DNA of 61,565 nucleotides from the NCBI GenBank assembly GCA_903878115.1, contig CAIRGO010000016.1, positions 1 to 61,565 on the forward strand. Reading direction: 5' to 3'. Of this stretch, positions 1 through 61,565 are shown one piece after another. The DNA is from Akkermansiaceae bacterium (GTDB lineage Bacteria; Verrucomicrobiota; Verrucomicrobiia; Verrucomicrobiales; Akkermansiaceae). The first letter of the stretch is position 1, and every line of letters starts with the position of its first letter. The notes beneath the pieces are model-generated. The model ran no database searches. It worked only from the letters and a program-made list of their open reading frames with translations, and was not told where the DNA came from. A program made the position numbers and the translations under genes.

Positions 1-45
1 ACAAAGGGAGATCACATCCGTATCTTCTCCGCCCGGCAATAATCA
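1..45. other. Unassigned 45-base window edge
   Basis: No gene can be supported here. Bases 8-12 (GGAGA) and 26-30 (TCTCC) could pair as a weak hairpin, and the TTCTCCGCC string at 25-33 resembles a tRNA 3' end. There is no T-arm before it, so no second tRNA is called. Confidence 0.3.
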
Positions 46-135
46 GGAGAGGTGGCTGAGTGGTCTAAGGCACCCGATTCGAAATCGGACGTTGGGTAAT
101 ACTAACCGTGGGTTCAAATCCCACCTTCTCCGCCA
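46..135 (+). tRNA. tRNA-Ser (anticodon CGA)
   Basis: A full cloverleaf can be folded. The seven-base acceptor stem 46-52 pairs with 125-131 (one G-U pair), followed by discriminator G132 and an encoded CCA at 133-135. The anticodon loop has CGA at 80-82, which reads the serine codon UCG. The long variable arm around 90-108 is typical of class II serine tRNAs, and the T-arm contains GGTTCAAATCC. The gene stands alone here, with the convergent epimerase gene ending 11 bases downstream. Confidence 0.96.
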
Positions 136-146
136 CTTTTATCAAT

Positions 147-992
147 TTAGTATTGGATTGTGGGAGCAATTTCCATCGCGGCATCAAGGAATGATGGATA
201 CTTCGGTTCCCAGCCTGTGGCTCTTAATTTTTGGTTGTCGACTCGTTTGTGCGTCCATCCACGTTTGCGATTTTCATCGCGCGGGCCGCATGGAGGCAGA
301 GGCTGGCAGAAAATGTCTGCCAATCCTTCATAGGTTTCCCGTTGCGATAACGGTTGCGAATCGGTCACGTTAAAAATTTCACCACGGATGGTCATCAATT
401 CGCGGTCTAGAGATTTATCTAACAGATAGAGAATCGCCGATGCCGCATCATCGCGATGGATTTGATTGAGAAAACGCCGTCCATCTTCTTCGATCACGGC
501 TTCTCCTGAGAGATACTTTTTCATGAACACAGACCGACCTGGTCCATAAATTCCTGATAGTCGGCAAACAATCCCATTCGTGGCTAGGCATGCCTGTTCG
601 GTATCTAACAATATTTTTCCGGTTTCTCGATCAGGTTCAGCGGGAGAAGACTCATTCACCAACGATCCATCAATCTGACCATAGACGGATGAACTGGAGG
701 TAAATAAAAGAAGTGTGTTGGGAAAGAAGTGGGCTAGATGTGCGATGCCATTTCGATAAACGTGTTGGTAGGCTGGGGGACCTCCTTTGCCACTGCTGGC
801 ACAATGGACGATCGCGTCTGGCATCGCCACTAATGAAGCAAGATGTCGCACGGATTCTTCATCGCCTAAATCACAAGCGTGACTGCCAGATGAACCAGAG
901 AGGGAACAGGTATCAACATCCCAACCTCGCGCGCGCGCTTGATCAGCGATTTCTTCGCCCAAATATCCATGTCCACAAATCAAAACTCGCAT
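147..992 (-). CDS. NAD-dependent epimerase/dehydratase-like SDR protein
   Basis: The 281-residue protein is a predicted cytoplasmic Rossmann-fold enzyme of the extended short-chain dehydrogenase group. The chosen ATG at 992 starts directly with MRVLICGHGYLGEE, whose GxGxxG is the dinucleotide-binding loop; a longer frame from 1049 would add 19 unrelated residues. An SSSSVYG segment near residue 100 carries the Ser and Tyr expected for catalysis, but a classical YxxxK spacing is not obvious. It resembles the YeeZ-like sugar epimerase relatives. The substrate is unknown and the neighbours (ribosomal proteins, tRNA) give no clue. The reading frame is convergent with the tRNA and shares a bidirectional terminator region with rplT upstream. 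Confidence 0.8.
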   Translation of the reverse strand: MRVLICGHGYLGEEIADQARARGWDVDTCSLSGSSGSHACDLGDEESVRHLASLVAMPDAIVHCASSGKGGPPAYQHVYRNGIAHLAHFFPNTLLLFTSSSSVYGQIDGSLVNESSPAEPDRETGKILLDTEQACLATNGIVCRLSGIYGPGRSVFMKKYLSGEAVIEEDGRRFLNQIHRDDAASAILYLLDKSLDRELMTIRGEIFNVTDSQPLSQRETYEGLADIFCQPLPPCGPRDENRKRGWTHKRVDNQKLRATGWEPKYPSFLDAAMEIAPTIQY

Positions 993-1047
993 CGCACTCA
1001 GACTAGCACGCCTCGCGATAAATGCAATCGGTGGCAAGAATAGAGAC

Positions 1048-1086
1048 AAAAAAACACCGCTCGGCGAACCGGGCGGTGTTTTTGTT
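1048..1086. terminator. Bidirectional intrinsic terminator after rplT
   Basis: A 12-base-pair stem (1053-1064 with 1069-1080, one G-U pair) closes on a CGAA tetraloop at 1065-1068. It is flanked by an A-run on the left and a T-run on the right, so it can terminate in both directions. It ends the minus-strand rpmI-rplT transcript and lies just upstream of the epimerase gene, which therefore needs its own promoter. Confidence 0.9.
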
Positions 1087-1121
1087 TGATTGTTTCGTTC
1101 TCAAAGAACAAGGCGAGCAGC

Positions 1122-1493
1122 TTACGCGGCAGCTTTGTTTTCGAGAGCTTTCTTGGCCTGAGCAATGATGGCGCTAAAAGCGGCAGCATCGACAATCGCC
1201 AGATCCGAGAGGATCTTGCGGTCGGTTTCGATACCGGCTGCTTTGAGACCTTCCATGAAGCGTGAGTAGGTAAGACCTTCGTTACGAGTCGCAGCGCTAA
1301 TACGTGCGATCCATAGACGACGGAACTGACCTTTACGCTTCTTACGGTCGCGATATTCGTAAGTTTGTGCCTTACGAACGGCGTCCTTTGCATAGCGGAA
1401 AAGCTTCGAGCGGAAACCGCGGAAGCCTTTCGCACGGAGCAGCGTACGCTTGCGGCGTTTGCGGCTGGCCGGGGAATTGGTGGCTCTTGACAT
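1122..1493 (-). CDS. rplT: 50S ribosomal protein L20
   Basis: L20 binds 23S rRNA early in large-subunit assembly. The 123-residue length is normal for the family (about 117-120), and the N-terminus has the typical basic stretch (RKRRKRTLLRAKGFRG) followed by the conserved RRLWIARISAA segment near residues 57-68 and the YSRFMEGLK motif. The ATG at 1493 is the natural family start. It follows rpmI by 139 bases on the same strand. In many bacteria infC comes first in this operon, but here it is absent. Termination is at the hairpin at 1048-1086. Confidence 0.98.
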   Translation of the reverse strand: MSRATNSPASRKRRKRTLLRAKGFRGFRSKLFRYAKDAVRKAQTYEYRDRKKRKGQFRRLWIARISAATRNEGLTYSRFMEGLKAAGIETDRKILSDLAIVDAAAFSAIIAQAKKALENKAAA

Positions 1494-1586
1494 GTGTATG
1501 TTTTCTTCTATCGGCAGGCAGTTTGTTTTACATAACTCCCACAGTCTCGCCTGACGAAGCCCGGTAAAGGGCAGGCTGTGTAGAGT

Positions 1587-1605
1587 CCACCCGAACCGCG
1601 GGTGG
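1587..1605 (-). other. Hairpin in the rpmI-rplT spacer
   Basis: Seven bases at 1587-1593 pair perfectly with 1599-1605 around a five-base loop. No T-run follows in either direction, so it is not a standard terminator. It lies in the 139-base transcribed spacer between rpmI and rplT, where it could be a processing site or a binding site for autogenous control by L20. Which of these applies is inference only. Confidence 0.45.
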
Positions 1606-1632
1606 TGGCGTGCTGATCACGACGTTTTTCTA

Positions 1633-1842
1633 TTAACCGAAAGGTAGGTTCTCTTTGACATTTTTGATGTCAGCATCGGAAACCAGACCAGCGCGCCCGA
1701 GAGCACGCTTGCGCTTCGAACTCTTCTTTTGAAGAATGTGGCGCTTGCCTTGTTTACGACGTAGAACTTTACCTGTGCCGGTTATTTTAAAACGTTTGGC
1801 GACAGCTTTTCTTGTTTTGGATGTGCCTGATGGTCCTGGCAT
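1633..1842 (-). CDS. rpmI: 50S ribosomal protein L35
   Basis: L35 is a small, very basic large-subunit protein. The 69-residue product starts MPGPSGTSKTRKAVAKRFK and contains the family pattern of K/R-rich helices and a KRKRALG segment. The frame is open to 1911, but the upstream 23 residues are not L35-like. The ATG at 1842 is also the right distance from a TTGCCA/TATTCT promoter (1879-1852), predicting an mRNA with almost no leader. rplT follows on the same strand. The usual upstream gene infC is missing: the next gene upstream is the divergent rsfS. Confidence 0.95.
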   Translation of the reverse strand: MPGPSGTSKTRKAVAKRFKITGTGKVLRRKQGKRHILQKKSSKRKRALGRAGLVSDADIKNVKENLPFG

Positions 1843-1851
1843 GGGACGGAT

Positions 1852-1879
1852 AGAATAGGGGGCATTTCGATGGTGGCAA
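1852..1879 (-). promoter_or_regulatory. Predicted near-leaderless promoter of rpmI
   Basis: On the minus strand a TTGCCA hexamer (1879-1874), a 16-base spacer and TATTCT (1857-1852) lie nine bases before the ATG at 1842. The expected transcription start is one or two bases from the start codon. No Shine-Dalgarno sequence is visible before this ATG. Confidence 0.55.
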
Positions 1880-1978
1880 GCAAAAACGATCAAAATTGTA
1901 TTTTTTTTCAAAATAATGATTTGGTTCTATTATCTTTGTAGGAAATATGATAAGTTTTTCTCCCGTCGGCATCGCAGC

Positions 1979-2362
1979 ATGTATCAGATGGATCTAGAAA
2001 GTATGAGTGATAAAGTGAAGGGAATCGAGTTGGCAAAGGCCTGCGCCAAGGCAGCCGACGAAATGCAGGCGGAAAATATTCAGCTGTGGGATGTAAGAGG
2101 ACTTTCGTCGATCACTGATTTTATGGTGATTTGTTCAGGATCGTCGATGCCCCATTTGCGCGCTATTATGCGTGATGTAGCGGGGTATGTGATGGAATGG
2201 CACGACGTCAAACCAGCGATGTCTGAAGGAAATGCCGACAGCAAATGGGTTGTTTTGGATTACATCGACGTCATGGTGCACATTCTGCACAGTGAAATGC
2301 GCGAGTATTACGATCTTGAATCGATTTGGGGTAAAGCGAAAGAAGTGAAGTGGAAAGAGTGA
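1979..2362 (+). CDS. rsfS: Ribosomal silencing factor RsfS (Iojap family)
   Basis: RsfS binds L14 and blocks subunit joining when nutrients are low. The 127-residue protein shows the family hallmarks in order: KGIELAKACAKAADEMQAEN, the WDVRGLSSITDFMVICSG core, HLRAIMRDV, and the C-terminal W(V)VLDYIDVMVHILHSEMREYYDLESIWG. The start is uncertain: ATG codons lie at 1979, 1988 and 2003, and 2003 would give a 119-residue protein that still keeps the whole domain. It is divergent from rpmI, so a ribosome-related pair shares this intergenic region. Confidence 0.93.
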   Translation: MYQMDLESMSDKVKGIELAKACAKAADEMQAENIQLWDVRGLSSITDFMVICSGSSMPHLRAIMRDVAGYVMEWHDVKPAMSEGNADSKWVVLDYIDVMVHILHSEMREYYDLESIWGKAKEVKWKE

Positions 2363-2384
2363 TTTTCTGCCAAGAGATGGGGGC

Positions 2385-2411
2385 TTGACCAGAAAACATG
2401 TTTTTGATAAT
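2385..2411 (+). promoter_or_regulatory. Predicted leaderless promoter of the lipoprotein gene at 2419
   Basis: TTGACC at 2385-2390 and GATAAT at 2406-2411 are separated by 15 bases, and the ATG follows seven bases later. The spacer is slightly short. The position predicts transcription starting at or next to the start codon. Confidence 0.5.
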
Positions 2412-2418
2412 GTTTTCT

Positions 2419-2886
2419 ATGAACATTCGCTCGATCTCAGTGGCAATTTTTTGTTTATGCTTTCTTACTGCTTGTGACAAGCAAGGTCATTCAGTTACTC
2501 AAAAAGCTGCGATTGGCCAAAGTCAACCAATGGAACTACAAGCAACGCAAAAATAGCTGACAGAAACTCATGCGCGTCTTGAGGCGCAGCGCGATGATCA
2601 ACTTTCGAAAATAAAAATTCTCAATCGCGAAATTAGTGAATTGGAGATACGTAATGAAGAGCTTGCAAATGAATTAAAACAGTTAGACGAGGTAAGAAAT
2701 CTGATGAATCAGGACATTAAAAACCTCAAAAAGCGATGGGAAAAAGAGACAGTTGGCTTACTTGATGGACCCGAGTGCCGCCGTCCCCTAGCCGAAACTT
2801 TTCACGAGTTGACAGAAAAAATTGCTCTTTTATTTCAAGAGAACCAACAATTAAAAGAGAGGCTTCATAAGCTCGAAAATAAATGA
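2419..2886 (+). pseudogene. Coiled-coil lipoprotein gene interrupted by an in-frame TAG
   Basis: From the ATG at 2419 the frame encodes a signal peptide with a lipobox (FLTAC, lipid Cys at residue 19) and continues to an amber codon at 2554-2556 (codon 46). The same frame then stays open to 2886 and encodes an Asp/Glu/Lys/Gln-rich helix with heptad-like Leu and Ile spacing, as expected for a coiled coil. Without the TAG the product would be 155 residues. The precise frame continuity suggests one gene with a single nonsense change; the alternatives are a sequencing error or readthrough. It lies between rsfS and pdxH and has no recognised function. Confidence 0.7.
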
Positions 2887-2959
2887 AATATACAGCGTAT
2901 GTTTCTGGGCATGGACGTCTCAACCCGCACCGCGTTATTACTTGTTGGTCCGAAGCTTA

Positions 2960-3598
2960 TTACGGACAAAGGCGTTCGATGCACCATTTCTGCTCTTCAT
3001 CTTTTGTGTAGAGAAAACGATCGTGAAGGCGCGCTGGACCGCCTTGCCAAAATTCAATCGTTTCAGGGACGACGCGAAATCCTCCCCAAAATGACGGCAG
3101 GGGAATAGATCCTTGTTTGAATTTTTCGCCGATCTCGTTTAGCTTCTGCAATAATAGTTTCCGCGAACTGATCACGGAGCTTTGTTGGGAAACCCATGCG
3201 CCGATTTGTGAGTCACGAGGACGTGAAACAAAATATTTGAGAGATTCCGCTGCAGAGATTTTTTCGGCGCGTCCTTGGATGATGATTTGTCGTTCCAGAG
3301 TTACCCAGGGGAACAACAATGAAACGTTAGGGTTGTGAGCGATGTGCTGGGCTTTACGACTTTCGTAATTGGTGAAAAATACAAACCCATCGGCACCGAA
3401 ATATTTTAACAACACAGTGCGCAGAAGTGGTCGATGCGCGGCATCCACCGTCGCCAATGACATGGCATTTGGTTCATGAATTTGCAACTCGATGGCTTGC
3501 TGAAACCATTGGTTAAATTGCGCCAATGGATCTGTGGCCATTTCATCGCGATGAAGCCCGCGTGCGGAATATTCTTTGCGAAATTCAGAGAGATCCAT
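2960..3598 (-). CDS. pdxH: Pyridoxamine 5'-phosphate oxidase
   Basis: This FMN enzyme oxidises pyridoxine or pyridoxamine phosphate to pyridoxal phosphate, the last step of vitamin B6 synthesis and salvage. The 212-residue length matches the family. Family motifs are in the usual order: an N-terminal RKEYSARGL, NAMSLATVD, RPLLRTVLLKYF, GFVFFTNYESRKA, the FPWVTLERQIIIQGRAEKI segment, SRPRDSQIGAWVS, PSFWGGFRVVPETIEFWQGG and the C-terminal RLHDRF followed by W-x-IERLCP. The FMN- and substrate-binding Arg and His residues sit in these blocks. It is transcribed just downstream of the VWA operon, 14 bases after the gene starting near 5844, so cotranscription is possible. Confidence 0.97.
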   Translation of the reverse strand: MDLSEFRKEYSARGLHRDEMATDPLAQFNQWFQQAIELQIHEPNAMSLATVDAAHRPLLRTVLLKYFGADGFVFFTNYESRKAQHIAHNPNVSLLFPWVTLERQIIIQGRAEKISAAESLKYFVSRPRDSQIGAWVSQQSSVISSRKLLLQKLNEIGEKFKQGSIPLPSFWGGFRVVPETIEFWQGGPARLHDRFLYTKDEEQKWCIERLCP

Positions 3599-3612
3599 GA
3601 GAATTGATATAG

Positions 3613-5844
3613 TTAGAACTGCCCATTAAATTTGCGAGCAATCCAGAAAATGGCAAGCAGCACAATGATCGATGTAAGGGTAATCCAGTGATGCCATAGT
3701 GGAATGCGATTTTCCAACGGACGCGGCTCTGGTAAAGCGGTGATTTCTTTAATCAAATCGGTGAGAGCATCTGGTTGAATCATCCGAGCTTTGGCAATGC
3801 GGGACATTTCTTCTAACACTTCTGGACGTGCTGGTTGGCCAGTTTTTTCCAAATCCACTGCTTGGGCAAGTAGCGTGGTTTCCACTGGTTTGGCATCGTC
3901 ATTGGCAATACCAGCACTGAGCTTCCATGCTCCAGGGCTATCAATCGCAAAACGTCCCGTGAAGCTGCCCCATGAGCTATCATCTTTGTTGAGATCAATC
4001 GAGCGTGTGGACCCGTTAGGCGCGGTTAATGATAAGGTGACATTGCCATCGCTCAAAGGTGCGCCGTTTTTATCAAATGCATTGGCGTGCAAGGTGACTG
4101 TATCACCGGGTGCGGGGCGCTCTGGTGTGTAAAAAATGCGCACCCGTTGGCCTGCCGCCATATTGCGTTGATAAGACATCCAGCGGGCGACTTGCCCCCA
4201 AAAACGGTAGTGATATTTATCTTCCACACCACGGCGCCAACGCCATGCGGAGTCGATTCCCATATATAAAATTTTTCCACTGCCCGCGGTCTTGGTGATG
4301 ATGAGTGGAATACGTCCGTAGTTTCCAGAACTACGATTGGCATGCACTGCGAGAACCGTTGTTCCTGCCTTGGCGCGTTCGATCGGAGCATGCCAATAAA
4401 ATCCAGGCAAACTGCGCCAGACTAAGGGATTGTCTTCTTCCGTATCGCCAAGCATCGTTAACAGTGATGAAGCGCCATCTGACGTCAAGGCCAGCGGTGA
4501 CGGGGTTGCTTCGGTATTCCCCGTTTTTTTCGATGCATCCAAATACACAGGCACGAGATCAGCGAGATCGGTATCTAACAACGAAAATTGATTGCCTTGC
4601 GGCCCAGGTAGGAAGACCAGCCCAGATGCTTGGTTTTCCACCAATCCGCGAACTAAGGTGCACTGTTCTTTGGTCAGTTGACCATTGCCGATTCCCACAT
4701 CGCCGATAAAAATCACATCATATTTCGCGAGGTCTTCGATTTTATCAGGAAATTTATCCACGTAATCAGGACCGCCGCCGATGCCGAGTTGGGGATGGAA
4801 GAGCAGGCAGGAAAGCTCCACTCCTGGGTCGCGCGATAGAGCATTGCGCAGGAATCGGTATTCCCAGCGTGGTAACGAATCGATGACCAACACGCGAATT
4901 TTCTCAGGCTTGCCGGCCATGGTGAATTTGCGAGTATTGTTAGAGGCTACTAGTTCACCTTGTGCTGGAGGAAATGATAGATCCAGAGTGGATGAACCTT
5001 CTTTTTCTAATTTCCACAACATCGTATCAAACGTTGTTTTGTTAGGTGGTAAAACAATTGCTTTGGTGCGCTCGCGACCCGTATCGTCTCTCAGGCGAAT
5101 CGTAGTTTTTACTTCGCGGTCTAATGAACTACGAATCGAAAAAGGAATTTGGATGTTCTCGCCTACGATGCCATAAGTCGGCGCGTTGACGGCTAACAAA
5201 TCAAGGTCGGGCAAGCGCACGGATGAACCAGTGGGAATGGTAAAAAGTGGCACTTTGCGCAGCAGGAATTTTTGCGCAGCGGAAACGGGCGGTTGACCGA
5301 GGTTCCAGTCGCCATCAGAAATTACGATCGCCGCGCGCAGGTTACTTTCTTTTTCTAACGTTTCTTCGAGTGGCGATGTGAGATCGGTGCCCGCAGCAGC
5401 GTGCAAAGATGTGTCTTCGGGCAGCGAGCTAAAGGCGCGCGTGATGATCTCATTGTCGCCATTTGCTGAGAGCGAATTCCACAATGATGATTTTAAAATC
5501 TGGCTGGTAAATTCCGCGCGGGTTACGATTTCTTTGGTGGGGGAGAAGAGTTGCGGTAGTTGCGCGTCGGTGGTCGTCATCGACTTCGAATCATCCCATA
5601 AAATCGCAATCCGCGGTTTGGTGTTGGGATGAATGACAGTCAGCCATTCGGGCTGCCAAAGCAATGCTATGACAAGTAGTCCGATGAAAAATCTCAAGCA
5701 TTCCAGCACAGCGCTACGTTTTTTGTTAGGACTGCGACGATAGCTGGCGATGCAAACAATTACGAGAATCAATGCCGCGATGATGCCGACTGCCAGTGTC
5801 AGCAGTGTTGGCGAAAAATGGAGATTTTGAATGTGAAATGGCAA
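3613..5844 (-). CDS. VWA-like membrane protein with an amidotransferase-like domain (end of the MoxR operon)
   Basis: This is the last gene of the MoxR/DUF58/BatA operon. The frame is open from a TTG at 5928, but that overlaps the previous gene by 64 bases. A TTG at 5844 (LPFHIQNLHFSPTL) gives about 743 residues and little lost sequence, and was chosen. Two membrane helices near the start are followed by IAILWDDSKSM, a degenerate metal-site motif of VWA domains. From about residue 310 a RVLVIDSLPRWEYRFLRNAL stretch begins a class I amidotransferase-like fold seen in related proteins. A final helix precedes a short basic tail. A role in envelope assembly or stress with the MoxR chaperone is inferred from context only. 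Confidence 0.75.
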   Translation of the reverse strand: MPFHIQNLHFSPTLLTLAVGIIAALILVIVCIASYRRSPNKKRSAVLECLRFFIGLLVIALLWQPEWLTVIHPNTKPRIAILWDDSKSMTTTDAQLPQLFSPTKEIVTRAEFTSQILKSSLWNSLSANGDNEIITRAFSSLPEDTSLHAAAGTDLTSPLEETLEKESNLRAAIVISDGDWNLGQPPVSAAQKFLLRKVPLFTIPTGSSVRLPDLDLLAVNAPTYGIVGENIQIPFSIRSSLDREVKTTIRLRDDTGRERTKAIVLPPNKTTFDTMLWKLEKEGSSTLDLSFPPAQGELVASNNTRKFTMAGKPEKIRVLVIDSLPRWEYRFLRNALSRDPGVELSCLLFHPQLGIGGGPDYVDKFPDKIEDLAKYDVIFIGDVGIGNGQLTKEQCTLVRGLVENQASGLVFLPGPQGNQFSLLDTDLADLVPVYLDASKKTGNTEATPSPLALTSDGASSLLTMLGDTEEDNPLVWRSLPGFYWHAPIERAKAGTTVLAVHANRSSGNYGRIPLIITKTAGSGKILYMGIDSAWRWRRGVEDKYHYRFWGQVARWMSYQRNMAAGQRVRIFYTPERPAPGDTVTLHANAFDKNGAPLSDGNVTLSLTAPNGSTRSIDLNKDDSSWGSFTGRFAIDSPGAWKLSAGIANDDAKPVETTLLAQAVDLEKTGQPARPEVLEEMSRIAKARMIQPDALTDLIKEITALPEPRPLENRIPLWHHWITLTSIIVLLAIFWIARKFNGQF

Positions 5845-5864
5845 GACGTGAAGAAGGATAAAAG

Positions 5865-7871
5865 TTAGATCGCTTTCGGTTTTTGATTGGCCAGAGTAGG
5901 AGAATCTTTCACAGGTTTTGGCAAGCAAAGCAGAGCTTCAGCGATGAGGAAAAATAATACTCCGGCGAGAAACAGTTTCCAGATTTCTCTTTCTTCACTA
6001 GCGGTGCTAGTGGTGGATGTGTCTTCAAATGTCCGATAGCTCACTCCTTGCATGATAGATTCTAGTTCGGCTTTTTGGATGCTCAATGGTTCGTGTTCCG
6101 ACACGGGAACGTTGGTCGCGATCACGCGTTCGCCTAGTCGATAAACACCAGCGGAGAATGTGGCATCGGATTTCTGATCAATGATATAATCATCGATGCG
6201 CGTGCGAGTTTCGTTGTTGCGTGGCAGTGCGTCACCCCTGTTGACATCGGCCAGCAATGCGGAGTCGAATCGGGCCGATCCAGCCAGCACAGCACGCTGC
6301 AAGGCGGGAAGTAAAAGGTGAGCGTCACCAAGGTTGCTCCACGTATAGTTAGGCGTCGTGGCGATGAACCAAGCAGTTCCGCGCTCCATTACCAAACGTG
6401 TTAGGAATGGAGAATCATCATCCCATGCCGCTAAAGTCGAAAAGGTGCCAGCGGGTGCAGTGGGGATTTGGCGTTTGATCGCTTTCATGGTCTGACCAGC
6501 AAGTGCTGTGCCACTTAGTGAATCGCGCAACAATCCATCATCGTGATTCCAGTTTTTGAGAATGAAAAATTTGCCTTCTGGTGCTGTAGAAATCGGCGAC
6601 CAAGCGATTTTGTTAAATGTACTAGTTGAGTTTTCTTGGGGTGCTACAAAAATCACATGACCACCTGTTGTGAGAAATGTATTGAGCGGTAATGTCATTC
6701 CTTCATCAGGTAATGGCGCAGACCAGATGATGGCGGCATAATCACTGAGGGAATTTACTTTGGTGAGAAATTGTGAGGGCGCGATGGTCTCAGAAGATTG
6801 ACCAGCAAACCCGGGCGGAGCAGCAGAAGCGGCAAGGTACGAAGCCGCTTCTCCCGCAGCGGATACGATTAATGTTTTTACAGGACGTGCGGCACCATAG
6901 GTGAAAAATACAGTATGGTCGTTTGGATTTGCATCACTTGGCAGTGTGAGCCAGCCTTGTCCTTCAACTTGATCTTTAGGCAATTTGATGCGTTTTTGAA
7001 AACGCAAAGTTTGCCCCGGAATCGTAATGCTGTCGGTTGTTTTGGTGCCGTTGAGCGCAATCGTTAATGGCAGATTGAGCGCGGAGCTACTATCACCCGA
7101 GCGAATTACTTCTAAATCTAACAATAGGTCATCAGAACTGCGGTGCGAGGAAAGAATACTCAGTGAAATGTTAGATTTCGATGGAGTGGATAAGGAGAGA
7201 ATGCGCACTGAGGTTTTTTGCGGCGTGCTGGCAAGCGATGCCCGTGTTGTGGCCCAGCGTTCGCTATCTTTGTCCCAATCCGCATATTGCATATCGGAGG
7301 CAATCCAGATTTCGGTGCGTCCAGGTTTTGTCTCGAGAATAAATTCTGCGGCACGTTGAAGAAGCGCAGGAATGTCCGCAGCGGCACTGCTCGCTTTGGT
7401 GTTAGTGATTTCAGCGAGTGCCTCCGGACTGGGGATATCTTGTGGGGTGCTCGTGGCGGAATCGATCAATACCAATTTCGTGGCGTCGAGCGACTTCATC
7501 GCATCCTTCACGCGGTCAATGGCTAATTCGCGACGTGATTGCGATGCTTGATCGGCAGTGGTTTCCATCGATGCCGACCGATCCAGAATGAAAACGACGG
7601 TATCCACTTGACTAGCGCCCCAGCCTAACAATCCTCCGATCATCGGACGAGCTGCTGCTGTCGCAAGAGCAGCAATGCCAAGTGCACGAGCGGTTAAAAT
7701 CAAAATGTGACGTAACTTTTTCTTGCCGCGAGATTCGCGAGTAGCCTTGAGCAAGAATTGCATCGCGGCCCATTGAACGGTCTTATGGCGACGTCGATTC
7801 AACAGGTGAATGATCACCGGAATCGCAGCGGCGCATAGAAACCAAAGCAGTGGTTGTTGATAGAATGACAC
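5865..7871 (-). CDS. BatA-type membrane protein with VWA domain
   Basis: The 668-residue protein starts at GTG 7871 with the aerotolerance-regulator N-terminal pattern: a hydrophobic helix (about 7-24), the RRRHKTVQWAAMQFL block, a second helix (about 56-76), then a VWA domain whose metal-site motif is DRSAS at residues 98-102. A long periplasmic-type region follows and the protein ends with another membrane helix and a short Pro/Lys tail. It lies 18 bases after the DUF58 gene and is followed by the next VWA-like gene. MoxR-BatA systems are thought to act in folding or assembly at the envelope; the client here is unknown. Confidence 0.88.
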   Translation of the reverse strand: MSFYQQPLLWFLCAAAIPVIIHLLNRRRHKTVQWAAMQFLLKATRESRGKKKLRHILILTARALGIAALATAAARPMIGGLLGWGASQVDTVVFILDRSASMETTADQASQSRRELAIDRVKDAMKSLDATKLVLIDSATSTPQDIPSPEALAEITNTKASSAAADIPALLQRAAEFILETKPGRTEIWIASDMQYADWDKDSERWATTRASLASTPQKTSVRILSLSTPSKSNISLSILSSHRSSDDLLLDLEVIRSGDSSSALNLPLTIALNGTKTTDSITIPGQTLRFQKRIKLPKDQVEGQGWLTLPSDANPNDHTVFFTYGAARPVKTLIVSAAGEAASYLAASAAPPGFAGQSSETIAPSQFLTKVNSLSDYAAIIWSAPLPDEGMTLPLNTFLTTGGHVIFVAPQENSTSTFNKIAWSPISTAPEGKFFILKNWNHDDGLLRDSLSGTALAGQTMKAIKRQIPTAPAGTFSTLAAWDDDSPFLTRLVMERGTAWFIATTPNYTWSNLGDAHLLLPALQRAVLAGSARFDSALLADVNRGDALPRNNETRTRIDDYIIDQKSDATFSAGVYRLGERVIATNVPVSEHEPLSIQKAELESIMQGVSYRTFEDTSTTSTASEEREIWKLFLAGVLFFLIAEALLCLPKPVKDSPTLANQKPKAI

Positions 7872-7889
7872 GGGTGTGTGCTAAAATGG

Positions 7890-8783
7890 TTAACGTTTTC
7901 CTTTTTTCGGCAAGCGGTTGAGTAAGAAGTCGCGCAGCAGCGGCTCCAGTGGAGTATCGGTGGTGACGAGTTGGTAGTCGGCATGCACGTTATGGCAGGC
8001 GACTTTTACATTCACGAGAAATTCTTGCAGAGCAGCTTGGTATTCATCGGAGATCAGGTTTGGTTCTACTACGAGCGTAGTATTATCTTCCATGTCGACA
8101 AAACGATGCGGGCGGTCAAAATGAAACGCGATTTCTTGCGGATCCATTAGGTGGAACATGCAAATGTCGTGCTTGCGGTAGCGCAAATGTTGGAGTGCTT
8201 CTTCCAATGCAGGAGTGTCACAGAAGAGATCGGATAAAATGACAATCACTGCGCGTTGGCCAACTTTTTCTGCGACTGCGTGAAGTGCCGCGACCAAGCC
8301 AGTTTCACCTTTTGGTTCGAGACTTTCCAAGGTATGCGTGATCAATTGCAAATGCGCGGGGCGGCGGCGTGGTGGGATTTCAATGTGCAGCGTATCACGG
8401 CATACCGATAGTCCTGCAGCGTCGCCTTGATTGACAAATAAATAGGCTAAGTTCGCAACGATGCGACGCGCATAATCGATTTTCGAAATGCCTTTGTCGG
8501 AAAAATTCATCGAGCCAGAATTATCCACCACGAAGTAAACGCGCAAGTTGGTGTCGGCCTCGAACTCTTTGATGTAGAATCGATCCGAGCGCGCATAGGC
8601 TTTCCAATCGAGACGACGTGTGTCATCGCCTGGCACGTATTTCCGATATTCAGCAAATTCCACCGACGACCCACGGTGAGGTGAGCGGTGTTTGCCAGCA
8701 ACATTTCCCAACATCGGCACGCGCGCCTCTGCCGGGATGGCTCCGAGCCGAGCGAGAAGATCGTGATCGAGAAGTTGACTCAT
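7890..8783 (-). CDS. DUF58 domain protein of the MoxR operon
   Basis: The 297-residue protein carries the DUF58 signature YRKYVPGDDTRRLDWKAYARSDR at about 46-68, followed by a VWA-like core with the motif VVDNSGSM at 85-92 (DxSxS metal site). No membrane segment is evident, unlike some DUF58 proteins. It is encoded 53 bases after moxR. MoxR AAA ATPases act with DUF58/VWA partners, so it is likely the cytoplasmic adaptor of this operon. The family assignment is clear and the biological role is inferred from synteny. Confidence 0.92.
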   Translation of the reverse strand: MSQLLDHDLLARLGAIPAEARVPMLGNVAGKHRSPHRGSSVEFAEYRKYVPGDDTRRLDWKAYARSDRFYIKEFEADTNLRVYFVVDNSGSMNFSDKGISKIDYARRIVANLAYLFVNQGDAAGLSVCRDTLHIEIPPRRRPAHLQLITHTLESLEPKGETGLVAALHAVAEKVGQRAVIVILSDLFCDTPALEEALQHLRYRKHDICMFHLMDPQEIAFHFDRPHRFVDMEDNTTLVVEPNLISDEYQAALQEFLVNVKVACHNVHADYQLVTTDTPLEPLLRDFLLNRLPKKGKR

Positions 8784-8836
8784 GGGAGAGAATGGTAAAA
8801 CAGTTCAGCGCAGCAATAATGTGCAACTGCGAGAAA

Positions 8837-9940
8837 TTATTGACGCATTTCAGCGATCAAACGCTCGACCACTTTTTTCGAGGTCATGCCCTGCGATTCG
8901 GCGGCGAAGTTGGTGATTACTCGGTGACTGAGCACAGGGGCGGCTACGGCTTCGATGTCTTCCATGCGCACCAAGTATGATCCTTTTAATGCGGCGCGGG
9001 CCTTCGCACCCAGAATCAAATACTGCACAGCACGTGGGCCAGCGCCCCAACCGACGAAATCTTTGATCCAGGCAGGAGCATCGCCTTCGTTCGGGCGAGT
9101 TTTTCTCACAATCGCGACGGCGTAATCGTAAATATGCTCAGGCACGGGAACACGGCGCACTAGGCTCTGGAAAGCGAGAATTTTTTCTCCATTGAGAAGT
9201 TTGTTGAGTGCGCCTTTTGCGGCTCCCGTTGTTTCGCGAGCAATGCGTTTTTCTTCTTCTGCCGATGGGTAGCCGACTTCGATTAAGAACATGAAACGGT
9301 CCAACTGCGCTTCTGGCAAGGGATAGGTTCCTTCTTGTTCAATTGGGTTTTGCGTGGCTAAAACAAAAAATGGTGGCTGCAGGGTGTAAGTATGTCCTAA
9401 CACAGTTACTTTATTTTCCTGCATGGCCTCGAGCATGGCGGACTGCGTTTTTGCTGGTGCACGGTTGATTTCGTCTGCCAATACGATGTTCGCAAACACT
9501 GGACCTTTGATGAATTCAAACTCACGTTTGCCACTGGAAGCGGATTCTTGGATGATGTCCGTTCCAGTAATGTCTGCTGGCATGAGGTCGGGAGTGAACT
9601 GAATGCGATTGAATGCTAGGTCAAACGTTTGCGCGAGTGATGAAATCAATAGTGTCTTGGCAAGGCCAGGAACCCCCATCAGCAAGGCGTGACCACGACC
9701 AAACAAACAGATGGCTAGGTTCTCGATCACTTGTTCTTGCCCGATGATTATTTTCCCTAATTCAGCGCGCAATGCTTGATAAGCGCGACCAAGTTCATCG
9801 ATCGCCGCAACATCATCGGCAGGCAAGGCATAAGGATCATTGGGGATCACTGGTGCAGGAGCGGCAACAGGAGCCTCTGCTTGGTATCCAAAATTCGAAG
9901 ATGGTGTAAGAGGTGTTGCGTAGTCCGGTGATGATTCCAT
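8837..9940 (-). CDS. moxR: MoxR-family AAA+ ATPase
   Basis: A 367-residue AAA+ chaperone-like ATPase, first gene of a four-gene minus-strand operon. After a Pro/Ala-rich N-terminus (about 45 residues), the core has GVPGLAKT (Walker A, 89-96), NIVLADEINR (Walker B, 151-160), the sensor region FFVLATQNPIEQEGTYPLPEAQLDRF and a C-terminal lid domain ending near RLIAEMRQ. MoxR proteins use ATP to help insert cofactors or assemble protein complexes with VWA partners, which fits the three genes downstream. The ATG at 9940 is preceded by a TATATC hexamer but no good -35, so the promoter is unclear. Confidence 0.95.
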   Translation of the reverse strand: MESSPDYATPLTPSSNFGYQAEAPVAAPAPVIPNDPYALPADDVAAIDELGRAYQALRAELGKIIIGQEQVIENLAICLFGRGHALLMGVPGLAKTLLISSLAQTFDLAFNRIQFTPDLMPADITGTDIIQESASSGKREFEFIKGPVFANIVLADEINRAPAKTQSAMLEAMQENKVTVLGHTYTLQPPFFVLATQNPIEQEGTYPLPEAQLDRFMFLIEVGYPSAEEEKRIARETTGAAKGALNKLLNGEKILAFQSLVRRVPVPEHIYDYAVAIVRKTRPNEGDAPAWIKDFVGWGAGPRAVQYLILGAKARAALKGSYLVRMEDIEAVAAPVLSHRVITNFAAESQGMTSKKVVERLIAEMRQ

Positions 9941-10060
9941 GCAGATATAAGATTGTGTTGAGCAAATCTAGACGAGTCAGCGCATTTGTCGAGAAGGAGA
10001 TGAAAAAAAGTAGAAAAAGATAAAAGTTTGCTTGAGAGCCAGATCAATCATTGAATGACA

Positions 10061-11203
10061 TCATTTCATCGGCAAAGTGAAATTCCACTGTGGATGCTCC
10101 CACCAAGGCGAGAGCCCAGCATCGAGCTTGAGCGGGGAAAAAGTTCTCACCGCTAGTGAGGTATGATCAGCGGAAAATGTTAGCAATCGCAACCAACCAT
10201 CGCCGCCGTTGCCTTTTTCATCGGATCCGCCGCCGAAACCTTGAGCGTTGAATAACATCTGATGCACTAGTTGCCCCGATTGATTTTTGTCACTGCGGCG
10301 GCCGACGTGCGATCCCATTTCGTGGCCGTTGAGGACTATCTTGATCTGCGGTGCGCGGGAGACGAATTGTTGCCATAAATCCTCTCCATCATGCGTGTCT
10401 CCTGGTTTTCCTGTGCCATAGGTGTGTGGATTGCCAGAGCGTTTTCTGTTGCCGTCTTGACCATCGCGTTCGTCGCCAGGCAGCATGAAATCATGGGTGA
10501 GAAAGATCCCGAAATGCTGGCGATATTTTTCCTGCTGACAGAGTTGCATCGCCCAATCGACCACCGCTTTGCGAGGACCCCATTCGAGCGAAATCACTAA
10601 CAAATTTTTACCACCAGGCACTGCGATTTCATAAGCGGCATTTTCTAACGTTTTCACTCCGAATGCGTTTGCCGCACAATCGATGAGTATGCCGCCGCCT
10701 TGGCCATCGGATACTAACGGATTCGCGGTGATCGGAAAATACTCGGGGAATTGTGATTCGCGCGACTCGGCGTTGCGGATGCCGTAGTCGTGATTGCCAG
10801 TGGCGAAAATTGTCGGCACCTTGCCGTAGAGTTTTCGTAGTGCTTGTTGTGCGCTTTTCCATTGCTCGGTGGAGTTTTGATCGCCCCAGCCTTGCCCACC
10901 GCCGATGGCGATGTTGTTTTGCTCTACTAGATCGCCTTCATGCATGACCAACTTGATCTTCCAAGCATCGAGATGTGCGATGAGCCAATCAGTCATGCGC
11001 TCAAAATGCTTCTGGTTTTTGGCAAATTTCGCATAGTTCTGCGTATCGGGAATCACCGCGATGGTCCAACCTTCCGTGCAACCTTGAGCGGGATCGCCTA
11101 GACTGGGCGCTGGCATCTGATCTGCTGTTTGGGCCAGCAATCGTTGGCCCATGGAGGCAAGGGGCAACGCGGCAAGAGATTGTAGCAAATAACGTCGGTT
11201 CAT
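10061..11203 (-). CDS. Exported calcineurin-like metallophosphoesterase
   Basis: The 380-residue protein begins MNRRYLLQSLAALPLASMGQ, a Tat-like or Sec signal ending near LLAQTA. The mature part has the metallophosphoesterase metal-binding blocks: AVIPDTQNY (Asp), MHEGDLVEQNN (GD motif), FATGNHDYG (GNHD motif), FLTHDFMLPG (His) and VLNGHEMGSH (GHxxxxH). These indicate a two-metal phosphoesterase acting in the periplasm or outside. The substrate cannot be told. It is a single gene between moxR and topB, with no operon partner evident. Confidence 0.88.
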   Translation of the reverse strand: MNRRYLLQSLAALPLASMGQRLLAQTADQMPAPSLGDPAQGCTEGWTIAVIPDTQNYAKFAKNQKHFERMTDWLIAHLDAWKIKLVMHEGDLVEQNNIAIGGGQGWGDQNSTEQWKSAQQALRKLYGKVPTIFATGNHDYGIRNAESRESQFPEYFPITANPLVSDGQGGGILIDCAANAFGVKTLENAAYEIAVPGGKNLLVISLEWGPRKAVVDWAMQLCQQEKYRQHFGIFLTHDFMLPGDERDGQDGNRKRSGNPHTYGTGKPGDTHDGEDLWQQFVSRAPQIKIVLNGHEMGSHVGRRSDKNQSGQLVHQMLFNAQGFGGGSDEKGNGGDGWLRLLTFSADHTSLAVRTFSPLKLDAGLSPWWEHPQWNFTLPMK

Positions 11204-11289
11204 TCTGACTCATACGATGAGACAGATGGGCAAATATCAGAATTTTTGTATTAGCTTTTGACCACGCGATTTGCGCGCATGATCTAGAT

Positions 11290-13989
11290 TTATTTAGCCT
11301 TTTTTTTGGCTGCTTTTTTAGCGGCTTTTTTAGCGGCTTTTTTAGCGGCTTTTTTAGCGGCTTTTTTAGCGGCTTTTTTAGCGGCTTTTTTAGCGGCTTT
11401 TTTTGCTGGTTTTTTGACTGCGGGAGATGTTTCTCCGTCGTCTGTTGCCACTGCCGCTTTAGCTCCGACGCGTGGTTCGCGTGGTGGGAAGTCAAAGCTG
11501 ATTTTGTGGGTTTTGGGGTCGAGCAGTAAGAATGCGTCGAATTTCCTCTTGGTTTTGTTGGAGACGAAACCTTTGAGGAGATTGGTTTTTCCTTCGCTGA
11601 GCATTTTGAGAATTTCTTCGGCAGGTAGCTCTTTCTGTAGGATTGAGCGACCAATACGCACGCCATCTTTGTCTTTTGCACTCGTCAAGGCGGGGACGTA
11701 GTAGGCTTTTTCTGTGGCGTAAACTTTTGCAAATTTGCCATCTGCGAGAGTAGCGGTGCCGATGAGCATTTCCTCGGTCAGTTCTACTTTTGTCTCAGAA
11801 TCATCGTTATCAAACTGGAAGTTGATCTTGAATTTTTCATCGAGTTTCAATGATGCTTCAAATGGTTTATTAAAGCGTGATTTGAATCCACTGAGTGGAC
11901 CGACGATTCCTTTAGTGAGCAACTCTTGTGCTTCTGCCATGGAAATCTCGCGTGACGCAATGTGTTTCTTGAAAGTGAATTTGCAATCAGGTGTGCGACA
12001 CGCGAAGGTGGCATCGGTTTGCTTTAATTCCTTCGCGCCGCAGATCGGGCAAGGAGCCATTAGGTCAGGAAAACTTTGTCCTTTGGAGGTTTCGGCTAGA
12101 GTGCGGGCTTTGTGAACAATTTCGCGGGTGTAGTCGGCGATTTCTTTCATGAAGACATCGCGCGAAAGTTCACCGTGCTCCATTTGGCGGAGTTTGTATT
12201 CCCAATCGCCTGTGAGGGCTGGTGAGGATAGTCCATCGATGGCCATTTCTCGGACCAAGCGAATGAGGGTGAGTCCATTTTGCGTCACATGCAGATCGCG
12301 TCCATCACGAGCGAGATATTTTTGTGAAAGCAATCCCTCGATGATCGCTGCTCGGGTGGCGGGTGTGCCTAGGCCGCGTTCGGACATGGCCTCGGCGAGA
12401 GCTTCGTCGTCTAACAACTTTCCTGCGCCTTCCATGGCGGACAGCAGCGTTGCTTCATTAAAACGAGCTGGCGGTTTCGTTTCATCTGCCTTGACCTCCA
12501 CGTGGATGGCAGTGGCTTTTTCATTAGCGGTGATGGCAACTAGTTCATCTTTGTTCGCTGCGACACCGATTTTGCGACCATAGACTTCCATCCAGCCGGG
12601 CTTGACTAAGATTTTCCCGTCAACTTTGAATGAATCGGTGAGCTGTGCGCTGTGAACGATGCGGGTGACACGACGGGTGAGTTCAAATTCAGCCGAAGGG
12701 TAAAAAACAGAGATGAAACGTTTTGCCACGAGGTCGAAGACCTTGGCTTCTAACTCATTTAGTTTAGAAAATGTGCCGGTAGGGATGATCGCAAAGTGAT
12801 CGCTGACTTTCTTGTCATCGAACACGCGTTTAGACTTGGTGAGTTGCGGGCCGGATGGGGAATTTCCATCCAACACTGCCTTCGCATAAGGAGCTAGCGC
12901 GGGGAATCCGCTTTTGATTTCTGCGAGAGTATTTTTTACCGTGCCTAGATAATCTTCCGGAAGGTAGCGTGAATCCGTTCGCGGATAGGTGAGCATTTTG
13001 TGCTTCTCGTAAAGGGCCTGAGCAATTTGCAGGGTTGTTTTCGCGGAAAGTCCCAAGCGCTGAGAAGCGTCACGCTGCAATGATGTAAGGTCGTAGAGTT
13101 GCGGGGCTATCTGTGATTGCGGTTTCGTTTCCTCTACGACAGTTCCGGTTTTGCCGAGGCAGCGGGCTTTGATTTCTTCTGCATCTTTCGCGTTCCAGAT
13201 GCGTTCCGCTTTTGAATGAGGCTGCGTTTCATCCTTTTTCCATGATTCATCGAACCAATTTGATGGATAGTTGCCACGAGCGACTTTGAATTCCGCACTG
13301 ACTTCCCAATAATTCATTGGCACAAATGCCTGGATTTCCTCCTCGCGCTGGGCTAGGATCGATAGGGTAGGGGTCTGCACCCGGCCTGCGGCGGTGATAT
13401 TAAAGCCACCGTGGCGCGAGCGGAAGCAAGTGAGAGCTCGGGTGGCATTGAGACCAACCAGCCAGTCTGATTCCGAACGGCACTTGGCGGCATCGGCGAG
13501 GTTTTTCATCGAGGCCGATGTGCGCAAATTGCTCCATGCTTCAAGAATCGCATTTTGCGTCATCGATTGCATCCACAGGCGCTTTACTGGTTTTTGAATT
13601 TCGCCGTATTCGATGATGTATTGAAAAATCAGTTCTCCCTCACGGCCCGCATCGCAGGCATTGATGATTTCCGAAACGTCCTTGCGCTTGGCGAGTTTCA
13701 GCACTTGTTTAAGGCGGGCCTCGGAATCAGGGATTGGATCGAGCGCGAATTGTGGGGGGATGGCAGGAAGTACATCGAACTTCCATGGCAAATTTTTGCC
13801 ATTCGGTCCCTGCGGCATGCGTAATTCGATCAAATGTCCGACGGCGGAGGTGATCACCGCATTGTCATTTTCCAGCCAAGTATCGCGGCCAGTGCCATTT
13901 TTTTCGAACTTGCCGAGAGGTTTAGAAAGTGCACGACCAAGGTCAGCCATGACGCTTGGTTTTTCTGCGATGATGAGAATTTTGCCCAT
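11290..13989 (-). CDS. topB: Type IA DNA topoisomerase (topoisomerase III) with Lys/Ala repeat tail
   Basis: The 899-residue enzyme relaxes or decatenates DNA by single-strand passage. The TOPRIM domain begins [11 protein letters not shown] and includes CDAGREGEL at 112-120. The active-site tyrosine is in [10 protein letters not shown] at about 334-343. After the core come a zinc-finger-like segment (CPICG then CRTPDC) and two repeated topoisomerase C-terminal modules. The protein ends in about 40 residues of alternating Lys-Lys-Ala-Ala, encoded by seven perfect 12-base repeats (11320-11403). It is longer than the E. coli enzyme (653 residues) because of the extra C-terminal modules and tail. 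The tail is histone-like and probably raises DNA affinity; that role is inferred. Confidence 0.95.
11320..11403 (-). repeat. Seven perfect 12-base tandem repeats in topB
   Basis: The unit AGCGGCTTTTTT (plus strand) repeats seven times without error, with degenerate copies at both edges. Read on the minus strand it encodes Lys-Lys-Ala-Ala. Because the unit length is a multiple of three, gain or loss of a copy by slippage would change tail length but not the reading frame. Confidence 0.97.
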
Positions 13990-14074
13990 GATAAGAGAGT
14001 AGTAAAAGGTGGGGGTGACGAGTGACTAGGGCTGAAAAGTTTGCAAATGCAAGCTTTTTTTGGATTTGCAGTGA

Positions 14075-14782
14075 TTAAGCCAGTGCCGAAGCGAGGCTCT
14101 TGAACATGTAATAACCCCAACCGTAGTCGTTGGTTTGATTCCAATCGGGGTCGTAATGGTGGTTTTTTTGGATGAATCGTTCCGGGTGCGGCATCAATCC
14201 GAATGCTCGTCCGGTGGGGTCTTGCAGTCCAGCAATGGCGTGCGTGGAACCATTGAAGTTATCTGCATAGGTCAGCGCGACGTTGCCTTGTGAGAGGTAG
14301 GCATCCGCATCTCCAGGAAAGGTGACGAATCGGCCTTCCGCGTGGGCTACGGGAAGTTCGAAGGTTTCTGGCAAACCTTGTAAGTAGGGGCTACTGGTAT
14401 TTTTTACCTGCAACTTCGTCCAGCGGCAGACGAACCGCTCGGAGGTGTTGTCGATGAGACTTCCTTTCGGTAAAATCCCAAGTTTGGTGAGGATTTGAAA
14501 TCCATTGCAAATGCCAAAAGTGAAACCACCGCGGTCGTGATGCTCTTGAATGGCATTGCCAAGTTTTGATTCGGTGACGAGTTGGGCGAGTCGTCCTGAC
14601 ATCACATAGTCGCCGTAACTGAATCCCCCGCAGAGCATGACCAGTTGCGATTTTTTGATGTCAGCGGTGCTGGCGTTGGCGATTGGAATGATGTCGGTGG
14701 TAAAGCCGACCAGTTGTAATGCGCGAGCGGTTTCCGCATCGCAGTTCGTTCCGGGGTATTTGAGCAGTGTGGCGTGTGGCAT
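14075..14782 (-). CDS. purQ: Phosphoribosylformylglycinamidine synthase, glutaminase subunit
   Basis: PurQ supplies ammonia from glutamine to PurL in the fourth step of purine synthesis. The 235-residue protein has the class I amidotransferase nucleophile in FGICNGFQ (Cys92) and the His/Glu pair in LMPHPER (His199, Glu201). The N-terminal KYPGTNCD block is typical of PurQ. The ATG at 14782 (MPHATLLKYPG) is chosen over an upstream TTG at 14845. purL and purS are not in the window. It lies 142 bases downstream of a repeat-protein gene on the same strand, with no clear promoter of its own. Confidence 0.95.
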   Translation of the reverse strand: MPHATLLKYPGTNCDAETARALQLVGFTTDIIPIANASTADIKKSQLVMLCGGFSYGDYVMSGRLAQLVTESKLGNAIQEHHDRGGFTFGICNGFQILTKLGILPKGSLIDNTSERFVCRWTKLQVKNTSSPYLQGLPETFELPVAHAEGRFVTFPGDADAYLSQGNVALTYADNFNGSTHAIAGLQDPTGRAFGLMPHPERFIQKNHHYDPDWNQTNDYGWGYYMFKSLASALA

Positions 14783-14924
14783 GAGAAAATATGTCGATAA
14801 AAAATTGTCGCACGCCCTTGTAGAGCCAAACTGCCACGGCGGCAACCGTCGATTTCAGGAATTTTTGTTTTGGTGCGGCTGGATCGAATTTTTTTGACAA
14901 TAAAATCCTCGGAGGCGGATGGTC

Positions 14925-16217
14925 CTATTGTTTTTTAGGCGCATTCATCTTCTCGATGCTGCGATTGAGACGATCAGCCACGTTTTGCGGCAAGGCATTG
15001 CTCCCCATCCATGCGATGGCGGCATTTTTATCTTCGCCTAACCAATGCTCAATGGTACGAGTATACATCTGATCGCGTTGTTCAACATTGGTAAGGCGAC
15101 CGATATTTTGCACGGCGAGTTGTGGATCTTTTCCGAACGAATGCCAGACGAATTGCTCGACCACGCGATTGTTAACATCGCTGCCGTAGCGATCCATCAA
15201 GGCTGCTGCTGCTTGTGGATTTTGCATGGCTTCTGCGTTGACGAGTCCGCGCAAGGCATTCGAGCGGTCATTGCCAGTTGGTAAATTTTGGAAATAGCCC
15301 ATTGCGGCATCTTTATCTTTCTTGGCCATTGCATAAATGGCATCATCGACACGTCTGTTGGTGGATTCGCTCGGATTGGCGATCAACCAATCGGCAGTGC
15401 CAAGCGGATCTTTTTCGATCGTGCGATCAGCAAGTCGCTCCATGGCGCCATTGCGCAAGGCTTCATCAGTGATGGAAGTTACCCATTGGCGAGCGGTATC
15501 GACCCCTTGCTTCAGGAAAACAGGAAGCAAACTATCGAGTGCATATCCGCGCTCTTGCGAACGAGGCATTTCAGCCATTAACGAAGAGGCAAGTTGTGGA
15601 TCGTTTTGGGCAAGTCCTCTGATGACGCCTACCATGAATGGATTCGCGCCTTCACCTTTGAAATTATCTTTCGCCCACGCGATGGCTCCACTAGGATCAG
15701 TGCTAGCCCATGCGGCGAGAATGGTTTGTCGAGCAAAGGGGTTTTGCGTATTTTTCGTTGCGTAATCTAATGCCGCAAGCGGGTTGATTTTCGCCCACGC
15801 CGTTAGTAGCATGCCGTATTCCTCCATGTTTTCTTGGGACTGTCCGCTAGCGCGCATCTCTGCCACGACGCCTTCAAATTCGCTTTCACTGAGACCATCG
15901 ATGAACTGAATCCATTGGCGTGTGCGGTCGAGCGGATCAGTAATGTCAGAAATTTCGGCCAAACGCAGCAATGGATCAACTTGGCCTTTGGTGTTATTGA
16001 TGCCACCGCGTTCCGTGTTGGTGGAATTGGTGCGTCGTGCCTGAGAAGTAACTTCTGTGCCAGCACTCGATGAACCGCGGGCGCTAAGGCTTCCTTTTGA
16101 CGGCAACTCATTGCTCGTTTGAGTCGTCGTTGATGAGCTTGCAGAATTGCGACCGATAATAAAGCTTATGGTGCCAAGAATTAACGCCAGTGAGATCGGA
16201 AGAATTTTTGCTTTCAT
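14925..16217 (-). CDS. Membrane-anchored Ala/Trp-repeat protein of unknown function
   Basis: The 430-residue protein starts with a hydrophobic segment (about 5-22) that can act as signal anchor, followed by a Ser/Thr-rich linker to about residue 80. The rest is a string of roughly 30-35-residue helical repeats built on a pattern such as LAAWASTDPSGAIAWA, with recurrent W-A, D-P and A-A-W elements, like a TPR- or HEAT-type solenoid. Similar secreted repeat proteins are common in Verrucomicrobia, but no function is known to me. The stop codon is TAG. The frame happens to stay open for another 80 codons beyond it, overlapping purQ; that extension is not considered real. Confidence 0.75.
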   Translation of the reverse strand: MKAKILPISLALILGTISFIIGRNSASSSTTTQTSNELPSKGSLSARGSSSAGTEVTSQARRTNSTNTERGGINNTKGQVDPLLRLAEISDITDPLDRTRQWIQFIDGLSESEFEGVVAEMRASGQSQENMEEYGMLLTAWAKINPLAALDYATKNTQNPFARQTILAAWASTDPSGAIAWAKDNFKGEGANPFMVGVIRGLAQNDPQLASSLMAEMPRSQERGYALDSLLPVFLKQGVDTARQWVTSITDEALRNGAMERLADRTIEKDPLGTADWLIANPSESTNRRVDDAIYAMAKKDKDAAMGYFQNLPTGNDRSNALRGLVNAEAMQNPQAAAALMDRYGSDVNNRVVEQFVWHSFGKDPQLAVQNIGRLTNVEQRDQMYTRTIEHWLGEDKNAAIAWMGSNALPQNVADRLNRSIEKMNAPKKQ

Positions 16218-16405
16218 AGTGTTGTGTGACGAATCAGATTTATGTAACGTGGGAGAATGAGGCTTCTTTCAATTCGTTAAAAATATCCTCAATCTAATCA
16301 TACCACAAAACGATACTGAAATCAATAGTTGTCTAAAAAAGAATCTCAGATTTGCCTTTATGACAGAAGCGATGAACGCTACAATTCCGCCGCTTCCGTC
16401 CGCAT

Positions 16406-16705
16406 ATGGAAATCAATCTTATCATTATATTAGCCGTTATCGTGTTTTTGCTGCTCGTGATGTTACTCATGATGCTTAAGATCATGTCGCGTTTGCAAAA
16501 CATAGAACGAAAAATTTCTACTGGAAATGTTACGGAAATGGACGATGTGCCGCGGGGTAAAGTAGTGGAGAAAAAATCCGATCATTCAGAATTCGAAGAG
16601 TTTTTAGCGCAAGATGGTCAGCGCAGAATGTTATCCAAGCGTGAGCAAGCCGCTGCGTTTCGTGAGTGGCGACGCCAACGCGGATTGACGTGGAAGGCAG
16701 ATTGA
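16406..16705 (+). CDS. Small single-pass membrane protein
   Basis: The 99-residue protein has one strong N-terminal membrane helix (residues 4-27, rich in Leu, Ile, Val and Met), then a basic helix (KIMSRLQNIERK) and a charged cytoplasmic tail ending REWRRQRGLTWKAD. No family is recognised. A TACAAT hexamer at 16380-16385 with TTTATG 17 bases upstream could be its promoter. It is convergent with purK, eight bases from that gene's stop. Composition is like neighbouring genes. Confidence 0.65.
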   Translation: MEINLIIILAVIVFLLLVMLLMMLKIMSRLQNIERKISTGNVTEMDDVPRGKVVEKKSDHSEFEEFLAQDGQRRMLSKREQAAAFREWRRQRGLTWKAD

Positions 16706-16713
16706 CTCAGTGC

Positions 16714-17856
16714 TTACGGCCGCCCGCTTGCTAACAGATTTTCCTTGAGTGACTTGGCACGTTGGAGAGCGTTCGATCCTAGGAATGTTGCGTGACCCAT
16801 TTTGCGTCGTTCAATGGCGCGTTTTTTCCCATACAAATGGAGAGCCGCGGAAGGATCACTTAGCAGCATTGACCAATCAGGTGATTGATCGATGGCAGGC
16901 CACATGTCGCCTAACAAATTCAACATCACTGCTGGGCAGAGTAAGGCTGTTGAGCCAAGAGGTAGTCCGCATACCGCGCGCAGTTGTTGTTCAAACTGTG
17001 ATGTTTCGCAGGCATCGATGGTGTGGTGGCCGGAGTTATGCGGGCGTGGTGCCATTTCGTTGACCAATAATGAATCATCGGGATTGAGAAAAAACTCGAC
17101 CCCCATGATCCCGACGTATTGGAAAGCGTTCGCAATACGCGTCGCGATCTCGATGGCTCTTGACCTCACCGCATCAGCGATTGCTGCGGGTGCGATGGTC
17201 ATATCTAACATGTGATGGCGGTGAAAATTTTCCACTGGATCAAAACAGCGAATTTCTCCATTTCCATTGCGGGCAATCATTACCGAGAGTTCTGTTTTGA
17301 ATGAAATGAATCCCTCCAAAATTGCCCTTGGTGCTTGGAATTGTTGCCAAATATCTTCAGGGTTTTCGTTTCCTTGAATCTTTAATTGCCCCTTGCCATC
17401 GTAGCCAAAGGCAGATGTTTTCAAAACGCCTGGACCAGCCAGCGCACGCATCGCATGCTTCAGTTCTTCGGCATTGGTAACGATCCAAAATGGCGCACAG
17501 GGAATCTGTTGTTTGCGCAAAAATGTTTTTTCTTGTTCGCGATTTGCACAAGTGGCGATCGCGTCGGGCGAGGGATGCAATGGCACACCAGCGGCCACGG
17601 CCTCGAGCGTGCTGCGCGGGATGTTTTCAAATTCGGCAGTCGCCACATCGGCTTGGGAAACAAAATGCACGATCGCCTTTGGATCATCGAAGGGTTGCTC
17701 AATCACTTCGTCGCACAACGCCATGGCTGGTGCTTCCAGTCCACCCGTCCAAACGAGAGTGCGGTAGCCCATGCGCTTGGCTTCCATGCATAGCATCCGA
17801 GCGAGCTGTCCGCCGCCGAGAATACCTATGGTCGAACCAGGTGGAAAAATACTCAT
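16714..17856 (-). CDS. purK: 5-(carboxyamino)imidazole ribonucleotide synthase
   Basis: PurK is an ATP-grasp enzyme that carboxylates AIR to N5-CAIR. The 380-residue protein starts MSIFPPGSTIGILGGGQLARML with the family GGGQLARM block and continues with ATAEFENIP, LKTSAFGYDGKGQ, the ATP-grasp strand VEFF followed by LLVNEMAPRPHNSGHHTIDA, and CETSQFEQQLRA. The ATG at 17856 is chosen because it lies one base after the purE stop and starts at the conserved N-terminus; an earlier start at 17919 would overlap purE. purE and purK form a translationally linked pair. Confidence 0.96.
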   Translation of the reverse strand: MSIFPPGSTIGILGGGQLARMLCMEAKRMGYRTLVWTGGLEAPAMALCDEVIEQPFDDPKAIVHFVSQADVATAEFENIPRSTLEAVAAGVPLHPSPDAIATCANREQEKTFLRKQQIPCAPFWIVTNAEELKHAMRALAGPGVLKTSAFGYDGKGQLKIQGNENPEDIWQQFQAPRAILEGFISFKTELSVMIARNGNGEIRCFDPVENFHRHHMLDMTIAPAAIADAVRSRAIEIATRIANAFQYVGIMGVEFFLNPDDSLLVNEMAPRPHNSGHHTIDACETSQFEQQLRAVCGLPLGSTALLCPAVMLNLLGDMWPAIDQSPDWSMLLSDPSAALHLYGKKRAIERRKMGHATFLGSNALQRAKSLKENLLASGRP

Positions 17857-17857
17857 A

Positions 17858-18355
17858 TTAGGATAGGGGTGGCAGCTCAGCATCCAGCACGGATTGGGTT
17901 TGCTTACTGCGGAAAGCATTCAATTTTTCCGCGATGACTTCGTCAGTAGTTGCTAGTTGCGCAATTGCGAAAAGTGCAGCATTGATCGCGCCCGCCTTGC
18001 CAATCGCAAAAGTGGCGGTGGGGATTCCTGCGGGCATTTGCACTATGGATAATAGTGAATCGATGCCCTTGAGAGTTTTGGATTCTACTGGCACACCAAG
18101 CACGGGCAGGGGAGTCATCGCCGCGCACATTCCAGGCAGATGAGCCGCGCCTCCGGCACCAGCGATGATGGCTTTCAGTCCGCGATCCTTTGCTGTATGG
18201 GCATAATCGTAGAGTTTTTGCGGTGTGCGATGGGCGCTGACCACCTGAGCTTCCCACGGCACACCAAAGTCTTCCAGTGTTTTCGCGGCATGCTCCAACG
18301 TTGGCCAGTCTGATGTGCTGCCCATGATTATACCTACGATTGCTGTTGTGCTCAT
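17858..18355 (-). CDS. purE: N5-carboxyaminoimidazole ribonucleotide mutase
   Basis: PurE converts N5-CAIR to CAIR after PurK. The 165-residue length is typical of class I PurE. Key blocks are [12 protein letters not shown] near the N-terminus, the VSAHRTP active-site segment, [43 protein letters not shown] and the final Ala/Asn-rich helix. The ATG at 18355 has a possible promoter TTGATC-17-TTTACT upstream. It is followed by purK after a single base. Confidence 0.97.
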
Positions 18356-18513
18356 GTGGGAAAGAGAGAGTAAATCACGAAATCAAGGAGCGATCAAGAC
18401 AGAAACACAGGAAATTTCCGATTCTTTTTTGCCCAGTGTCATAAGTGACAGAATCTTTGACCGATTCCGACTTGCCAAGAGCGATAAATAACTTAGGCTG
18501 GACGCGATTTTTC

Positions 18514-21500
18514 ATGACCCCTGCTCGTTGTTTCCGATTATTGCTGTTTCTTACCTTAGTAAGTTTGGCATGGTTATTTTGCGAGTCGGAAATGATTTTT
18601 CCTGCGTTATCGAAACGCTCAATTGATCAGCAGCAAGTTGCTTCCAATGAGAATGTAATTACCATAACCAAGAACGGCGATGCCCAGGTGAATGATGCAT
18701 CATTGCCTGAAGATGAAGATTGGGAAATCATCAGCGCAGCCAATGGGCAGAAGATGATTTTAGCATTGGATGAGGCTGTCAGTCGTGACAATGATGGCAA
18801 GGAAACGGTCATCAAACTAGTGCCCGCGGCAACACGCGAAACACTGCCATCTCGTCTTTTACAGCTTGGCCCAGTGGATCGTATTTTTCCTGTCGCTTAT
18901 CTAGCAGATCAAGAGCATACCATTTATTCTCGGCATATCGTGACCAAAGATTTGCGATTGCAAGTGGACTATGATGAGGCTGACCGACTGGCCACGCAGT
19001 TGCAGTTAGCAATCAAAGATAAACCAAGCTATGCTCCAGGGTGGGTGATTTTTTCTGCGGTCGATCCTTTCGCCGCACTCGGTGCCATGTCTGTTCTACG
19101 CGAGCAAAAAGGCAAAGCAACAGCGGACGTATTGCTAGCATCGCAAAAAAAACTCAAAGCCATGCCGAATGATCCACTCATTGCCGATCAATGGCATTTG
19201 AAAAATTCCACTACCTCAAGGACTCATGTGAATATAGAGTCAGCATGGAACTACGGTGGTTCCGGTGGGGTCAAGGGAGCTGGAATACGTATCGGTATTG
19301 TCGATGATGGTTTGCAAACGGCTCATCCTGATTTAGTTGCCAACGTGGACATCACGAATGATAAAGACTGGAACGGTGGTGATAGTGATCCTAATCCCGG
19401 AGTGGGTGATGATCATGGGACTTCTTGCGCGGGGAATGCGGCTGCGAAAGGAAATAATTCGTTAGGCGTTTCAGGCACTGCACCCGATGGCACCCTCGTT
19501 GGCATGCGTTTGATCTCTGCCGCCGCCACAGATGCGCAGGAGGCAGAGGCCATGGCTTACCTTCCTAATTTGATTCAGATTCTTTCCAATAGCTGGGGAC
19601 CAAATGATACCGGTGCAATTGTCGAGGGTCCTCAACCGTTGACCTTAGCCGCATTGGAAACTGCTGCGACGAGTGGAAGAGGAGGCAAAGGAACAATCAT
19701 CATGTGGGCCGGCGGTAATGGTGGTGATGTGGGTGATAATTCAAACTATGATGGCTATGCAAATTCGATCTACACGATTGCCATCGGCGCCTTGGATTCC
19801 AGTGGATCTAGATCTTATTACAGCGAACCAGGAAGTAATGTCGTGGTTTGCGCTCCATCAGATGGTGTTCTTGGTATTACTACAGTGGACCGCACAGGCT
19901 CCAATGGCTATAATACGAATTCTTCGGCTAGTGGAGGTGACTACGCAAACGATTTTGGCGGAACTTCATCAGCTACGCCTACCGCCGCTGGGGTCGTGGC
20001 TCTTTTGTTAGAGAAAAATTCCAACCTCGGCTGGCGTGATGTGCAGGAAATTTTAATTCGCTCAGCTTTTAAATGCAAACCCACTGATGCAGGCTGGGTC
20101 AACAATAGTGCGGGCTTCCATTTTAATCACGATTTCGGCGCGGGTCTTATCGACGCGAATGCCGCAGTCACAATGGCAGGCACATGGACAAATCTTCTGG
20201 CGCAAACTTCTACGATCTCCACGGAAGCGTCTTTAAGTGTGCCGATTCCAGAAAATAATGCTACCGGAATCACTCGCACCTTCAATTTGTCTGCTTCGAG
20301 TATTCGTGTCGAGCAGGTGACGGTTAAAGTTGATATCACTCACACATCACGTGGAAATTTAGAAATAAGTCTTACTTCCCCAAATGGCATGGTCAGCAAA
20401 TTGACGGAAGTACATGCTGACACGAATAACAATTATGCGCAATGGACATTCAGTTCTGTTCGAAATTGGGGAGAGAGTTCAGCGGGCAATTGGACTCTAA
20501 AAATTGCAGACCGTAGCACGGCTGGAAATTCTAGTGGAGGAACGTTGAATTTTACTGAGTTGAAAGTCTTTGGTACTAGCACCGCGCTTGTCAATCCTGT
20601 TCCAGCGGTGCAAATTACCCAACCTAATCAGAACCAAGTATTTAGTCCGGGGTCATCTGTCGCGGTCAATGTTTCCGCTGGTGATCTAACTGCAACAGGA
20701 TCAACGGGCGTTATTACTCAGGTGCAGTTGTTTGATCAAGGGCTGCTGGTCGGGACTGACACAACGGCACCTTACTCATTTTCCTTTTCCCCTACACTCG
20801 GTGCACATTTGTTAGAGGCAAAAGCCACCGATAGTCAGGGAGCCGTCGGAACCTCGGTCAGTGTTAATTTTTCCGTCGTGAATCAGGCCCCTGTCATCAC
20901 AGCGGCGAGTCTCTCTGCTAGTGGTCAAGTATTTTCTGATGTGGCGCTCACGGTAAGCTCTGTCACTGCCGCTGATCCCGAGGGCGGTTCGCTCACCTAT
21001 TCCTATCAATGGCAGTCTAGCATCAATCAAACGGACTTTATCGATGTTGCCTCAGCGACTCAGGCGACGTCACCCGTATTACCAGGAAGATTGCTGCGTT
21101 GCGTGGTGACTGCCTCCGATGGTATTGCCTCTAGCAATTCATTGACTACGGCATCAGTTAACATGCTGACCCGTCCCGTAACAACAGTGGCAGCGGGTGC
21201 GGGTTATTCTTATACGAGTGGCTTGGTACTCCGAGGAGTAAATACATCTGTGTCGCGCGCTGCGATGATCCATGAATTCAGTCAAGGAACTGGCACGGCG
21301 GAATGGGTAGAAATACTCACTCTGGACGCGGCGAGCTTTCGCAATTGGTCTCTCGCCGATAGCACTGCGTCCCGACTAACTTTTGCCAATACATCCGTGT
21401 GGGATAACATCCCGGTTGGAACTTTGATTGTCATTTATAATGGCGCATCAAAAGATACTTTACTCCCTGCGGATGATAACGACCCGAGTGACGGCAGGAT

Positions 21501-23202
21501 GATTTTATCTTCCTCCAATACGACTTATTTTGCTGGTGTATCCCCGGCATGGGCATCACTAGCTAATACTGGCGATGCAGTAGTATTGCGCTCATCTACG
21601 AGCGCAGTGGTAAGCCAAGTTTGTTATGGCGATCAAAGTAGTTATCCGCCCAATATCGGCAATGTGAGTGGCGGCATGTCGGCATATTTCAGCGGTAGTG
21701 ATGAGGCAGCTTCATCACTTGTGGCAAATTGGGTCATCACCTCGTCTACCGTTGCTAGATCGAATGGACCGCGCGTCGCCGCCAGTTTGCCGATTAGCTT
21801 TGGCGGAGATTGGACTACGTTGCCGACCGGATTCACGGGCAGTGGGATTGGCACTTATGCTTCTGACCTCGGTGGGGATACTGGCTTGAGTTCAGCAAAA
21901 TTCGATACTTCAGGGGATTCACTAGTGATCCAGTTTTCTACACAAGCCGCTGCGCTAACCTATCAAATCAGAGGAAATCCTGGCTCGGGCACTGCGACGA
22001 CGGGCACATTTCTGATCGAAGAATCTGCAAATGGTTCCACATACACGACGATGCGGACCATCTCCAATGCGAGCAATGGAGATACTGCCTATTCTAATAC
22101 ACCTGCGGCTTCGACGCGTTTCATTCGTTATACCTATTTAACGAAAATAGATGGCAATATTCAATTAGACAAACTGGCGATTACCGCTGCGGTGCCAAAT
22201 GTGCTCAGTGTCGTCGTCAATCCAGCAACCATTTCTGAAGGCGCTGGTGCCTCAACTGCGACAGCAACAGTCACTGTTTCGGCGGCACCGGTGTCCAATC
22301 TCGTGGTCAACCTTAGCTCGTCCGATACCACAGAAGCGACTGTTCCTTCAACTGTCACCATACTAGCTGGGCAAACTTCTGCGACATTTTCCGTTACGGC
22401 GATTGATGATCTGGACGTGGATGGCACGCAGACGGTGGTCATCACTGCAGCATCCGTTGGTTACAGCAGTGGCACCTTTTCGTTGTCGGTGACCGATAAT
22501 GATGGAGCGCTTACAGGGGTGACGCCGGGCGCCGCGAATACACCAGCAAATCAAACGTTAATTACTAGTTTACGCAATGGCTCAAACAGCTCTTCAGCAC
22601 TATTTCGTATTGGTTCTGCGGCGCAAGTTCCCGCAGACCTTTCATTGAATACCACTACCGGAGTTCTTTCGGGCAATCTGGCAAACAGCAATCCGACAGG
22701 AAATTATCTGATCGTGATCGAACGCTACAATTCACTCAATGAAGTAGTCTCGCAATCGTTTACCTTGAATCTAACAAATTCGATCAACAATTATGCCAAT
22801 TGGATTCTTGCTTACCCCCTCGCAACTCCATCCTCTGCAACCGCTGACGGTGATAGTGATGGTGTTACCAATGCGGTGGAAAATCTACTAGGTACTAGGC
22901 CTGATGTTTTTTCCGCTGGCCTAACGAAAATTGTGGCTTCAACGGGGATCTTGGTTTTTGAACATAGTCAATCGAATAGTCCCGCAACTGATCTGCAGTC
23001 AGCATACGAATGGTCAATCGATCTGCAGCATTGGAATGAAAATGGTGCGAGCTTTGGGGGAACACTGGTGAGTTTTAGTGCTGCCACGCTTGTTGATCTT
23101 GCTGCACCAGCGAATGATCAGATTCGCGTTACGGCAACAGCTACGGGAGTAGTTCCAAGTAGATTGTTTGCCCGTTTGCGCGTGACGCAAACGGGGCAAT
23201 GA
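18514..23202 (+). CDS. Giant secreted subtilisin-like serine protease (S8) with P-domain, lamin-tail and Calx-beta-like modules
   Basis: About 1562 residues from ATG 18514; the frame is open from a GTG at 18445, but the later ATG starts just before the signal helix (RCFRLLLFLTLVSLAWLF). A propeptide of about 230 residues precedes the S8 catalytic domain, with Asp in GIVDDGL (near 263), His in DDHGTSCAG (near 300) and Ser in FGGTSSATP (near 485). Next come a proprotein-convertase P-domain (about 575-690), a Big/PKD-like module, an Ig-like module, a lamin-tail-like domain (MIHEFSQGTGTAEWVEIL, about 918), and a Calx-beta-like module (about 1230-1330). The end carries the ADGDSDGVTNAVENLLG calcium-like motif but no PEP-CTERM tail. 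It is expected at the cell surface or outside; the substrate is unknown. Confidence 0.92.
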   Translation: MTPARCFRLLLFLTLVSLAWLFCESEMIFPALSKRSIDQQQVASNENVITITKNGDAQVNDASLPEDEDWEIISAANGQKMILALDEAVSRDNDGKETVIKLVPAATRETLPSRLLQLGPVDRIFPVAYLADQEHTIYSRHIVTKDLRLQVDYDEADRLATQLQLAIKDKPSYAPGWVIFSAVDPFAALGAMSVLREQKGKATADVLLASQKKLKAMPNDPLIADQWHLKNSTTSRTHVNIESAWNYGGSGGVKGAGIRIGIVDDGLQTAHPDLVANVDITNDKDWNGGDSDPNPGVGDDHGTSCAGNAAAKGNNSLGVSGTAPDGTLVGMRLISAAATDAQEAEAMAYLPNLIQILSNSWGPNDTGAIVEGPQPLTLAALETAATSGRGGKGTIIMWAGGNGGDVGDNSNYDGYANSIYTIAIGALDSSGSRSYYSEPGSNVVVCAPSDGVLGITTVDRTGSNGYNTNSSASGGDYANDFGGTSSATPTAAGVVALLLEKNSNLGWRDVQEILIRSAFKCKPTDAGWVNNSAGFHFNHDFGAGLIDANAAVTMAGTWTNLLAQTSTISTEASLSVPIPENNATGITRTFNLSASSIRVEQVTVKVDITHTSRGNLEISLTSPNGMVSKLTEVHADTNNNYAQWTFSSVRNWGESSAGNWTLKIADRSTAGNSSGGTLNFTELKVFGTSTALVNPVPAVQITQPNQNQVFSPGSSVAVNVSAGDLTATGSTGVITQVQLFDQGLLVGTDTTAPYSFSFSPTLGAHLLEAKATDSQGAVGTSVSVNFSVVNQAPVITAASLSASGQVFSDVALTVSSVTAADPEGGSLTYSYQWQSSINQTDFIDVASATQATSPVLPGRLLRCVVTASDGIASSNSLTTASVNMLTRPVTTVAAGAGYSYTSGLVLRGVNTSVSRAAMIHEFSQGTGTAEWVEILTLDAASFRNWSLADSTASRLTFANTSVWDNIPVGTLIVIYNGASKDTLLPADDNDPSDGRMILSSSNTTYFAGVSPAWASLANTGDAVVLRSSTSAVVSQVCYGDQSSYPPNIGNVSGGMSAYFSGSDEAASSLVANWVITSSTVARSNGPRVAASLPISFGGDWTTLPTGFTGSGIGTYASDLGGDTGLSSAKFDTSGDSLVIQFSTQAAALTYQIRGNPGSGTATTGTFLIEESANGSTYTTMRTISNASNGDTAYSNTPAASTRFIRYTYLTKIDGNIQLDKLAITAAVPNVLSVVVNPATISEGAGASTATATVTVSAAPVSNLVVNLSSSDTTEATVPSTVTILAGQTSATFSVTAIDDLDVDGTQTVVITAASVGYSSGTFSLSVTDNDGALTGVTPGAANTPANQTLITSLRNGSNSSSALFRIGSAAQVPADLSLNTTTGVLSGNLANSNPTGNYLIVIERYNSLNEVVSQSFTLNLTNSINNYANWILAYPLATPSSATADGDSDGVTNAVENLLGTRPDVFSAGLTKIVASTGILVFEHSQSNSPATDLQSAYEWSIDLQHWNENGASFGGTLVSFSAATLVDLAAPANDQIRVTATATGVVPSRLFARLRVTQTGQ

Positions 23203-23211
23203 GCAAGCTTC

Positions 23212-23478
23212 TTAGTGTTTCATGTTAGCCATGTATTTCTCAGGGCTGGCGTGGAATTTTTTCACACATGGTTTGCAGCAGAATTTGATTTCTTGACCAT
23301 TGTATGCCTCGGTGACGGGGGTGCCCATCGATCCGAGTTTGTTGCCGCTGACGATGCATGTCTGCGCCGTGTAGGGCTTGACGCCCTTTGCGGTGGGAGT
23401 GCTAGTCATGTCTGGATTAGTGCACGAACTGAAAAGTCCTGCTGCCGTCACGATGATGATAGTAATGTATTTTTTCAT
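23212..23478 (-). CDS. Small Cys-rich lipoprotein, YHS/TRASH-like, probably copper-binding
   Basis: The 88-residue protein has a lipoprotein signal (lipobox LFSSC, lipid Cys19) followed by a short linker and a compact domain with Cys41, Cys67, Cys68 and Cys71 in the pattern TCIVSG ... FCCKPCVKKFHASPEKY. The latter resembles metal-binding YHS/TRASH-type domains. It is the last gene of the minus-strand cassette after the multicopper oxidase fusion (50 bases downstream), which suggests copper or other heavy-metal binding in the periplasm. The metal is inferred, not shown. Confidence 0.8.
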   Translation of the reverse strand: MKKYITIIIVTAAGLFSSCTNPDMTSTPTAKGVKPYTAQTCIVSGNKLGSMGTPVTEAYNGQEIKFCCKPCVKKFHASPEKYMANMKH

Positions 23479-23527
23479 ATCTTATTTTTATTTTATGTTC
23501 TGTTTAGATTCTTTGTGAAAAGTTGGT

Positions 23528-25522
23528 TTAAAAATGAAATCCTATGCCTACGCCCCAGCCGTGGTTGGAGTCGTAGCCGCCGCTGAGTCCGTAGTTTTTA
23601 TTAAGCGTATATTCCATGTTGGCACCGTATTCCCAGAGGTCTGAAGTGTCATGCTGCACGCGGGTCATGAGACTCAGGCGGGAACTGATTTGAAAGGATT
23701 TACTGAGCGCTATTCTGCCGTCTAGTTCGTCGTTAAAGCTAATCTCGCTCTTAATCAAGTAAGGTAAACGATAGCGCACTCCTACGAAAAAATGATTCTC
23801 CTCGGAATCATGCAGGGAAAATCGATAACCTGCGAGCGATGAAATGTTGGGATTGAAGTAGTGCGACCATACAAATTGATTTTCCTCACTGTGATCATCG
23901 TCTTCCACCATCCCATGTTCCCAGTCGAGGTTGAGATTTTCTCTGCCCCACATCAGTGATGCCATGCCCATGGTCATATTGGTTTGCGCCACGCCATCGA
24001 TCATCCAATACCAAGGTTCGCGAGCGGACGGGCCTAAGTTTGGCTGATGATCGGCACCGTGGTCGTCGTAGCTGATCACACGTGCCATGCCGGCATCCAT
24101 GTGGTAAAGTAAATGGCAGTGGAAGATCCAATCGCCGTGTTCGTTGGCGAGAAATTCAATGGTGCGCGAACCCATAGGTGGTAGATCGACTGTGTGTTTC
24201 AGCGGTGAATAGTCGCCCGCTTCATTGATCATCCGGAAAAAATGCCCGTGCAAATGAATCGGGTGGTGCATCATCGAATCATTGACCAAATTGATCCGCA
24301 ATACTTCGCCGCGTTTGACGGAAATAGTGCTTTCTTCGTAAAGTGTTTTATTGTTAAACGACCAACGATATCGCTCCATATCGCCGGTGAGATGAAGGTC
24401 GATGCTGCGCGAACTAGTCGCATTTTTATATGTAGTTTTTTTCAGGGCCCGCAAGAATTTGTAGGGGGATGAATGCGGGTGCAGCGGGTCGTCGTCGATA
24501 TCGAGCGCCTGGTTGAGCATGTTGTCCATATTATAGTAATTAGGACGGCTAAGATCTTTCGCTTGATGCAATAAACCATTTCCGAGAATGAGTGAAGCGT
24601 GCCCTGATATATCCTGCGCGGTGGAGCGGATTTCAAACGCCCCATTGGCAGGCATGGTGACAACGATGTCGTACGTTTCCCCCATGCCTAACAATAATTG
24701 TTCGGTCTTTAATGGTTGCACGTCATTGCTGTCTGCCGCGATGATCGTCATGTTAGGAAATGCAGAGTTAATGTAAAAATAACTCGATGCGCCAGCATTG
24801 ATGATCCTGAGACGAATGCGTTCGTTTGCTTTGGCTGGAAGATATTGTGTGCTGAGTCCATTAATGAAAAATGCATCATAGGCAATATCGGAAACATCCA
24901 TGGGCAATAGTCGGGATTTTTCCCGTTGCCAGTAATCGCGGAGAGATCCTTGTTTGATGGCTCCTGCGATCGATTGCATGGTGCCTTTCCGGATGGAATA
25001 ATAATTGCTGCTGCGCATCAGTGTGCGCATGATTGCTTTTGGGTCTTCATGAGTGAATTCTGATAGAACCATCACGTAATCGCGATCATACGCTGCGGTG
25101 TTAGATTTTTTTGGATGCACTATGATGCCCCCATACAATCCGCGTTGCTCTTGTAATCCAAAATGCGAATGATACCAAAATGTGCCTGAGTGGGTCAGCG
25201 GGAATTCGTAAGTAAATAATTCCCCTGGCGCGATGGGGAGAGTATTCAGATAGGGCACTCCATCCTGGTTATTTGGCAATAGTAGTCCGTGCCAGTGTAG
25301 GGAAGTGGCTTCTTTTTTTAGCGAATTCGTCACGTGAATGCGAGCTACATCACCTTCGGTGAATTCTAGTGTTGGCGCAGGAATGCTATCATTGATGGCC
25401 AAACCAGTGCTGGTTTTGTTACCAAGCGTAATTGTCTTTTCTGCCACCGTGAGATGGTATTCAACGATACGAGCGTGGAGAAAAATCGAAAAAAGGAAAA
25501 AAATGAATAAATAACGATGCAT
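23528..25522 (-). CDS. Multicopper oxidase fused to a CopB-like outer-membrane barrel
   Basis: The 664-residue protein starts at ATG 25522 with a signal peptide (MHRYLFIFFLFSIFLHA). Residues about 20-485 are a CopA-type multicopper oxidase with all four copper motifs: LHWHG (76-79), YHSHF (118-120), HPIHLHGHF (near 418-425) and HCHLLYHMDAGM (near 466-480, type 1 Cu ligands Cys, His and Met). After an Asp/His/Met-rich linker containing MTMGMASLMWG, residues about 530-664 consist of alternating amphipathic strands ending GWGVGIGFHF, with the terminal Phe of outer-membrane barrels and a pattern like CopB. CopA and CopB are normally separate proteins. The fusion would hold the oxidase at the outer membrane. 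Confidence 0.88.
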   Translation of the reverse strand: MHRYLFIFFLFSIFLHARIVEYHLTVAEKTITLGNKTSTGLAINDSIPAPTLEFTEGDVARIHVTNSLKKEATSLHWHGLLLPNNQDGVPYLNTLPIAPGELFTYEFPLTHSGTFWYHSHFGLQEQRGLYGGIIVHPKKSNTAAYDRDYVMVLSEFTHEDPKAIMRTLMRSSNYYSIRKGTMQSIAGAIKQGSLRDYWQREKSRLLPMDVSDIAYDAFFINGLSTQYLPAKANERIRLRIINAGASSYFYINSAFPNMTIIAADSNDVQPLKTEQLLLGMGETYDIVVTMPANGAFEIRSTAQDISGHASLILGNGLLHQAKDLSRPNYYNMDNMLNQALDIDDDPLHPHSSPYKFLRALKKTTYKNATSSRSIDLHLTGDMERYRWSFNNKTLYEESTISVKRGEVLRINLVNDSMMHHPIHLHGHFFRMINEAGDYSPLKHTVDLPPMGSRTIEFLANEHGDWIFHCHLLYHMDAGMARVISYDDHGADHQPNLGPSAREPWYWMIDGVAQTNMTMGMASLMWGRENLNLDWEHGMVEDDDHSEENQFVWSHYFNPNISSLAGYRFSLHDSEENHFFVGVRYRLPYLIKSEISFNDELDGRIALSKSFQISSRLSLMTRVQHDTSDLWEYGANMEYTLNKNYGLSGGYDSNHGWGVGIGFHF

Positions 25523-25614
25523 AAAAAATTGTGGTGGATGAATCTCTGCGTTTTTTCGGCGCAAAAAAATCAATTTCTAGAGACCCGCAGGAGTTACTGC
25601 GTTGGCGCACTTCA

Positions 25615-25986
25615 TCAAATCACATAGACGCAAATCACCTGATGCAGTCGTCGCAAGGGTGGATGTGCTTGCCACGCTGTATCGATGGCATTGTGTGCTG
25701 TACTTTCGTTAGAAAAAATAGCCATGCCATGGTCTGCAATCGTCACCAAGGGAACCGACGGTGTGAACGGCAGAAACTCATCCGCAGACACGGGAGCGGG
25801 CGAAGGTTTCTCGATTCGACAACCGCAGGAATCTTGCTCATTTTTAGTTGTCTTTTTATGCTAAGAGCAACAACAACATTCTTCGGTGCCGCATGTTGTA
25901 GGGGAAGCTTGGGGAAATCCACAAGCCGCGGAACTGGCGATCATGATCACCAGAAACAAACTCAGGGACTGACGGAACTTTTTCAC
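25615..25986 (-). pseudogene. Cys-rich copper-cassette lipoprotein gene interrupted by an in-frame TAG
   Basis: From GTG 25986 the frame encodes a signal peptide with a lipobox (SSAAC, lipid Cys22) and a short Cys cluster (TTCGTEECCCCS) before an amber codon at 25861-25863 (codon 42). The same frame continues without another stop as HKKTTKNEQDSCGCRIEKP, then VSADEFLPFTPSVPL and a C-terminus LRRLHQVICVYVI, ending in TGA at 25615. Without the TAG it would be 123 residues. It lies directly upstream of the multicopper oxidase fusion on the same strand, so a copper-binding role is likely. It could be a recent pseudogene, a sequencing error or a readthrough gene. Confidence 0.7.
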
Positions 25987-26114
25987 AGTTATTAAGCGAA
26001 TCTAGACGGGGATTATGTTTTCACAATGGGAAAATTTTCCAAACGGGTGAATTATTTACATGCGGCAATTTTTCGGTTGAAAAGATTGCAGATCAATGAA
26101 TGATCTGTCTGGAG

Positions 26115-26615
26115 ATGACACAATGGTATTACGGCAGTGAGGGGCAACAGAATGGCCCAGTGGCAGATCACGAACTTCATTCTTTGATCGCTCAAGGAGT
26201 GATCATTGATAGCACTCTCGTATGGCGTGAGGGAATGGTGACGTGGCAAGCAAAGGCCACTGTGCCAGAACTGCAAGCGGGTGCTTCATCGCTGAACATG
26301 GCGAATTCTTATTATCCTGCCATGGCCAATATGGCTCCCAACTCAGGCCTCGCGATCGCCAGCATGGTTTGTGGGATTGTGAGCATACTATTTTGTTATG
26401 TGCACGCTATTGTGGCCATACCTGCGGTGATTTGTGGTCACATGGCATTGAAACGCATCAATGATTCCCCCGTTCCGATGGCTGGGCGCGGCATGGCTAT
26501 TGCGGGATTAGTGACTGGTTATATCGCGCTATTTTTTCAAATATGCTGGATCGGGTTTTTCATTTATGCATTTAACCAAGCTTCCTCGCATAGTTCATCA
26601 ACTTTTGGTCCTTAA
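26115..26615 (+). CDS. GYF_2 (DUF4339) and DUF4190-like membrane protein
   Basis: About 166 residues. An N-terminal GYF_2 domain (QWYYGSEGQQNGPVADHEL ... VWREGMVTW, residues 3-50) is joined by a short linker to a two-helix DUF4190-like membrane region (GLAIASMVCGIVSILFCYVHAIVAIPAVICGHMAL then a second helix pair). An ATG at 26100 in frame is an alternative start. GYF_2 domains are thought to bind peptides, but no function is known for these fusions. It is followed by a paralogue at 26634, which has its own -10-like TATAAT in between. Confidence 0.82.
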   Translation: MTQWYYGSEGQQNGPVADHELHSLIAQGVIIDSTLVWREGMVTWQAKATVPELQAGASSLNMANSYYPAMANMAPNSGLAIASMVCGIVSILFCYVHAIVAIPAVICGHMALKRINDSPVPMAGRGMAIAGLVTGYIALFFQICWIGFFIYAFNQASSHSSSTFGP

Positions 26616-26617
26616 CT

Positions 26618-26623
26618 TATAAT
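26618..26623 (+). promoter_or_regulatory. Predicted -10 element upstream of the GYF_2 gene at 26634
   Basis: A perfect TATAAT lies three bases after the previous stop codon and ten bases before the next ATG. A TTCATC 18 bases upstream is a weak -35. If used, the mRNA leader would be only about three bases. Confidence 0.4.
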
Positions 26624-26633
26624 CTAGCTTATC

Positions 26634-27227
26634 ATGAATTGGTTTTATGCAAAAAATGGCAGTCAACAGGGTCCTGTTGCAACGGAGGCACTCAAAGCAA
26701 TGCTTGCTAGCGGTGAAATTTCACCGAGCGATTTGATTTGGCGTGATGGAATGAGTGATTGGACTCCTGCGGGGCGTGTAGCGGAGATTGCTTCGGTCGC
26801 GGCGAGTCCTTCAGTGGAAGCGGCACCCTATAACTCACCAGCACCAGCGTCTTACTCGGCGCCAACTTCATACGCGGCTACTTCCTCGTATTCGCTAGGC
26901 CAATTACCGCCTCCTGCTGGATTAGCGATTGCGTCGATGTGCTGCGGTATTGCTTCGATTGTCATTTGTTGCATGCCTTATTTCTCTATTTTTGCTGCGA
27001 TAGCGGCTGTAGTAATGGGTCACATTTCACAGAAAAAAATTAAAGCAAATCTTGCAGGTGGATCTGGTATGAAAACTGCCGGTCTTGTCACCGGATACAT
27101 CGGTCTTGTTCTTGCCGTTTTCATGCTTGGAGCCATGGTATTTGCTCAAGTTAATCCAGACTTTGCAAAAAAAATGGAAGAGATACAAAATATGCAAAAG
27201 CAAAAAATCGAAAGTCAGCAGCGCTAA
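26634..27227 (+). CDS. GYF_2 (DUF4339) and DUF4190-like membrane protein, paralogue
   Basis: The 197-residue protein repeats the architecture of its neighbour: GYF_2 domain (NWFYAKNGSQQGPVATEAL ... LIWRDGMSDW, residues 2-46), a Pro/Ala/Ser/Tyr-rich linker (about 60-95), then the membrane block GLAIASMCCGIASIVICC and a second helix near 150-170, ending in a basic Gln/Lys tail. The two copies differ mostly in the linker. It is followed six bases later by the DUF2752 gene and probably cotranscribed with it. Confidence 0.83.
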   Translation: MNWFYAKNGSQQGPVATEALKAMLASGEISPSDLIWRDGMSDWTPAGRVAEIASVAASPSVEAAPYNSPAPASYSAPTSYAATSSYSLGQLPPPAGLAIASMCCGIASIVICCMPYFSIFAAIAAVVMGHISQKKIKANLAGGSGMKTAGLVTGYIGLVLAVFMLGAMVFAQVNPDFAKKMEEIQNMQKQKIESQQR

Positions 27228-27233
27228 TTTTTC

Positions 27234-27641
27234 ATGGATCTGGTCGCTCGCAAGCCATGGACGCTGCTCAGTGCTCTATTGCTTGGAGCTTCGATAGTCG
27301 TCTGGATTCTTAAAAGACGATTGATGAATCTGATGCCTCCGTGTTATTTTCATCGTTACACTTCTCTGCATTGCCCTGGCTGTGGTGGACGCCGCTGCGT
27401 TACGGCGGTTGGTGAAGGTCGCTTTCTCGATGCTCTTCACATGAATGCCTTGGTCGTTTTATTGGTGGCCTCAGCGGTCTTTCTATTAGTTCGTCAAGTC
27501 TGGCGTGAATGGCGATTTGGCAATGGCGGTATGATTGATGTTTCGCCTCGAGGCGGTTGGTTGATTGCTTGGGGAATCATTGCATTTTGGGTATTGCGGA
27601 ATGTTCCGACTTGGCCGTTCACGTTGATGGCTCCTTATTGA
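27234..27641 (+). CDS. DUF2752 membrane protein
   Basis: The 135-residue protein carries the DUF2752 signature SLHCPGCGGRRCVTA at residues 44-58 between a first membrane helix (about 10-26) and two later ones (about 70-88 and 108-128). The CPGCG motif may bind a metal. It starts six bases after the GYF_2 gene, an arrangement seen widely for DUF2752 and small multi-helix membrane proteins. The function is unknown. Confidence 0.85.
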   Translation: MDLVARKPWTLLSALLLGASIVVWILKRRLMNLMPPCYFHRYTSLHCPGCGGRRCVTAVGEGRFLDALHMNALVVLLVASAVFLLVRQVWREWRFGNGGMIDVSPRGGWLIAWGIIAFWVLRNVPTWPFTLMAPY

Positions 27642-27667
27642 TGGGGGAATGCCGCCGAATGAATTTT

Positions 27668-27696
27668 TTGACATATAGCGATTTTTTTGCATTCAT
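27668..27696 (+). promoter_or_regulatory. Predicted promoter upstream of the cytochrome c biogenesis cluster
   Basis: A perfect TTGACA at 27668-27673 is followed after 17 bases by ATTCAT at 27691-27696, a weak -10. The first ATG after it (27704) opens only a 20-codon frame that overlaps the lipoprotein start. The real start, GTG 27735, is preceded by an AGGGAG Shine-Dalgarno-like stretch, which is unusual for this window. Confidence 0.45.
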
Positions 27697-27734
27697 CCCT
27701 TGCATGAGACGGCAAGCACGGTTAGGGAGAGCGT

Positions 27735-28361
27735 GTGAAAAACATTTTCTTTCTCATCATTCCTAGCTGCATTTTGGTTTGCTCGTGCAAACCAAAAAAA
27801 GAAGAAATGGCTTCTACTGAGACACGTAGCATGACCACTGAGGACCGCGAAGTGAAACTTTCGGCCACCAGCGCGGAACGATTTCCCGCTCCTAGTGCAA
27901 CTCCCGGAGGCATGGGCACGCCCCCTGCTGTCGCGCTGAAATTGACCGATGAAGCACCCGCAACATGGGAAAAACTGCCGGCAACAGAATTTCGTCTGAT
28001 CAACTATCGTTTTGGTGCGAGCGGTGCAGGGGAGTGTTACATTTCGCAATCGATGGGCACTGTTCTCGACAACGCCAATCGCTGGCTGAAGCAGTTTTCT
28101 CAGTCTTCGATCGATCAAGCAGTTCTAGAAAAGCTCCCCCGCGTGTCGTTCCTCGGCGTCGATGCTTTTTGGATCGAAACACAGGGATCATTCGCTGGCG
28201 GCATGGGCAAAGCACCTGCGGACGGTTATGCCCTCGCAGGAGTCGTCGCGTCGATCGATGGTCAAATCTTCACCGTAAAAATGGTCGGACCAGCTGCAGA
28301 AGTCGCGAAGGAAAAGGAAGTTTTGCCAGCCTACCTGAAAACTGTAAGGAAAAGTGACTAA
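27735..28361 (+). CDS. Lipoprotein upstream of resB
   Basis: The 208-residue product starts at GTG 27735 with a lipoprotein signal (MKNIFFLIIPSCILVCSC, lipid Cys18) and a charged Ser/Thr/Pro-rich linker to about residue 65. The remaining domain has a WEKLPATEFRLINYRFG block and alternating strand-like segments, and no catalytic motif is recognised. It lies 42 bases before resB. Its place suggests a periplasmic helper of cytochrome c maturation or respiration; this is inference from context. Confidence 0.75.
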   Translation: MKNIFFLIIPSCILVCSCKPKKEEMASTETRSMTTEDREVKLSATSAERFPAPSATPGGMGTPPAVALKLTDEAPATWEKLPATEFRLINYRFGASGAGECYISQSMGTVLDNANRWLKQFSQSSIDQAVLEKLPRVSFLGVDAFWIETQGSFAGGMGKAPADGYALAGVVASIDGQIFTVKMVGPAAEVAKEKEVLPAYLKTVRKSD

Positions 28362-28403
28362 TTTTTCTTTTTCACCACGTATTAATTCGTTTTATCACTG
28401 AGC

Positions 28404-29642
28404 ATGGAAGCTACATCACCCACTAATAAAAACAATCGATCGTTTGGAACGAACGTTTTCAACTTTTTTTCTAGCTTCACGCTTGCTACGGTACTGCTGT
28501 TAATTTTGCTTTTACAGACTTGGCTTGCAACTCTAGAGCAAGTCGATCACGGGCTTTACGATACCTTGCGAAAGTATTTCGATCCTTCGCAATTATTCAT
28601 TCTCGGAGAGTTAAAATTGCCCGATTTCATGGGCGAAAAAACGCTTATCATCCCGATGCCTGGTGGCTACTGGGTGTTAGGTCTGTTGTTTATCAATTTA
28701 TTTTTAGGTGGAATCATTCGCGCTCGCAAAGGATGGAAAAAAATTGGCAATTTCATTTCCCATTGTGGCATTCTATTGATGATTGTCAGTGCTGCGGTCA
28801 CCGAATGGCAAGAGCAACGCGGAACAATGGATTTTTTTGAAGGAGAGACCAGCAATGTGGCGCGCGATTACCATGAATATGTTGTCGAGATTACGGAATA
28901 TACGAATGGCAAAGCTGATCGAGTTCACGTGATCCGCGGCAACTATCTCAGCGACCTCGCTGGGGATCCTGATTTTGTGAGAACTGTGCGTTTGCCTGAG
29001 TTGCCGTTCGATATGCAATTTACTCGCTATGCGATCAATAGTCGTGTGATGTCCACCAGCGAAATGCCGCCACCGCCTGGGATTCCCGTGGTTGATAACT
29101 ATTTCGTTTTTGAGCGACCCGGTGAAAAAGAGGCCGAGACCAATATCGCGTCTTGTTATGCAAAGGTTTTGCCCAAATCAGGAGTTCCCGGTCCGGCGTT
29201 TATCCTGAGTGGAGATGCTGTGGAGCCCTATACGGAAAAAGTCGCAGAGCGCACTTTTGCGATTCACATGAGAAAGTTTTTGTGGGTGATGCCGTTCTCG
29301 GTCCGGTTGGATAAAGCGACGGCGGAATACTATCCGAATACCGCAAAACCCAAACGTTTCGAAAGTCGTGTCACTCGTATCGAAAATGGTAGTGAGGCGA
29401 TTGTAGAAATTAAAATGAACGAGCCGATGCGTTACGAGGGGCTTACCTTTTATCAACGCATGATGGGCGGAGGCATGCCGGGTGGTGCTGCGATGCGTGC
29501 TTCTTCACAGCTAGAAGTGGTGCGCAACCCCGCTGATCAGTGGCCCAAGTACGCGCTCTACATTGTTACTCTAGGGTTGTTTGTTCAGTTTGTGCTGAAA
29601 TTCGTCATCTACCTGATCCGCAACTCTCAACCGAAATCATAA
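28404..29642 (+). CDS. resB: ResB-like cytochrome c biogenesis protein
   Basis: The 412-residue membrane protein has the ResB layout: a first helix after FFSSFTLATVLLLILLLQTWLATLEQ, a second (GYWVLGLLFINLFLGGIIRA), a third (FISHCGILLMIVSAAVTEW), a large periplasmic domain (about 150-375) and a last helix near the C-terminus (YALYIVTLGLFVQFVLKFVIYL). The His in ISHCG and the WQEQRGTMDFFEGE motif fit the family. ResB with CcsA forms the system II complex that exports haem and attaches it to apocytochromes c. It is followed one base later by the ccsA-type gene. Confidence 0.9.
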   Translation: MEATSPTNKNNRSFGTNVFNFFSSFTLATVLLLILLLQTWLATLEQVDHGLYDTLRKYFDPSQLFILGELKLPDFMGEKTLIIPMPGGYWVLGLLFINLFLGGIIRARKGWKKIGNFISHCGILLMIVSAAVTEWQEQRGTMDFFEGETSNVARDYHEYVVEITEYTNGKADRVHVIRGNYLSDLAGDPDFVRTVRLPELPFDMQFTRYAINSRVMSTSEMPPPPGIPVVDNYFVFERPGEKEAETNIASCYAKVLPKSGVPGPAFILSGDAVEPYTEKVAERTFAIHMRKFLWVMPFSVRLDKATAEYYPNTAKPKRFESRVTRIENGSEAIVEIKMNEPMRYEGLTFYQRMMGGGMPGGAAMRASSQLEVVRNPADQWPKYALYIVTLGLFVQFVLKFVIYLIRNSQPKS

Positions 29643-29643
29643 T

Positions 29644-31680
29644 ATGGCTGAAATTCGCTCCATGCTCTGGGCCCGTGTGCTCGCTTTATTCATTATCGTT
29701 GTAGGATTGCTCGGCACCTTTGCGATGATGGTTCGTGATATGTCGCCCAAGGGCGAAGCGATCAAGATTGCTGGTTATCAACCGTGGTCAAAAGAAACGC
29801 TGGCGATTGCAGAAAAAATCCCTGTGCAAGAAGGTGGACGCGTGAAACCACTTTCTTCACAAGCCGCTTTCTCGATGCTGCGGATGCGCGGTGACCGCAC
29901 CATTAAAGTGCAAAACGATGAAGGAAAAACCATTTCCATCAAACCTACTGCGTGGATGATGGATTGTCTATTCCGTCCGAATTATGCAGTAGAAATGCCC
30001 ACCTTCCGTGTCGATAACGGCATGGCAATTCAGGCGATTGGCATGGAAATGAAAGACCAGCGCGATCGCTATTCCTATAAGCAGCTCGAAGACTCGATCC
30101 CGAAACTTTTTGAACTCGCTCAAGCGTATGAAAAAATGGATGAGAAAAAACGCGATGCCGTGCAAAAGCAGGTGATCGATTTGGCTTACAATGTGCGCAA
30201 TTACCAAACACTCATTGGCTATCTTAGTTTTGCACGGTCTGGCATAGAAATGAAAGCGGCGAATCAAGATGGTTCTTCCAGATATACCACGATCAGTGCC
30301 GTCATGGTGATGGCTCCTGATATTTTGGCTATGGCGCGCGAGGCAGAAGCGGCAGGAAAAGAGATTCCCCCGAATCTAACCGATTTGCTCAATCAAGTGC
30401 TCGATGGGGCCAATTTTGCAAAGTATGGGTTAGTGATGTTGCCTCCTCTCGAATCAACAACTACCGAGTGGCGTAGCGCGGGTGATCGCATCATGGATGT
30501 GATGACTTCCAAAGTGAAAGATCCGACCGCAGCTATTGAAGATATTAAAATGTTAGAAGTTGCGGCAGCAAGTGTATCTGCCGGAGAATCACAATTCCGT
30601 GATGATCTAACGAAAATGGTAAAACATTTCGCTGATCGTGCTGAGCAACGTGGTGAATATCGCTCCATCGCGGCGGAAGCTAGTTACAACAATCGCCAGT
30701 ATCCGCTAAATGCGATGATCTTTTTCTTGATCGGCGTGCTTTGCTCATTAGCCATGTGGTTCACCGTTGTGATGGATCTAACCATTTTACGAAAACTTTG
30801 CTATGGAGCGACTATCATTTTCACCTCGCTAGGTTTACTGACCATGCTTGCTGCGATTTCTTTGCGCGTTTATATCATGTGGCGACCGCCGGTCGGAAAT
30901 CTTTATGATACCATCATTTTCATCTGCACGTTGATGGTAGCGATTTTGCTTTTGTTAGAAAAATTCACCAAGCAATCGATTGCGGCCACTCTGGCGCCGC
31001 TGGCTGGTTTGGGATTGATTTTGTTAGCACGCAGCTATGAATTGGGCGACGCGAAAGATCACATGGATCCTTTGGTGGCCGTGCTGAAATCGAATTATTG
31101 GTTGACCACGCATGTGATCGTCGTCACTTCTGGTTATGCCGTCGGCTTGCTAACTGCATTTTTATCGATCAGTTACGTTTTGCTGCGCGGCTTAGGATTT
31201 GGCGGGAATTTGAAAAAAACTCTCAAGCTAATCACCACTGCAGCGTATGGTTGTCTATGCCTAACATTATTCCTCTCACTTGTTGGCACCGTGCTCGGAG
31301 GTATCTGGGCAAATGATTCATGGGGGCGTTTCTGGGGATGGGATCCGAAGGAAAATGGTGCTCTCATGATTGTATTGTGGTCGTTGATTCTGCTTCATGC
31401 TCGATTGGGTGGTTTGATTCGCGACTGGGGATTCCACCTCGCATCGATGTTCATGGCTTGCATCGTCTCTTTCTCATGGTGGCATGTGAATTTCCTTGGC
31501 GTTGGACTTCACAATTACGGATTCACTTCTGGAAAAGGTGCCATTTGGATTTTTTACGCACTCATTTTATTGCTGATTCTCTTTGGTGTTGCGATGTGGA
31601 TAGCCGAGCAGTTCTCCGCAAAAGATGAAACGCAAGCGAGCAGCGATACGACAAGCGAACCTGCAGAAATGCTCTATTAA
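29644..31680 (+). CDS. ccsA: CcsA/CcmC-type cytochrome c assembly protein with a long N-terminal domain
   Basis: The 678-residue protein has an N-terminal helix, about 300 residues of soluble, charged, probably periplasmic sequence, and then a C-terminal eight-helix cytochrome c assembly domain. The haem-handling WWD-type motif is ANDSWGRFWGWDPKEN at about 555-572, with conserved His residues in nearby loops (WLTTHVIVV and WWHVNFLGVGLHNYG). The family core is about 300 residues, so the N-terminal half is an addition seen in verrucomicrobial and related forms. It starts one base after resB. The pair constitutes the system II haem lyase. Confidence 0.92.
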   Translation: MAEIRSMLWARVLALFIIVVGLLGTFAMMVRDMSPKGEAIKIAGYQPWSKETLAIAEKIPVQEGGRVKPLSSQAAFSMLRMRGDRTIKVQNDEGKTISIKPTAWMMDCLFRPNYAVEMPTFRVDNGMAIQAIGMEMKDQRDRYSYKQLEDSIPKLFELAQAYEKMDEKKRDAVQKQVIDLAYNVRNYQTLIGYLSFARSGIEMKAANQDGSSRYTTISAVMVMAPDILAMAREAEAAGKEIPPNLTDLLNQVLDGANFAKYGLVMLPPLESTTTEWRSAGDRIMDVMTSKVKDPTAAIEDIKMLEVAAASVSAGESQFRDDLTKMVKHFADRAEQRGEYRSIAAEASYNNRQYPLNAMIFFLIGVLCSLAMWFTVVMDLTILRKLCYGATIIFTSLGLLTMLAAISLRVYIMWRPPVGNLYDTIIFICTLMVAILLLLEKFTKQSIAATLAPLAGLGLILLARSYELGDAKDHMDPLVAVLKSNYWLTTHVIVVTSGYAVGLLTAFLSISYVLLRGLGFGGNLKKTLKLITTAAYGCLCLTLFLSLVGTVLGGIWANDSWGRFWGWDPKENGALMIVLWSLILLHARLGGLIRDWGFHLASMFMACIVSFSWWHVNFLGVGLHNYGFTSGKGAIWIFYALILLLILFGVAMWIAEQFSAKDETQASSDTTSEPAEMLY

Positions 31681-31689
31681 GATCATATC

Positions 31690-32616
31690 ATGGCTGACTC
31701 AGTGAGGAAATTTTCTTGGGTGAAACTGATCATCGTTGCCATCCCTGTTTGGCTTCTCGTCTCTGGTGGCGTAGGACTTTGGTTGCATTTTCGTGCAGCT
31801 GATCAAAAAGAGCGCGACAATCGGCTCGCCTATCAAAAGCAAATCAATGCAGTGAGTGTGATTGATGACTTTAATAAAATCACCGATGTGATTGGTGCTC
31901 GCCATGTAGAATCGGAACAAGGTCGCGCTGGTTTGACACGCATGGCGGCTATGATTGAGGGTTCGCTCGGGCCTAGCAATATGGGCTTTCAGGTAATCAA
32001 ACATCAAGGCCCGTTGTTGGATGAAGTGAGTTTCCCGTTGATCGAAGTCGCCGTGATGCCAAAAATTTCGACCACTTCATTGTGGGTTGTCGTTCCCTAC
32101 GATGCTCCCGCCACTGAATCGCGTGGATCTGCCGCCGCGTCATCTCTCGCGGTTTCATTTGCTGTGGCTCAGGCTCTTGTTGCGAAAGAATTGCCTACCA
32201 ACATTCATTTTCTTTTTGTGCCACATGCTTTTGCTGACGAAGAGCTTCGTATGAGTCTGATTGGTAAGATCAAACAAATCATCGACAAAAAAAGTGGCTG
32301 TTCCCAAGTGTTAGTCATCGGTTCTCAATTGCATCCAGGCGAATTATTTGTCTCATCGCGCGATGCCTCAGTGCCACTGATGAAAAAAGCCTCCGACTTG
32401 ATCCATGATCTCGGAGCTGAAGCGATTTGCATGCAAGACGATGGCGAACTCTCGGTGCTTCTTTTCGAAGCCGGCTTGCCCAGTTCATTGTTACTAACAC
32501 AATCTTCCGAGGAAATGTCGGCTGAATTAATCGACAGCATCAAGCCACAAGCGCAGATGTTAGGCGATCATGCCGCGCAAGTTTTGGCGGTGATTTTGCG
32601 ACTCGCAGAAAAATAA
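31690..32616 (+). CDS. Membrane-anchored, probably inactive M28-peptidase-like protein
   Basis: The 308-residue protein has an N-terminal anchor (about 9-30) and a domain that follows the M28 aminopeptidase plan: LWVVVPYDAPATESRGSAAA corresponds to the metal-binding HxD and GxxDNASG region, NIHFLFVPHAFADEE to the catalytic FxFxxxEE region, and SQLHPGELF and AGLPSS to later strands. The zinc ligands are not conserved: the first His is Pro, and the Asp of the second block is Ala. The enzyme is therefore likely inactive. It starts nine bases after ccsA and is the last gene of the cluster. A role in haem or apocytochrome binding is possible but unproven. Confidence 0.65.
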   Translation: MADSVRKFSWVKLIIVAIPVWLLVSGGVGLWLHFRAADQKERDNRLAYQKQINAVSVIDDFNKITDVIGARHVESEQGRAGLTRMAAMIEGSLGPSNMGFQVIKHQGPLLDEVSFPLIEVAVMPKISTTSLWVVVPYDAPATESRGSAAASSLAVSFAVAQALVAKELPTNIHFLFVPHAFADEELRMSLIGKIKQIIDKKSGCSQVLVIGSQLHPGELFVSSRDASVPLMKKASDLIHDLGAEAICMQDDGELSVLLFEAGLPSSLLLTQSSEEMSAELIDSIKPQAQMLGDHAAQVLAVILRLAEK

Positions 32617-32638
32617 AGTGAAAATCGAAAAAATTCGC

Positions 32639-32668
32639 TTGCATGCCGTGGGTGCTTTCCTTTATCAC
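32639..32668 (+). promoter_or_regulatory. Predicted promoter of tRNA-Ala
   Basis: TTGCAT at 32639-32644 and TATCAC at 32663-32668 are 18 bases apart. A small five-base-pair hairpin (32674-32678 with 32683-32687) follows in the leader, about 40 bases before the tRNA. Confidence 0.45.
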
Positions 32669-32725
32669 TCCGCGCCCTCACGAGGGCAACATTGATTACC
32701 ATCATCAATGTGACAAAAATGAAAT

Positions 32726-32801
32726 GGGGTTTTAGCTCAGTTGGTAGAGCACTTGCATGGCATGCAAGGGGTCAGCGGTTCGAATCCGCTAAGCTCCACC
32801 A
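32726..32801 (+). tRNA. tRNA-Ala (anticodon GGC)
   Basis: A complete cloverleaf is visible: acceptor stem 32726-32732 with 32791-32797, D-arm containing AGCTCAGTTGGTAGAGC, anticodon GGC at 32759-32761 inside the stem CTTGC/GCAAG, T-arm GCGGTTCGAATCCGC, and an encoded CCA at the end. It reads the alanine codons GCC and GCU. It lies alone between the cytochrome cluster and rpsN. Confidence 0.97.
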
Positions 32802-33003
32802 TTTCATTTTCTCATTCTTTTATAAGGATTTGCGGCTTGCAGTGCTTTCTGCGGATCCACTTTTTCACGATCACGGCATAAAAGCCCCGCAATCAGAATA
32901 CCTCTTTACCTTCAAAAATGGGCGGCAGAGTAACTTTTTTTCAAAAATATGAAGTTTTTGCTTGCCTAGTTTCATGGAAAGGCTAAATTCCGCGCCCGAA
33001 GTT

Positions 33004-33273
33004 ATGGCAAAGAAAAGCTGGATCGCACGAAATAAACGCAAGCAAGCAACAGTCGCAAAGTATGCAGACTTACGCTTGAAATTGAAAAAAGAAAAAGACT
33101 ATATCGGTCTCACTATGCTTCCTCGTGATGCTAGTCCGACCCGTGTGGTAAACCGTTGCGAGTTCAGTGGTCGCCGTCGCGCATTCTTGCGTCGCTTCCG
33201 CCTCTCGCGTATCAGCTTCCGTGAAATGGCATCTGCTGGATTGATCCCAGGTGTCACGAAATCTAGCTGGTAA
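33004..33273 (+). CDS. rpsN: 30S ribosomal protein S14 (zinc-independent form)
   Basis: The 89-residue protein starts [14 protein letters not shown] and contains the conserved [33 protein letters not shown] region and the [11 protein letters not shown] end. It has a single Cys and lacks the two CxxC pairs of the short zinc-binding form, so it is the long, zinc-independent type. The ATG at 33004 is chosen over an upstream frame start at 32962. The gene is outside the usual spc ribosomal operon. TTGCCT at 32962 with TAAATT about 16 bases later could be the promoter. Confidence 0.97.
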
Positions 33274-33335
33274 TCAGGCACGGTCTGTGCTTGACTTGAC
33301 GCGGTGCGGATATTTCCCGCTTCCGCGTCTTTCTT

Positions 33336-33596
33336 ATGCCAATCTACGAATACATTTCTCAAAGTCCCGAAGACCAGCATCAGTCATGCCGCATCTGCGC
33401 GAAGGGATTTGAGTTACGTCGCCCCATCGATCGAGCCCCTCTCCTTGTTTGCCCACTTTGCAAACACCCTGTGAAAAAAGTCATTTCACGGATCAATACC
33501 CCCACGATTACCAAGCCGCTATCGATATCCGATGCGAAAAAAGCTGGTTTTACCGTGATGGAAAAACGCGATGAGGGAGTTTACGAAAAACTATAG
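33336..33596 (+). CDS. FmdB-type zinc ribbon protein
   Basis: The 86-residue protein starts MPIYEY, as in the FmdB family, and has two CxxC pairs (Cys18/Cys21 and Cys39/Cys42) forming a zinc ribbon. The second half is basic, ending GVYEKL. FmdB-type proteins are often called putative regulators, but their function is unclear. The stop is TAG and the next gene starts after one base, so it is probably cotranscribed with the CNNM-type transporter gene. Confidence 0.88.
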   Translation: MPIYEYISQSPEDQHQSCRICAKGFELRRPIDRAPLLVCPLCKHPVKKVISRINTPTITKPLSISDAKKAGFTVMEKRDEGVYEKL

Positions 33597-33597
33597 T

Positions 33598-35016
33598 ATG
33601 AATGCTTCCTTTTGTTTCATCATTGCCAACGCGCCCACGGAATATCCTCCGCTGTGGCAAATTGTGCTTTATCTTGCTGGAATGCTTTTTTTCCTGTTGC
33701 TCAATGCTTTTTTCGTAGCTGCAGAGTTTTCCATTGTCAAAGTCCGGCCTAGCCAAATTGAAGGAGTCGCTAAATCCAAACCACGGCGCGCGCAAGCGAC
33801 GCGTGAAATCATCGATAATCTCGATCCTTATTTATCGGCTTGTCAATTGGGTATAACGATTGCTTCTCTGGCACTTGGCTTTCTTGGCGAACCTTTGGTG
33901 GAAAGCATCGTTGGTCCTTCGCTGTCCAAAGTTTTTCCTCATTTGGTGAATACCAAGTTTGTCGGTTTGGATATCATCTCTGCGATTTCTTTTGGTATTG
34001 CGATTATGTCATTTACCGCGCTGCATGTGATCCTTGGCGAGTTGATGCCGAAGTCGATTGCGATCCGTAAATCATTGGCGACTTCGTTGCAACTGTCTCG
34101 CACGCTGCAAGCATTTGCCTCGATCTTCTCGATCCCGATTCGGTGGATGAATGGCACAGCAAATTGGTTGTTAAAAAATCTGCTACGCATCGAGCCTGCT
34201 GAGGAACATGCTCACGCGCATAGTGCGGAAGAATTGGCCTATTTGGTGGCCGAGAGCGAGCGCAATCAAAAGGTCACAGAAACCGAGCGAGAGATCTTAG
34301 TCAATGCGTTAGAGCTGAATGAAATTTGGGTGCGCGATGTGATGACGCACCGTGGTGACGTGGTGTATCTCGATGCCGATCAACCATTTGCAAAAACGTT
34401 AGAAATTGCACAGAAATCCAAGCATACCCGTTTTCCGCTGGTGCGTAATCACCTCGATAATACTCTTGGTTTGATCCACATCAAAGATATCCTTAAGCTA
34501 ATCAGCGAGCCTGACCCAGATCTGATGAGGATAAAAAGGGAAATGAAAGTGGTTCCTGAAACGATGCCGCTCGATGTGTTGTTAAAATTTTTCCTTAAAG
34601 AAAAAGCACACGTTGCCTTAGTGGCGGATGAATTTGGTCATATTGGCGGTGTGGTGTTTTTGGATAACGTGATCGAAGAATTGGTCGGAGATATTCAGGA
34701 TGAATTCGATAATGAAAAATCTGACTTTCATCGTATCAACGAAAATGAATTTGTCATCGAGGGCACAACTACCCTGAACGATTTGGCAGATTTTGAAGAA
34801 GAACTCACGATCGATAGTGGGGAAGTCACCACAGTAGGTGGCTACATCACTCAATTGTTAGGGCGTTTTCCTGAGCTGGGTGAAACCATCGAATTCCTCG
34901 GCTATGAAGCACGCGTGACGAGTGTGGACGATCGTTTGGTTGGACAGATTCATTTCCGCAAATTGATAAAATCCGATCCAGAAAAGGGTGAGGAAACAAC
35001 GAATGCTGAAGCTTGA
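33598..35016 (+). CDS. CNNM/CorC-family (DUF21-CBS-CorC_HlyC) membrane protein
   Basis: The 472-residue protein has the three-part family architecture: an N-terminal DUF21 membrane domain (about 20-200, with AEFSIVKVRPSQIEG, LDPYLSACQLGITIASLALGFLGEP and LGELMPKSIAIRKS), a pair of CBS domains (about 215-345, including VMTHRGDVVYLDAD and HTRFPLVRNHLDNTLGLIHIKD) and a C-terminal CorC_HlyC domain (about 370-455). Such proteins are thought to export magnesium or other divalent ions. ATG 33598 directly follows the FmdB-type stop; the frame start at 33571 would overlap it. Confidence 0.92.
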   Translation: MNASFCFIIANAPTEYPPLWQIVLYLAGMLFFLLLNAFFVAAEFSIVKVRPSQIEGVAKSKPRRAQATREIIDNLDPYLSACQLGITIASLALGFLGEPLVESIVGPSLSKVFPHLVNTKFVGLDIISAISFGIAIMSFTALHVILGELMPKSIAIRKSLATSLQLSRTLQAFASIFSIPIRWMNGTANWLLKNLLRIEPAEEHAHAHSAEELAYLVAESERNQKVTETEREILVNALELNEIWVRDVMTHRGDVVYLDADQPFAKTLEIAQKSKHTRFPLVRNHLDNTLGLIHIKDILKLISEPDPDLMRIKREMKVVPETMPLDVLLKFFLKEKAHVALVADEFGHIGGVVFLDNVIEELVGDIQDEFDNEKSDFHRINENEFVIEGTTTLNDLADFEEELTIDSGEVTTVGGYITQLLGRFPELGETIEFLGYEARVTSVDDRLVGQIHFRKLIKSDPEKGEETTNAEA

Positions 35017-35093
35017 TTGTTTCGTCGATTAGTCGGTATTTTTTGACCACCGAGTGAGAATGAACATTTTTTTCATGTCGCGCATTTCAGTGG

Positions 35094-35122
35094 TTGTATT
35101 TTTTTTGCACAACCGATAAGCT
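35094..35122 (+). promoter_or_regulatory. Predicted leaderless promoter of the GYF_2 gene at 35130
   Basis: TTGTAT at 35094-35099, a 17-base spacer and TAAGCT at 35117-35122 lie seven bases before the ATG. Transcription would start at or within two bases of the start codon. Confidence 0.5.
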
Positions 35123-35129
35123 ATCCCCG

Positions 35130-36068
35130 ATGAACGATGCATGGTATGTGTTAAGTGAAGAGCAGCAGTTGGGTCCGTATACCGGAGAGCAACTTGTAGA
35201 GTTTGCACAAGAAGGACGTATAATTGCAGAAACAATGGTCTGGGCCGATGGTATGGCTGAATGGGTAACTGCCTCGCAGGTCGAAGGACTCATTCCGCAG
35301 CCTGTAGCGGTGGCAACGACCAAACCTGTGCTTGCTACTTCCAATTGGGCTCCACCAGGTGCGCGTGCTGCTACTAATCTAGGTGCACGTGTTGCAACTT
35401 CTGCCTCGCCGTATCAAGCACCTGTGTCGGGATATAGTCCAGTGCAGGCCGTAGCTGCAGGCGGTTCTTATCCATTTTTTCCTATCAAAGCAGCAAGTTT
35501 TGGATTGTGGATGTGGTCAATTATCGGGATGATTTTAGCCATAGTGTTTTTAATGATCTCTGTGGTGGGAATGGTTTCTAATAGTGAGAGTAAAGCAGAT
35601 CAATCTACGATGATGACTTTTGGAATCATTGGTACGGTAATGTATCTAGTGCTTTTTGTCTGTTCCATTATTTCGATGATCTATTTTTATATACTACTTT
35701 ATCGTTCGTGGGATTGTTTGCGTTGTGGCAATCCACGCACGACTCCTGGCCAGGCGATCGGCATGTTATTTATTCCACTATACAACATTTATTGGTTATT
35801 TGTCGCGATTAACGGATTGCCGCAGGATTGGAATCGAGTCATGGCCAGCCATGATGATTTAAAAGCCGCTCCACGCATGAGTGAAGGGGTGTTTTTAACA
35901 TTCTGCATCTGCTCATTGATCTTTCCTCCTGTGGCTATGATTATGATGTTCATGATGGTGTCGCAAATGTGCAAAGGAATCAATTTCTTCGCCTATCGTC
36001 GCAATCAGACTGCCAATGCTACCACTGGCGTGGGCCCATCTACCTTAGGCGGAATCAAATTCAAATAA
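35130..36068 (+). CDS. GYF_2 (DUF4339) multi-helix membrane protein
   Basis: The 312-residue protein starts with a GYF_2 domain (AWYVLSEEQQLGPYTGEQL ... MVWADGMAEWV, residues 3-50) and a Pro/Ala/Thr-rich linker to about 110. Four to five membrane helices follow, with a cytoplasmic loop RSWDCLRCGNPRTTPGQAIGMLFIPLYNIYWLFVA similar to DUF4328-type proteins. It ends with a Gly/Thr-rich tail. It is the third GYF_2 protein in the window but its membrane part differs from the other two. The function is unknown. The ATG at 35130 is fixed by the domain start and the promoter position. Confidence 0.82.
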   Translation: MNDAWYVLSEEQQLGPYTGEQLVEFAQEGRIIAETMVWADGMAEWVTASQVEGLIPQPVAVATTKPVLATSNWAPPGARAATNLGARVATSASPYQAPVSGYSPVQAVAAGGSYPFFPIKAASFGLWMWSIIGMILAIVFLMISVVGMVSNSESKADQSTMMTFGIIGTVMYLVLFVCSIISMIYFYILLYRSWDCLRCGNPRTTPGQAIGMLFIPLYNIYWLFVAINGLPQDWNRVMASHDDLKAAPRMSEGVFLTFCICSLIFPPVAMIMMFMMVSQMCKGINFFAYRRNQTANATTGVGPSTLGGIKFK

Positions 36069-36087
36069 GGCTGAGATTTCTCAGAAT

Positions 36088-37230
36088 CTAACTATTCATC
36101 AGCCAACTGATGTGGGGGGTATAGAGGTGAGGCTCTAACAAAAATGAATCGTGGCCTTTATCGGAGTGCACAGTGATTTGGGTCACGTCGATGTCTGCGC
36201 GTTCTAGGTGTAGTGTAAGATCTGCTTGCTCTTCGGGGTAAAAACAGAAATCGCTGTCGATGGAAAAAACCAGCCAGCGCTGTCCAGCGGTGGCAGCTCC
36301 TTCTAACAAATCTCGTGGACTATCAGCACCTGCTTCCTCGACTGCATTGTAGCGCGACCATAGATCAATGATCCGCAAGTAGGTATTGGCATCAAAGCGA
36401 CGGACGAATTTTTTCCCCTGATGAAGCATGTAGGATTGGAATTGATCGCGGACTTTATACCAAGAAAGGGTGTCGCTGTCTTGGATGATGTCTTGTCGGG
36501 CGCGTCGTTCGATCGCATCGAGGTGCACGAATGTTTTGTGTGAAATCATCCGCGCTAGAGCAAGGCCGTAGATCGGTGGTTGACCTGCGTAGTAGTCGCC
36601 TCCATTAAAATTAGGATCGTTTTCGATGGCGAGAATTTGCTCAAATAGGATCAAGCGATTGAGCACTGTTGTCTTAAAACCGGCAGCGATGGATGCCACA
36701 CGTTTTACGCGGGTGGGATAAGTCGTGGCGAAGGTCAAGGCAAGTAAGCCGCCAACCGAGGGGCCGACGATAGCGTGAAGAATATCAATTCCAAGATGGT
36801 CTAACAGAATAGTCGATGCTTTAACCTGATCCGCTGCGGTGACGTGAGGAAAAGTAGAGCCCCAAGGTTTTCCCGTTGCGGGATTGACGGATGATGGTCC
36901 CGTGGTGCCGTAGCAACCGCCAAGGTAGTTAGCGGAAATGATGCAAAATCGGTCGGTATCTAACGCTTTCCCTGGGCCGATCATATCTTCCCACCAGCCA
37001 TCGTGCATTTCTGGTTGCCATAGTTCTCCCACACCTTGAATTTCTGGATTGTGACCAGCTGCATGATGAGAGCCAGATAACGCGTGATAGAGTAGAATTG
37101 CGTTCGTTTTATTCTCATTCAGTTCCCCCCATGTTTCATAGGCGATGCGTAACGACGGCAAAGAATCACCGCAGCGCAGCGAAAATGGCTGCGAAGAATC
37201 GCAAAAGAGAGTGGCAACTGACTGGGGCAC
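36088..37230 (-). CDS. metX: Homoserine O-acetyltransferase
   Basis: MetX acylates homoserine as the first committed step of methionine synthesis. This alpha/beta-hydrolase has the family blocks RIAYETWGELN, YHALSGSHHAAG, WWEDMIGPGKALDTDRFCIISANYLGG (reported in parts here), the nucleophile in VGPSVGG (Ser158), FSIDSDFCFYPEEQ with the catalytic Asp, and DKGHDSFLLE with the catalytic His. The frame is open to 37317 and would overlap the Rrf2 gene by 38 bases. GTG 37230 (VPQSVATLF) gives 380 residues and the normal N-terminus, so it is chosen. It sits behind the cysteine-type Rrf2 regulator, linking methionine and cysteine supply. The stop is TAG. Confidence 0.93.
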   Translation of the reverse strand: MPQSVATLFCDSSQPFSLRCGDSLPSLRIAYETWGELNENKTNAILLYHALSGSHHAAGHNPEIQGVGELWQPEMHDGWWEDMIGPGKALDTDRFCIISANYLGGCYGTTGPSSVNPATGKPWGSTFPHVTAADQVKASTILLDHLGIDILHAIVGPSVGGLLALTFATTYPTRVKRVASIAAGFKTTVLNRLILFEQILAIENDPNFNGGDYYAGQPPIYGLALARMISHKTFVHLDAIERRARQDIIQDSDTLSWYKVRDQFQSYMLHQGKKFVRRFDANTYLRIIDLWSRYNAVEEAGADSPRDLLEGAATAGQRWLVFSIDSDFCFYPEEQADLTLHLERADIDVTQITVHSDKGHDSFLLEPHLYTPHISWLMNS

Positions 37231-37279
37231 AAGGGAAAGATGGTTAGGGCGGACGTTGTAGGGCGTTTTGTGGAGATAA

Positions 37280-37693
37280 TCAAATATAAAACATCGAGTC
37301 ACCCTGTGTGGTGGCAAGCTGCTCTAATGTAATAAAATGAAGGTTTTTTTGAAAATCTTCCGCGAGAGATTTCCATGCTTGCGCTACTCCTGGTCCGGAA
37401 TCGCCTTCCGAACTGACCGAGAAAACGAGTAAAGCAGGGTCGATGGCGTCGACAATTTCCTTTAAGGTAATTGCGGACGGCTCTTTGGCCAGATGGTAGC
37501 CGCCTTCTTTGCCGCGTTTGCTATCGACCAAGCCGGCACGGCGCAGGTCATTGAGAATTTGCACTAAAAAGTTCGCAGACACTGCTTCTCGTTGTGCAAG
37601 TTCATCAAGTCGTGTTATACTCTTCTTGTCGTGTCGCTTCGCGAGCTGTGAAAGCGCTCGACACGCATATTCAAGCTTTTGGGAAATCCGCAT
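37280..37693 (-). CDS. Rrf2-family regulator, CymR-like
   Basis: The 137-residue winged-helix regulator begins MRISQKLEYACRALSQLAKRH and has the Rrf2 core with SITRLDELAQREAVSANFLVQILNDLRRAGLV (helix-turn-helix, in parts) and the wing RGKEGGYHLAKEPSAITLKEIVDAID. It contains no Cys in the region where iron-sulfur Rrf2 members such as IscR have three, so it resembles CymR-type cysteine-metabolism repressors. That fits its neighbours: metX downstream and cysE divergent. The two start codons, 37693 and 37701, are only seven bases apart. A TTGCGC/TTATGT promoter for this gene would lie inside the first codons of cysE. Confidence 0.85.
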   Translation of the reverse strand: MRISQKLEYACRALSQLAKRHDKKSITRLDELAQREAVSANFLVQILNDLRRAGLVDSKRGKEGGYHLAKEPSAITLKEIVDAIDPALLVFSVSSEGDSGPGVAQAWKSLAEDFQKNLHFITLEQLATTQGDSMFYI

Positions 37694-37700
37694 AGAAAAA

Positions 37701-38573
37701 ATGAAACATAATAACGAAGAAAGTGCTAGCGCAAAGGTGAACCAAACTGAAAACGTTCAAGCGCAGGCGAAAGAAACCCGGTTCTGCGGTGGGCGGGATG
37801 TGGATATGGCTTTGCTGTGGCAGCAAATTCGTAGTTCTGCAGAAGCCATTGCTGCGCGTGAACCGCAGATGGCGAAATTACTCGATGATGTGATTCTGCA
37901 GCGTCAGTGTCTAGGCTCTGCGCTGGGAACACGCTTAGCGCGTAAGTTGGCGCGTGAGGATATGTCCCGCGAAGAGCTTGCACCGCTTCTTATTGGTCTA
38001 TTTCGCGATCATCCAGGTCTCACGTGCAGTGCCGCGAAGGATTTGTTAGCCATCCATGAGCGCGACCCTGCGTGTGAATCTCCTTTGCAGCCGTTGCTTT
38101 TTTTCAAAGGATTTTTAGCGATCAGTACCTATCGGGTATCGCATTACTTATGGAATCATGATCGACGCGATTTAGCGTTGTATTTTCAGAGTCTCGCCAG
38201 TGAGGTTTTTGCCGTTGATATCCATCCTGCTGCAAAAATTGGCTGCGGAATATTGTTAGATCATGCTACTAGCTTTGTAGTAGGTGAGACAGCGATCATT
38301 GAAGATGACGTTTCAATTTTGCACGAGGTTACTCTTGGCGGCACAGGTAAGGAATCGGGTGATCGTCATCCGATCGTGCGTTCTGGCGTGTTGATAGGAG
38401 CTGGCGCGAAAATTCTAGGACGCGTCGAGATTGGCACTTGTGCCAAAATTGGTGCTGGTAGCGTGGTGCTCAATGATGTGCCAGCGCACAAAACGGTAGC
38501 AGGTGTGCCTGCCGTGGTAGTCGGTGAGGCAAGGGAGGATGCCCCAGCGCTTGATATGGATCAGCGGATCTGA
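37701..38573 (+). CDS. cysE: Serine O-acetyltransferase
   Basis: CysE acetylates serine for cysteine synthesis. The enzyme has the N-terminal helical domain (MALLWQQIRSSAEAIAAREP, LGSALGTRLARKLA, DPACESPLQPLLFFKGF) and the left-handed beta-helix hexapeptide repeats with the catalytic LDHAT (Asp187-His188 in this numbering) and DRHP (His223), and it ends ALDMDQRI. ATG 37701 gives 290 residues with a polar 35-residue N-terminal extension. ATG 37806 (MALLWQQI) matches the usual family start and would leave a 112-base intergenic region; it is a serious alternative. Control by the divergent Rrf2 regulator is likely. Confidence 0.93.
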   Translation: MKHNNEESASAKVNQTENVQAQAKETRFCGGRDVDMALLWQQIRSSAEAIAAREPQMAKLLDDVILQRQCLGSALGTRLARKLAREDMSREELAPLLIGLFRDHPGLTCSAAKDLLAIHERDPACESPLQPLLFFKGFLAISTYRVSHYLWNHDRRDLALYFQSLASEVFAVDIHPAAKIGCGILLDHATSFVVGETAIIEDDVSILHEVTLGGTGKESGDRHPIVRSGVLIGAGAKILGRVEIGTCAKIGAGSVVLNDVPAHKTVAGVPAVVVGEAREDAPALDMDQRI

Positions 38574-38593
38574 GAGGATCGCCGATGGTCAGA

Positions 38594-39361
38594 TCAAGAA
38601 GGAGAGCCGTTTTGAATAATGTCGTAAAAGCTCTGTGCATCGAGTGATGCACCGCCGATCAGTGCGCCATCAATATCGGGACAAGCCATCAGTTCAGCCG
38701 CATTGTTAGGCTTTACGCTGCCACCGTACTGGATACGAAGTTTTCCAGAAACTTCAGCACCGTAAAGATCGGTGATCACGCTGCGGACAAAGGCATGTGC
38801 CTCTTGCGCTTGCTCTGCTGAGGCGGTAACTCCAGTGCCGATCGCCCAAACGGGCTCGTATGCGATTACGCTATCTTCCAAATCGTGGGCAGTTATACCT
38901 TCTAGCCCTTCGGTGATTTGAGAACGCAAAATCGATTCGAGTTTGCCTGCATTCCGCTCTTCCAGTGTTTCGCCGATACAGAAAATCAGTTTCAAGCCAA
39001 CTTGGCGTGCCTTGATCATTTTGGCGTTGATGATGGCATTGGTTTCACCAAAAATTGAACGTCGCTCACTATGACCGATGATCACATGGCGCACAAGAAT
39101 CTCGCGCAGCATTTTAACGCTGATTTCACCAGTGTAGGCTCCATCATCAAATTGCGAACAATTTTGCGCGGCAACTTCGATTCCTCGACCATCACGCAGT
39201 GCTTCTGTCAGGACTGCTAGGGAGATAAAAGGTGCTGCGATCACAATATCACTGGTTTGACGACCGGTGAGTTTGTTGAGAAAAGATTTCGCAAAGGCTT
39301 CTGTGTCCGAAGGACCTTTGTTCATTTTCCAGTTGGCGGCGAAGATAGGACGGCGATACAT
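38594..39361 (-). CDS. tpiA: Triosephosphate isomerase
   Basis: TpiA interconverts dihydroxyacetone phosphate and glyceraldehyde 3-phosphate. The 255-residue protein has the family residues: Asn and Lys in FAANWKMN (near 9-14), the electrophilic His in VIIGHSERR, the catalytic Glu in VIAYEPVWAIGTG, and the phosphate loops IQYGGSVKP and DGALIGGASL. Length is normal. It lies 39 bases after pgk on the same strand, forming a glycolytic pair. It is convergent with cysE. Confidence 0.97.
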   Translation of the reverse strand: MYRRPIFAANWKMNKGPSDTEAFAKSFLNKLTGRQTSDIVIAAPFISLAVLTEALRDGRGIEVAAQNCSQFDDGAYTGEISVKMLREILVRHVIIGHSERRSIFGETNAIINAKMIKARQVGLKLIFCIGETLEERNAGKLESILRSQITEGLEGITAHDLEDSVIAYEPVWAIGTGVTASAEQAQEAHAFVRSVITDLYGAEVSGKLRIQYGGSVKPNNAAELMACPDIDGALIGGASLDAQSFYDIIQNGSPS

Positions 39362-39400
39362 AGTGTTCGAATTGTTAATGTTGGATTGGTTGTAGTAATA

Positions 39401-40594
39401 TTAGATCGATGAAAGAGCAGCGACGCCAGGAAGTTCTTTTCCTTCTAGCAATTCGAGTGAAGCGCCACCGCCAGTGGAGATGAAGTTCATATCGTCATCG
39501 AGCCCAAATTTGTTGACCGCAGTTACGGAGTCACCACCGCCGACGATTGATACAGCATCTGCATCAGCCACAGCCTGTGCTATCGCCCGTGTGCCTTCGG
39601 CAAATGAACCGATCTCAAAGACGCCCATGGGGCCGTTCCAGAGAATTGTTTTAGCACTGGCAATTTCTTTAGTGAATTCAGCGATCGCCTGAGTACCGAT
39701 ATCGATGCCTTCCCAACCGTCGGGGATTTCTCCTCCGTTGGCATAGACTTCGGTGACTTTCGTCTCGGCTCCGTCTTTGAATTCCTGAGTGATGCGATTG
39801 TCGGCAGGCAGCAAGAAACGAATTCCCTTGGCTTTCGCATTGGCGAGAATCTCTAACGCGAGTTCTAACTTATCGTTCTCCACACGCGAGCCGCCCATGT
39901 TATATCCTTGAGCCTTCAGGAACGTGTAGGCCATAGCGCCACCGATGATGAAAGTATCAGCCTTTGCCATCAGTGAATTGATCACTTGAATTTTATCAGA
40001 AACTTTTGCTCCACCCATGATGACGAGGAAGGGACGTTCGGCTTGGTCGAGTTTATCAACTAGGTATTCCAATTCCCGCGCCATCAATAATCCCATCGCA
40101 CTTTTTTTCACAAAATGTGTAACTCCCTCTGTGGAGGCATGGGCGCGGTGCGCGGTGCCGAAGGCATCATTGACGAAAATTTCAGCGGATCCTGCAAGTT
40201 TCTTCGCGAAGTCAGAATCGTTGTTTTCCTCTTCTGCATAAAATCTGGTATTTTCTAAGAGCAATACTTGTCCTGCTTGCAGACCTGCGCGTAAGGCTGC
40301 GACTTCTTCACCAATCACATCCGGAGCAAGCGTTACTGGTTGACCTAAAAGCTCACTCAAGCGCACAGCTGCTGGTTGCAAGGTAAGGGCTGGAGTCACG
40401 CCTTGCGGACGACCAAGATGCGAACAAAGCACCAATTTGGCACCGCCAGCAAGAAGAAGTTGAATCGAAGGAACGGCAGCGGTGATCCGTGTGTCGTCGG
40501 TGATTGCACCGTCTTTGAGCGGCACATTAAAGTCAACGCGCATGAGCACTTCTTGATTGCGGACGTCTAAATTGGTGATGGATAACTTGGCCAT
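39401..40594 (-). CDS. pgk: Phosphoglycerate kinase
   Basis: Pgk makes ATP from 1,3-bisphosphoglycerate. The 397-residue protein has the family N-terminal motif VLMRVDFNVPLKDG, LCSHLGRPQG, LLLENTRFY, FVNDAFGTAHRAHAST, the VIMGGAKVSDKI core, TFIIGGAMAYTFL, the ILWNGPMGVFE segment and the C-terminal SIVGGGDSVTAV followed by FISTGGGASLELLEG. ATG 40594 (MAKLSI) is chosen; the frame extends upstream to 40690 without homology. It has a strong -35 (TTGACA) 36 bases before the start, predicting leaderless transcription, and is followed by tpiA. Confidence 0.97.
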   Translation of the reverse strand: MAKLSITNLDVRNQEVLMRVDFNVPLKDGAITDDTRITAAVPSIQLLLAGGAKLVLCSHLGRPQGVTPALTLQPAAVRLSELLGQPVTLAPDVIGEEVAALRAGLQAGQVLLLENTRFYAEEENNDSDFAKKLAGSAEIFVNDAFGTAHRAHASTEGVTHFVKKSAMGLLMARELEYLVDKLDQAERPFLVIMGGAKVSDKIQVINSLMAKADTFIIGGAMAYTFLKAQGYNMGGSRVENDKLELALEILANAKAKGIRFLLPADNRITQEFKDGAETKVTEVYANGGEIPDGWEGIDIGTQAIAEFTKEIASAKTILWNGPMGVFEIGSFAEGTRAIAQAVADADAVSIVGGGDSVTAVNKFGLDDDMNFISTGGGASLELLEGKELPGVAALSSI

Positions 40595-40601
40595 GGGCAG
40601 T

Positions 40602-40630
40602 GGGTAAGGGGAAGTGGGAACGAATGTCAA
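40602..40630 (-). promoter_or_regulatory. Predicted leaderless promoter of pgk-tpiA
   Basis: On the minus strand a perfect TTGACA (40630-40625), a 17-base spacer and TTACCC (40607-40602) lie seven bases before the ATG at 40594. The -10 is weak; the -35 is perfect. Confidence 0.5.
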
Positions 40631-40725
40631 GCACCTCTGAGCAAGAAATGTGCCTATTTTCGGGATTATTACTCGACCTTTGTCATGCAAGCCCTATTCT
40701 CCGCCCGACCAAAATTACAATAATC

Positions 40726-41712
40726 ATGAAAAGAACTACACTAATGACAGCGGTTGCCTTTTCCTTTCTCACACTAACATCTGTATTCGCAGGTGGTGAA
40801 GGATGGTTAACCGATATGGAGGCCGCGAAAAAGCAAGCAGCCGAGGAGAAAAAAGACTTATTGCTCGATTTCACCGGTTCCGACTGGTGCGGCTGGTGCA
40901 TCAAGTTGAACGAAGAAGTCTTTTCCAAGGAGCCTTTCAAAGTAGGAACAAAGGATAAATTTGTGCTCGTGGAGCTCGACTTTCCTCGCAAAAAAGAACT
41001 GGAGCCAAAACTTAAGGAGCAAAATACTGCCTTGCAAAAGCAAATGAAGATCCGTGGTTTCCCCTCGATCATTCTCTGCGATGCCACTGGTAAGCCTTAT
41101 GCAAAAACTGGTTATCAAGCAGGTGGTCCTGAGAAGTATGTTACCTCTCTCGATGAGTTGCAAGCCGTTCGCATAAAACGCGATGCTTCATTTGCCGCTG
41201 CGGAAAAGGCAACGGATGATGCAGAAAAAGCAAAATTTCTTGTGGAAGGTCTGCAAGCGATGGACGAAGAGCTCGTTGAGACTTGCTATTCAGATGTGGT
41301 CGATAAAGTTGCCGCTCTCGATAAAGAGGATAAAACTGGTTATGTAAAAGCCCGCAAAGATGCCGCTGCTAAAAAAGAAGCTGCTGAAAAGGGCCAAGCT
41401 GCGGTGCAGGAATTCATGAGTGCTAAAATTCAGCCGCTGATGCAGGCGAAAGAATTTGATAAAGCTCTCACAGAAGTGAAAAGCTACATCAAGGAGAATC
41501 CAGAGACACCAGAACAATTCAAAGTTGGTTTGCTGATGAACATCGGTCTTGCTGGCCCGATGAGCAAAGGTGATGCCGATGCCGCAAATGCTGTCGTTGA
41601 TGAAGTAGGCAAAGCCTATCCTGAAAGCGATGTTGCGAAAAATGCTGACAAAATCAAGGAGAGTTTGAAGAAACGCTTTGAAAGCATGCCGAAATCTGCT
41701 CCCAAAGAGTAG
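40726..41712 (+). CDS. Exported thioredoxin-like protein with CGWC active site
   Basis: The 328-residue protein starts with a signal peptide (MKRTTLMTAVAFSFLTLTSVFA) at ATG 40726. Residues about 24-150 form a thioredoxin fold with the redox motif CGWC at 55-58 and a cis-Pro segment GFPSIILCD, as in DsbD-gamma or DUF255-like thioredoxins. The C-terminal 180 residues are Lys/Ala/Glu-rich helices of unknown role. It is expected in the periplasm as a disulfide reductase or oxidase. A TACAAT lies five bases before the ATG but without a good -35. The gene ends in TAG and a strong terminator follows. Confidence 0.85.
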   Translation: MKRTTLMTAVAFSFLTLTSVFAGGEGWLTDMEAAKKQAAEEKKDLLLDFTGSDWCGWCIKLNEEVFSKEPFKVGTKDKFVLVELDFPRKKELEPKLKEQNTALQKQMKIRGFPSIILCDATGKPYAKTGYQAGGPEKYVTSLDELQAVRIKRDASFAAAEKATDDAEKAKFLVEGLQAMDEELVETCYSDVVDKVAALDKEDKTGYVKARKDAAAKKEAAEKGQAAVQEFMSAKIQPLMQAKEFDKALTEVKSYIKENPETPEQFKVGLLMNIGLAGPMSKGDADAANAVVDEVGKAYPESDVAKNADKIKESLKKRFESMPKSAPKE

Positions 41713-41725
41713 TTGATTCCTTTAC

Positions 41726-41765
41726 CAAAAAAGCGCCATGGTTCACACCGTGGCGCTTTTTTTAT
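41726..41765. terminator. Bidirectional terminator between the thioredoxin-like gene and yebC
   Basis: An inverted repeat with the arms AAAAAAGCGCCA and TGGCGCTTTTTTT surrounds a short GC-rich loop. A-run and T-run flanks allow termination of both convergent genes. Confidence 0.88.
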
Positions 41766-41779
41766 GGAGAAGAATCGCG

Positions 41780-42490
41780 TTAGGCTATGTTGGTGAACAC
41801 CGCTTGCACGTCGTCGTCGTCTTCGATCTTGTCGATTAATTTTTCTACTTCTTCGAGTTGTTCATCGGTCAACTCGATTGGATTACTAGCAACTCGTCGC
41901 AGTTCTGCTTTTTTTACTACGATGCCTAATTGCTCGACCGCATGTGTTAATGTCGCGAAGCTCGAATAATCAGCATAGGCAGTAACGATCCCGTCTTCTT
42001 CGATCAATTCCTCTAGCCCACCATCGATCAGTGCGAATTCGATTTCTTCCAAGTCCATCCCTGGGATTAATGCGAATTCCACAGCAGCTTTGCGTGAGAA
42101 TAAAAAATCTAACGATCCACTGGGTGCCATCTGACCACCGTTTTTATTGAAATAAGTTTTGATGTTGGTCACCGAACGATTGGAATTGTCAGTGGCGCAC
42201 TCGATGAATAGCAACACACCATGCGGACCTTTGCCCTCGTAGTTTACCTCGACGATGTCCTGTGCATCTTTCGCGGCGGCGCGTTTGATCGCGGCATCGA
42301 TGTTATCTTTCGGTAAATTTTCAGCTTTTGCATTGGCGATGGCCATACGCAGTTTCGCATTACTCTCTGGATCTGGACCGCCTTCTTTCGCGGCCATGGT
42401 CAGAATTTTTGCTAGTTTAGGAAACACCTTGGACATCTTGTCCCAGCGTGCTTCTTTCGCTCGTCTTCTACATTCAAATGCTCGTCCCAT
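41780..42490 (-). CDS. yebC: YebC/PmpR-family protein (translation factor/regulator)
   Basis: The 236-residue protein has the family order: a short N-terminal RRAKEARWDKMSKVFPKLAKIL, then GGPDPESNAKLRMAIANAKAENLPKDNIDAAIKRA (given in part), NYEGKGPHGVLLFIECATDN, and an acidic C-terminus with LTDEQLEEVEKLIDKIEDDDDVQAVFTNI. YebC proteins bind DNA or ribosomes; recent work on the family indicates help in translation of proline stretches. The N-terminus is GRAFECRRRAKEARW rather than the more usual AGHSKWANIKHRK, as in the YeeN-like branch. It is a single gene convergent with the thioredoxin-like gene. Confidence 0.95.
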   Translation of the reverse strand: MGRAFECRRRAKEARWDKMSKVFPKLAKILTMAAKEGGPDPESNAKLRMAIANAKAENLPKDNIDAAIKRAAAKDAQDIVEVNYEGKGPHGVLLFIECATDNSNRSVTNIKTYFNKNGGQMAPSGSLDFLFSRKAAVEFALIPGMDLEEIEFALIDGGLEELIEEDGIVTAYADYSSFATLTHAVEQLGIVVKKAELRRVASNPIELTDEQLEEVEKLIDKIEDDDDVQAVFTNIA

Positions 42491-42627
42491 AATGATTGCT
42501 ATTGTTATAAAAATTGGTGGGTCTGCGAAACAGTGCCCGACCCATTGAAACGGAAAATCGAAAAAGAACCAATACTTGTTTACAAAAAAAATGGGGTAGG
42601 GGACTTTCCGTCTTTTATCAATAAAGA

Positions 42628-44256
42628 TTATTTTTTACCTTTCGTGGGCTTTGGAAAAACGCCCACTCGTTTGGCCCAGGTTTCCCATTGGTCGGAGAGA
42701 GCTTTTACTTTATCGGGAAATTTACTCGCGAGATCATTCAGTTCGGTGCCGTCTTTGTTGATCTGATAAAGTTCCCATTTTTCCGGTTTCAATCCGCTGG
42801 GTTGTGCGATGTTAGCACCGACAAGTTTCCACTCGCCATCACGAATAAAGGCGTTGTTTTCATGCTCGATGCAAATGGGAGATTTTCGAGCTAAAGATTT
42901 CCCATCGAAGGCGGGGCTGAGCGATAGCCCGTCGAGAGGGATAATTGGATGGTCGTGAAACGTGGTAGGATATTTCGCACCAGTCACATCAACTACAGTC
43001 GCCATCACATCAATCAACTGCGCCGGTTCACGAAACCAATCGCGCCCTGCCTTGATTCGCGCTGGCCAATGCGCGATGAATGGAGTGTTGCAGCCTCCTT
43101 CATGCGCAAAGTGTTTGTAGAGACGATACGGGGTGTTAGACGCATTCGCCCATGCAACGCCGTAGCTAGTTTGATTGAGTTCACTATTGGGTTCTCGTCC
43201 TTTCACGGGATCACCGAGACCTAAAACAGCACCTTCTGCGCAGGCTCCATTGTCGGAGAGAAAAAGGATCAAGGTGTTATCAAATGCTTGGTTCTTTTTT
43301 AGTGTTGATAATAGGTCACCAATTTTTTGATCGATGCGGTCAATCATCGCCGCATACGCCGCCATACGATATTCACAGGCATCTTGTTTTGTTGCATCTA
43401 CAGTATCCCATGCGGGAACCGCAGGGTCGCGCGCTGTCATTTTCCATGAAGCGGGAATCAATCCTGATGCCAGTTGTCGTTGATAGCGTTCGGCGCGTAA
43501 TTGATCCCAACCAGCTTTGTATTTTCCGCGATATTTTGCGAGTTCTTGATCTGGCGCGAGCAGTGGCCAATGCGGTGCAGTGTAGGCAAGGTAGAGAAAA
43601 AATGGTTGATCTTTTTTCTCTGATTTTTTGTGATCATTGATGAAGCCAATCGCATGATCGGTGAAAGCATCTGTTGAATAAAACGCTCGCTCGCTGGTGG
43701 ACTTCGGAGTTGGATCGGGTGTGTTGCCATCGTACATGATGCGATCACCGTAGGGAATGAAATGATGGATCGCGCCATGGAGGCAGCCGTAGTATCGATC
43801 AAATCCACGTTGCAATGGCCAGTCCGCTTGATCTTTGCCGGCGAGATGCCATTTTCCTGTCATGAAAGTCGCATAGCCAGCGGACTTGGCAACCTGCGCC
43901 AAGGTAACGCATGAATTGTTGATGTTTCCTTGATAAGCAGTAGGTATCTTGCTGTTCGTCTCATTGCTACCCTCGGCAGTCATGTGACCTATGCCGGTTT
44001 GGTGCGGGTGAAGACCAGTAAGCAATGTCGCGCGCGTGGGGCAGCAGCGAGCTGAGTTATAAAATTGCGTAAATCGCAGGCCGTTGTGAGCAAGGGCATC
44101 GAGGTTAGGGGTATCGATTTCACCACCATATGGTTTGATGTCAGAAAACCCCATGTCGTCCACCATGATTACGATGACGTTAGGCTTAGCACTAATCGTT
44201 TCCGCGCTAGCCATAGCACTTGAAAGGAGAGAAATGGCGATAAGAAGATTTTTCAT
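42628..44256 (-). CDS. Secreted arylsulfatase (sulfatase family)
   Basis: The 542-residue protein has a signal peptide (MKNLLIAISLLSSAMASAET) and the sulfatase N-terminal domain: metal-binding NVIVIMVDDMGFSD (Asp33, Asp34) and the active-site signature CCPTRATLLTG, where Cys71 in C-x-P-x-R is converted to formylglycine. GKWHL (near 130) and a later DNGACAEG segment with the metal ligands Asp-Asn follow. It hydrolyses sulfate esters, probably from polysaccharides, in the periplasm or outside. A maturase is not in the window. It follows a small membrane protein gene by six bases on the same strand. Confidence 0.95.
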   Translation of the reverse strand: MKNLLIAISLLSSAMASAETISAKPNVIVIMVDDMGFSDIKPYGGEIDTPNLDALAHNGLRFTQFYNSARCCPTRATLLTGLHPHQTGIGHMTAEGSNETNSKIPTAYQGNINNSCVTLAQVAKSAGYATFMTGKWHLAGKDQADWPLQRGFDRYYGCLHGAIHHFIPYGDRIMYDGNTPDPTPKSTSERAFYSTDAFTDHAIGFINDHKKSEKKDQPFFLYLAYTAPHWPLLAPDQELAKYRGKYKAGWDQLRAERYQRQLASGLIPASWKMTARDPAVPAWDTVDATKQDACEYRMAAYAAMIDRIDQKIGDLLSTLKKNQAFDNTLILFLSDNGACAEGAVLGLGDPVKGREPNSELNQTSYGVAWANASNTPYRLYKHFAHEGGCNTPFIAHWPARIKAGRDWFREPAQLIDVMATVVDVTGAKYPTTFHDHPIIPLDGLSLSPAFDGKSLARKSPICIEHENNAFIRDGEWKLVGANIAQPSGLKPEKWELYQINKDGTELNDLASKFPDKVKALSDQWETWAKRVGVFPKPTKGKK

Positions 44257-44262
44257 TATATG

Positions 44263-44598
44263 TTAGATATCTGGTGACTGGTTTTCTCGATCTTCCTCCG
44301 GAATCGAATCAACCAGCGGAGGAATACTCTTTAGTTGCTTCCAAGCTTTCGCGATGACGAGAAAAAACATCACCATGGCGAGGATATCGACTAACGGAAA
44401 ATAGGCGTCAAGCAATGGCGACCCCTGCTCTTGCATAAACGTTTTTACAAACCATTTTAGCGCCACCACAAAAAGTAGTAAGCCATTGCCTACGATGATC
44501 GGATACATCCAGAAGCGTGGAGACAAATACCCCTTAGCAAGTGCTGTTTTGTGAAACATCACCGCAGCAATGACAGACATGATTACGAGAATATACAT
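44263..44598 (-). CDS. Small three-helix membrane protein upstream of the sulfatase
   Basis: The 111-residue protein has hydrophobic helices at about 2-20, 29-48 and 66-84 and an acidic C-terminus (VDSIPEEDRENQSPDI). No family is recognised. The gene ends six bases before the sulfatase gene, so the two are likely cotranscribed. No promoter was convincing; TTACTC and TACGTT upstream have the right spacing but poor match. Confidence 0.65.
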   Translation of the reverse strand: MYILVIMSVIAAVMFHKTALAKGYLSPRFWMYPIIVGNGLLLFVVALKWFVKTFMQEQGSPLLDAYFPLVDILAMVMFFLVIAKAWKQLKSIPPLVDSIPEEDRENQSPDI

Positions 44599-44762
44599 AA
44601 TGTAATGAACGTAGCGCCGTCAGCGTAATCGAGTAAGTAAATAATTGCTACAGTAATATGTTACGTAGAAGTAATGAGTCAGTAAAGTGGCCGAATCATG
44701 AGGCCGCGTGATCGATAATTTAGTGCCGAATTTTGCCACAATTAATTTTACGATCTTTTCTA

Positions 44763-44791
44763 TTGACAGCTACCTTTTAATGCAAGATACT
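44763..44791 (+). promoter_or_regulatory. Predicted leaderless promoter of the PadR gene
   Basis: A perfect TTGACA at 44763-44768, 17 bases, and GATACT at 44786-44791 lie eight bases before the ATG at 44800. This is the clearest example of the window's start-proximal promoters. Confidence 0.65.
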
Positions 44792-44799
44792 GTGCGTGG

Positions 44800-45174
44800 A
44801 TGAGTGCGCAAATGGAGCAGGCTGACGATTGGTTCAACAATTGGACTGTGCAGATGCGTAAAGGGCTACTGGACTTTTGCATTTTGCGTGCTTTGACTGA
44901 TGGCGAATGGTACGGCTATGCTTTGGTAAAAGCGTTGGTAGCAATTCCCGGAGTGGGTGTAGCGGAAGGTTCGATTTATCCCTTGCTTTCGCGTTTGAAA
45001 AAGCAAGGCCTAGTGGATACTCGCCTAGAAGAATCTAGTGAAGGCCCAGCGCGTAAATATTATCGACTCACCGTGAGTGGTCGACAACAAGCCGAAGAGA
45101 TGGCCGTGTATTTTGAGACAATGATTCGAGGCATGAAAACCCTTGCGAAGCAACAACACAAGCAACAAAAATAA
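44800..45174 (+). CDS. PadR-family transcriptional regulator
   Basis: The 124-residue protein is a winged-helix regulator: MRKGLLDFCILRALTDGEWYGYAL, then GVGVAEGSIYPLLSRLKKQGLV (recognition helix) and the wing SEGPARKYYRLTVSGRQQ, ending in a Gln/Lys-rich helix. PadR regulators are often transcribed with the membrane protein they control. Here the next gene starts two bases after the stop and encodes a VIT/PEP-CTERM membrane protein. Autoregulation at the promoter 44763-44791 is plausible. Confidence 0.92.
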   Translation: MSAQMEQADDWFNNWTVQMRKGLLDFCILRALTDGEWYGYALVKALVAIPGVGVAEGSIYPLLSRLKKQGLVDTRLEESSEGPARKYYRLTVSGRQQAEEMAVYFETMIRGMKTLAKQQHKQQK

Positions 45175-45176
45175 TC

Positions 45177-47753
45177 ATGAAACCGTGGACTGAAGCAGCA
45201 GAGATGCGTCTGGAGCAATACCTTAATGAACGAGTATTGCGTGAGCAGATGCATGGAGAAGAAGCGATCGAACTAAAAGAGGATTTACGCAGGCATATTC
45301 ATGAAGAAGTGCAAGGCGATGATGCCATACAGCAATGCGGATTGATGCAGTTAGAAAATGCGTTAGGCCGATTGGATGCGGGGTGTCGGACTGCGGCGCT
45401 GCCATCAGCTGTGGTCGATAAGCCTCGTGCTTCGGCTTGGCGCAAAAATTTGATCTGGTTCTTCGGTGTATTTTTCCCTCTTGGGGTGGTGATTTTCGAG
45501 TGGCTAGTAAATTTCTGCGGCGGAGTGTTTTTCGACCCTATTCCGACAATGGGCCATGGGTTGTTATTGCTATCGGTGCCGATCTTGAATGCATGGTTGT
45601 TAAAAACAGCAGGTGAACAGGCAAAGCGACGTTGGAAGTGGCGTGCCTTAGCCTCAGGATTGAGTTGTGCGGTAGGCGCGTTTTACTCACTGTTATTCTT
45701 GCCTCTTGTTCCGGCATCATTGTGCGCTTTGATTGCATACGGGTTGGGTTTGTTATCGCTATCGCCGATCTTAGCGTGGTTGAGCACATGGAAAATTTCT
45801 GTGCGAGAAAAACATTTAGCAGCTTTTTGTGGAGCGACTGATTTTCGCCGATTGTGGTGGACCTCATTGCTGGTGGTATTCGGTTTGTTATGCATCTACG
45901 AGGTTCCTGGATTGTGGACGCGGCATCAAGTGGAGCGCTACCTCACGTCTGATTCTACGATTTCTCAGGACGCAGTGGAAACACTGCGGGCGTATCACTC
46001 GGAAGAAACCTTGCTCGGGCAGTGCTATCAAAGCGAAGTATTCATGGATGGAGGTGATATTGCTACGTGGGTCAGTGATGATGCATGGCGAGTGATGTCT
46101 TTTAGCAGCAATACGGGACGCACGCAGGATGTCAACAAAGTGCGCGATCTGTATTTCAAAGTTACAGGTGCGCCATTCAATGCGAAGCGTCCCCCTCACT
46201 GGCAGCGTGGAAGTAACATTGGAGCGCCTCGCCGGAACGCGTTATCTTTTGAATCTGAGTTTGATTTTGATCACGGGGGAGATGCCGTGGCCTCACAGAT
46301 CAAATATCTTGATTGTAAAGAATCGCGTTTTGATGGTCATATCGATGGTAGATCACGCATCGGTTATGGTGAGTGGACTTTGGTGTTTCAAAATCAGGGG
46401 ACTGTAGCGCGTGAAGCGCGTTGCCAAATTCGCTTGCCGCATGGTGGGCAGGTTAGCCGATTGACATTATGGATCAATGGAGAACCCCGCGAAGCGGCCT
46501 TTGGTTCAGTGGCGCAAGTGAAGGCGGCGTATAAAGAAGTTGCCGTGGTGCAACGTCGCGATCCTGTGCTCGTCAACATGGTGGGCCCCGATACTTTCAT
46601 GGTGCAATGTTTTCCCGTGCCGGCAAAAGGAGAGATGAAAATTCGGCTTGGTGTAACGGCACCGCTGGAGGGTGATCAGTGGCGCTTGCCTCGCATCATC
46701 GAGAAAAATTTCGGGTTGACTGATTCGTTAGCGCATACGGTCTGGATGCAGAGTGATGAGCATTTTTCCTGTATCGAAAATCATCTTGATTCACACGAAG
46801 ACGGAGAGATGGAATCGCTTAGCTTTGAGACGAAAACGATGCCTATGAGCTTTCATGTTAGCGAGGCTCCGAGAGAAATGCCTGCCATATGGTGCGAAGA
46901 TCGTTTTGCCGCGCCGACGGAGAAAATTCTCGTTGCGCAGCCGATTTTAGGAAAACGAGCAGCCGTTGATAAATGCATCGTGGTAGTAGATGGTTCTTAC
47001 ACATTGCAAGCTCATCGGGAATGGATATCCCGTGAGTTAGTGGGGAAAAATGTTAGTATTCTCTTAGCGAATGATAAAAGTGTTTCCATTACCGCAGAAG
47101 CCTTAGCGAAGCACGAGTTTCGTGGCGGTTGCAATAACGAGCCAGCACTTTATGAAGCACTGCGCTTAGCTAAAGAATCATCCCGAGCAGCGGTTATTTG
47201 GCTGCATGGTCCGCAGCCTGTGGAAATGAATCAGACCGAAAGAATCTTGCAGTTGTTAGAGAGAGGAATCAGTCGCCCGGCATTTTATGAAGTTCCAGTT
47301 GTGGACGGATCCAATCGTTTATTTGAAAAATTAGGACGCTCGGAATTCATGAAATCCGCGCCTATTCAGCTATTGAATATGGCGGAATCTGATCACAGTT
47401 TATCAAAATGGATCGATTTGCTTGTTGCAGGTGAAGATACCATCAATTGGATGTGGTCGCGGCGTGCGGATGCCAGTGGCTTGGAGGGAAAACCGGTAAG
47501 TGACCAACTCGCTCGCTTCTGGGCCATGCAGAAGGTGGCTGAAACGAAGGACTCAGCCCTCGCAATAAAATATCAAATAGTGAGTCCAGTTTCTGGCGCT
47601 GTAGTATTAGAAAACATGGAGCAATACGCCCGCCATGGATTAGAGCCAGTGGATGAAAATTTTACTCCGACCGTTCCCAATGTTCCGGAACCATCGTCAG
47701 CATTGTTGATATTGTTAGGAGCGATGATGGCATGCATGCGCAGAAAACGCTGA
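45177..47753 (+). CDS. Multi-helix VIT-domain protein with a PEP-CTERM sorting tail
   Basis: The 858-residue protein is coupled to the PadR gene (two-base gap). Residues 1-85 are a charged helical region like the HAAS/DUF1700-type segments found after PadR genes. Five or six membrane helices follow (about 88-245). A soluble half contains a VIT-like domain (about 395-510, including GEWTLVFQNQGTVAREARCQIRLP, given in part) and a degenerate VWA-like domain starting VVVDGSY near 604, without a full DxSxS. The C-terminus is a textbook PEP-CTERM signal: VPEPSSALLILLGAMMA then CMRRKR. It should be handled by an exosortase, not found in this window. The overall plan resembles MSEP-CTERM proteins of other phyla. 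Confidence 0.82.
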   Translation: MKPWTEAAEMRLEQYLNERVLREQMHGEEAIELKEDLRRHIHEEVQGDDAIQQCGLMQLENALGRLDAGCRTAALPSAVVDKPRASAWRKNLIWFFGVFFPLGVVIFEWLVNFCGGVFFDPIPTMGHGLLLLSVPILNAWLLKTAGEQAKRRWKWRALASGLSCAVGAFYSLLFLPLVPASLCALIAYGLGLLSLSPILAWLSTWKISVREKHLAAFCGATDFRRLWWTSLLVVFGLLCIYEVPGLWTRHQVERYLTSDSTISQDAVETLRAYHSEETLLGQCYQSEVFMDGGDIATWVSDDAWRVMSFSSNTGRTQDVNKVRDLYFKVTGAPFNAKRPPHWQRGSNIGAPRRNALSFESEFDFDHGGDAVASQIKYLDCKESRFDGHIDGRSRIGYGEWTLVFQNQGTVAREARCQIRLPHGGQVSRLTLWINGEPREAAFGSVAQVKAAYKEVAVVQRRDPVLVNMVGPDTFMVQCFPVPAKGEMKIRLGVTAPLEGDQWRLPRIIEKNFGLTDSLAHTVWMQSDEHFSCIENHLDSHEDGEMESLSFETKTMPMSFHVSEAPREMPAIWCEDRFAAPTEKILVAQPILGKRAAVDKCIVVVDGSYTLQAHREWISRELVGKNVSILLANDKSVSITAEALAKHEFRGGCNNEPALYEALRLAKESSRAAVIWLHGPQPVEMNQTERILQLLERGISRPAFYEVPVVDGSNRLFEKLGRSEFMKSAPIQLLNMAESDHSLSKWIDLLVAGEDTINWMWSRRADASGLEGKPVSDQLARFWAMQKVAETKDSALAIKYQIVSPVSGAVVLENMEQYARHGLEPVDENFTPTVPNVPEPSSALLILLGAMMACMRRKR

Positions 47754-47762
47754 AATCCATCG

Positions 47763-48599
47763 TTATTTACGCCACAACCAGCGCAGGGAATCGGCAAAAA
47801 TTGCACCTCCATCTTTGCCGCCGTGACCGCCTTCGGTGATCACGAATTTGCTATCGTATTTTCTGAAACGTAAGGCGGCATCCATTTGTTGATTGCTTAG
47901 GAACCAATTGCCGAATTGATTATCGAGATCATTTTTTCCATCTTGCAAGAACACTCGTAGCGGGCGCACAGGTTCTTGTCGAATTAATGCTGGATAGACG
48001 TGACCGCCGCGGATGTTGGTGAAACTGCCGACATGACTCATTACTTTGCGAAAGAGATCCGGACGTTGCCAGGCGACGGTGAATGCGCAAATGCCACCTG
48101 AACTCAACCCGCAGATCGCGCGTTGGTCTGGATTGCTGGTGAGTTTGTATGTTTGACTCACCGCAGGAAGAATTTCTGTCTCTAGAAATTTGGCGTAATC
48201 GCCACTGAGCGTGTCGTATTCTACCGCTCGATTGGGCTTAAGATTCTTCGGCGTATTCCATCCTTGCGTCTCCTTTAAGTTATCAGCAAAAACTCCAGGG
48301 TTGATGAATATGGCAATGGTCACTGGCATCTCACCACTGGCGATCAATCGATCCATCATGAGTGGCGTTTTGAAATCACCGGTCTCGCTTGCATAGGCGT
48401 GTCCATCTTGGAATACCATCAACGCAGCTTCGGTTTTGCCATCGTATTGCTTGGGGACGTACACGCCATACTGACGAATGGTGCCAGCAAAGACTTTGCT
48501 CTTCATCGTCTGCCACGACATTTTTCCTGCCGCTTTTTGGGCGGATAAGGGATGACTAATTACGATAAACGTAGTAATGATTGCTATGATTGTTTTCAT
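47763..48599 (-). CDS. Exported esterase of the enterochelin-esterase-like type
   Basis: The 278-residue protein has a signal peptide (MKTIIAIITTFIVISHPLSA) and an alpha/beta-hydrolase fold of the D-type esterase group: the VYVPKQYDGKTEAALMVFQDG strand region (given in part), nucleophile in GLSSGG (Ser166), the acid in LQDGKNDLD and the His in EGGHGGKDG. Members cleave ester bonds of feruloyl, acetyl or siderophore substrates. It lies 16 bases after the TIM-barrel protein gene on the same strand, suggesting a carbohydrate-related pair. Confidence 0.88.
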   Translation of the reverse strand: MKTIIAIITTFIVISHPLSAQKAAGKMSWQTMKSKVFAGTIRQYGVYVPKQYDGKTEAALMVFQDGHAYASETGDFKTPLMMDRLIASGEMPVTIAIFINPGVFADNLKETQGWNTPKNLKPNRAVEYDTLSGDYAKFLETEILPAVSQTYKLTSNPDQRAICGLSSGGICAFTVAWQRPDLFRKVMSHVGSFTNIRGGHVYPALIRQEPVRPLRVFLQDGKNDLDNQFGNWFLSNQQMDAALRFRKYDSKFVITEGGHGGKDGGAIFADSLRWLWRK

Positions 48600-48615
48600 G
48601 ATAGTGAAATATGTG

Positions 48616-49500
48616 TTAGCCGATCCACGAACGCAGCGTTGCTAGATCACGCTTGAAATGCACGATGCGTTCTTTGGCGTCACCAATTTCGTATTCGAAA
48701 TGCTGGCAAAGTGGAGCGGTGCAACCACTGGCGATGATGTCGGAGAAGAATTTCTTGCGAACGATCCCTTCGCCAATAGGGCAGGCGTCGCGATTCCACT
48801 CACCTTTTGCCTCCCTCCAACGATAGTCTTTTACATTGAGCGCACCCATGCGTTCGCGAGCTGCGGCTACCTGTATGGGCCAATTCGTACCGCCTTCAAC
48901 GGTGGCATGAGCGATGTCAAAACATAAGCCCATATGTGCAGGGTCGGTGTCTTCCATGGCCAATAAAATATCCCACACTGGTCCGCCTAGAAATGATGGC
49001 CCAGAATGGTTTTGGTATCCACTCCATAGTCCTAGTTCTTTATTGATGGCGGCAATGTCCTTGAGCGCGGGAGCAAATTCTCGCACCACTTTCATCGGGT
49101 TTTCATTAGGCTTGTAATTCACAAATCCTAAGCGGTATTTTTTGATGCCGTTTGCAGCAAGGATTCGCAGAAATGCTTCTTCCTGAGGACCCATTTTGGT
49201 GATGTCAGTCGTTACCACAAAAATGCTTTTGTCACGTTTTTTCAGTGCTTCGATCATTTTTGGTAAGTCATCACTCACCTTGGCAGGGTCGATGTGCGTG
49301 ACACCTTTTCGAATCGGAATATCAAGGCCGTCCCAGCCGACATCCGCTACTAGTTCGGCAGTTTTTTCCGCATCCAAATCGATGAATACTTTACTAAATC
49401 CAATGATTTTTGGTTTTGCTGCCGGGGCTTTCACGGGAGCTGCGTTGAGAATCGTTGGTAAGGCAAGAGCAGTGGTCGCAAGAAAATGTCGTCGTTGCAT
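48616..49500 (-). CDS. Exported sugar phosphate isomerase/epimerase-like TIM-barrel protein
   Basis: The 294-residue protein begins MQRRHFLATTALALPTILNA, a Tat-like signal (RRHFL). The mature part is an xylose-isomerase-like TIM barrel with GWDGLDIPIRKG, YRLGFVNYK, LCFDIAHATVEGG (metal-binding Asp and His) and QHFEYEIGD. Related exported proteins are common in Verrucomicrobia and Planctomycetes next to hydrolases. The substrate is unknown. A TTGGAG/TAGAAT promoter lies just upstream of the ATG. Confidence 0.85.
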   Translation of the reverse strand: MQRRHFLATTALALPTILNAAPVKAPAAKPKIIGFSKVFIDLDAEKTAELVADVGWDGLDIPIRKGVTHIDPAKVSDDLPKMIEALKKRDKSIFVVTTDITKMGPQEEAFLRILAANGIKKYRLGFVNYKPNENPMKVVREFAPALKDIAAINKELGLWSGYQNHSGPSFLGGPVWDILLAMEDTDPAHMGLCFDIAHATVEGGTNWPIQVAAARERMGALNVKDYRWREAKGEWNRDACPIGEGIVRKKFFSDIIASGCTAPLCQHFEYEIGDAKERIVHFKRDLATLRSWIG

Positions 49501-49509
49501 GGTGAATAC

Positions 49510-49537
49510 ATTCTATCACTTGCCGATGATTCTCCAA
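49510..49537 (-). promoter_or_regulatory. Predicted near-leaderless promoter of the TIM-barrel/esterase pair
   Basis: On the minus strand TTGGAG (49537-49532), a 16-base spacer and TAGAAT (49515-49510) end nine bases before the ATG at 49500. Confidence 0.5.
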
Positions 49538-49607
49538 GCGATTTCCTTGGAATCATGAATATATTGCATTGGAAAATTGAATTATATCATTGAGTATCAA
49601 TACGCAG

Positions 49608-49636
49608 TTGATATTTCTTTCTGGCTAAATTGTAAT
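49608..49636 (+). promoter_or_regulatory. Predicted leaderless promoter of the decayed gene at 49642
   Basis: TTGATA at 49608-49613, 17 bases, and TGTAAT at 49631-49636 end five bases before ATG 49642. The promoter appears intact although the gene is not. Confidence 0.5.
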
Positions 49637-49641
49637 TGATC

Positions 49642-50616
49642 ATGAAACTGTCTCTATTATTTGTCCTCATTACTATCACGCAGATGGCTGTCGCATTGCC
49701 CCCGCCAATGATGCTTTCACGGGTGCGCACGGTCATTGGCAATCTCGCCTCTTATTCCGTCACTACGACGAATGTCGAAACGGGGGTGCAGAGTGGAGAA
49801 AGCACCTCTATCAGGCTTAACGGGGGCCACGATTTGGTGGGAATGGACAGCTTATGCTTCGGGATGAGTAAGAATGGATACGGTTGGCAGTGTCATAGAC
49901 ATCGTATTTAAAATGAAATCGACGTTTTGGGGAAATGGCATCCTATTTGGCTCTAATGACGATGATTTTTCCGACTCTGGAGATAGTTGCTTTAGTTTTC
50001 AAGCGAAGTCTGGCACCGCTTATTACGTTGCTATTGGCGGCTATGATGATGGAACTGCGGTGGAGTTTGGTAACGCCGCCATTGGAAGTCCTTATTTTAT
50101 TCCTGTCACCACCACGCTTACCGTCACTTCAGATACGCCGGATACGACCGCTCCCGCATTTGCGGCTTTTTCGACATCACCGGCTTTAACTTCACAGTCA
50201 CAGAAGGCGGCGCGTATTGGGAGTGAGCTTATAAAAATTTCTATCTTTATTCTGGCGATGTCGATACGGAGTTAGATCCTAATGGCGATGGTCTGGATAA
50301 TCTCACCTGTTATGCTTTTGGTCTCGATCCGCTTGATACAGCATTTTTTGAAGATCTACCCAGTGTTTCGGTCGCGGGGGCGATCATCAAAAGTTTGACC
50401 TTTGAATTTTGGCGTCGGGTGGGTGCCTCGGGGGTGACTTACACACCGCAAATTTGCGATAACCTGCAAGCAGCCAATTGGGTGGATTTTCCTGGCACGC
50501 CTGCTTTGATCAATGGTGACACAGAATGGGAATACATGCGAATGATCGATACGGAAAATACCACCACGAAACCAAAGCGATTTGCGCGGATGAAGTTGAC
50601 GTATGTTGATAATTGA
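49642..50616 (+). pseudogene. Decayed secreted-protein gene (frameshifts plus in-frame stop)
   Basis: The gene starts MKLSLLFVLITITQMAVALP, a signal peptide, and runs in one frame to about 49890. It continues in a second frame (FKMKSTFWGNGILFGSNDDD, AKSGTAYYVAIGGYDDG) to about 50200, and returns to the first frame with FTVTEGGAYWE, a TGA, then FYLYSGDVDTELDPNGDGLDNLTCYAFGLDPL and a C-terminal domain ending KRFARMKLTYVDN. At least two frameshifts and one stop are needed to explain this. The GDGLDNLTCYAFGLDPL motif is typical of verrucomicrobial secreted proteins. The original function is unknown. Confidence 0.85.
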
Positions 50617-50676
50617 TCGCGTGTTATCACGGAATTCTCTTGCGCAAAATGTATAGGCGCGTTTTCTTTGCGACGT

Positions 50677-51963
50677 GTGAGTGAGCAGCGAACTTTGTCA
50701 GGAAAGACGATTGATCTATTGGATTTGATGCCGATGGAAGTGCTGTCGCGTTTGCAACATCTGGACGATCTTGTTTTTTTTGATAGCGCAGGAAATTTTC
50801 CTTCGAACGCAGGTCCTGCGATCTCAGTCATTGCGGCGTGTGCGGAAGAAGTGATCGAAGGATACTTGTCGGAAGAAGGTGATTTTGATCGTCTGAAACA
50901 AACGTGGAATAAGTATCGGATCCATGGAATTGATGCGGGCTATCCTTATGGAGGTCTTTGCGGATGGGTGGACTATGACGGCAGATTTTCCTTCGGTGTC
51001 TATGCGCAGATGTTGATCTACTTTCATGAAACGGGTGAGTGGATAGAGAAGGGGAACTTATCTGCGGAAATGAGGGAGGCTGAGGTGATGTTAGAATGCC
51101 ATGTCAGTGAGTTTCGTGAAACGATGTCTCAGGAGGCATTTATCATGCTGGTGAATCGCATTCGTGAATGGATCGCAGCAGGGGATATTTATCAAGTAAA
51201 CCTGACGCAACAATTCATCGCAGATTGCCATGGAGAGGCATCGCTTCTCAGTCTCTATGAATTCCTTCGCGAACGTTCACCCGCACCGATGGCTGGCTGG
51301 ATGAAGCGCTGCGGTCGTGAGGTGCTGAGTTCATCACCCGAGACATTTTTAAAAATCAGTGGCAGTCAAGTCGAGACTAGGCCGATCAAAGGCACTCGCC
51401 CGCGCTTTGCCCATCCTGATGATGATCGGCGCTCGGCGTATGAACTACAAACATCCACAAAAGAAATTTCCGAGTTGGTCATGATCACTGATTTGCTGCG
51501 CAATGATCTAGGTCAAGTATGTGAATTCGGCTCGGTCCGTGTTGATGAAATGTTGCAGTTAGAAACGCTAGAACAAGTATTTCATCTGGTGTCCACAGTA
51601 AGGGGGACGATGCGAAATTCAGTCGATGCCCTGGATGTCATCCGTGCTTGTTTTCCAGGCGGCAGTATCACCGGAGCGCCGAAAAAACGTGCCTGTGAAA
51701 TCATCGCGGAGATGGAAACTGTGCCTCGTGGTTTGTATTGCGGCGCGATGGGTTACTTAGGTTTTAATGGAGAATGTCAGATGAACATTGTTATCCGCAG
51801 CTTGATTCGTGATAATAATCAATTGCATTATCACGTCGGCGCTGGAATTGTGGCTGATTCTTCACCAGAAATGGAATACGAGGAAACACTGCACAAAGCC
51901 GCTGGCTTGCGACTCGCGGTGCAGGATTGGCAGAAATTTGTTCGATCAAAAATCAACAAGTAA
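50677..51963 (+). CDS. pabB: Aminodeoxychorismate synthase component I-like (chorismate-binding enzyme)
   Basis: About 428 residues from GTG 50677; an in-frame TTG at 50668 is an alternative. The C-terminal chorismate-binding domain is clear: GDIYQVNLTQQF, SSSPETFLKI, the RPIKGTRPR segment, ELVMITDLLRNDLGQVC, GGSITGAPKKRACEIIAEME, RGLYCGAMGYLGF, and VGAGIVADSSPEMEYEETLHKA. These match PabB more than TrpE, since no TrpG partner or feedback-site block is seen. PabB makes aminodeoxychorismate for folate. The amidotransferase and lyase partners are not in this window. It is convergent with the aminotransferase gene. Confidence 0.9.
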   Translation: MSEQRTLSGKTIDLLDLMPMEVLSRLQHLDDLVFFDSAGNFPSNAGPAISVIAACAEEVIEGYLSEEGDFDRLKQTWNKYRIHGIDAGYPYGGLCGWVDYDGRFSFGVYAQMLIYFHETGEWIEKGNLSAEMREAEVMLECHVSEFRETMSQEAFIMLVNRIREWIAAGDIYQVNLTQQFIADCHGEASLLSLYEFLRERSPAPMAGWMKRCGREVLSSSPETFLKISGSQVETRPIKGTRPRFAHPDDDRRSAYELQTSTKEISELVMITDLLRNDLGQVCEFGSVRVDEMLQLETLEQVFHLVSTVRGTMRNSVDALDVIRACFPGGSITGAPKKRACEIIAEMETVPRGLYCGAMGYLGFNGECQMNIVIRSLIRDNNQLHYHVGAGIVADSSPEMEYEETLHKAAGLRLAVQDWQKFVRSKINK

Positions 51964-51975
51964 ACTCTGATTCCG

Positions 51976-53109
51976 CTAGGAGAGAATTTTCCGCAATGCC
52001 TGATTTATAAGTTTCATTTCATCAGGAAGACCAATGGTAATACGGCACCAATCGAGCATCGGTGGAAATGGACGCGCGACATGTATTTGTTCCTTTTTCA
52101 TCAGTTCTTGAAATCGATCGATCGGAATTCCCGTGTGGAAAAATACGAAATTCGTTTGTGAAGCAGTGAACTTGCGGCCGAGTTGCTGCAGCACTGAATT
52201 CACGGCATCGCGCCCGGCTTTGATTTGTAGGCGTGTGCGTTCGCAATAGTCATGGTCTAACAGACTAGCATGAGCCGCGACCATTCCTAACAAATTTGGA
52301 TTGCCAGTCATCAATTCTTTGATCGGCGCAAGCAATGAAGGTTTTGCTACGGCATAGCCAATTCGCAAGCCAGCGAGTCCGTAGATTTTGGAAAATGTGC
52401 GCGATACGATGACATCGTGACCAGCGGTCACCAGCCCGACAAGAGTGCGCTCGGCAAAATCATCTGCGCATTCCAAATAGGCTTCATCAATGAAAACGGG
52501 AACTTTTTTCGCAGCTTCGATCACGAATGCAGTTAGCTTCGCCGTATCACAGACTGTAGCAGTTGGATTGTTAGGATTGCAAAGGTAGATGCAGCTCGTT
52601 TTCTCGGATATTTTTGTAGCCATGGCATCAAGATCATGTTGCCACTGATCATTCACCGGTACAAGCACCGCGCTACCGCCGGCACTTTTCATGGCATCGA
52701 TGAGTTGGGTATAACCGGGGACCGCGGCAATCACTTCGCCTTTTTTCTCTCCAAAATAACGACCTGCGGCTAACAAAATTTCTCCTGATCCCACACCTAA
52801 CAAAATATGATCGGTCGGAACATTTTCCTTCTTAGAAATCGCATCGATCAATTGTTGCGCTTGTGCATGTGGATAGCGGTAGCTTCGCGCCATGGTCTGT
52901 TGCATGGCATCGATAGCTTTCGCAGATGGTCCGAAGGGGTTTTCATTGATGGAAAGTTGTAGCGGTAGTGAGACAGCCACTTCGCTCTGAGCTCGCAGTG
53001 AGGAAACCGCAGCAATGACGCCTGTAGCTGCCTTGAGCCAATGACGGCGATTTAGGAGTAGTGGATTCGCATGTTGCGGCGTGCTTTCTTCGATGGTGAA
53101 TTTGTTCAT
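51976..53109 (-). CDS. Tat-exported HisC-like aminotransferase (PLP-dependent, fold type I)
   Basis: The 377-residue protein has a twin-arginine signal: NRRHWLKAA at 20-28 followed by a hydrophobic stretch ending near SLRAQS. The mature enzyme is a histidinol-phosphate-aminotransferase-like protein with INENPFGPS, GVGSGEIL, YLCNPNNPTA, the PLP-binding lysine in SRTFSKIYGLAGLRIGY (Lys241) and the substrate Arg in WCRITIG. Such enzymes normally act in the cytoplasm, so export is notable. The stop is TAG. It is probably not the biosynthetic HisC, since no his genes are nearby. Confidence 0.88.
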   Translation of the reverse strand: MNKFTIEESTPQHANPLLLNRRHWLKAATGVIAAVSSLRAQSEVAVSLPLQLSINENPFGPSAKAIDAMQQTMARSYRYPHAQAQQLIDAISKKENVPTDHILLGVGSGEILLAAGRYFGEKKGEVIAAVPGYTQLIDAMKSAGGSAVLVPVNDQWQHDLDAMATKISEKTSCIYLCNPNNPTATVCDTAKLTAFVIEAAKKVPVFIDEAYLECADDFAERTLVGLVTAGHDVIVSRTFSKIYGLAGLRIGYAVAKPSLLAPIKELMTGNPNLLGMVAAHASLLDHDYCERTRLQIKAGRDAVNSVLQQLGRKFTASQTNFVFFHTGIPIDRFQELMKKEQIHVARPFPPMLDWCRITIGLPDEMKLINQALRKILS

Positions 53110-53143
53110 GAGCGCGATGTGTCGTTCGTCAATTCTTGGAAGA

Positions 53144-53506
53144 TCATTTCATAATGTGAGAGCTAGGCAAGAGATGGCCACAGTAAACGCATCTTGGCTT
53201 GGTCGTGCTAGCCTTTTGTCCACAGTGCAGACAATCGATAAGCTCGGCGCCGATTTTCCCATCGATGGTTCCATCTCTCGCATCAATTTCGTGTATTTTC
53301 GCCTTTAAGTGATCATCGGTGAAACCGATGTGATCGCGCAGTAATTCCCACATGGCTTGACAGGCAAGTGTTAGCTCTTCGAGTTCTTGCTTGGTGTTGT
53401 CTCTGCTTACACTGATATTATCGATTTTCGATGCAGCATAGTCAGCGGTATTTTGAGCTTTCCTGATTTCCGAGTTCTGCCGCATGTGCCAAAATATATT
53501 GCTCAT
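53144..53506 (-). CDS. Small helical protein with C-terminal zinc ribbon
   Basis: The 120-residue protein has a charged helical first half (about 10-70, likely coiled coil) and a C-terminal zinc-ribbon with two CxxC pairs: DCLHC (Cys92, Cys95) and RCVYC (Cys106, Cys109). No family is recognised. It lies between the exported aminotransferase and rhomboid genes on the same strand, 74 bases after the rhomboid stop, and may be cotranscribed with rhomboid. Confidence 0.68.
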   Translation of the reverse strand: MSNIFWHMRQNSEIRKAQNTADYAASKIDNISVSRDNTKQELEELTLACQAMWELLRDHIGFTDDHLKAKIHEIDARDGTIDGKIGAELIDCLHCGQKASTTKPRCVYCGHLLPSSHIMK

Positions 53507-53580
53507 TTTTCGTAATTAGATTTTTTGTTATTGCTAGTTTGAATGCTGGTAAAATCGGCAATCATCGAAGAAATCCTTGA

Positions 53581-54543
53581 TCATAATTCATGTCCTGGTG
53601 GCAGGTGCTTTTCGCAATATTCCATGCCATCGGCAAGGACGCGAAACTCGATATTGGAATTGTTTTTTTCAGTGATGCCGCAGACGTGGCATTGATGCAA
53701 TGCGTTGACTTTTGCGGAAGATATCGCACGTTTGAATTCACTGCGTCGTTTGATTACTTGTGCGCCACCGGACATCATGGCGTTTGTAAATCCGACGGCG
53801 GCTCCCGTAAGAAGACCGAACAAGTGAGCCCAGTTGGCGACGGGGCCTGCCGCGCCTGTGAAACAAATGACGAGCCATACCAGCATCAGAAAAATCGTCT
53901 GCTTTTCTAAGCGGAAATAGGGCGATGGATGATATTTCATGTGCAAGAAAATAAAGCCGAAGAGTCCGTAATTCACACCCGACATACCGCCAAAGCTGGT
54001 GCCGCTGAACAAGGCTTGCGTAAGATTGGATGCCAGCGCCACGCCTAGAACGAGAAGTAGATAGTTCATTGGGCGATAGCGAATTTCCAACAATGATCCT
54101 AAGATCCATAACCAATACATGTTGAAGATGATATGTGCGTAACCAAAGTGGAGAAACATCGGCGTGAACAAGCGCCAAATTTGTCCAGACTTGATATCTT
54201 TCAACGCATCACCGCCACCGCTCGACTTTCTAAGCGCCGCATCAAGTTCGTCCAGATCTTCCATCATTTTCAGATATACTTCGTCTTCTTCTGGGTTTAG
54301 CTGATTGTCATAATTCTGCAATTTACCAAGAATTTCATTATACATCAGACGTTGCTCTTCGCGCTGGGTTTGCGATCGGAAGAACAACGCATCTGCCTTC
54401 GCTGAATCATCTCCGACTTTGGTATAAAAGCTAGTGAGCAAGCTAATCGCCATGAGAAAAAATGTGACAGGCAAATGATTCCAGCTTCGTAAAGGCTGGC
54501 GATGTTTTGCATCGCGGGGATTCGGCGGCAATGATGAGCTCAT
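53581..54543 (-). CDS. Rhomboid-family intramembrane serine protease with C-terminal Cys-rich tail
   Basis: The 320-residue protein has a first membrane helix (about 24-40), a charged 75-residue loop, then the rhomboid core: HIIFN near 137-141, GGMSGVNYGLFG with the catalytic Ser188, and WAHLFGLLTGAAVG with the catalytic His240. Usual rhomboids have no such long first loop. The C-terminal tail has QCHVCGITE and EYCEKHLPPGHEL, which could bind zinc. It should cleave membrane proteins; the substrate is unknown. Its promoter-like elements are seven bases before the ATG. Confidence 0.9.
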   Translation of the reverse strand: MSSSLPPNPRDAKHRQPLRSWNHLPVTFFLMAISLLTSFYTKVGDDSAKADALFFRSQTQREEQRLMYNEILGKLQNYDNQLNPEEDEVYLKMMEDLDELDAALRKSSGGGDALKDIKSGQIWRLFTPMFLHFGYAHIIFNMYWLWILGSLLEIRYRPMNYLLLVLGVALASNLTQALFSGTSFGGMSGVNYGLFGFIFLHMKYHPSPYFRLEKQTIFLMLVWLVICFTGAAGPVANWAHLFGLLTGAAVGFTNAMMSGGAQVIKRRSEFKRAISSAKVNALHQCHVCGITEKNNSNIEFRVLADGMEYCEKHLPPGHEL

Positions 54544-54550
54544 TTTTGAT

Positions 54551-54579
54551 CAATTAAATTGTTAGAAATACATCACCAA
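54551..54579 (-). promoter_or_regulatory. Predicted leaderless promoter of the rhomboid gene
   Basis: On the minus strand TTGGTG (54579-54574), a 17-base spacer and TAATTG (54556-54551) end seven bases before ATG 54543. Both hexamers are imperfect; the position is what matches the other genes. Confidence 0.4.
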
Positions 54580-54655
54580 AAACCTAGTAATGTTCTCTAA
54601 CGCGACGATAGTTTTACGAACTGTGCTGTCGAGATATAATTCTCAGAATCCGCAC

Positions 54656-55393
54656 TTAACGTGCGGGGTTCTCGGCTACAGGTGCTGTTTGCTCGGGAGT
54701 CACAAGTCCTGGTGGTAGTTCCATGATTTGAATGTTGCGAAAATGAATTTCACCACCCTCCGATTCAAGATTGAGATAACCTTTACGTTGCGTGGCTAGA
54801 CTCACGCCGTTGACGACTTTTCCATTGACGGATAGTTTGATCACGCCGTCGATGCAGGTGACCAGATAGGTGTTCCATTGATCGCGAGGCAGGCAGCGAT
54901 TTTCTAACGACATACTGCGTTCACCGCGGGCATTATCTGGTTTCGTCGTCATGCCTAAGGTGCCCCATACTTCGCCGTGCACGAAGGCGATCGGTGCGGG
55001 ATTTCCATTTTTGTCTGGATGGAGTTTTGGATAGTCGATTTCTAGCATTTGCACTTCTACACCTTTAGGCAATGGCCCTCCCTTAGCGGGTGTAGGATCA
55101 CTCCACACAAATACTCCTGAGTTTCCGCCAGGTTCTTTGTGCATCCACTCAATGTGCAGGATGAAATTTTCATATTGTTTTTCTGATCTCATCACTCCGG
55201 TGGGACGTCCGCTGCAAATCAATAATCCATCTTTTACTTTCCAAGTATATGGACTGGTATTGACGTTGACCCAGCCACTGAGATCTTTTCCATTAAACAA
55301 AGAAACCCATTGTGGCAAAGCGGATTGAGCTTTGCTGGACTGGGAAAAATACATCGATAAAGCAATTGTGGAGATGCGTAAAATGTTCGTCAT
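54656..55393 (-). CDS. Secreted DUF1080 (3-keto-disaccharide hydrolase-like) protein
   Basis: The 245-residue protein has a signal peptide ([23 protein letters not shown]) and a single DUF1080 jelly-roll domain: [58 protein letters not shown], and the C-terminal [23 protein letters not shown]1080 proteins are abundant in Verrucomicrobia and Planctomycetes and some hydrolyse 3-keto-glycosides. The protein should be periplasmic or surface-bound. Confidence 0.92.
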
Positions 55394-55486
55394 TCATCAT
55401 CATACGTAATTGGGTTCTGCGATTATTCATTTTTCGTTCTCTGTTTTGCCGATAGTGTCGAAATATAATCACCTCCGAGAATGCCA

Positions 55487-55514
55487 TTGCTAAGCAGATT
55501 ATTCCAAGTATATT
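55487..55514 (+). promoter_or_regulatory. Predicted near-leaderless promoter of the methyltransferase gene at 55523
   Basis: TTGCTA at 55487-55492, 16 bases, and TATATT at 55509-55514 end eight bases before the ATG at 55523. Confidence 0.5.
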
Positions 55515-55522
55515 TTTTCTCG

Positions 55523-56314
55523 ATGAAACGTAACATGTTGCTCGTCACATTATTGCTCATAGCCGTAGGCACGGCTTATCTAATGACGCATCATCAAAAG
55601 GAACCGCCTCCTGAACCAGTCATTGTCGTTGCTCCAATTGCACCCACGGCTGATACCCCAGAAGTGGTGGTAAAAGCGCCAGAATATGTGTTGGCTAATG
55701 GGTCGCCCGATGGGATTGGCAAATTTTATATGGGCCGTGAAATTGCTCATGTCATGGGGCATCCTGCAATTGGATGGTTAGAGCGTGATGAACGCGAGCG
55801 GGAAGAAGCACCCAGCAAGGCTATCGCGGCATTCGATTTACGGCCTACGGATGTGATCGCCGATATCGGTGCTGGCTCTGGGTATTATTCCTTCCGCATG
55901 GCGGAAAAAGTGCCAGAGGGCAAAGTGGTGGCAGTGGATATTCAGCAAGAAATGTTAGATTTTCTCAATGCAAAATCAAAAGAACTGGGCGTGAGTAATG
56001 TTCAGGCTCATTTGGGGGAAATTGATGACATCGCACTAGCGGAAAATACATTGGATGCGGCATTGATGGTGGATGCTTATCATGAATTTTCTCACCCTGC
56101 AGAAATGTTAGCTTCCTTGCATAAAGCACTGAAGCCCGATGGTCGTATCATTTTGTTAGAGTTCCGCGCGGAAGATCCACGAGTGCCGATTAAGCCATTG
56201 CACAAAATGACCGAGGAGCAAGCAGTGAAAGAATATGGTGCCGCGGGTTTCATTTTACAGTCTAACAAAAGGCAACTACCGTGGCAGCACTTTATGGTTT
56301 TTGTAAAAAAGTGA
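55523..56314 (+). CDS. Membrane-anchored or exported SAM-dependent methyltransferase
   Basis: The 263-residue protein starts MKRNMLLVTLLLIAVGTAYLM, a signal anchor, followed by a Pro-rich linker (to about 50). The rest is a class I methyltransferase: VIADIGAGSGYYS (motif I, about 112-123), GKVVAVDIQ (motif II acidic Asp), LDAALMVDAYHEFSHP and PDGRIILLEFRAED. The GIGKFYMGREIAHVMGHPAIGWLERDERE block before motif I is typical of this family, which is often exported in PVC bacteria. SAM is not known in the periplasm, so either it is anchored facing the cytoplasm or it has lost methyl transfer. The chosen ATG is supported by the promoter; an earlier ATG at 55481 is possible. Confidence 0.83.
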   Translation: MKRNMLLVTLLLIAVGTAYLMTHHQKEPPPEPVIVVAPIAPTADTPEVVVKAPEYVLANGSPDGIGKFYMGREIAHVMGHPAIGWLERDEREREEAPSKAIAAFDLRPTDVIADIGAGSGYYSFRMAEKVPEGKVVAVDIQQEMLDFLNAKSKELGVSNVQAHLGEIDDIALAENTLDAALMVDAYHEFSHPAEMLASLHKALKPDGRIILLEFRAEDPRVPIKPLHKMTEEQAVKEYGAAGFILQSNKRQLPWQHFMVFVKK

Positions 56315-56363
56315 AGTGACCCTCATCGATTGAGCGCGATCAACTGCAATTTCATCTATTTGA

Positions 56364-56392
56364 TTGACTCGGATGCTGGCATTGAGTATGGA
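56364..56392 (+). promoter_or_regulatory. Predicted leaderless promoter of the GC-rich operon
   Basis: TTGACT at 56364-56369, 17 bases, and TATGGA at 56387-56392 end seven bases before ATG 56400. The elements match the local pattern even though the operon has a different base composition. Confidence 0.5.
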
Positions 56393-56399
56393 TCTTTCA

Positions 56400-56858
56400 A
56401 TGAATAGTGCGAATGCCATAGGGGAGAAGACGCATTCCCCATCCAAAGATCGAGCACCCAGCGCATGGATCACTTTCCTTGCGCATTTCCTCATCATCCT
56501 TTCCGCATGGACGCTGGTGATCAAATACATTTTTCCTATCGCTCATTCCGCCGTCTTCGGTCTGCCGCTGACGACTCACATTGCCTGGGATCTCTGGCCG
56601 GTCGCCCACGTGTGGCTCGCTTGGGTTTTGTTGCGATGGAAACCCTACACCGCTTGGCTCGCCATCTTGATGTCCGCCGTAGAGATTGTGATTATCGTCA
56701 CGCTGTTTTATCGTTTCCTCAGTTCACCAGAACCTGAGTGGACGATTTGGCGGACGAACTGGTTCATCAACAAGGTCTTCGTTCTCTCCTGCTTTATTCT
56801 CATCCTCGGCACCTTCGTTTTGCCCCGTAAAAAAACAACAACCGCATCAATACCATGA
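56400..56858 (+). CDS. Four-helix membrane protein, first gene of a GC-rich operon
   Basis: The 152-residue protein has about four membrane helices (ITFLAHFLIILSAWTLVIKY, WDLWPVAHVWLAWVLL, AWLAILMSAVEIVIIVTLF, KVFVLSCFILILGTFVL) after a polar 25-residue N-terminus. No family is recognised. The frame is open from 56364 but the promoter and helix position support ATG 56400. Its TGA overlaps the next ATG (ATGA), so translation is coupled to the aldo/keto reductase. GC content here is clearly above that of the flanks. Confidence 0.7.
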   Translation: MNSANAIGEKTHSPSKDRAPSAWITFLAHFLIILSAWTLVIKYIFPIAHSAVFGLPLTTHIAWDLWPVAHVWLAWVLLRWKPYTAWLAILMSAVEIVIIVTLFYRFLSSPEPEWTIWRTNWFINKVFVLSCFILILGTFVLPRKKTTTASIP

Positions 56859-57775
56859 ATCGCAGACACACACTCAAACTTCTTAGCAGCGGAGCCACCG
56901 CGCTGGCCCTATCGCCCACAACCGTTCTCGCGCAAGAGGCGAAAGGAGCCATGAAAAAAATTCTATCCTCTAGCGAAGAGATTCCTGTGATCGGCATGGG
57001 CACATGGCGAACCTTCAATGTCGGCAGTGATACCGTCCTGCGCGACCGCTGCGCGGAAGTCCTCAAAACCTTTTTCGACAACGGCGGGAGCATGATCGAT
57101 AACTCGCCGATGTATGGCTCCGCCCGCGAAGTGGTTGGTTACGCGCTGAAGAAAATCGGCATTCCTAAGAACCTTTTCTCTGCCGAGAAAATCTTCAGCG
57201 AGGACGGCACTGCAACTCGTAAGCAGACCGCCGAGTCGGCTGGGTTGTGGGGTGTGAAGAGCTTCGACCTCATGCAGATCCACAATCTCGTGGCATGGCA
57301 GGAGCACCTCGCCACTCTGCGAAAAATGAAGGATGAGGGCGTGATTCGTTATCTCGGCATCACCACCTCCCACGGCAGACGGCATGAGGATGTGGAAAAA
57401 ATCATGAAGAGTGAGCCTCTTGATTTTGTACAACTCACCTACAACATTACCAACCGCGAGGTCGAAGAACGATTGCTCTCTGTTGCGGCGGAAAAGGGCA
57501 TCGCGATCATCGCGAACCGACCTTTTGATGGGGCTGAGCTCTTCAAGCTCGTGCAATCGAAAAACGCCAAACTCCCCGAATATGCGGCGGAAATTGGCTG
57601 CACAACATGGGCCGCATTTTTCCTTAAGTTCATCGTCTCACACCCCGCCGTCACCTGCGCCATACCAGCCACCAGCAAGGTTGCCCACATGCAGGAAAAC
57701 ATGGCCGCTCGCCTCGGCACGATGCCAGATCAGGAAACTCGCAAGCGCATGATCGAGACGATCACGAAACTATGA
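56855..57775 (+). CDS. Tat-exported aldo/keto reductase
   Basis: The 306-residue protein starts MNRRHTLKLLSSGATALALS, a twin-arginine signal with cleavage near VLAQEA. The enzyme has the aldo/keto reductase tetrad: Asp82 and Tyr87 in MIDNSPMYGSA, Lys112 in SAEKIF and His143 in MQIHN. NAD(P)H would be needed, which is unusual outside the cytoplasm unless cofactor is bound before Tat export. It overlaps the upstream membrane protein gene and the downstream DUF6064-like gene by ATGA junctions. Many similar Tat-AKRs exist in bacteria; their substrates are unknown. Confidence 0.9.
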   Translation: MNRRHTLKLLSSGATALALSPTTVLAQEAKGAMKKILSSSEEIPVIGMGTWRTFNVGSDTVLRDRCAEVLKTFFDNGGSMIDNSPMYGSAREVVGYALKKIGIPKNLFSAEKIFSEDGTATRKQTAESAGLWGVKSFDLMQIHNLVAWQEHLATLRKMKDEGVIRYLGITTSHGRRHEDVEKIMKSEPLDFVQLTYNITNREVEERLLSVAAEKGIAIIANRPFDGAELFKLVQSKNAKLPEYAAEIGCTTWAAFFLKFIVSHPAVTCAIPATSKVAHMQENMAARLGTMPDQETRKRMIETITKL

Positions 57776-58446
57776 TCGATAACATCAGCAGCTATTCGGT
57801 CAAAAATTTCATCCCTTTCGAAGATGAGGTGTATTTTCGGCTCTTCGAACGACATTTCGAGAAATGGTGGCCCGTGCATCCGCTGATGCTCGTGCTCGGC
57901 GTGATCATCCTCGTGCTCGCATGGCTGGGAAAATCGCGCGCGCTTGCTGTTGCCCTCGCCGTGCCGATTGCCTTCTGTGCGGTCAGTTTCCACTTCCAAC
58001 TCTATGCCGAGCTAACACCCTTGGGGAAATACTTCGGCTGGGCCTTTCTCATCGAGGCCACGCTCATCTTTCTATGGGGCTTCGCGGGAAAGCCGTTCGG
58101 AAAATTTCGCCCCACCATACACGCGATCATCGGATTCGCGATGGCGGTCTTTGGTCTCGCGGTCTATCCCTTCCTCGCCCTCGATGCCGAGCGGAAATTG
58201 ACAGGAGCCGAATACCTTGGCATGTCGCCCGATCCCACCATCTGCTTCGTGCTCGGCATCTTCTTGATGTCGAAAAGGCCGCTATGGTTTCTCCTGCTTT
58301 TTCCCATTCCTTTCCTCTGGGCCGCCGCCACCGCAGGAACAATCGATGCCCTTGGAGCGCCCATGGCCATGACGCTTCCCGCCGTCTCTGCCATTGCATT
58401 CATCGTCGCGATTGCGTGGAAATGGCTTTTGCCAAAAGACTCCTAA
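57772..58446 (+). CDS. DUF6064-like multi-helix membrane protein
   Basis: The 224-residue protein has an N-terminal amphipathic segment (FIPFEDEVYFRLFERHFEKWW) and about seven membrane helices. The pattern with NFIPF and a WP at the first helix resembles the DUF6064 family. The function is unknown. Its start overlaps the aldo/keto reductase stop (ATGA), completing a three-gene coupled operon. GC is about 58% in a sampled 60 bases, compared with about 48% upstream. Confidence 0.75.
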   Translation: MIDNISSYSVKNFIPFEDEVYFRLFERHFEKWWPVHPLMLVLGVIILVLAWLGKSRALAVALAVPIAFCAVSFHFQLYAELTPLGKYFGWAFLIEATLIFLWGFAGKPFGKFRPTIHAIIGFAMAVFGLAVYPFLALDAERKLTGAEYLGMSPDPTICFVLGIFLMSKRPLWFLLLFPIPFLWAAATAGTIDALGAPMAMTLPAVSAIAFIVAIAWKWLLPKDS

Positions 58447-58458
58447 AGGAACCATAGT

Positions 58459-59211
58459 CTACATGTTGCTTAGCGAATCTTCGCCACATCCAATCCACGC
58501 CAGGAACTCATGGTTGCCATCAGTTCCGGTGATGGGGGAGTTGATCAGGCCTTTCCAAGTTTTTCCGCATTCTTCGACGACGAAGTGATGAATTTTATCG
58601 ACAGCTTTTTGTCGCAATGCTTCATCGCGCACGATGCCGCCTTTGCTGATGTCGCTGCGTTCGAGTTCAAATTGCGGTTTGATCAAACAGATCACTTGTC
58701 CTTCTGGTTTGAGCACACGAAAAACAGCGGGTAAAACTTTCGTCAGTGAGATGAATGATAAATCCATCACAGCGAGATCAATTGGTTCGCCGATATCGTG
58801 TGGTTCCATGTAACGGGCATTGAATTTTTCTTTTACCACTACACGTGGATCACTACGAATTTTCCACGCCAGTTGGTTGGTGCCCACATCGATCGCATGC
58901 ACTTTTTCGGCACCGCGTTGCAGTAGGCAATCGGTAAAACCACCAGTGGAGGCTCCAATATCCGCACAAATCAATCCGGTGACGTCGACCGCAAATCCAT
59001 CCAAGGCACCTTCCATCTTCAGCCCACCACGGCCTACGTATTTGAGTTTTTCCTTAACCTCTAGCGGAGCATCACTCTCTAACGAAACGCTAGGCTTTTC
59101 GATCAATCGATCACCACTGCGCACTTCACCTGCGAGAACGAGACGTTTCGCTTGTTCGCGTGATTCACATAAACCACGCGCCACTAGCAAGGCATCCACT
59201 CTTTCTTTCAT
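58459..59211 (-). CDS. tlyA: TlyA-family rRNA (cytidine-2'-O)-methyltransferase/hemolysin-like protein
   Basis: The 250-residue protein has an N-terminal S4 RNA-binding domain (MKERVDALLVARGLCESREQ, then KRLVLAGEV) and an FtsJ-like methyltransferase: VGRGGLKMEGAL, CADIGASTGGFTDCLL (84-96), VHAIDVGTNQL, LAVMDLSFISL, and ICLIKPQFELER. Members methylate 16S/23S rRNA in some bacteria and were first described as hemolysins. It is convergent with the GC-rich operon. The stop is TAG. Confidence 0.94.
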   Translation of the reverse strand: MKERVDALLVARGLCESREQAKRLVLAGEVRSGDRLIEKPSVSLESDAPLEVKEKLKYVGRGGLKMEGALDGFAVDVTGLICADIGASTGGFTDCLLQRGAEKVHAIDVGTNQLAWKIRSDPRVVVKEKFNARYMEPHDIGEPIDLAVMDLSFISLTKVLPAVFRVLKPEGQVICLIKPQFELERSDISKGGIVRDEALRQKAVDKIHHFVVEECGKTWKGLINSPITGTDGNHEFLAWIGCGEDSLSNM

Positions 59212-59284
59212 CGGCGTGAGTGAAACATAGCAGGGGAGAGAAAGCGAGAGTGATTTCTTAGCTGATGGTTTCTAGCAAGTGTAA

Positions 59285-61291
59285 TTACTCGATCACGATT
59301 TCGTGGATGATGAGCCAGTATTTCTGGGGAGCTGTGACAAGGATACGAACTGCTTTCGTTCCTGTCGGAATTTTTCCGCTGGCTTTACCTTCGGTAAAAT
59401 TACCGATATTTTTCCATTCCTTGCCATCCACTGATGACTGCAAATTTCCTTGTTCTAAACGATCACCATTGGCACTGGCTTTGCCGCCGGTTTGCACGGT
59501 AACGGTCGATTCTTTGGCGATGGGTGATGCTAGTTTTAAGGTAACATGATCATCTTTCTTCAGTTCACGCGCTGCCCAGAAAAATGTTTCTGCTTTGCCA
59601 TCAAATGCAAATTCGATCGCGTGACCATCGTGAACATTGAGTGATGTTTCGATCTTGCTACCATCTTTGGTTTCTTTTTTTGGAGGGTCGTTTGGTGTAG
59701 CGCGATTGATTCCTGCTGCATCGTAGTGTTTCATCACGCCATTAAGACGTGCGCGGAAATCAGGATAATTTTTCTGTGCCGTCGGTAACCAAGCAATTTC
59801 TGCGAGAGCAGCGATTCGAGGGAATGCCATGTATTCGACTTTTTTCCAGTCCTTCATGTATTCGGTCCAGAGTTGCGCCTGCACACCAAGGATACGTTTG
59901 CGTTCATCATCGTTACGTCCAATCGACGCGGGGTCATAGTTGTATAGTTTTTCCACGGTGAGAAATCCACCGATGGCTTCATATTCCGCACCTTTTGCTA
60001 ACTCCACAGAGGCGGGATGTTGGTAATGGTCGAGGTAGGCATAGGCATTCGGCGCCATGACTACGGTGTTGCCTTTATCGAGCGCATGGTGAGCCCAGTT
60101 TACATCACGCCATACCATCATCGTGGCGGATTTCGGCAGACCACCTTCTTGAATTTCGTCCCAGCCGATGAGGTTACGCTTCTTCGATGCGAGAAATTTT
60201 TCGATTCGTCCGATGAAATAACTTTGCAACTCGTCGGCATTTTTCAGGCCTTCGCGCGTCATGACTTCTTTGGCAAATTTCGATTGATTCCACTGGTTTT
60301 TTGGCGCTTCGTCGCCGCCGATGTGGATGAAACGAGAGGGGAAAAGTTCGCATACTTCAGTGAGAACATTTTCCAAAAAGGTAAACGTTTCTTCCTTTGG
60401 TGCAAAGGTATAGGGATGAACTCCCCAGCGAGTCATGACCTTAGGGGCATAACCTGGAACATCAGTATTTCCGAGTTCTGGATAGGCAGCGATGGCTGCG
60501 GCGGCATGGCCAGGCAATTCGATTTCAGGGACAATTGTGACATGGCGTTTCGTGGCATAGGCGACCAGATCTTTGATCTGTTCTTGGGTGTAAAATCCGC
60601 CATAACGTTTACCGTCGTCGCTATTGCGATTTCCATAGGGCGGCGACGACGCGCGGAAGCCGCCGACTTCTGTTAGCTTCGGATATTTTTTGATCTCAAT
60701 GCGCCATCCTTGATCTTCGGTGAGATGCCAATGAAATACATTGAGTTTGTGGAATGCCATTTGATCGATGAATTTTTTCAAATCCTCGATTGGAAAAAAA
60801 TGTCGCCCACAGTCCAAATGCATACCGCGCCATCCGAATTCAGGCTCGTCTGAAATGGCCAGCGCCGGAATGGCCGCAGATGCCTGTTTCATCGGCAAAT
60901 CAGCCGGCAATAATTGCATCAATGTTTGCATGCCCCAGAAAGCACCTTCGGCATCTTTGCCGATGATTTTTATGCCCCGTGGTGTAACACTAAGTTGATA
61001 GCCGCCCGCCTTGAGTGGTAGAGTTTCATCGATGTCTAGCGCCACTTCCGATTGTAGCATGATCTTCAGTTCTTCAGCGACTGCTTTCGTTTTTTGCCCC
61101 GTCAAACTCCCGAATTGCGCGCTCAGTAATTCCGCTTCCCCAGTAAGTTTTCGATCAAAACGAATTGCCGTTGTGGCGCTGAACGCAAATGAGCCTTCTT
61201 GCGCTTGCATCGATTTTGGTTTGGGAATCAGTGGCAGGGACTGACCAAAAACCGTTCCAACAAGCATCGATAATATAATTGTATTTTTCAT
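59285..61291 (-). CDS. Secreted beta-N-acetylhexosaminidase (GH20)
   Basis: The 668-residue protein starts MKNTIILSMLVGTVFGQSLP at ATG 61291; the frame extends upstream to 61354 without a signal. It has an N-terminal GH20b domain (to about 130), then the GH20 catalytic barrel with FGWRGMHLDCGRHFF, the DE catalytic pair in HIGGDEAPKNQW (about 322-333) and DEIQEGG. The C-terminus, after about 540, is a beta-rich module with sequence like F5/8 type C carbohydrate-binding domains. It removes terminal GlcNAc or GalNAc in the periplasm or outside. TTGCAA-17-TAGTAA upstream could be the promoter. Confidence 0.94.
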   Translation of the reverse strand: MKNTIILSMLVGTVFGQSLPLIPKPKSMQAQEGSFAFSATTAIRFDRKLTGEAELLSAQFGSLTGQKTKAVAEELKIMLQSEVALDIDETLPLKAGGYQLSVTPRGIKIIGKDAEGAFWGMQTLMQLLPADLPMKQASAAIPALAISDEPEFGWRGMHLDCGRHFFPIEDLKKFIDQMAFHKLNVFHWHLTEDQGWRIEIKKYPKLTEVGGFRASSPPYGNRNSDDGKRYGGFYTQEQIKDLVAYATKRHVTIVPEIELPGHAAAAIAAYPELGNTDVPGYAPKVMTRWGVHPYTFAPKEETFTFLENVLTEVCELFPSRFIHIGGDEAPKNQWNQSKFAKEVMTREGLKNADELQSYFIGRIEKFLASKKRNLIGWDEIQEGGLPKSATMMVWRDVNWAHHALDKGNTVVMAPNAYAYLDHYQHPASVELAKGAEYEAIGGFLTVEKLYNYDPASIGRNDDERKRILGVQAQLWTEYMKDWKKVEYMAFPRIAALAEIAWLPTAQKNYPDFRARLNGVMKHYDAAGINRATPNDPPKKETKDGSKIETSLNVHDGHAIEFAFDGKAETFFWAARELKKDDHVTLKLASPIAKESTVTVQTGGKASANGDRLEQGNLQSSVDGKEWKNIGNFTEGKASGKIPTGTKAVRILVTAPQKYWLIIHEIVIE

Positions 61292-61417
61292 GTGTACAGA
61301 AATATTACTATCGCACGCGTGGTAACTTTGCAAATAGAAATTGGGAAAACTCAAAAGGTGCGGAGAACTTGTTTCGCCAGTATCTCCATAATTTCTCCAA
61401 AATGGACCGATGCACTC

Positions 61418-61446
61418 TTGCGCAAAGTCCTGTGCTCCGCTACATC
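61418..61446 (+). promoter_or_regulatory. Predicted leaderless promoter of holA
   Basis: TTGCGC at 61418-61423, 17 bases, and TACATC at 61441-61446 end six bases before the GTG at 61453. The position supports GTG as the start codon. Confidence 0.45.
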
Positions 61447-61452
61447 ATCCCT

Positions 61453-61565
61453 GTGGCCGCGAAGAAAACAACTAGCAGTTCTCGGATTTATGTCGTTGTC
61501 GGAACCGACGATGGACAAGTGCGTGAAGAAGCGTTGAAGTTGTGGAATGATCTCACCAAGGGAGT
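61453..61565 (+). CDS. holA: Probable DNA polymerase III delta subunit, 5' end only
   Basis: The frame is open from GTG 61453 to the window edge and encodes AAKKTTSSSRIYVVVGTDDG, then QVREEALKLWNDL. This short N-terminus resembles the start of clamp-loader delta subunits (a basic leader, then a VxGxDxxxV pattern), but it is only 37 residues. The same frame is open upstream from an ATG at 61402, which is an alternative start. HolA is part of the clamp loader. The identification is tentative because the gene is cut by the window edge. Confidence 0.5.
   Translation, partial: MAAKKTTSSSRIYVVVGTDDGQVREEALKLWNDLTKG

Follow-up and report, generated by a model that had tools for sequence, protein, structure and literature searches.

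We have identified a gene in an Akkermansiaceae genome, on a contig of 61,565 nucleotides that was analysed as a whole (hereafter the window), in which one chain combines a CopA/PcoA-like multicopper oxidase, its copper motifs intact, with a CopB/PcoB-related barrel. The arrangement is conserved between genomes, and our searches of the genome found no CopB encoded separately. The gene probably encodes a self-anchored copper-detoxification enzyme, in which Cu(I) would be oxidised at the outer membrane and Cu(II) handed to the protein's own barrel. CopA-CopB fusions are an already known type, of which the window gene is a further case, in Verrucomicrobiota.

An oxidase and a CopB-related barrel in one frame

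The fusion gene is a single open frame without a break on the minus strand, as the earlier note on this DNA had described, and an alternative TTG start at 25573 would lengthen its product by 17 codons. The gene, its parts and its two neighbours are the following:

23528..25522, minus strand: multicopper oxidase and outer-membrane barrel fusion gene, 664 codons, ATG at 25522 to TAA at 23528
25472..25522, minus strand: hydrophobic Sec-type signal sequence, residues 1 to about 17, no twin arginine, boundary set by eye
24065..25447, minus strand: three cupredoxin domains with four copper motifs, residues 26-486 (Pfam and Foldseek)
23531..24010, minus strand: CopB/PcoB-related barrel with C-terminal Phe, residues 505-664, 12 strands in a low-confidence model
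23212..23478, minus strand: YHS/TRASH-like Cys-rich lipoprotein of 88 residues, 49 nt past the fusion gene, Pfam match below cut-off
25615..25986, minus strand: Cys-rich exported leader gene with GTG start and an in-frame TAG at 25861-25863

Residues 26-486 are covered by the Pfam families Cu-oxidase_3, Cu-oxidase and Cu-oxidase_2, with scores of 146, 66 and 123 bits that all lie above the respective cut-offs of 21, 21 and 20.4; E values of 6e-43 and 1e-35 were obtained for the oxidase half. The four copper motifs that had been read as those of a CopA-type oxidase are all intact (HWHG at 76-79, WYHSH at 116-120, HPIHLHGH at 420-427 and HCHLLYHMDAGM at 468-479), and all four are likewise present in 21 of 22 aligned relatives. 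In NCBIfam, the top match to the whole protein is copper_res_A (CopA/PcoA, TIGR01480; E 5e-118), although its 395.2 bits do not reach the curated cut-off of 478.95. Because of this score, the oxidase is called CopA-like here and not a scored member of CopA. When the full structure model was compared with solved structures, ascorbate oxidase and laccases were retrieved (best E 1.5e-36; Foldseek), and the 50 matches listed were all laccase-type oxidases. A Cys pair (CDDC, CDSC or CDTC) lies near the signal end of the fused oxidases L025, L027, L030, L032, L033, L034 and L043, and is not in the window protein.

The substrate has to be considered at this point. An enzyme acting mainly on something else, for example Fe(II), Mn(II) or phenols, with copper secondary, would suit a protein that falls under the curated CopA cut-off and does without the Met/His-rich insert present in the Sphingobacterium and genus g3 relatives, and sequence alone does not fix the substrate. 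We nevertheless think such an enzyme unlikely: copper_res_A is the best whole-protein NCBIfam match, the oxidase is fused to a CopB relative, and the neighbouring genes encode Cys-rich proteins of the metal-binding type.

The barrel half was expected to comprise about 135 residues of barrel-like strands. The strands are there, but the length is nearer 160 residues, since strands span 507-663 in the low-confidence full model. What had been described as a Met/His/Asp-rich linker consists, in the same model, largely of the first barrel strands, with residues 540-547 or so (EDDDHSEE) forming a loop. Both structure models draw 12 strands, the number found in PcoB (PMC9210255), at low confidence; in the barrel-only model they appear as ten strand runs, two of which are long enough for two strands each. 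Structure prediction of the full protein, a check that the earlier note had proposed, yielded the strands but with pLDDT blocks of only 32-75 over the barrel, and the barrel-only model has a mean of 35; the models were built from shallow alignments of 15 and 3 rows.

Judged by profile comparison, the C-terminal barrel is related to CopB/PcoB. A profile of 20 barrel rows was aligned with four plasmid CopB proteins at a probability of 94.8% and E 5.4e-8 over 99 columns (hhalign). The Pfam search for CopB at the C-terminus, the other check proposed, gave a divided answer. For the window protein it stayed below threshold (OMP_b-brl at E 0.005 and CopB PF05275 at E 0.028 with the C-terminal part alone; 14.4 bits for the whole protein and 18 bits for the C-terminus against a PF05275 cut-off of 27), but 8 of the 20 members of the barrel alignment match PF05275 at E 0.01 or below, the best at 1.2e-9. 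With the barrel-only model, Foldseek returned no significant match, PcoB (7pge) being ranked second at E 0.12 and probability 0.13. The window barrel sequence searched alone gave nothing under E 0.2. The barrel profile did not find PcoB, and its only match below E 0.1 was a designed barrel (E 1.6e-5), with porins at about 0.1. All 20 barrel rows end in Phe or Tyr, the window protein in the Phe already remarked upon; a C-terminal aromatic residue is expected for a barrel assembled by the Bam machinery.

The residues of PcoB's D97-E207 copper site and of its E130-E223 pair were mapped onto the barrel rows by hand. By this mapping, the positions of D97, E207, E130 and E223 are acidic in 12, 1, 17 and 8 of the 20 rows, respectively, and the E207 position adjoins a conserved Lys/Arg. 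From the D97 and E207 positions, the barrel's copper binding may differ from that of PcoB. The loss of E207 is weak evidence, because three of the four separate CopB proteins are also without it, carrying Y, Y and T instead. Other conserved residues of the barrel are W534, E/D535, K608 and D625. The barrel might serve as an anchor only, fixing the oxidase to the outer membrane and passing no copper, which is possible but in our view doubtful. A D97-E207 site that is not kept would agree with such a role, as would a barrel that is shorter than CopB and has very short loops in the low-confidence model. Harder to reconcile with a mere anchor are the acidic residues kept at the E130 and E223 positions and the conservation of the four residues just named, and the state of E207 in the separate CopB proteins takes weight from its loss here.

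Separate CopA-CopB or PcoA-PcoB pairs (PDB 7PGE is PcoB) combine a related oxidase with a related barrel, but as two proteins, and the separate copA and copB genes adjoin in the four plasmids that we fetched. A twin-arginine export signal is usual for the CopA/PcoA family, and the four separate CopA proteins carry one (4/4 by eye, 3/4 by script pattern). The window fusion differs in being one chain with a shorter barrel and a Sec-type signal, its N-terminus having no twin-arginine signal. Among 23 fusion N-termini, four match the twin-arginine pattern, and only in L030 does the match lie within the likely signal. In the genome (95.3% complete), a CopB family search turned up no CopB encoded apart from the fusion. 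This search is blind to most barrels of the present kind, those of the window protein and of the Sphingobacterium fusion among them, so that it could overlook a diverged CopB elsewhere. The barrel profile matches the genome at one place only, and a second barrel of the fusion family was thus not found.

Distribution and integrity of the fusion

The whole fusion protein is matched in 26 of 57 genomes, including the window's own. Twenty-two relatives align with it from end to end (21 frames from 19 genomes and one Sphingobacterium protein), with identities of 42-59% in the oxidase and 21-46% in the barrel; as this set was picked for frames of more than 600 codons, it demonstrates existence and not frequency. 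We also searched with the barrel alone, which applies no length filter. Of 288 genomes from the phylum, the window's own among them, 28 gave a match, and at 27 of the 29 phylum loci fetched in this way, oxidase and barrel lie in one frame; the genomes of these loci overlap partly with those of the long-frame set. The other two are L072, whose barrel is interrupted by a TGA, and L073, with a 77-codon frame near a contig end. In Bacteroidota, 17 of 99 genomes match the barrel search (Sphingobacterium included), and both parts share a frame at 20 of 20 loci, although at L086 and L087 the frame holds only part of the oxidase. The fusion is spread through the window's order and also occurs in Bacteroidota and in certain other families of the phylum; within the phylum it is common, not rare.

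Of the 3853 plasmid records with a match, 25 span 80% or more of the fusion protein, at 36-43% identity; 24 are from Bacteroidota (mostly Hymenobacter) and one is from Fusobacteriota. Hymenobacter, Spirosoma, Flavobacterium and Ilyobacter plasmids are represented, with the product named 'multicopper oxidase domain-containing protein'. One gene covers both parts in the plasmid regions H1 (Hymenobacter) and H9 (Ilyobacter), where the neighbours differ from those in the window, and three of the 25 records (H16, H20 and H25) are not annotated as one gene.

Some copies are broken. In a genome of the same genus (G007), a TAG falls exactly at the oxidase/barrel junction, together with a frameshift and a contig edge (positions 300-1766; L020 and L002 are the same stretch), as a decayed gene or poor assembly would give. 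In the G008 copy (L039), both the oxidase and the barrel are interrupted by frame breaks, G028 and G038 hold pieces of the fusion at contig or locus ends, and G049 and G055 gave weak oxidase matches only. It could be argued from such copies that the fused frame is the product of an assembly join, or that it is cleaved after export, leaving two proteins as in Proteobacteria. The TAG at the junction would fit this; the breaks in L072 and G008 lie inside the barrel or the oxidase, and cleavage would be invisible from sequence. The fusion is nevertheless unbroken in the 22 relatives, albeit picked for length, and in one frame at 27/29 and 20/20 of the barrel-fetched loci with their partly shared genomes, while the junction TAG is accompanied by a frameshift and a contig end that fit decay or poor assembly. 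Two separate products are, on this evidence, very improbable. An artefact of assembly or frameshift was accordingly rejected despite L020/L002, L072 and G008, and the join or frameshift near 24060 that the earlier note had allowed for did not materialise: the joining of a CopA-like oxidase to a CopB-related barrel stands as genuine, on the hhalign match and on the single frame across relatives.

The rarity that the earlier note implied is not supported, as fusions of this kind are common and have been reported before. A fused PcoA-PcoB was described in five Legionella species in 2012 (PMC3548706), and a multicopper oxidase of Bizionia argentinensis (G2EDV6) with a C-terminal PcoB-like porin region at 611-809 in 2024 (PMC11213822). 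Both combine an oxidase and a PcoB-like part in one chain, as the window protein does, and in the Bizionia protein the porin-like region is C-terminal like the window barrel, but that protein is longer. These organisms belong to other phyla than the window, and the likeness is one of description, not of compared sequences. The available text of the two reports does not mention the YHS/leader cassette of the window. No literature on this fusion in Verrucomicrobiota was found in a search that was thin on subscription journals.

The YHS lipoprotein and the Cys-rich leader

The oxidase gene had been placed between two Cys-rich lipoprotein genes. The downstream one was borne out as a YHS-type gene; the upstream one is interrupted by an in-frame TAG and is not intact. 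Of 19 further neighbourhoods (L115-L133), 18, all but L133, have a relative of the YHS lipoprotein no more than 800 nt past the fused gene, sometimes in two copies. Among another nine phylum loci (L134-L142), it is found at L134, L135, L136, L138 and L139 and also adjoins the broken G008 copy (L140); it was not seen at L137 or L141, and the L142 locus is cut. A YHS-type protein occurs in 32 of 57 genomes (own included), some of them without a detected fusion, and was not seen in three genus g3 loci or five Bacteroidota loci. A literature search linking the YHS domain, copper and multicopper oxidases found nothing. Convergent with the copper cassette lies a gene for a subtilase of 1585 residues (window 18445-23202, plus strand), which carries a P-domain, Ig-like domains and a lamin-tail-like match, the last below cut-off.

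In the window's leader gene, the TAG comes after 41 codons, beyond which the frame runs on without a stop as far as the tail HPPLRRLHQVICVYVI. Since TAG serves as a normal stop in the window, the leader copy here is broken or misread; a reassignment of TAG, considered for this gene and for the L020/L002 junction, was rejected, as TAG terminates 4 of 37 long window frames. By eye, a leader is found upstream of the fused gene in 18 of 28 neighbourhoods, namely in 15 of 19 of the L115-L133 set (L115-L118, L120, L122-L126 and L128-L132) and in three of nine of the L134-L142 set (L134, L138 and L139), and it was not seen in the genus g3 or Bacteroidota loci examined. These leaders are about 115-150 residues long and consist of a signal, a Cys cluster (CC ... 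CxC), a variable middle that is often Pro-rich, and a tail whose conservation extends to the stop (PPLRRLALLQRFLI, PHVRLPVLFCSLLT and similar). This tail may resemble the 'HYC_CC_PP' proteins of NCBI from Bacteroidota, although that family was not among the NCBIfam matches of the leaders.

Synonymous change exceeds non-synonymous change in the five leader pairs compared (pS/pN of 0.56/0.20, 0.59/0.25, 0.58/0.37, 0.70/0.36 and 0.61/0.41), which makes it very likely that the leader is a real coding gene. None of the ten leaders scanned, out of 18 found, matches a relevant Pfam or NCBIfam model; the lowest E value, 0.0027 for Prokineticin, was taken as chance. Five loci have a small hairpin directly 3' of the leader stop, and after it comes a conserved TTGTGCC-like stretch (at L128:6655-6705, L129:4888-4938, L132:4721-4772, L123:7201-7251 and L126:4752-4802). 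A claim of a conserved RNA hairpin was dropped as too weak, with six pairs, two of them changed on both sides, and a covariation of +0.44 from five sequences. On the plus strand of the window, at 26100-27227 and 28404-31680, two GYF_2/DUF4190 genes and then ResB-like and cytochrome c assembly genes were also observed.

The order of the cassette recalls cutF-cutO-cutG of Rhodobacter capsulatus, where a Cys-rich exported leader, a multicopper oxidase and a protein of the copper-binding type follow one another, and where CutF, which is exported, senses copper and governs the translation of the CutO oxidase (PMC9973294). By place and build, the leader recalls CutF and also CruR (PMC9426467), but the DUF2946 signature is absent: CutF is a DUF2946 protein, whereas PF11162 found no match in any of the ten leaders scanned of the 18, a scan that did not include the window's broken copy. 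CutO is a Tat protein for which the available text of PMC9973294 mentions no barrel, in contrast to the Sec-type, barrel-bearing window oxidase, and CutG, a copper chaperone, is likened to the YHS protein by gene order only. By analogy, the leader is possibly a copper-sensing leader peptide heading the oxidase cassette. One could go further and picture a three-gene device in which the leader would sense periplasmic copper during translation, its tail would control the fused gene, and the fused protein would oxidise Cu(I) and pass Cu(II) into its own pore. We entertain this only tentatively and hold it to be rather unlikely; such a device, in the window's phylum, would be CutF-like but without a DUF2946 match, perhaps of separate origin.

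Proposed mechanism and significance

The preferred reading of the fused gene is that of a self-anchored copper-detoxification enzyme. As the barrel must enter the periplasm unfolded, the fused oxidase would use Sec and load copper outside. The near absence of plausible twin-arginine signals from the fusion N-termini, set beside their presence in the separate CopA proteins, agrees with this. The chain would cross through Sec unfolded, and the oxidase would then fold and take up copper in the periplasm, while the Bam machinery would insert the barrel by way of its C-terminal aromatic strand. The oxidase would thereby sit at the inner face of the outer membrane, and anchoring there, which the earlier note had also suggested, is the natural reading of the sequence. 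At the barrel mouth, the oxidase would convert periplasmic Cu(I) to Cu(II), and the barrel would pass or hold the Cu(II). The YHS lipoprotein encoded downstream is probably a copper-binding or copper-delivering protein. Oxidation and anchoring would follow from homology, whereas the hand-over to the barrel and its direction are what we infer.

A disordered N-terminus rich in His and Met is common in CopB (PMC12509749), and PcoB conducts Cu2+ (PMC9210255). In Caulobacter, copper efflux requires PcoB, whose disordered N-terminus, again rich in His and Met, stabilises PcoA; a docking site has been proposed there (PMC12509749). A natural fusion of the two would be expected if the two proteins worked in contact. 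Both the contact of PcoA with PcoB and the direction of transport through PcoB are under debate, import being argued in PMC9210255 and efflux with PcoA docking in PMC12509749. For the fused barrel, we lean slightly towards export over import.

The single-chain version occurs in Verrucomicrobiota, in Bacteroidota and on one Fusobacteriota plasmid. Since a single chain fixes both stoichiometry and tether, one protein would suffice to test both the contact between PcoA and PcoB and the direction of copper through PcoB. The genes for the leader and the YHS lipoprotein, conserved next to the fusion, have loose annotations or none, and resemble components of copper handling. The main value of the finding would lie in this conserved cassette and in the use of a natural fusion for studying how PcoA and PcoB cooperate.
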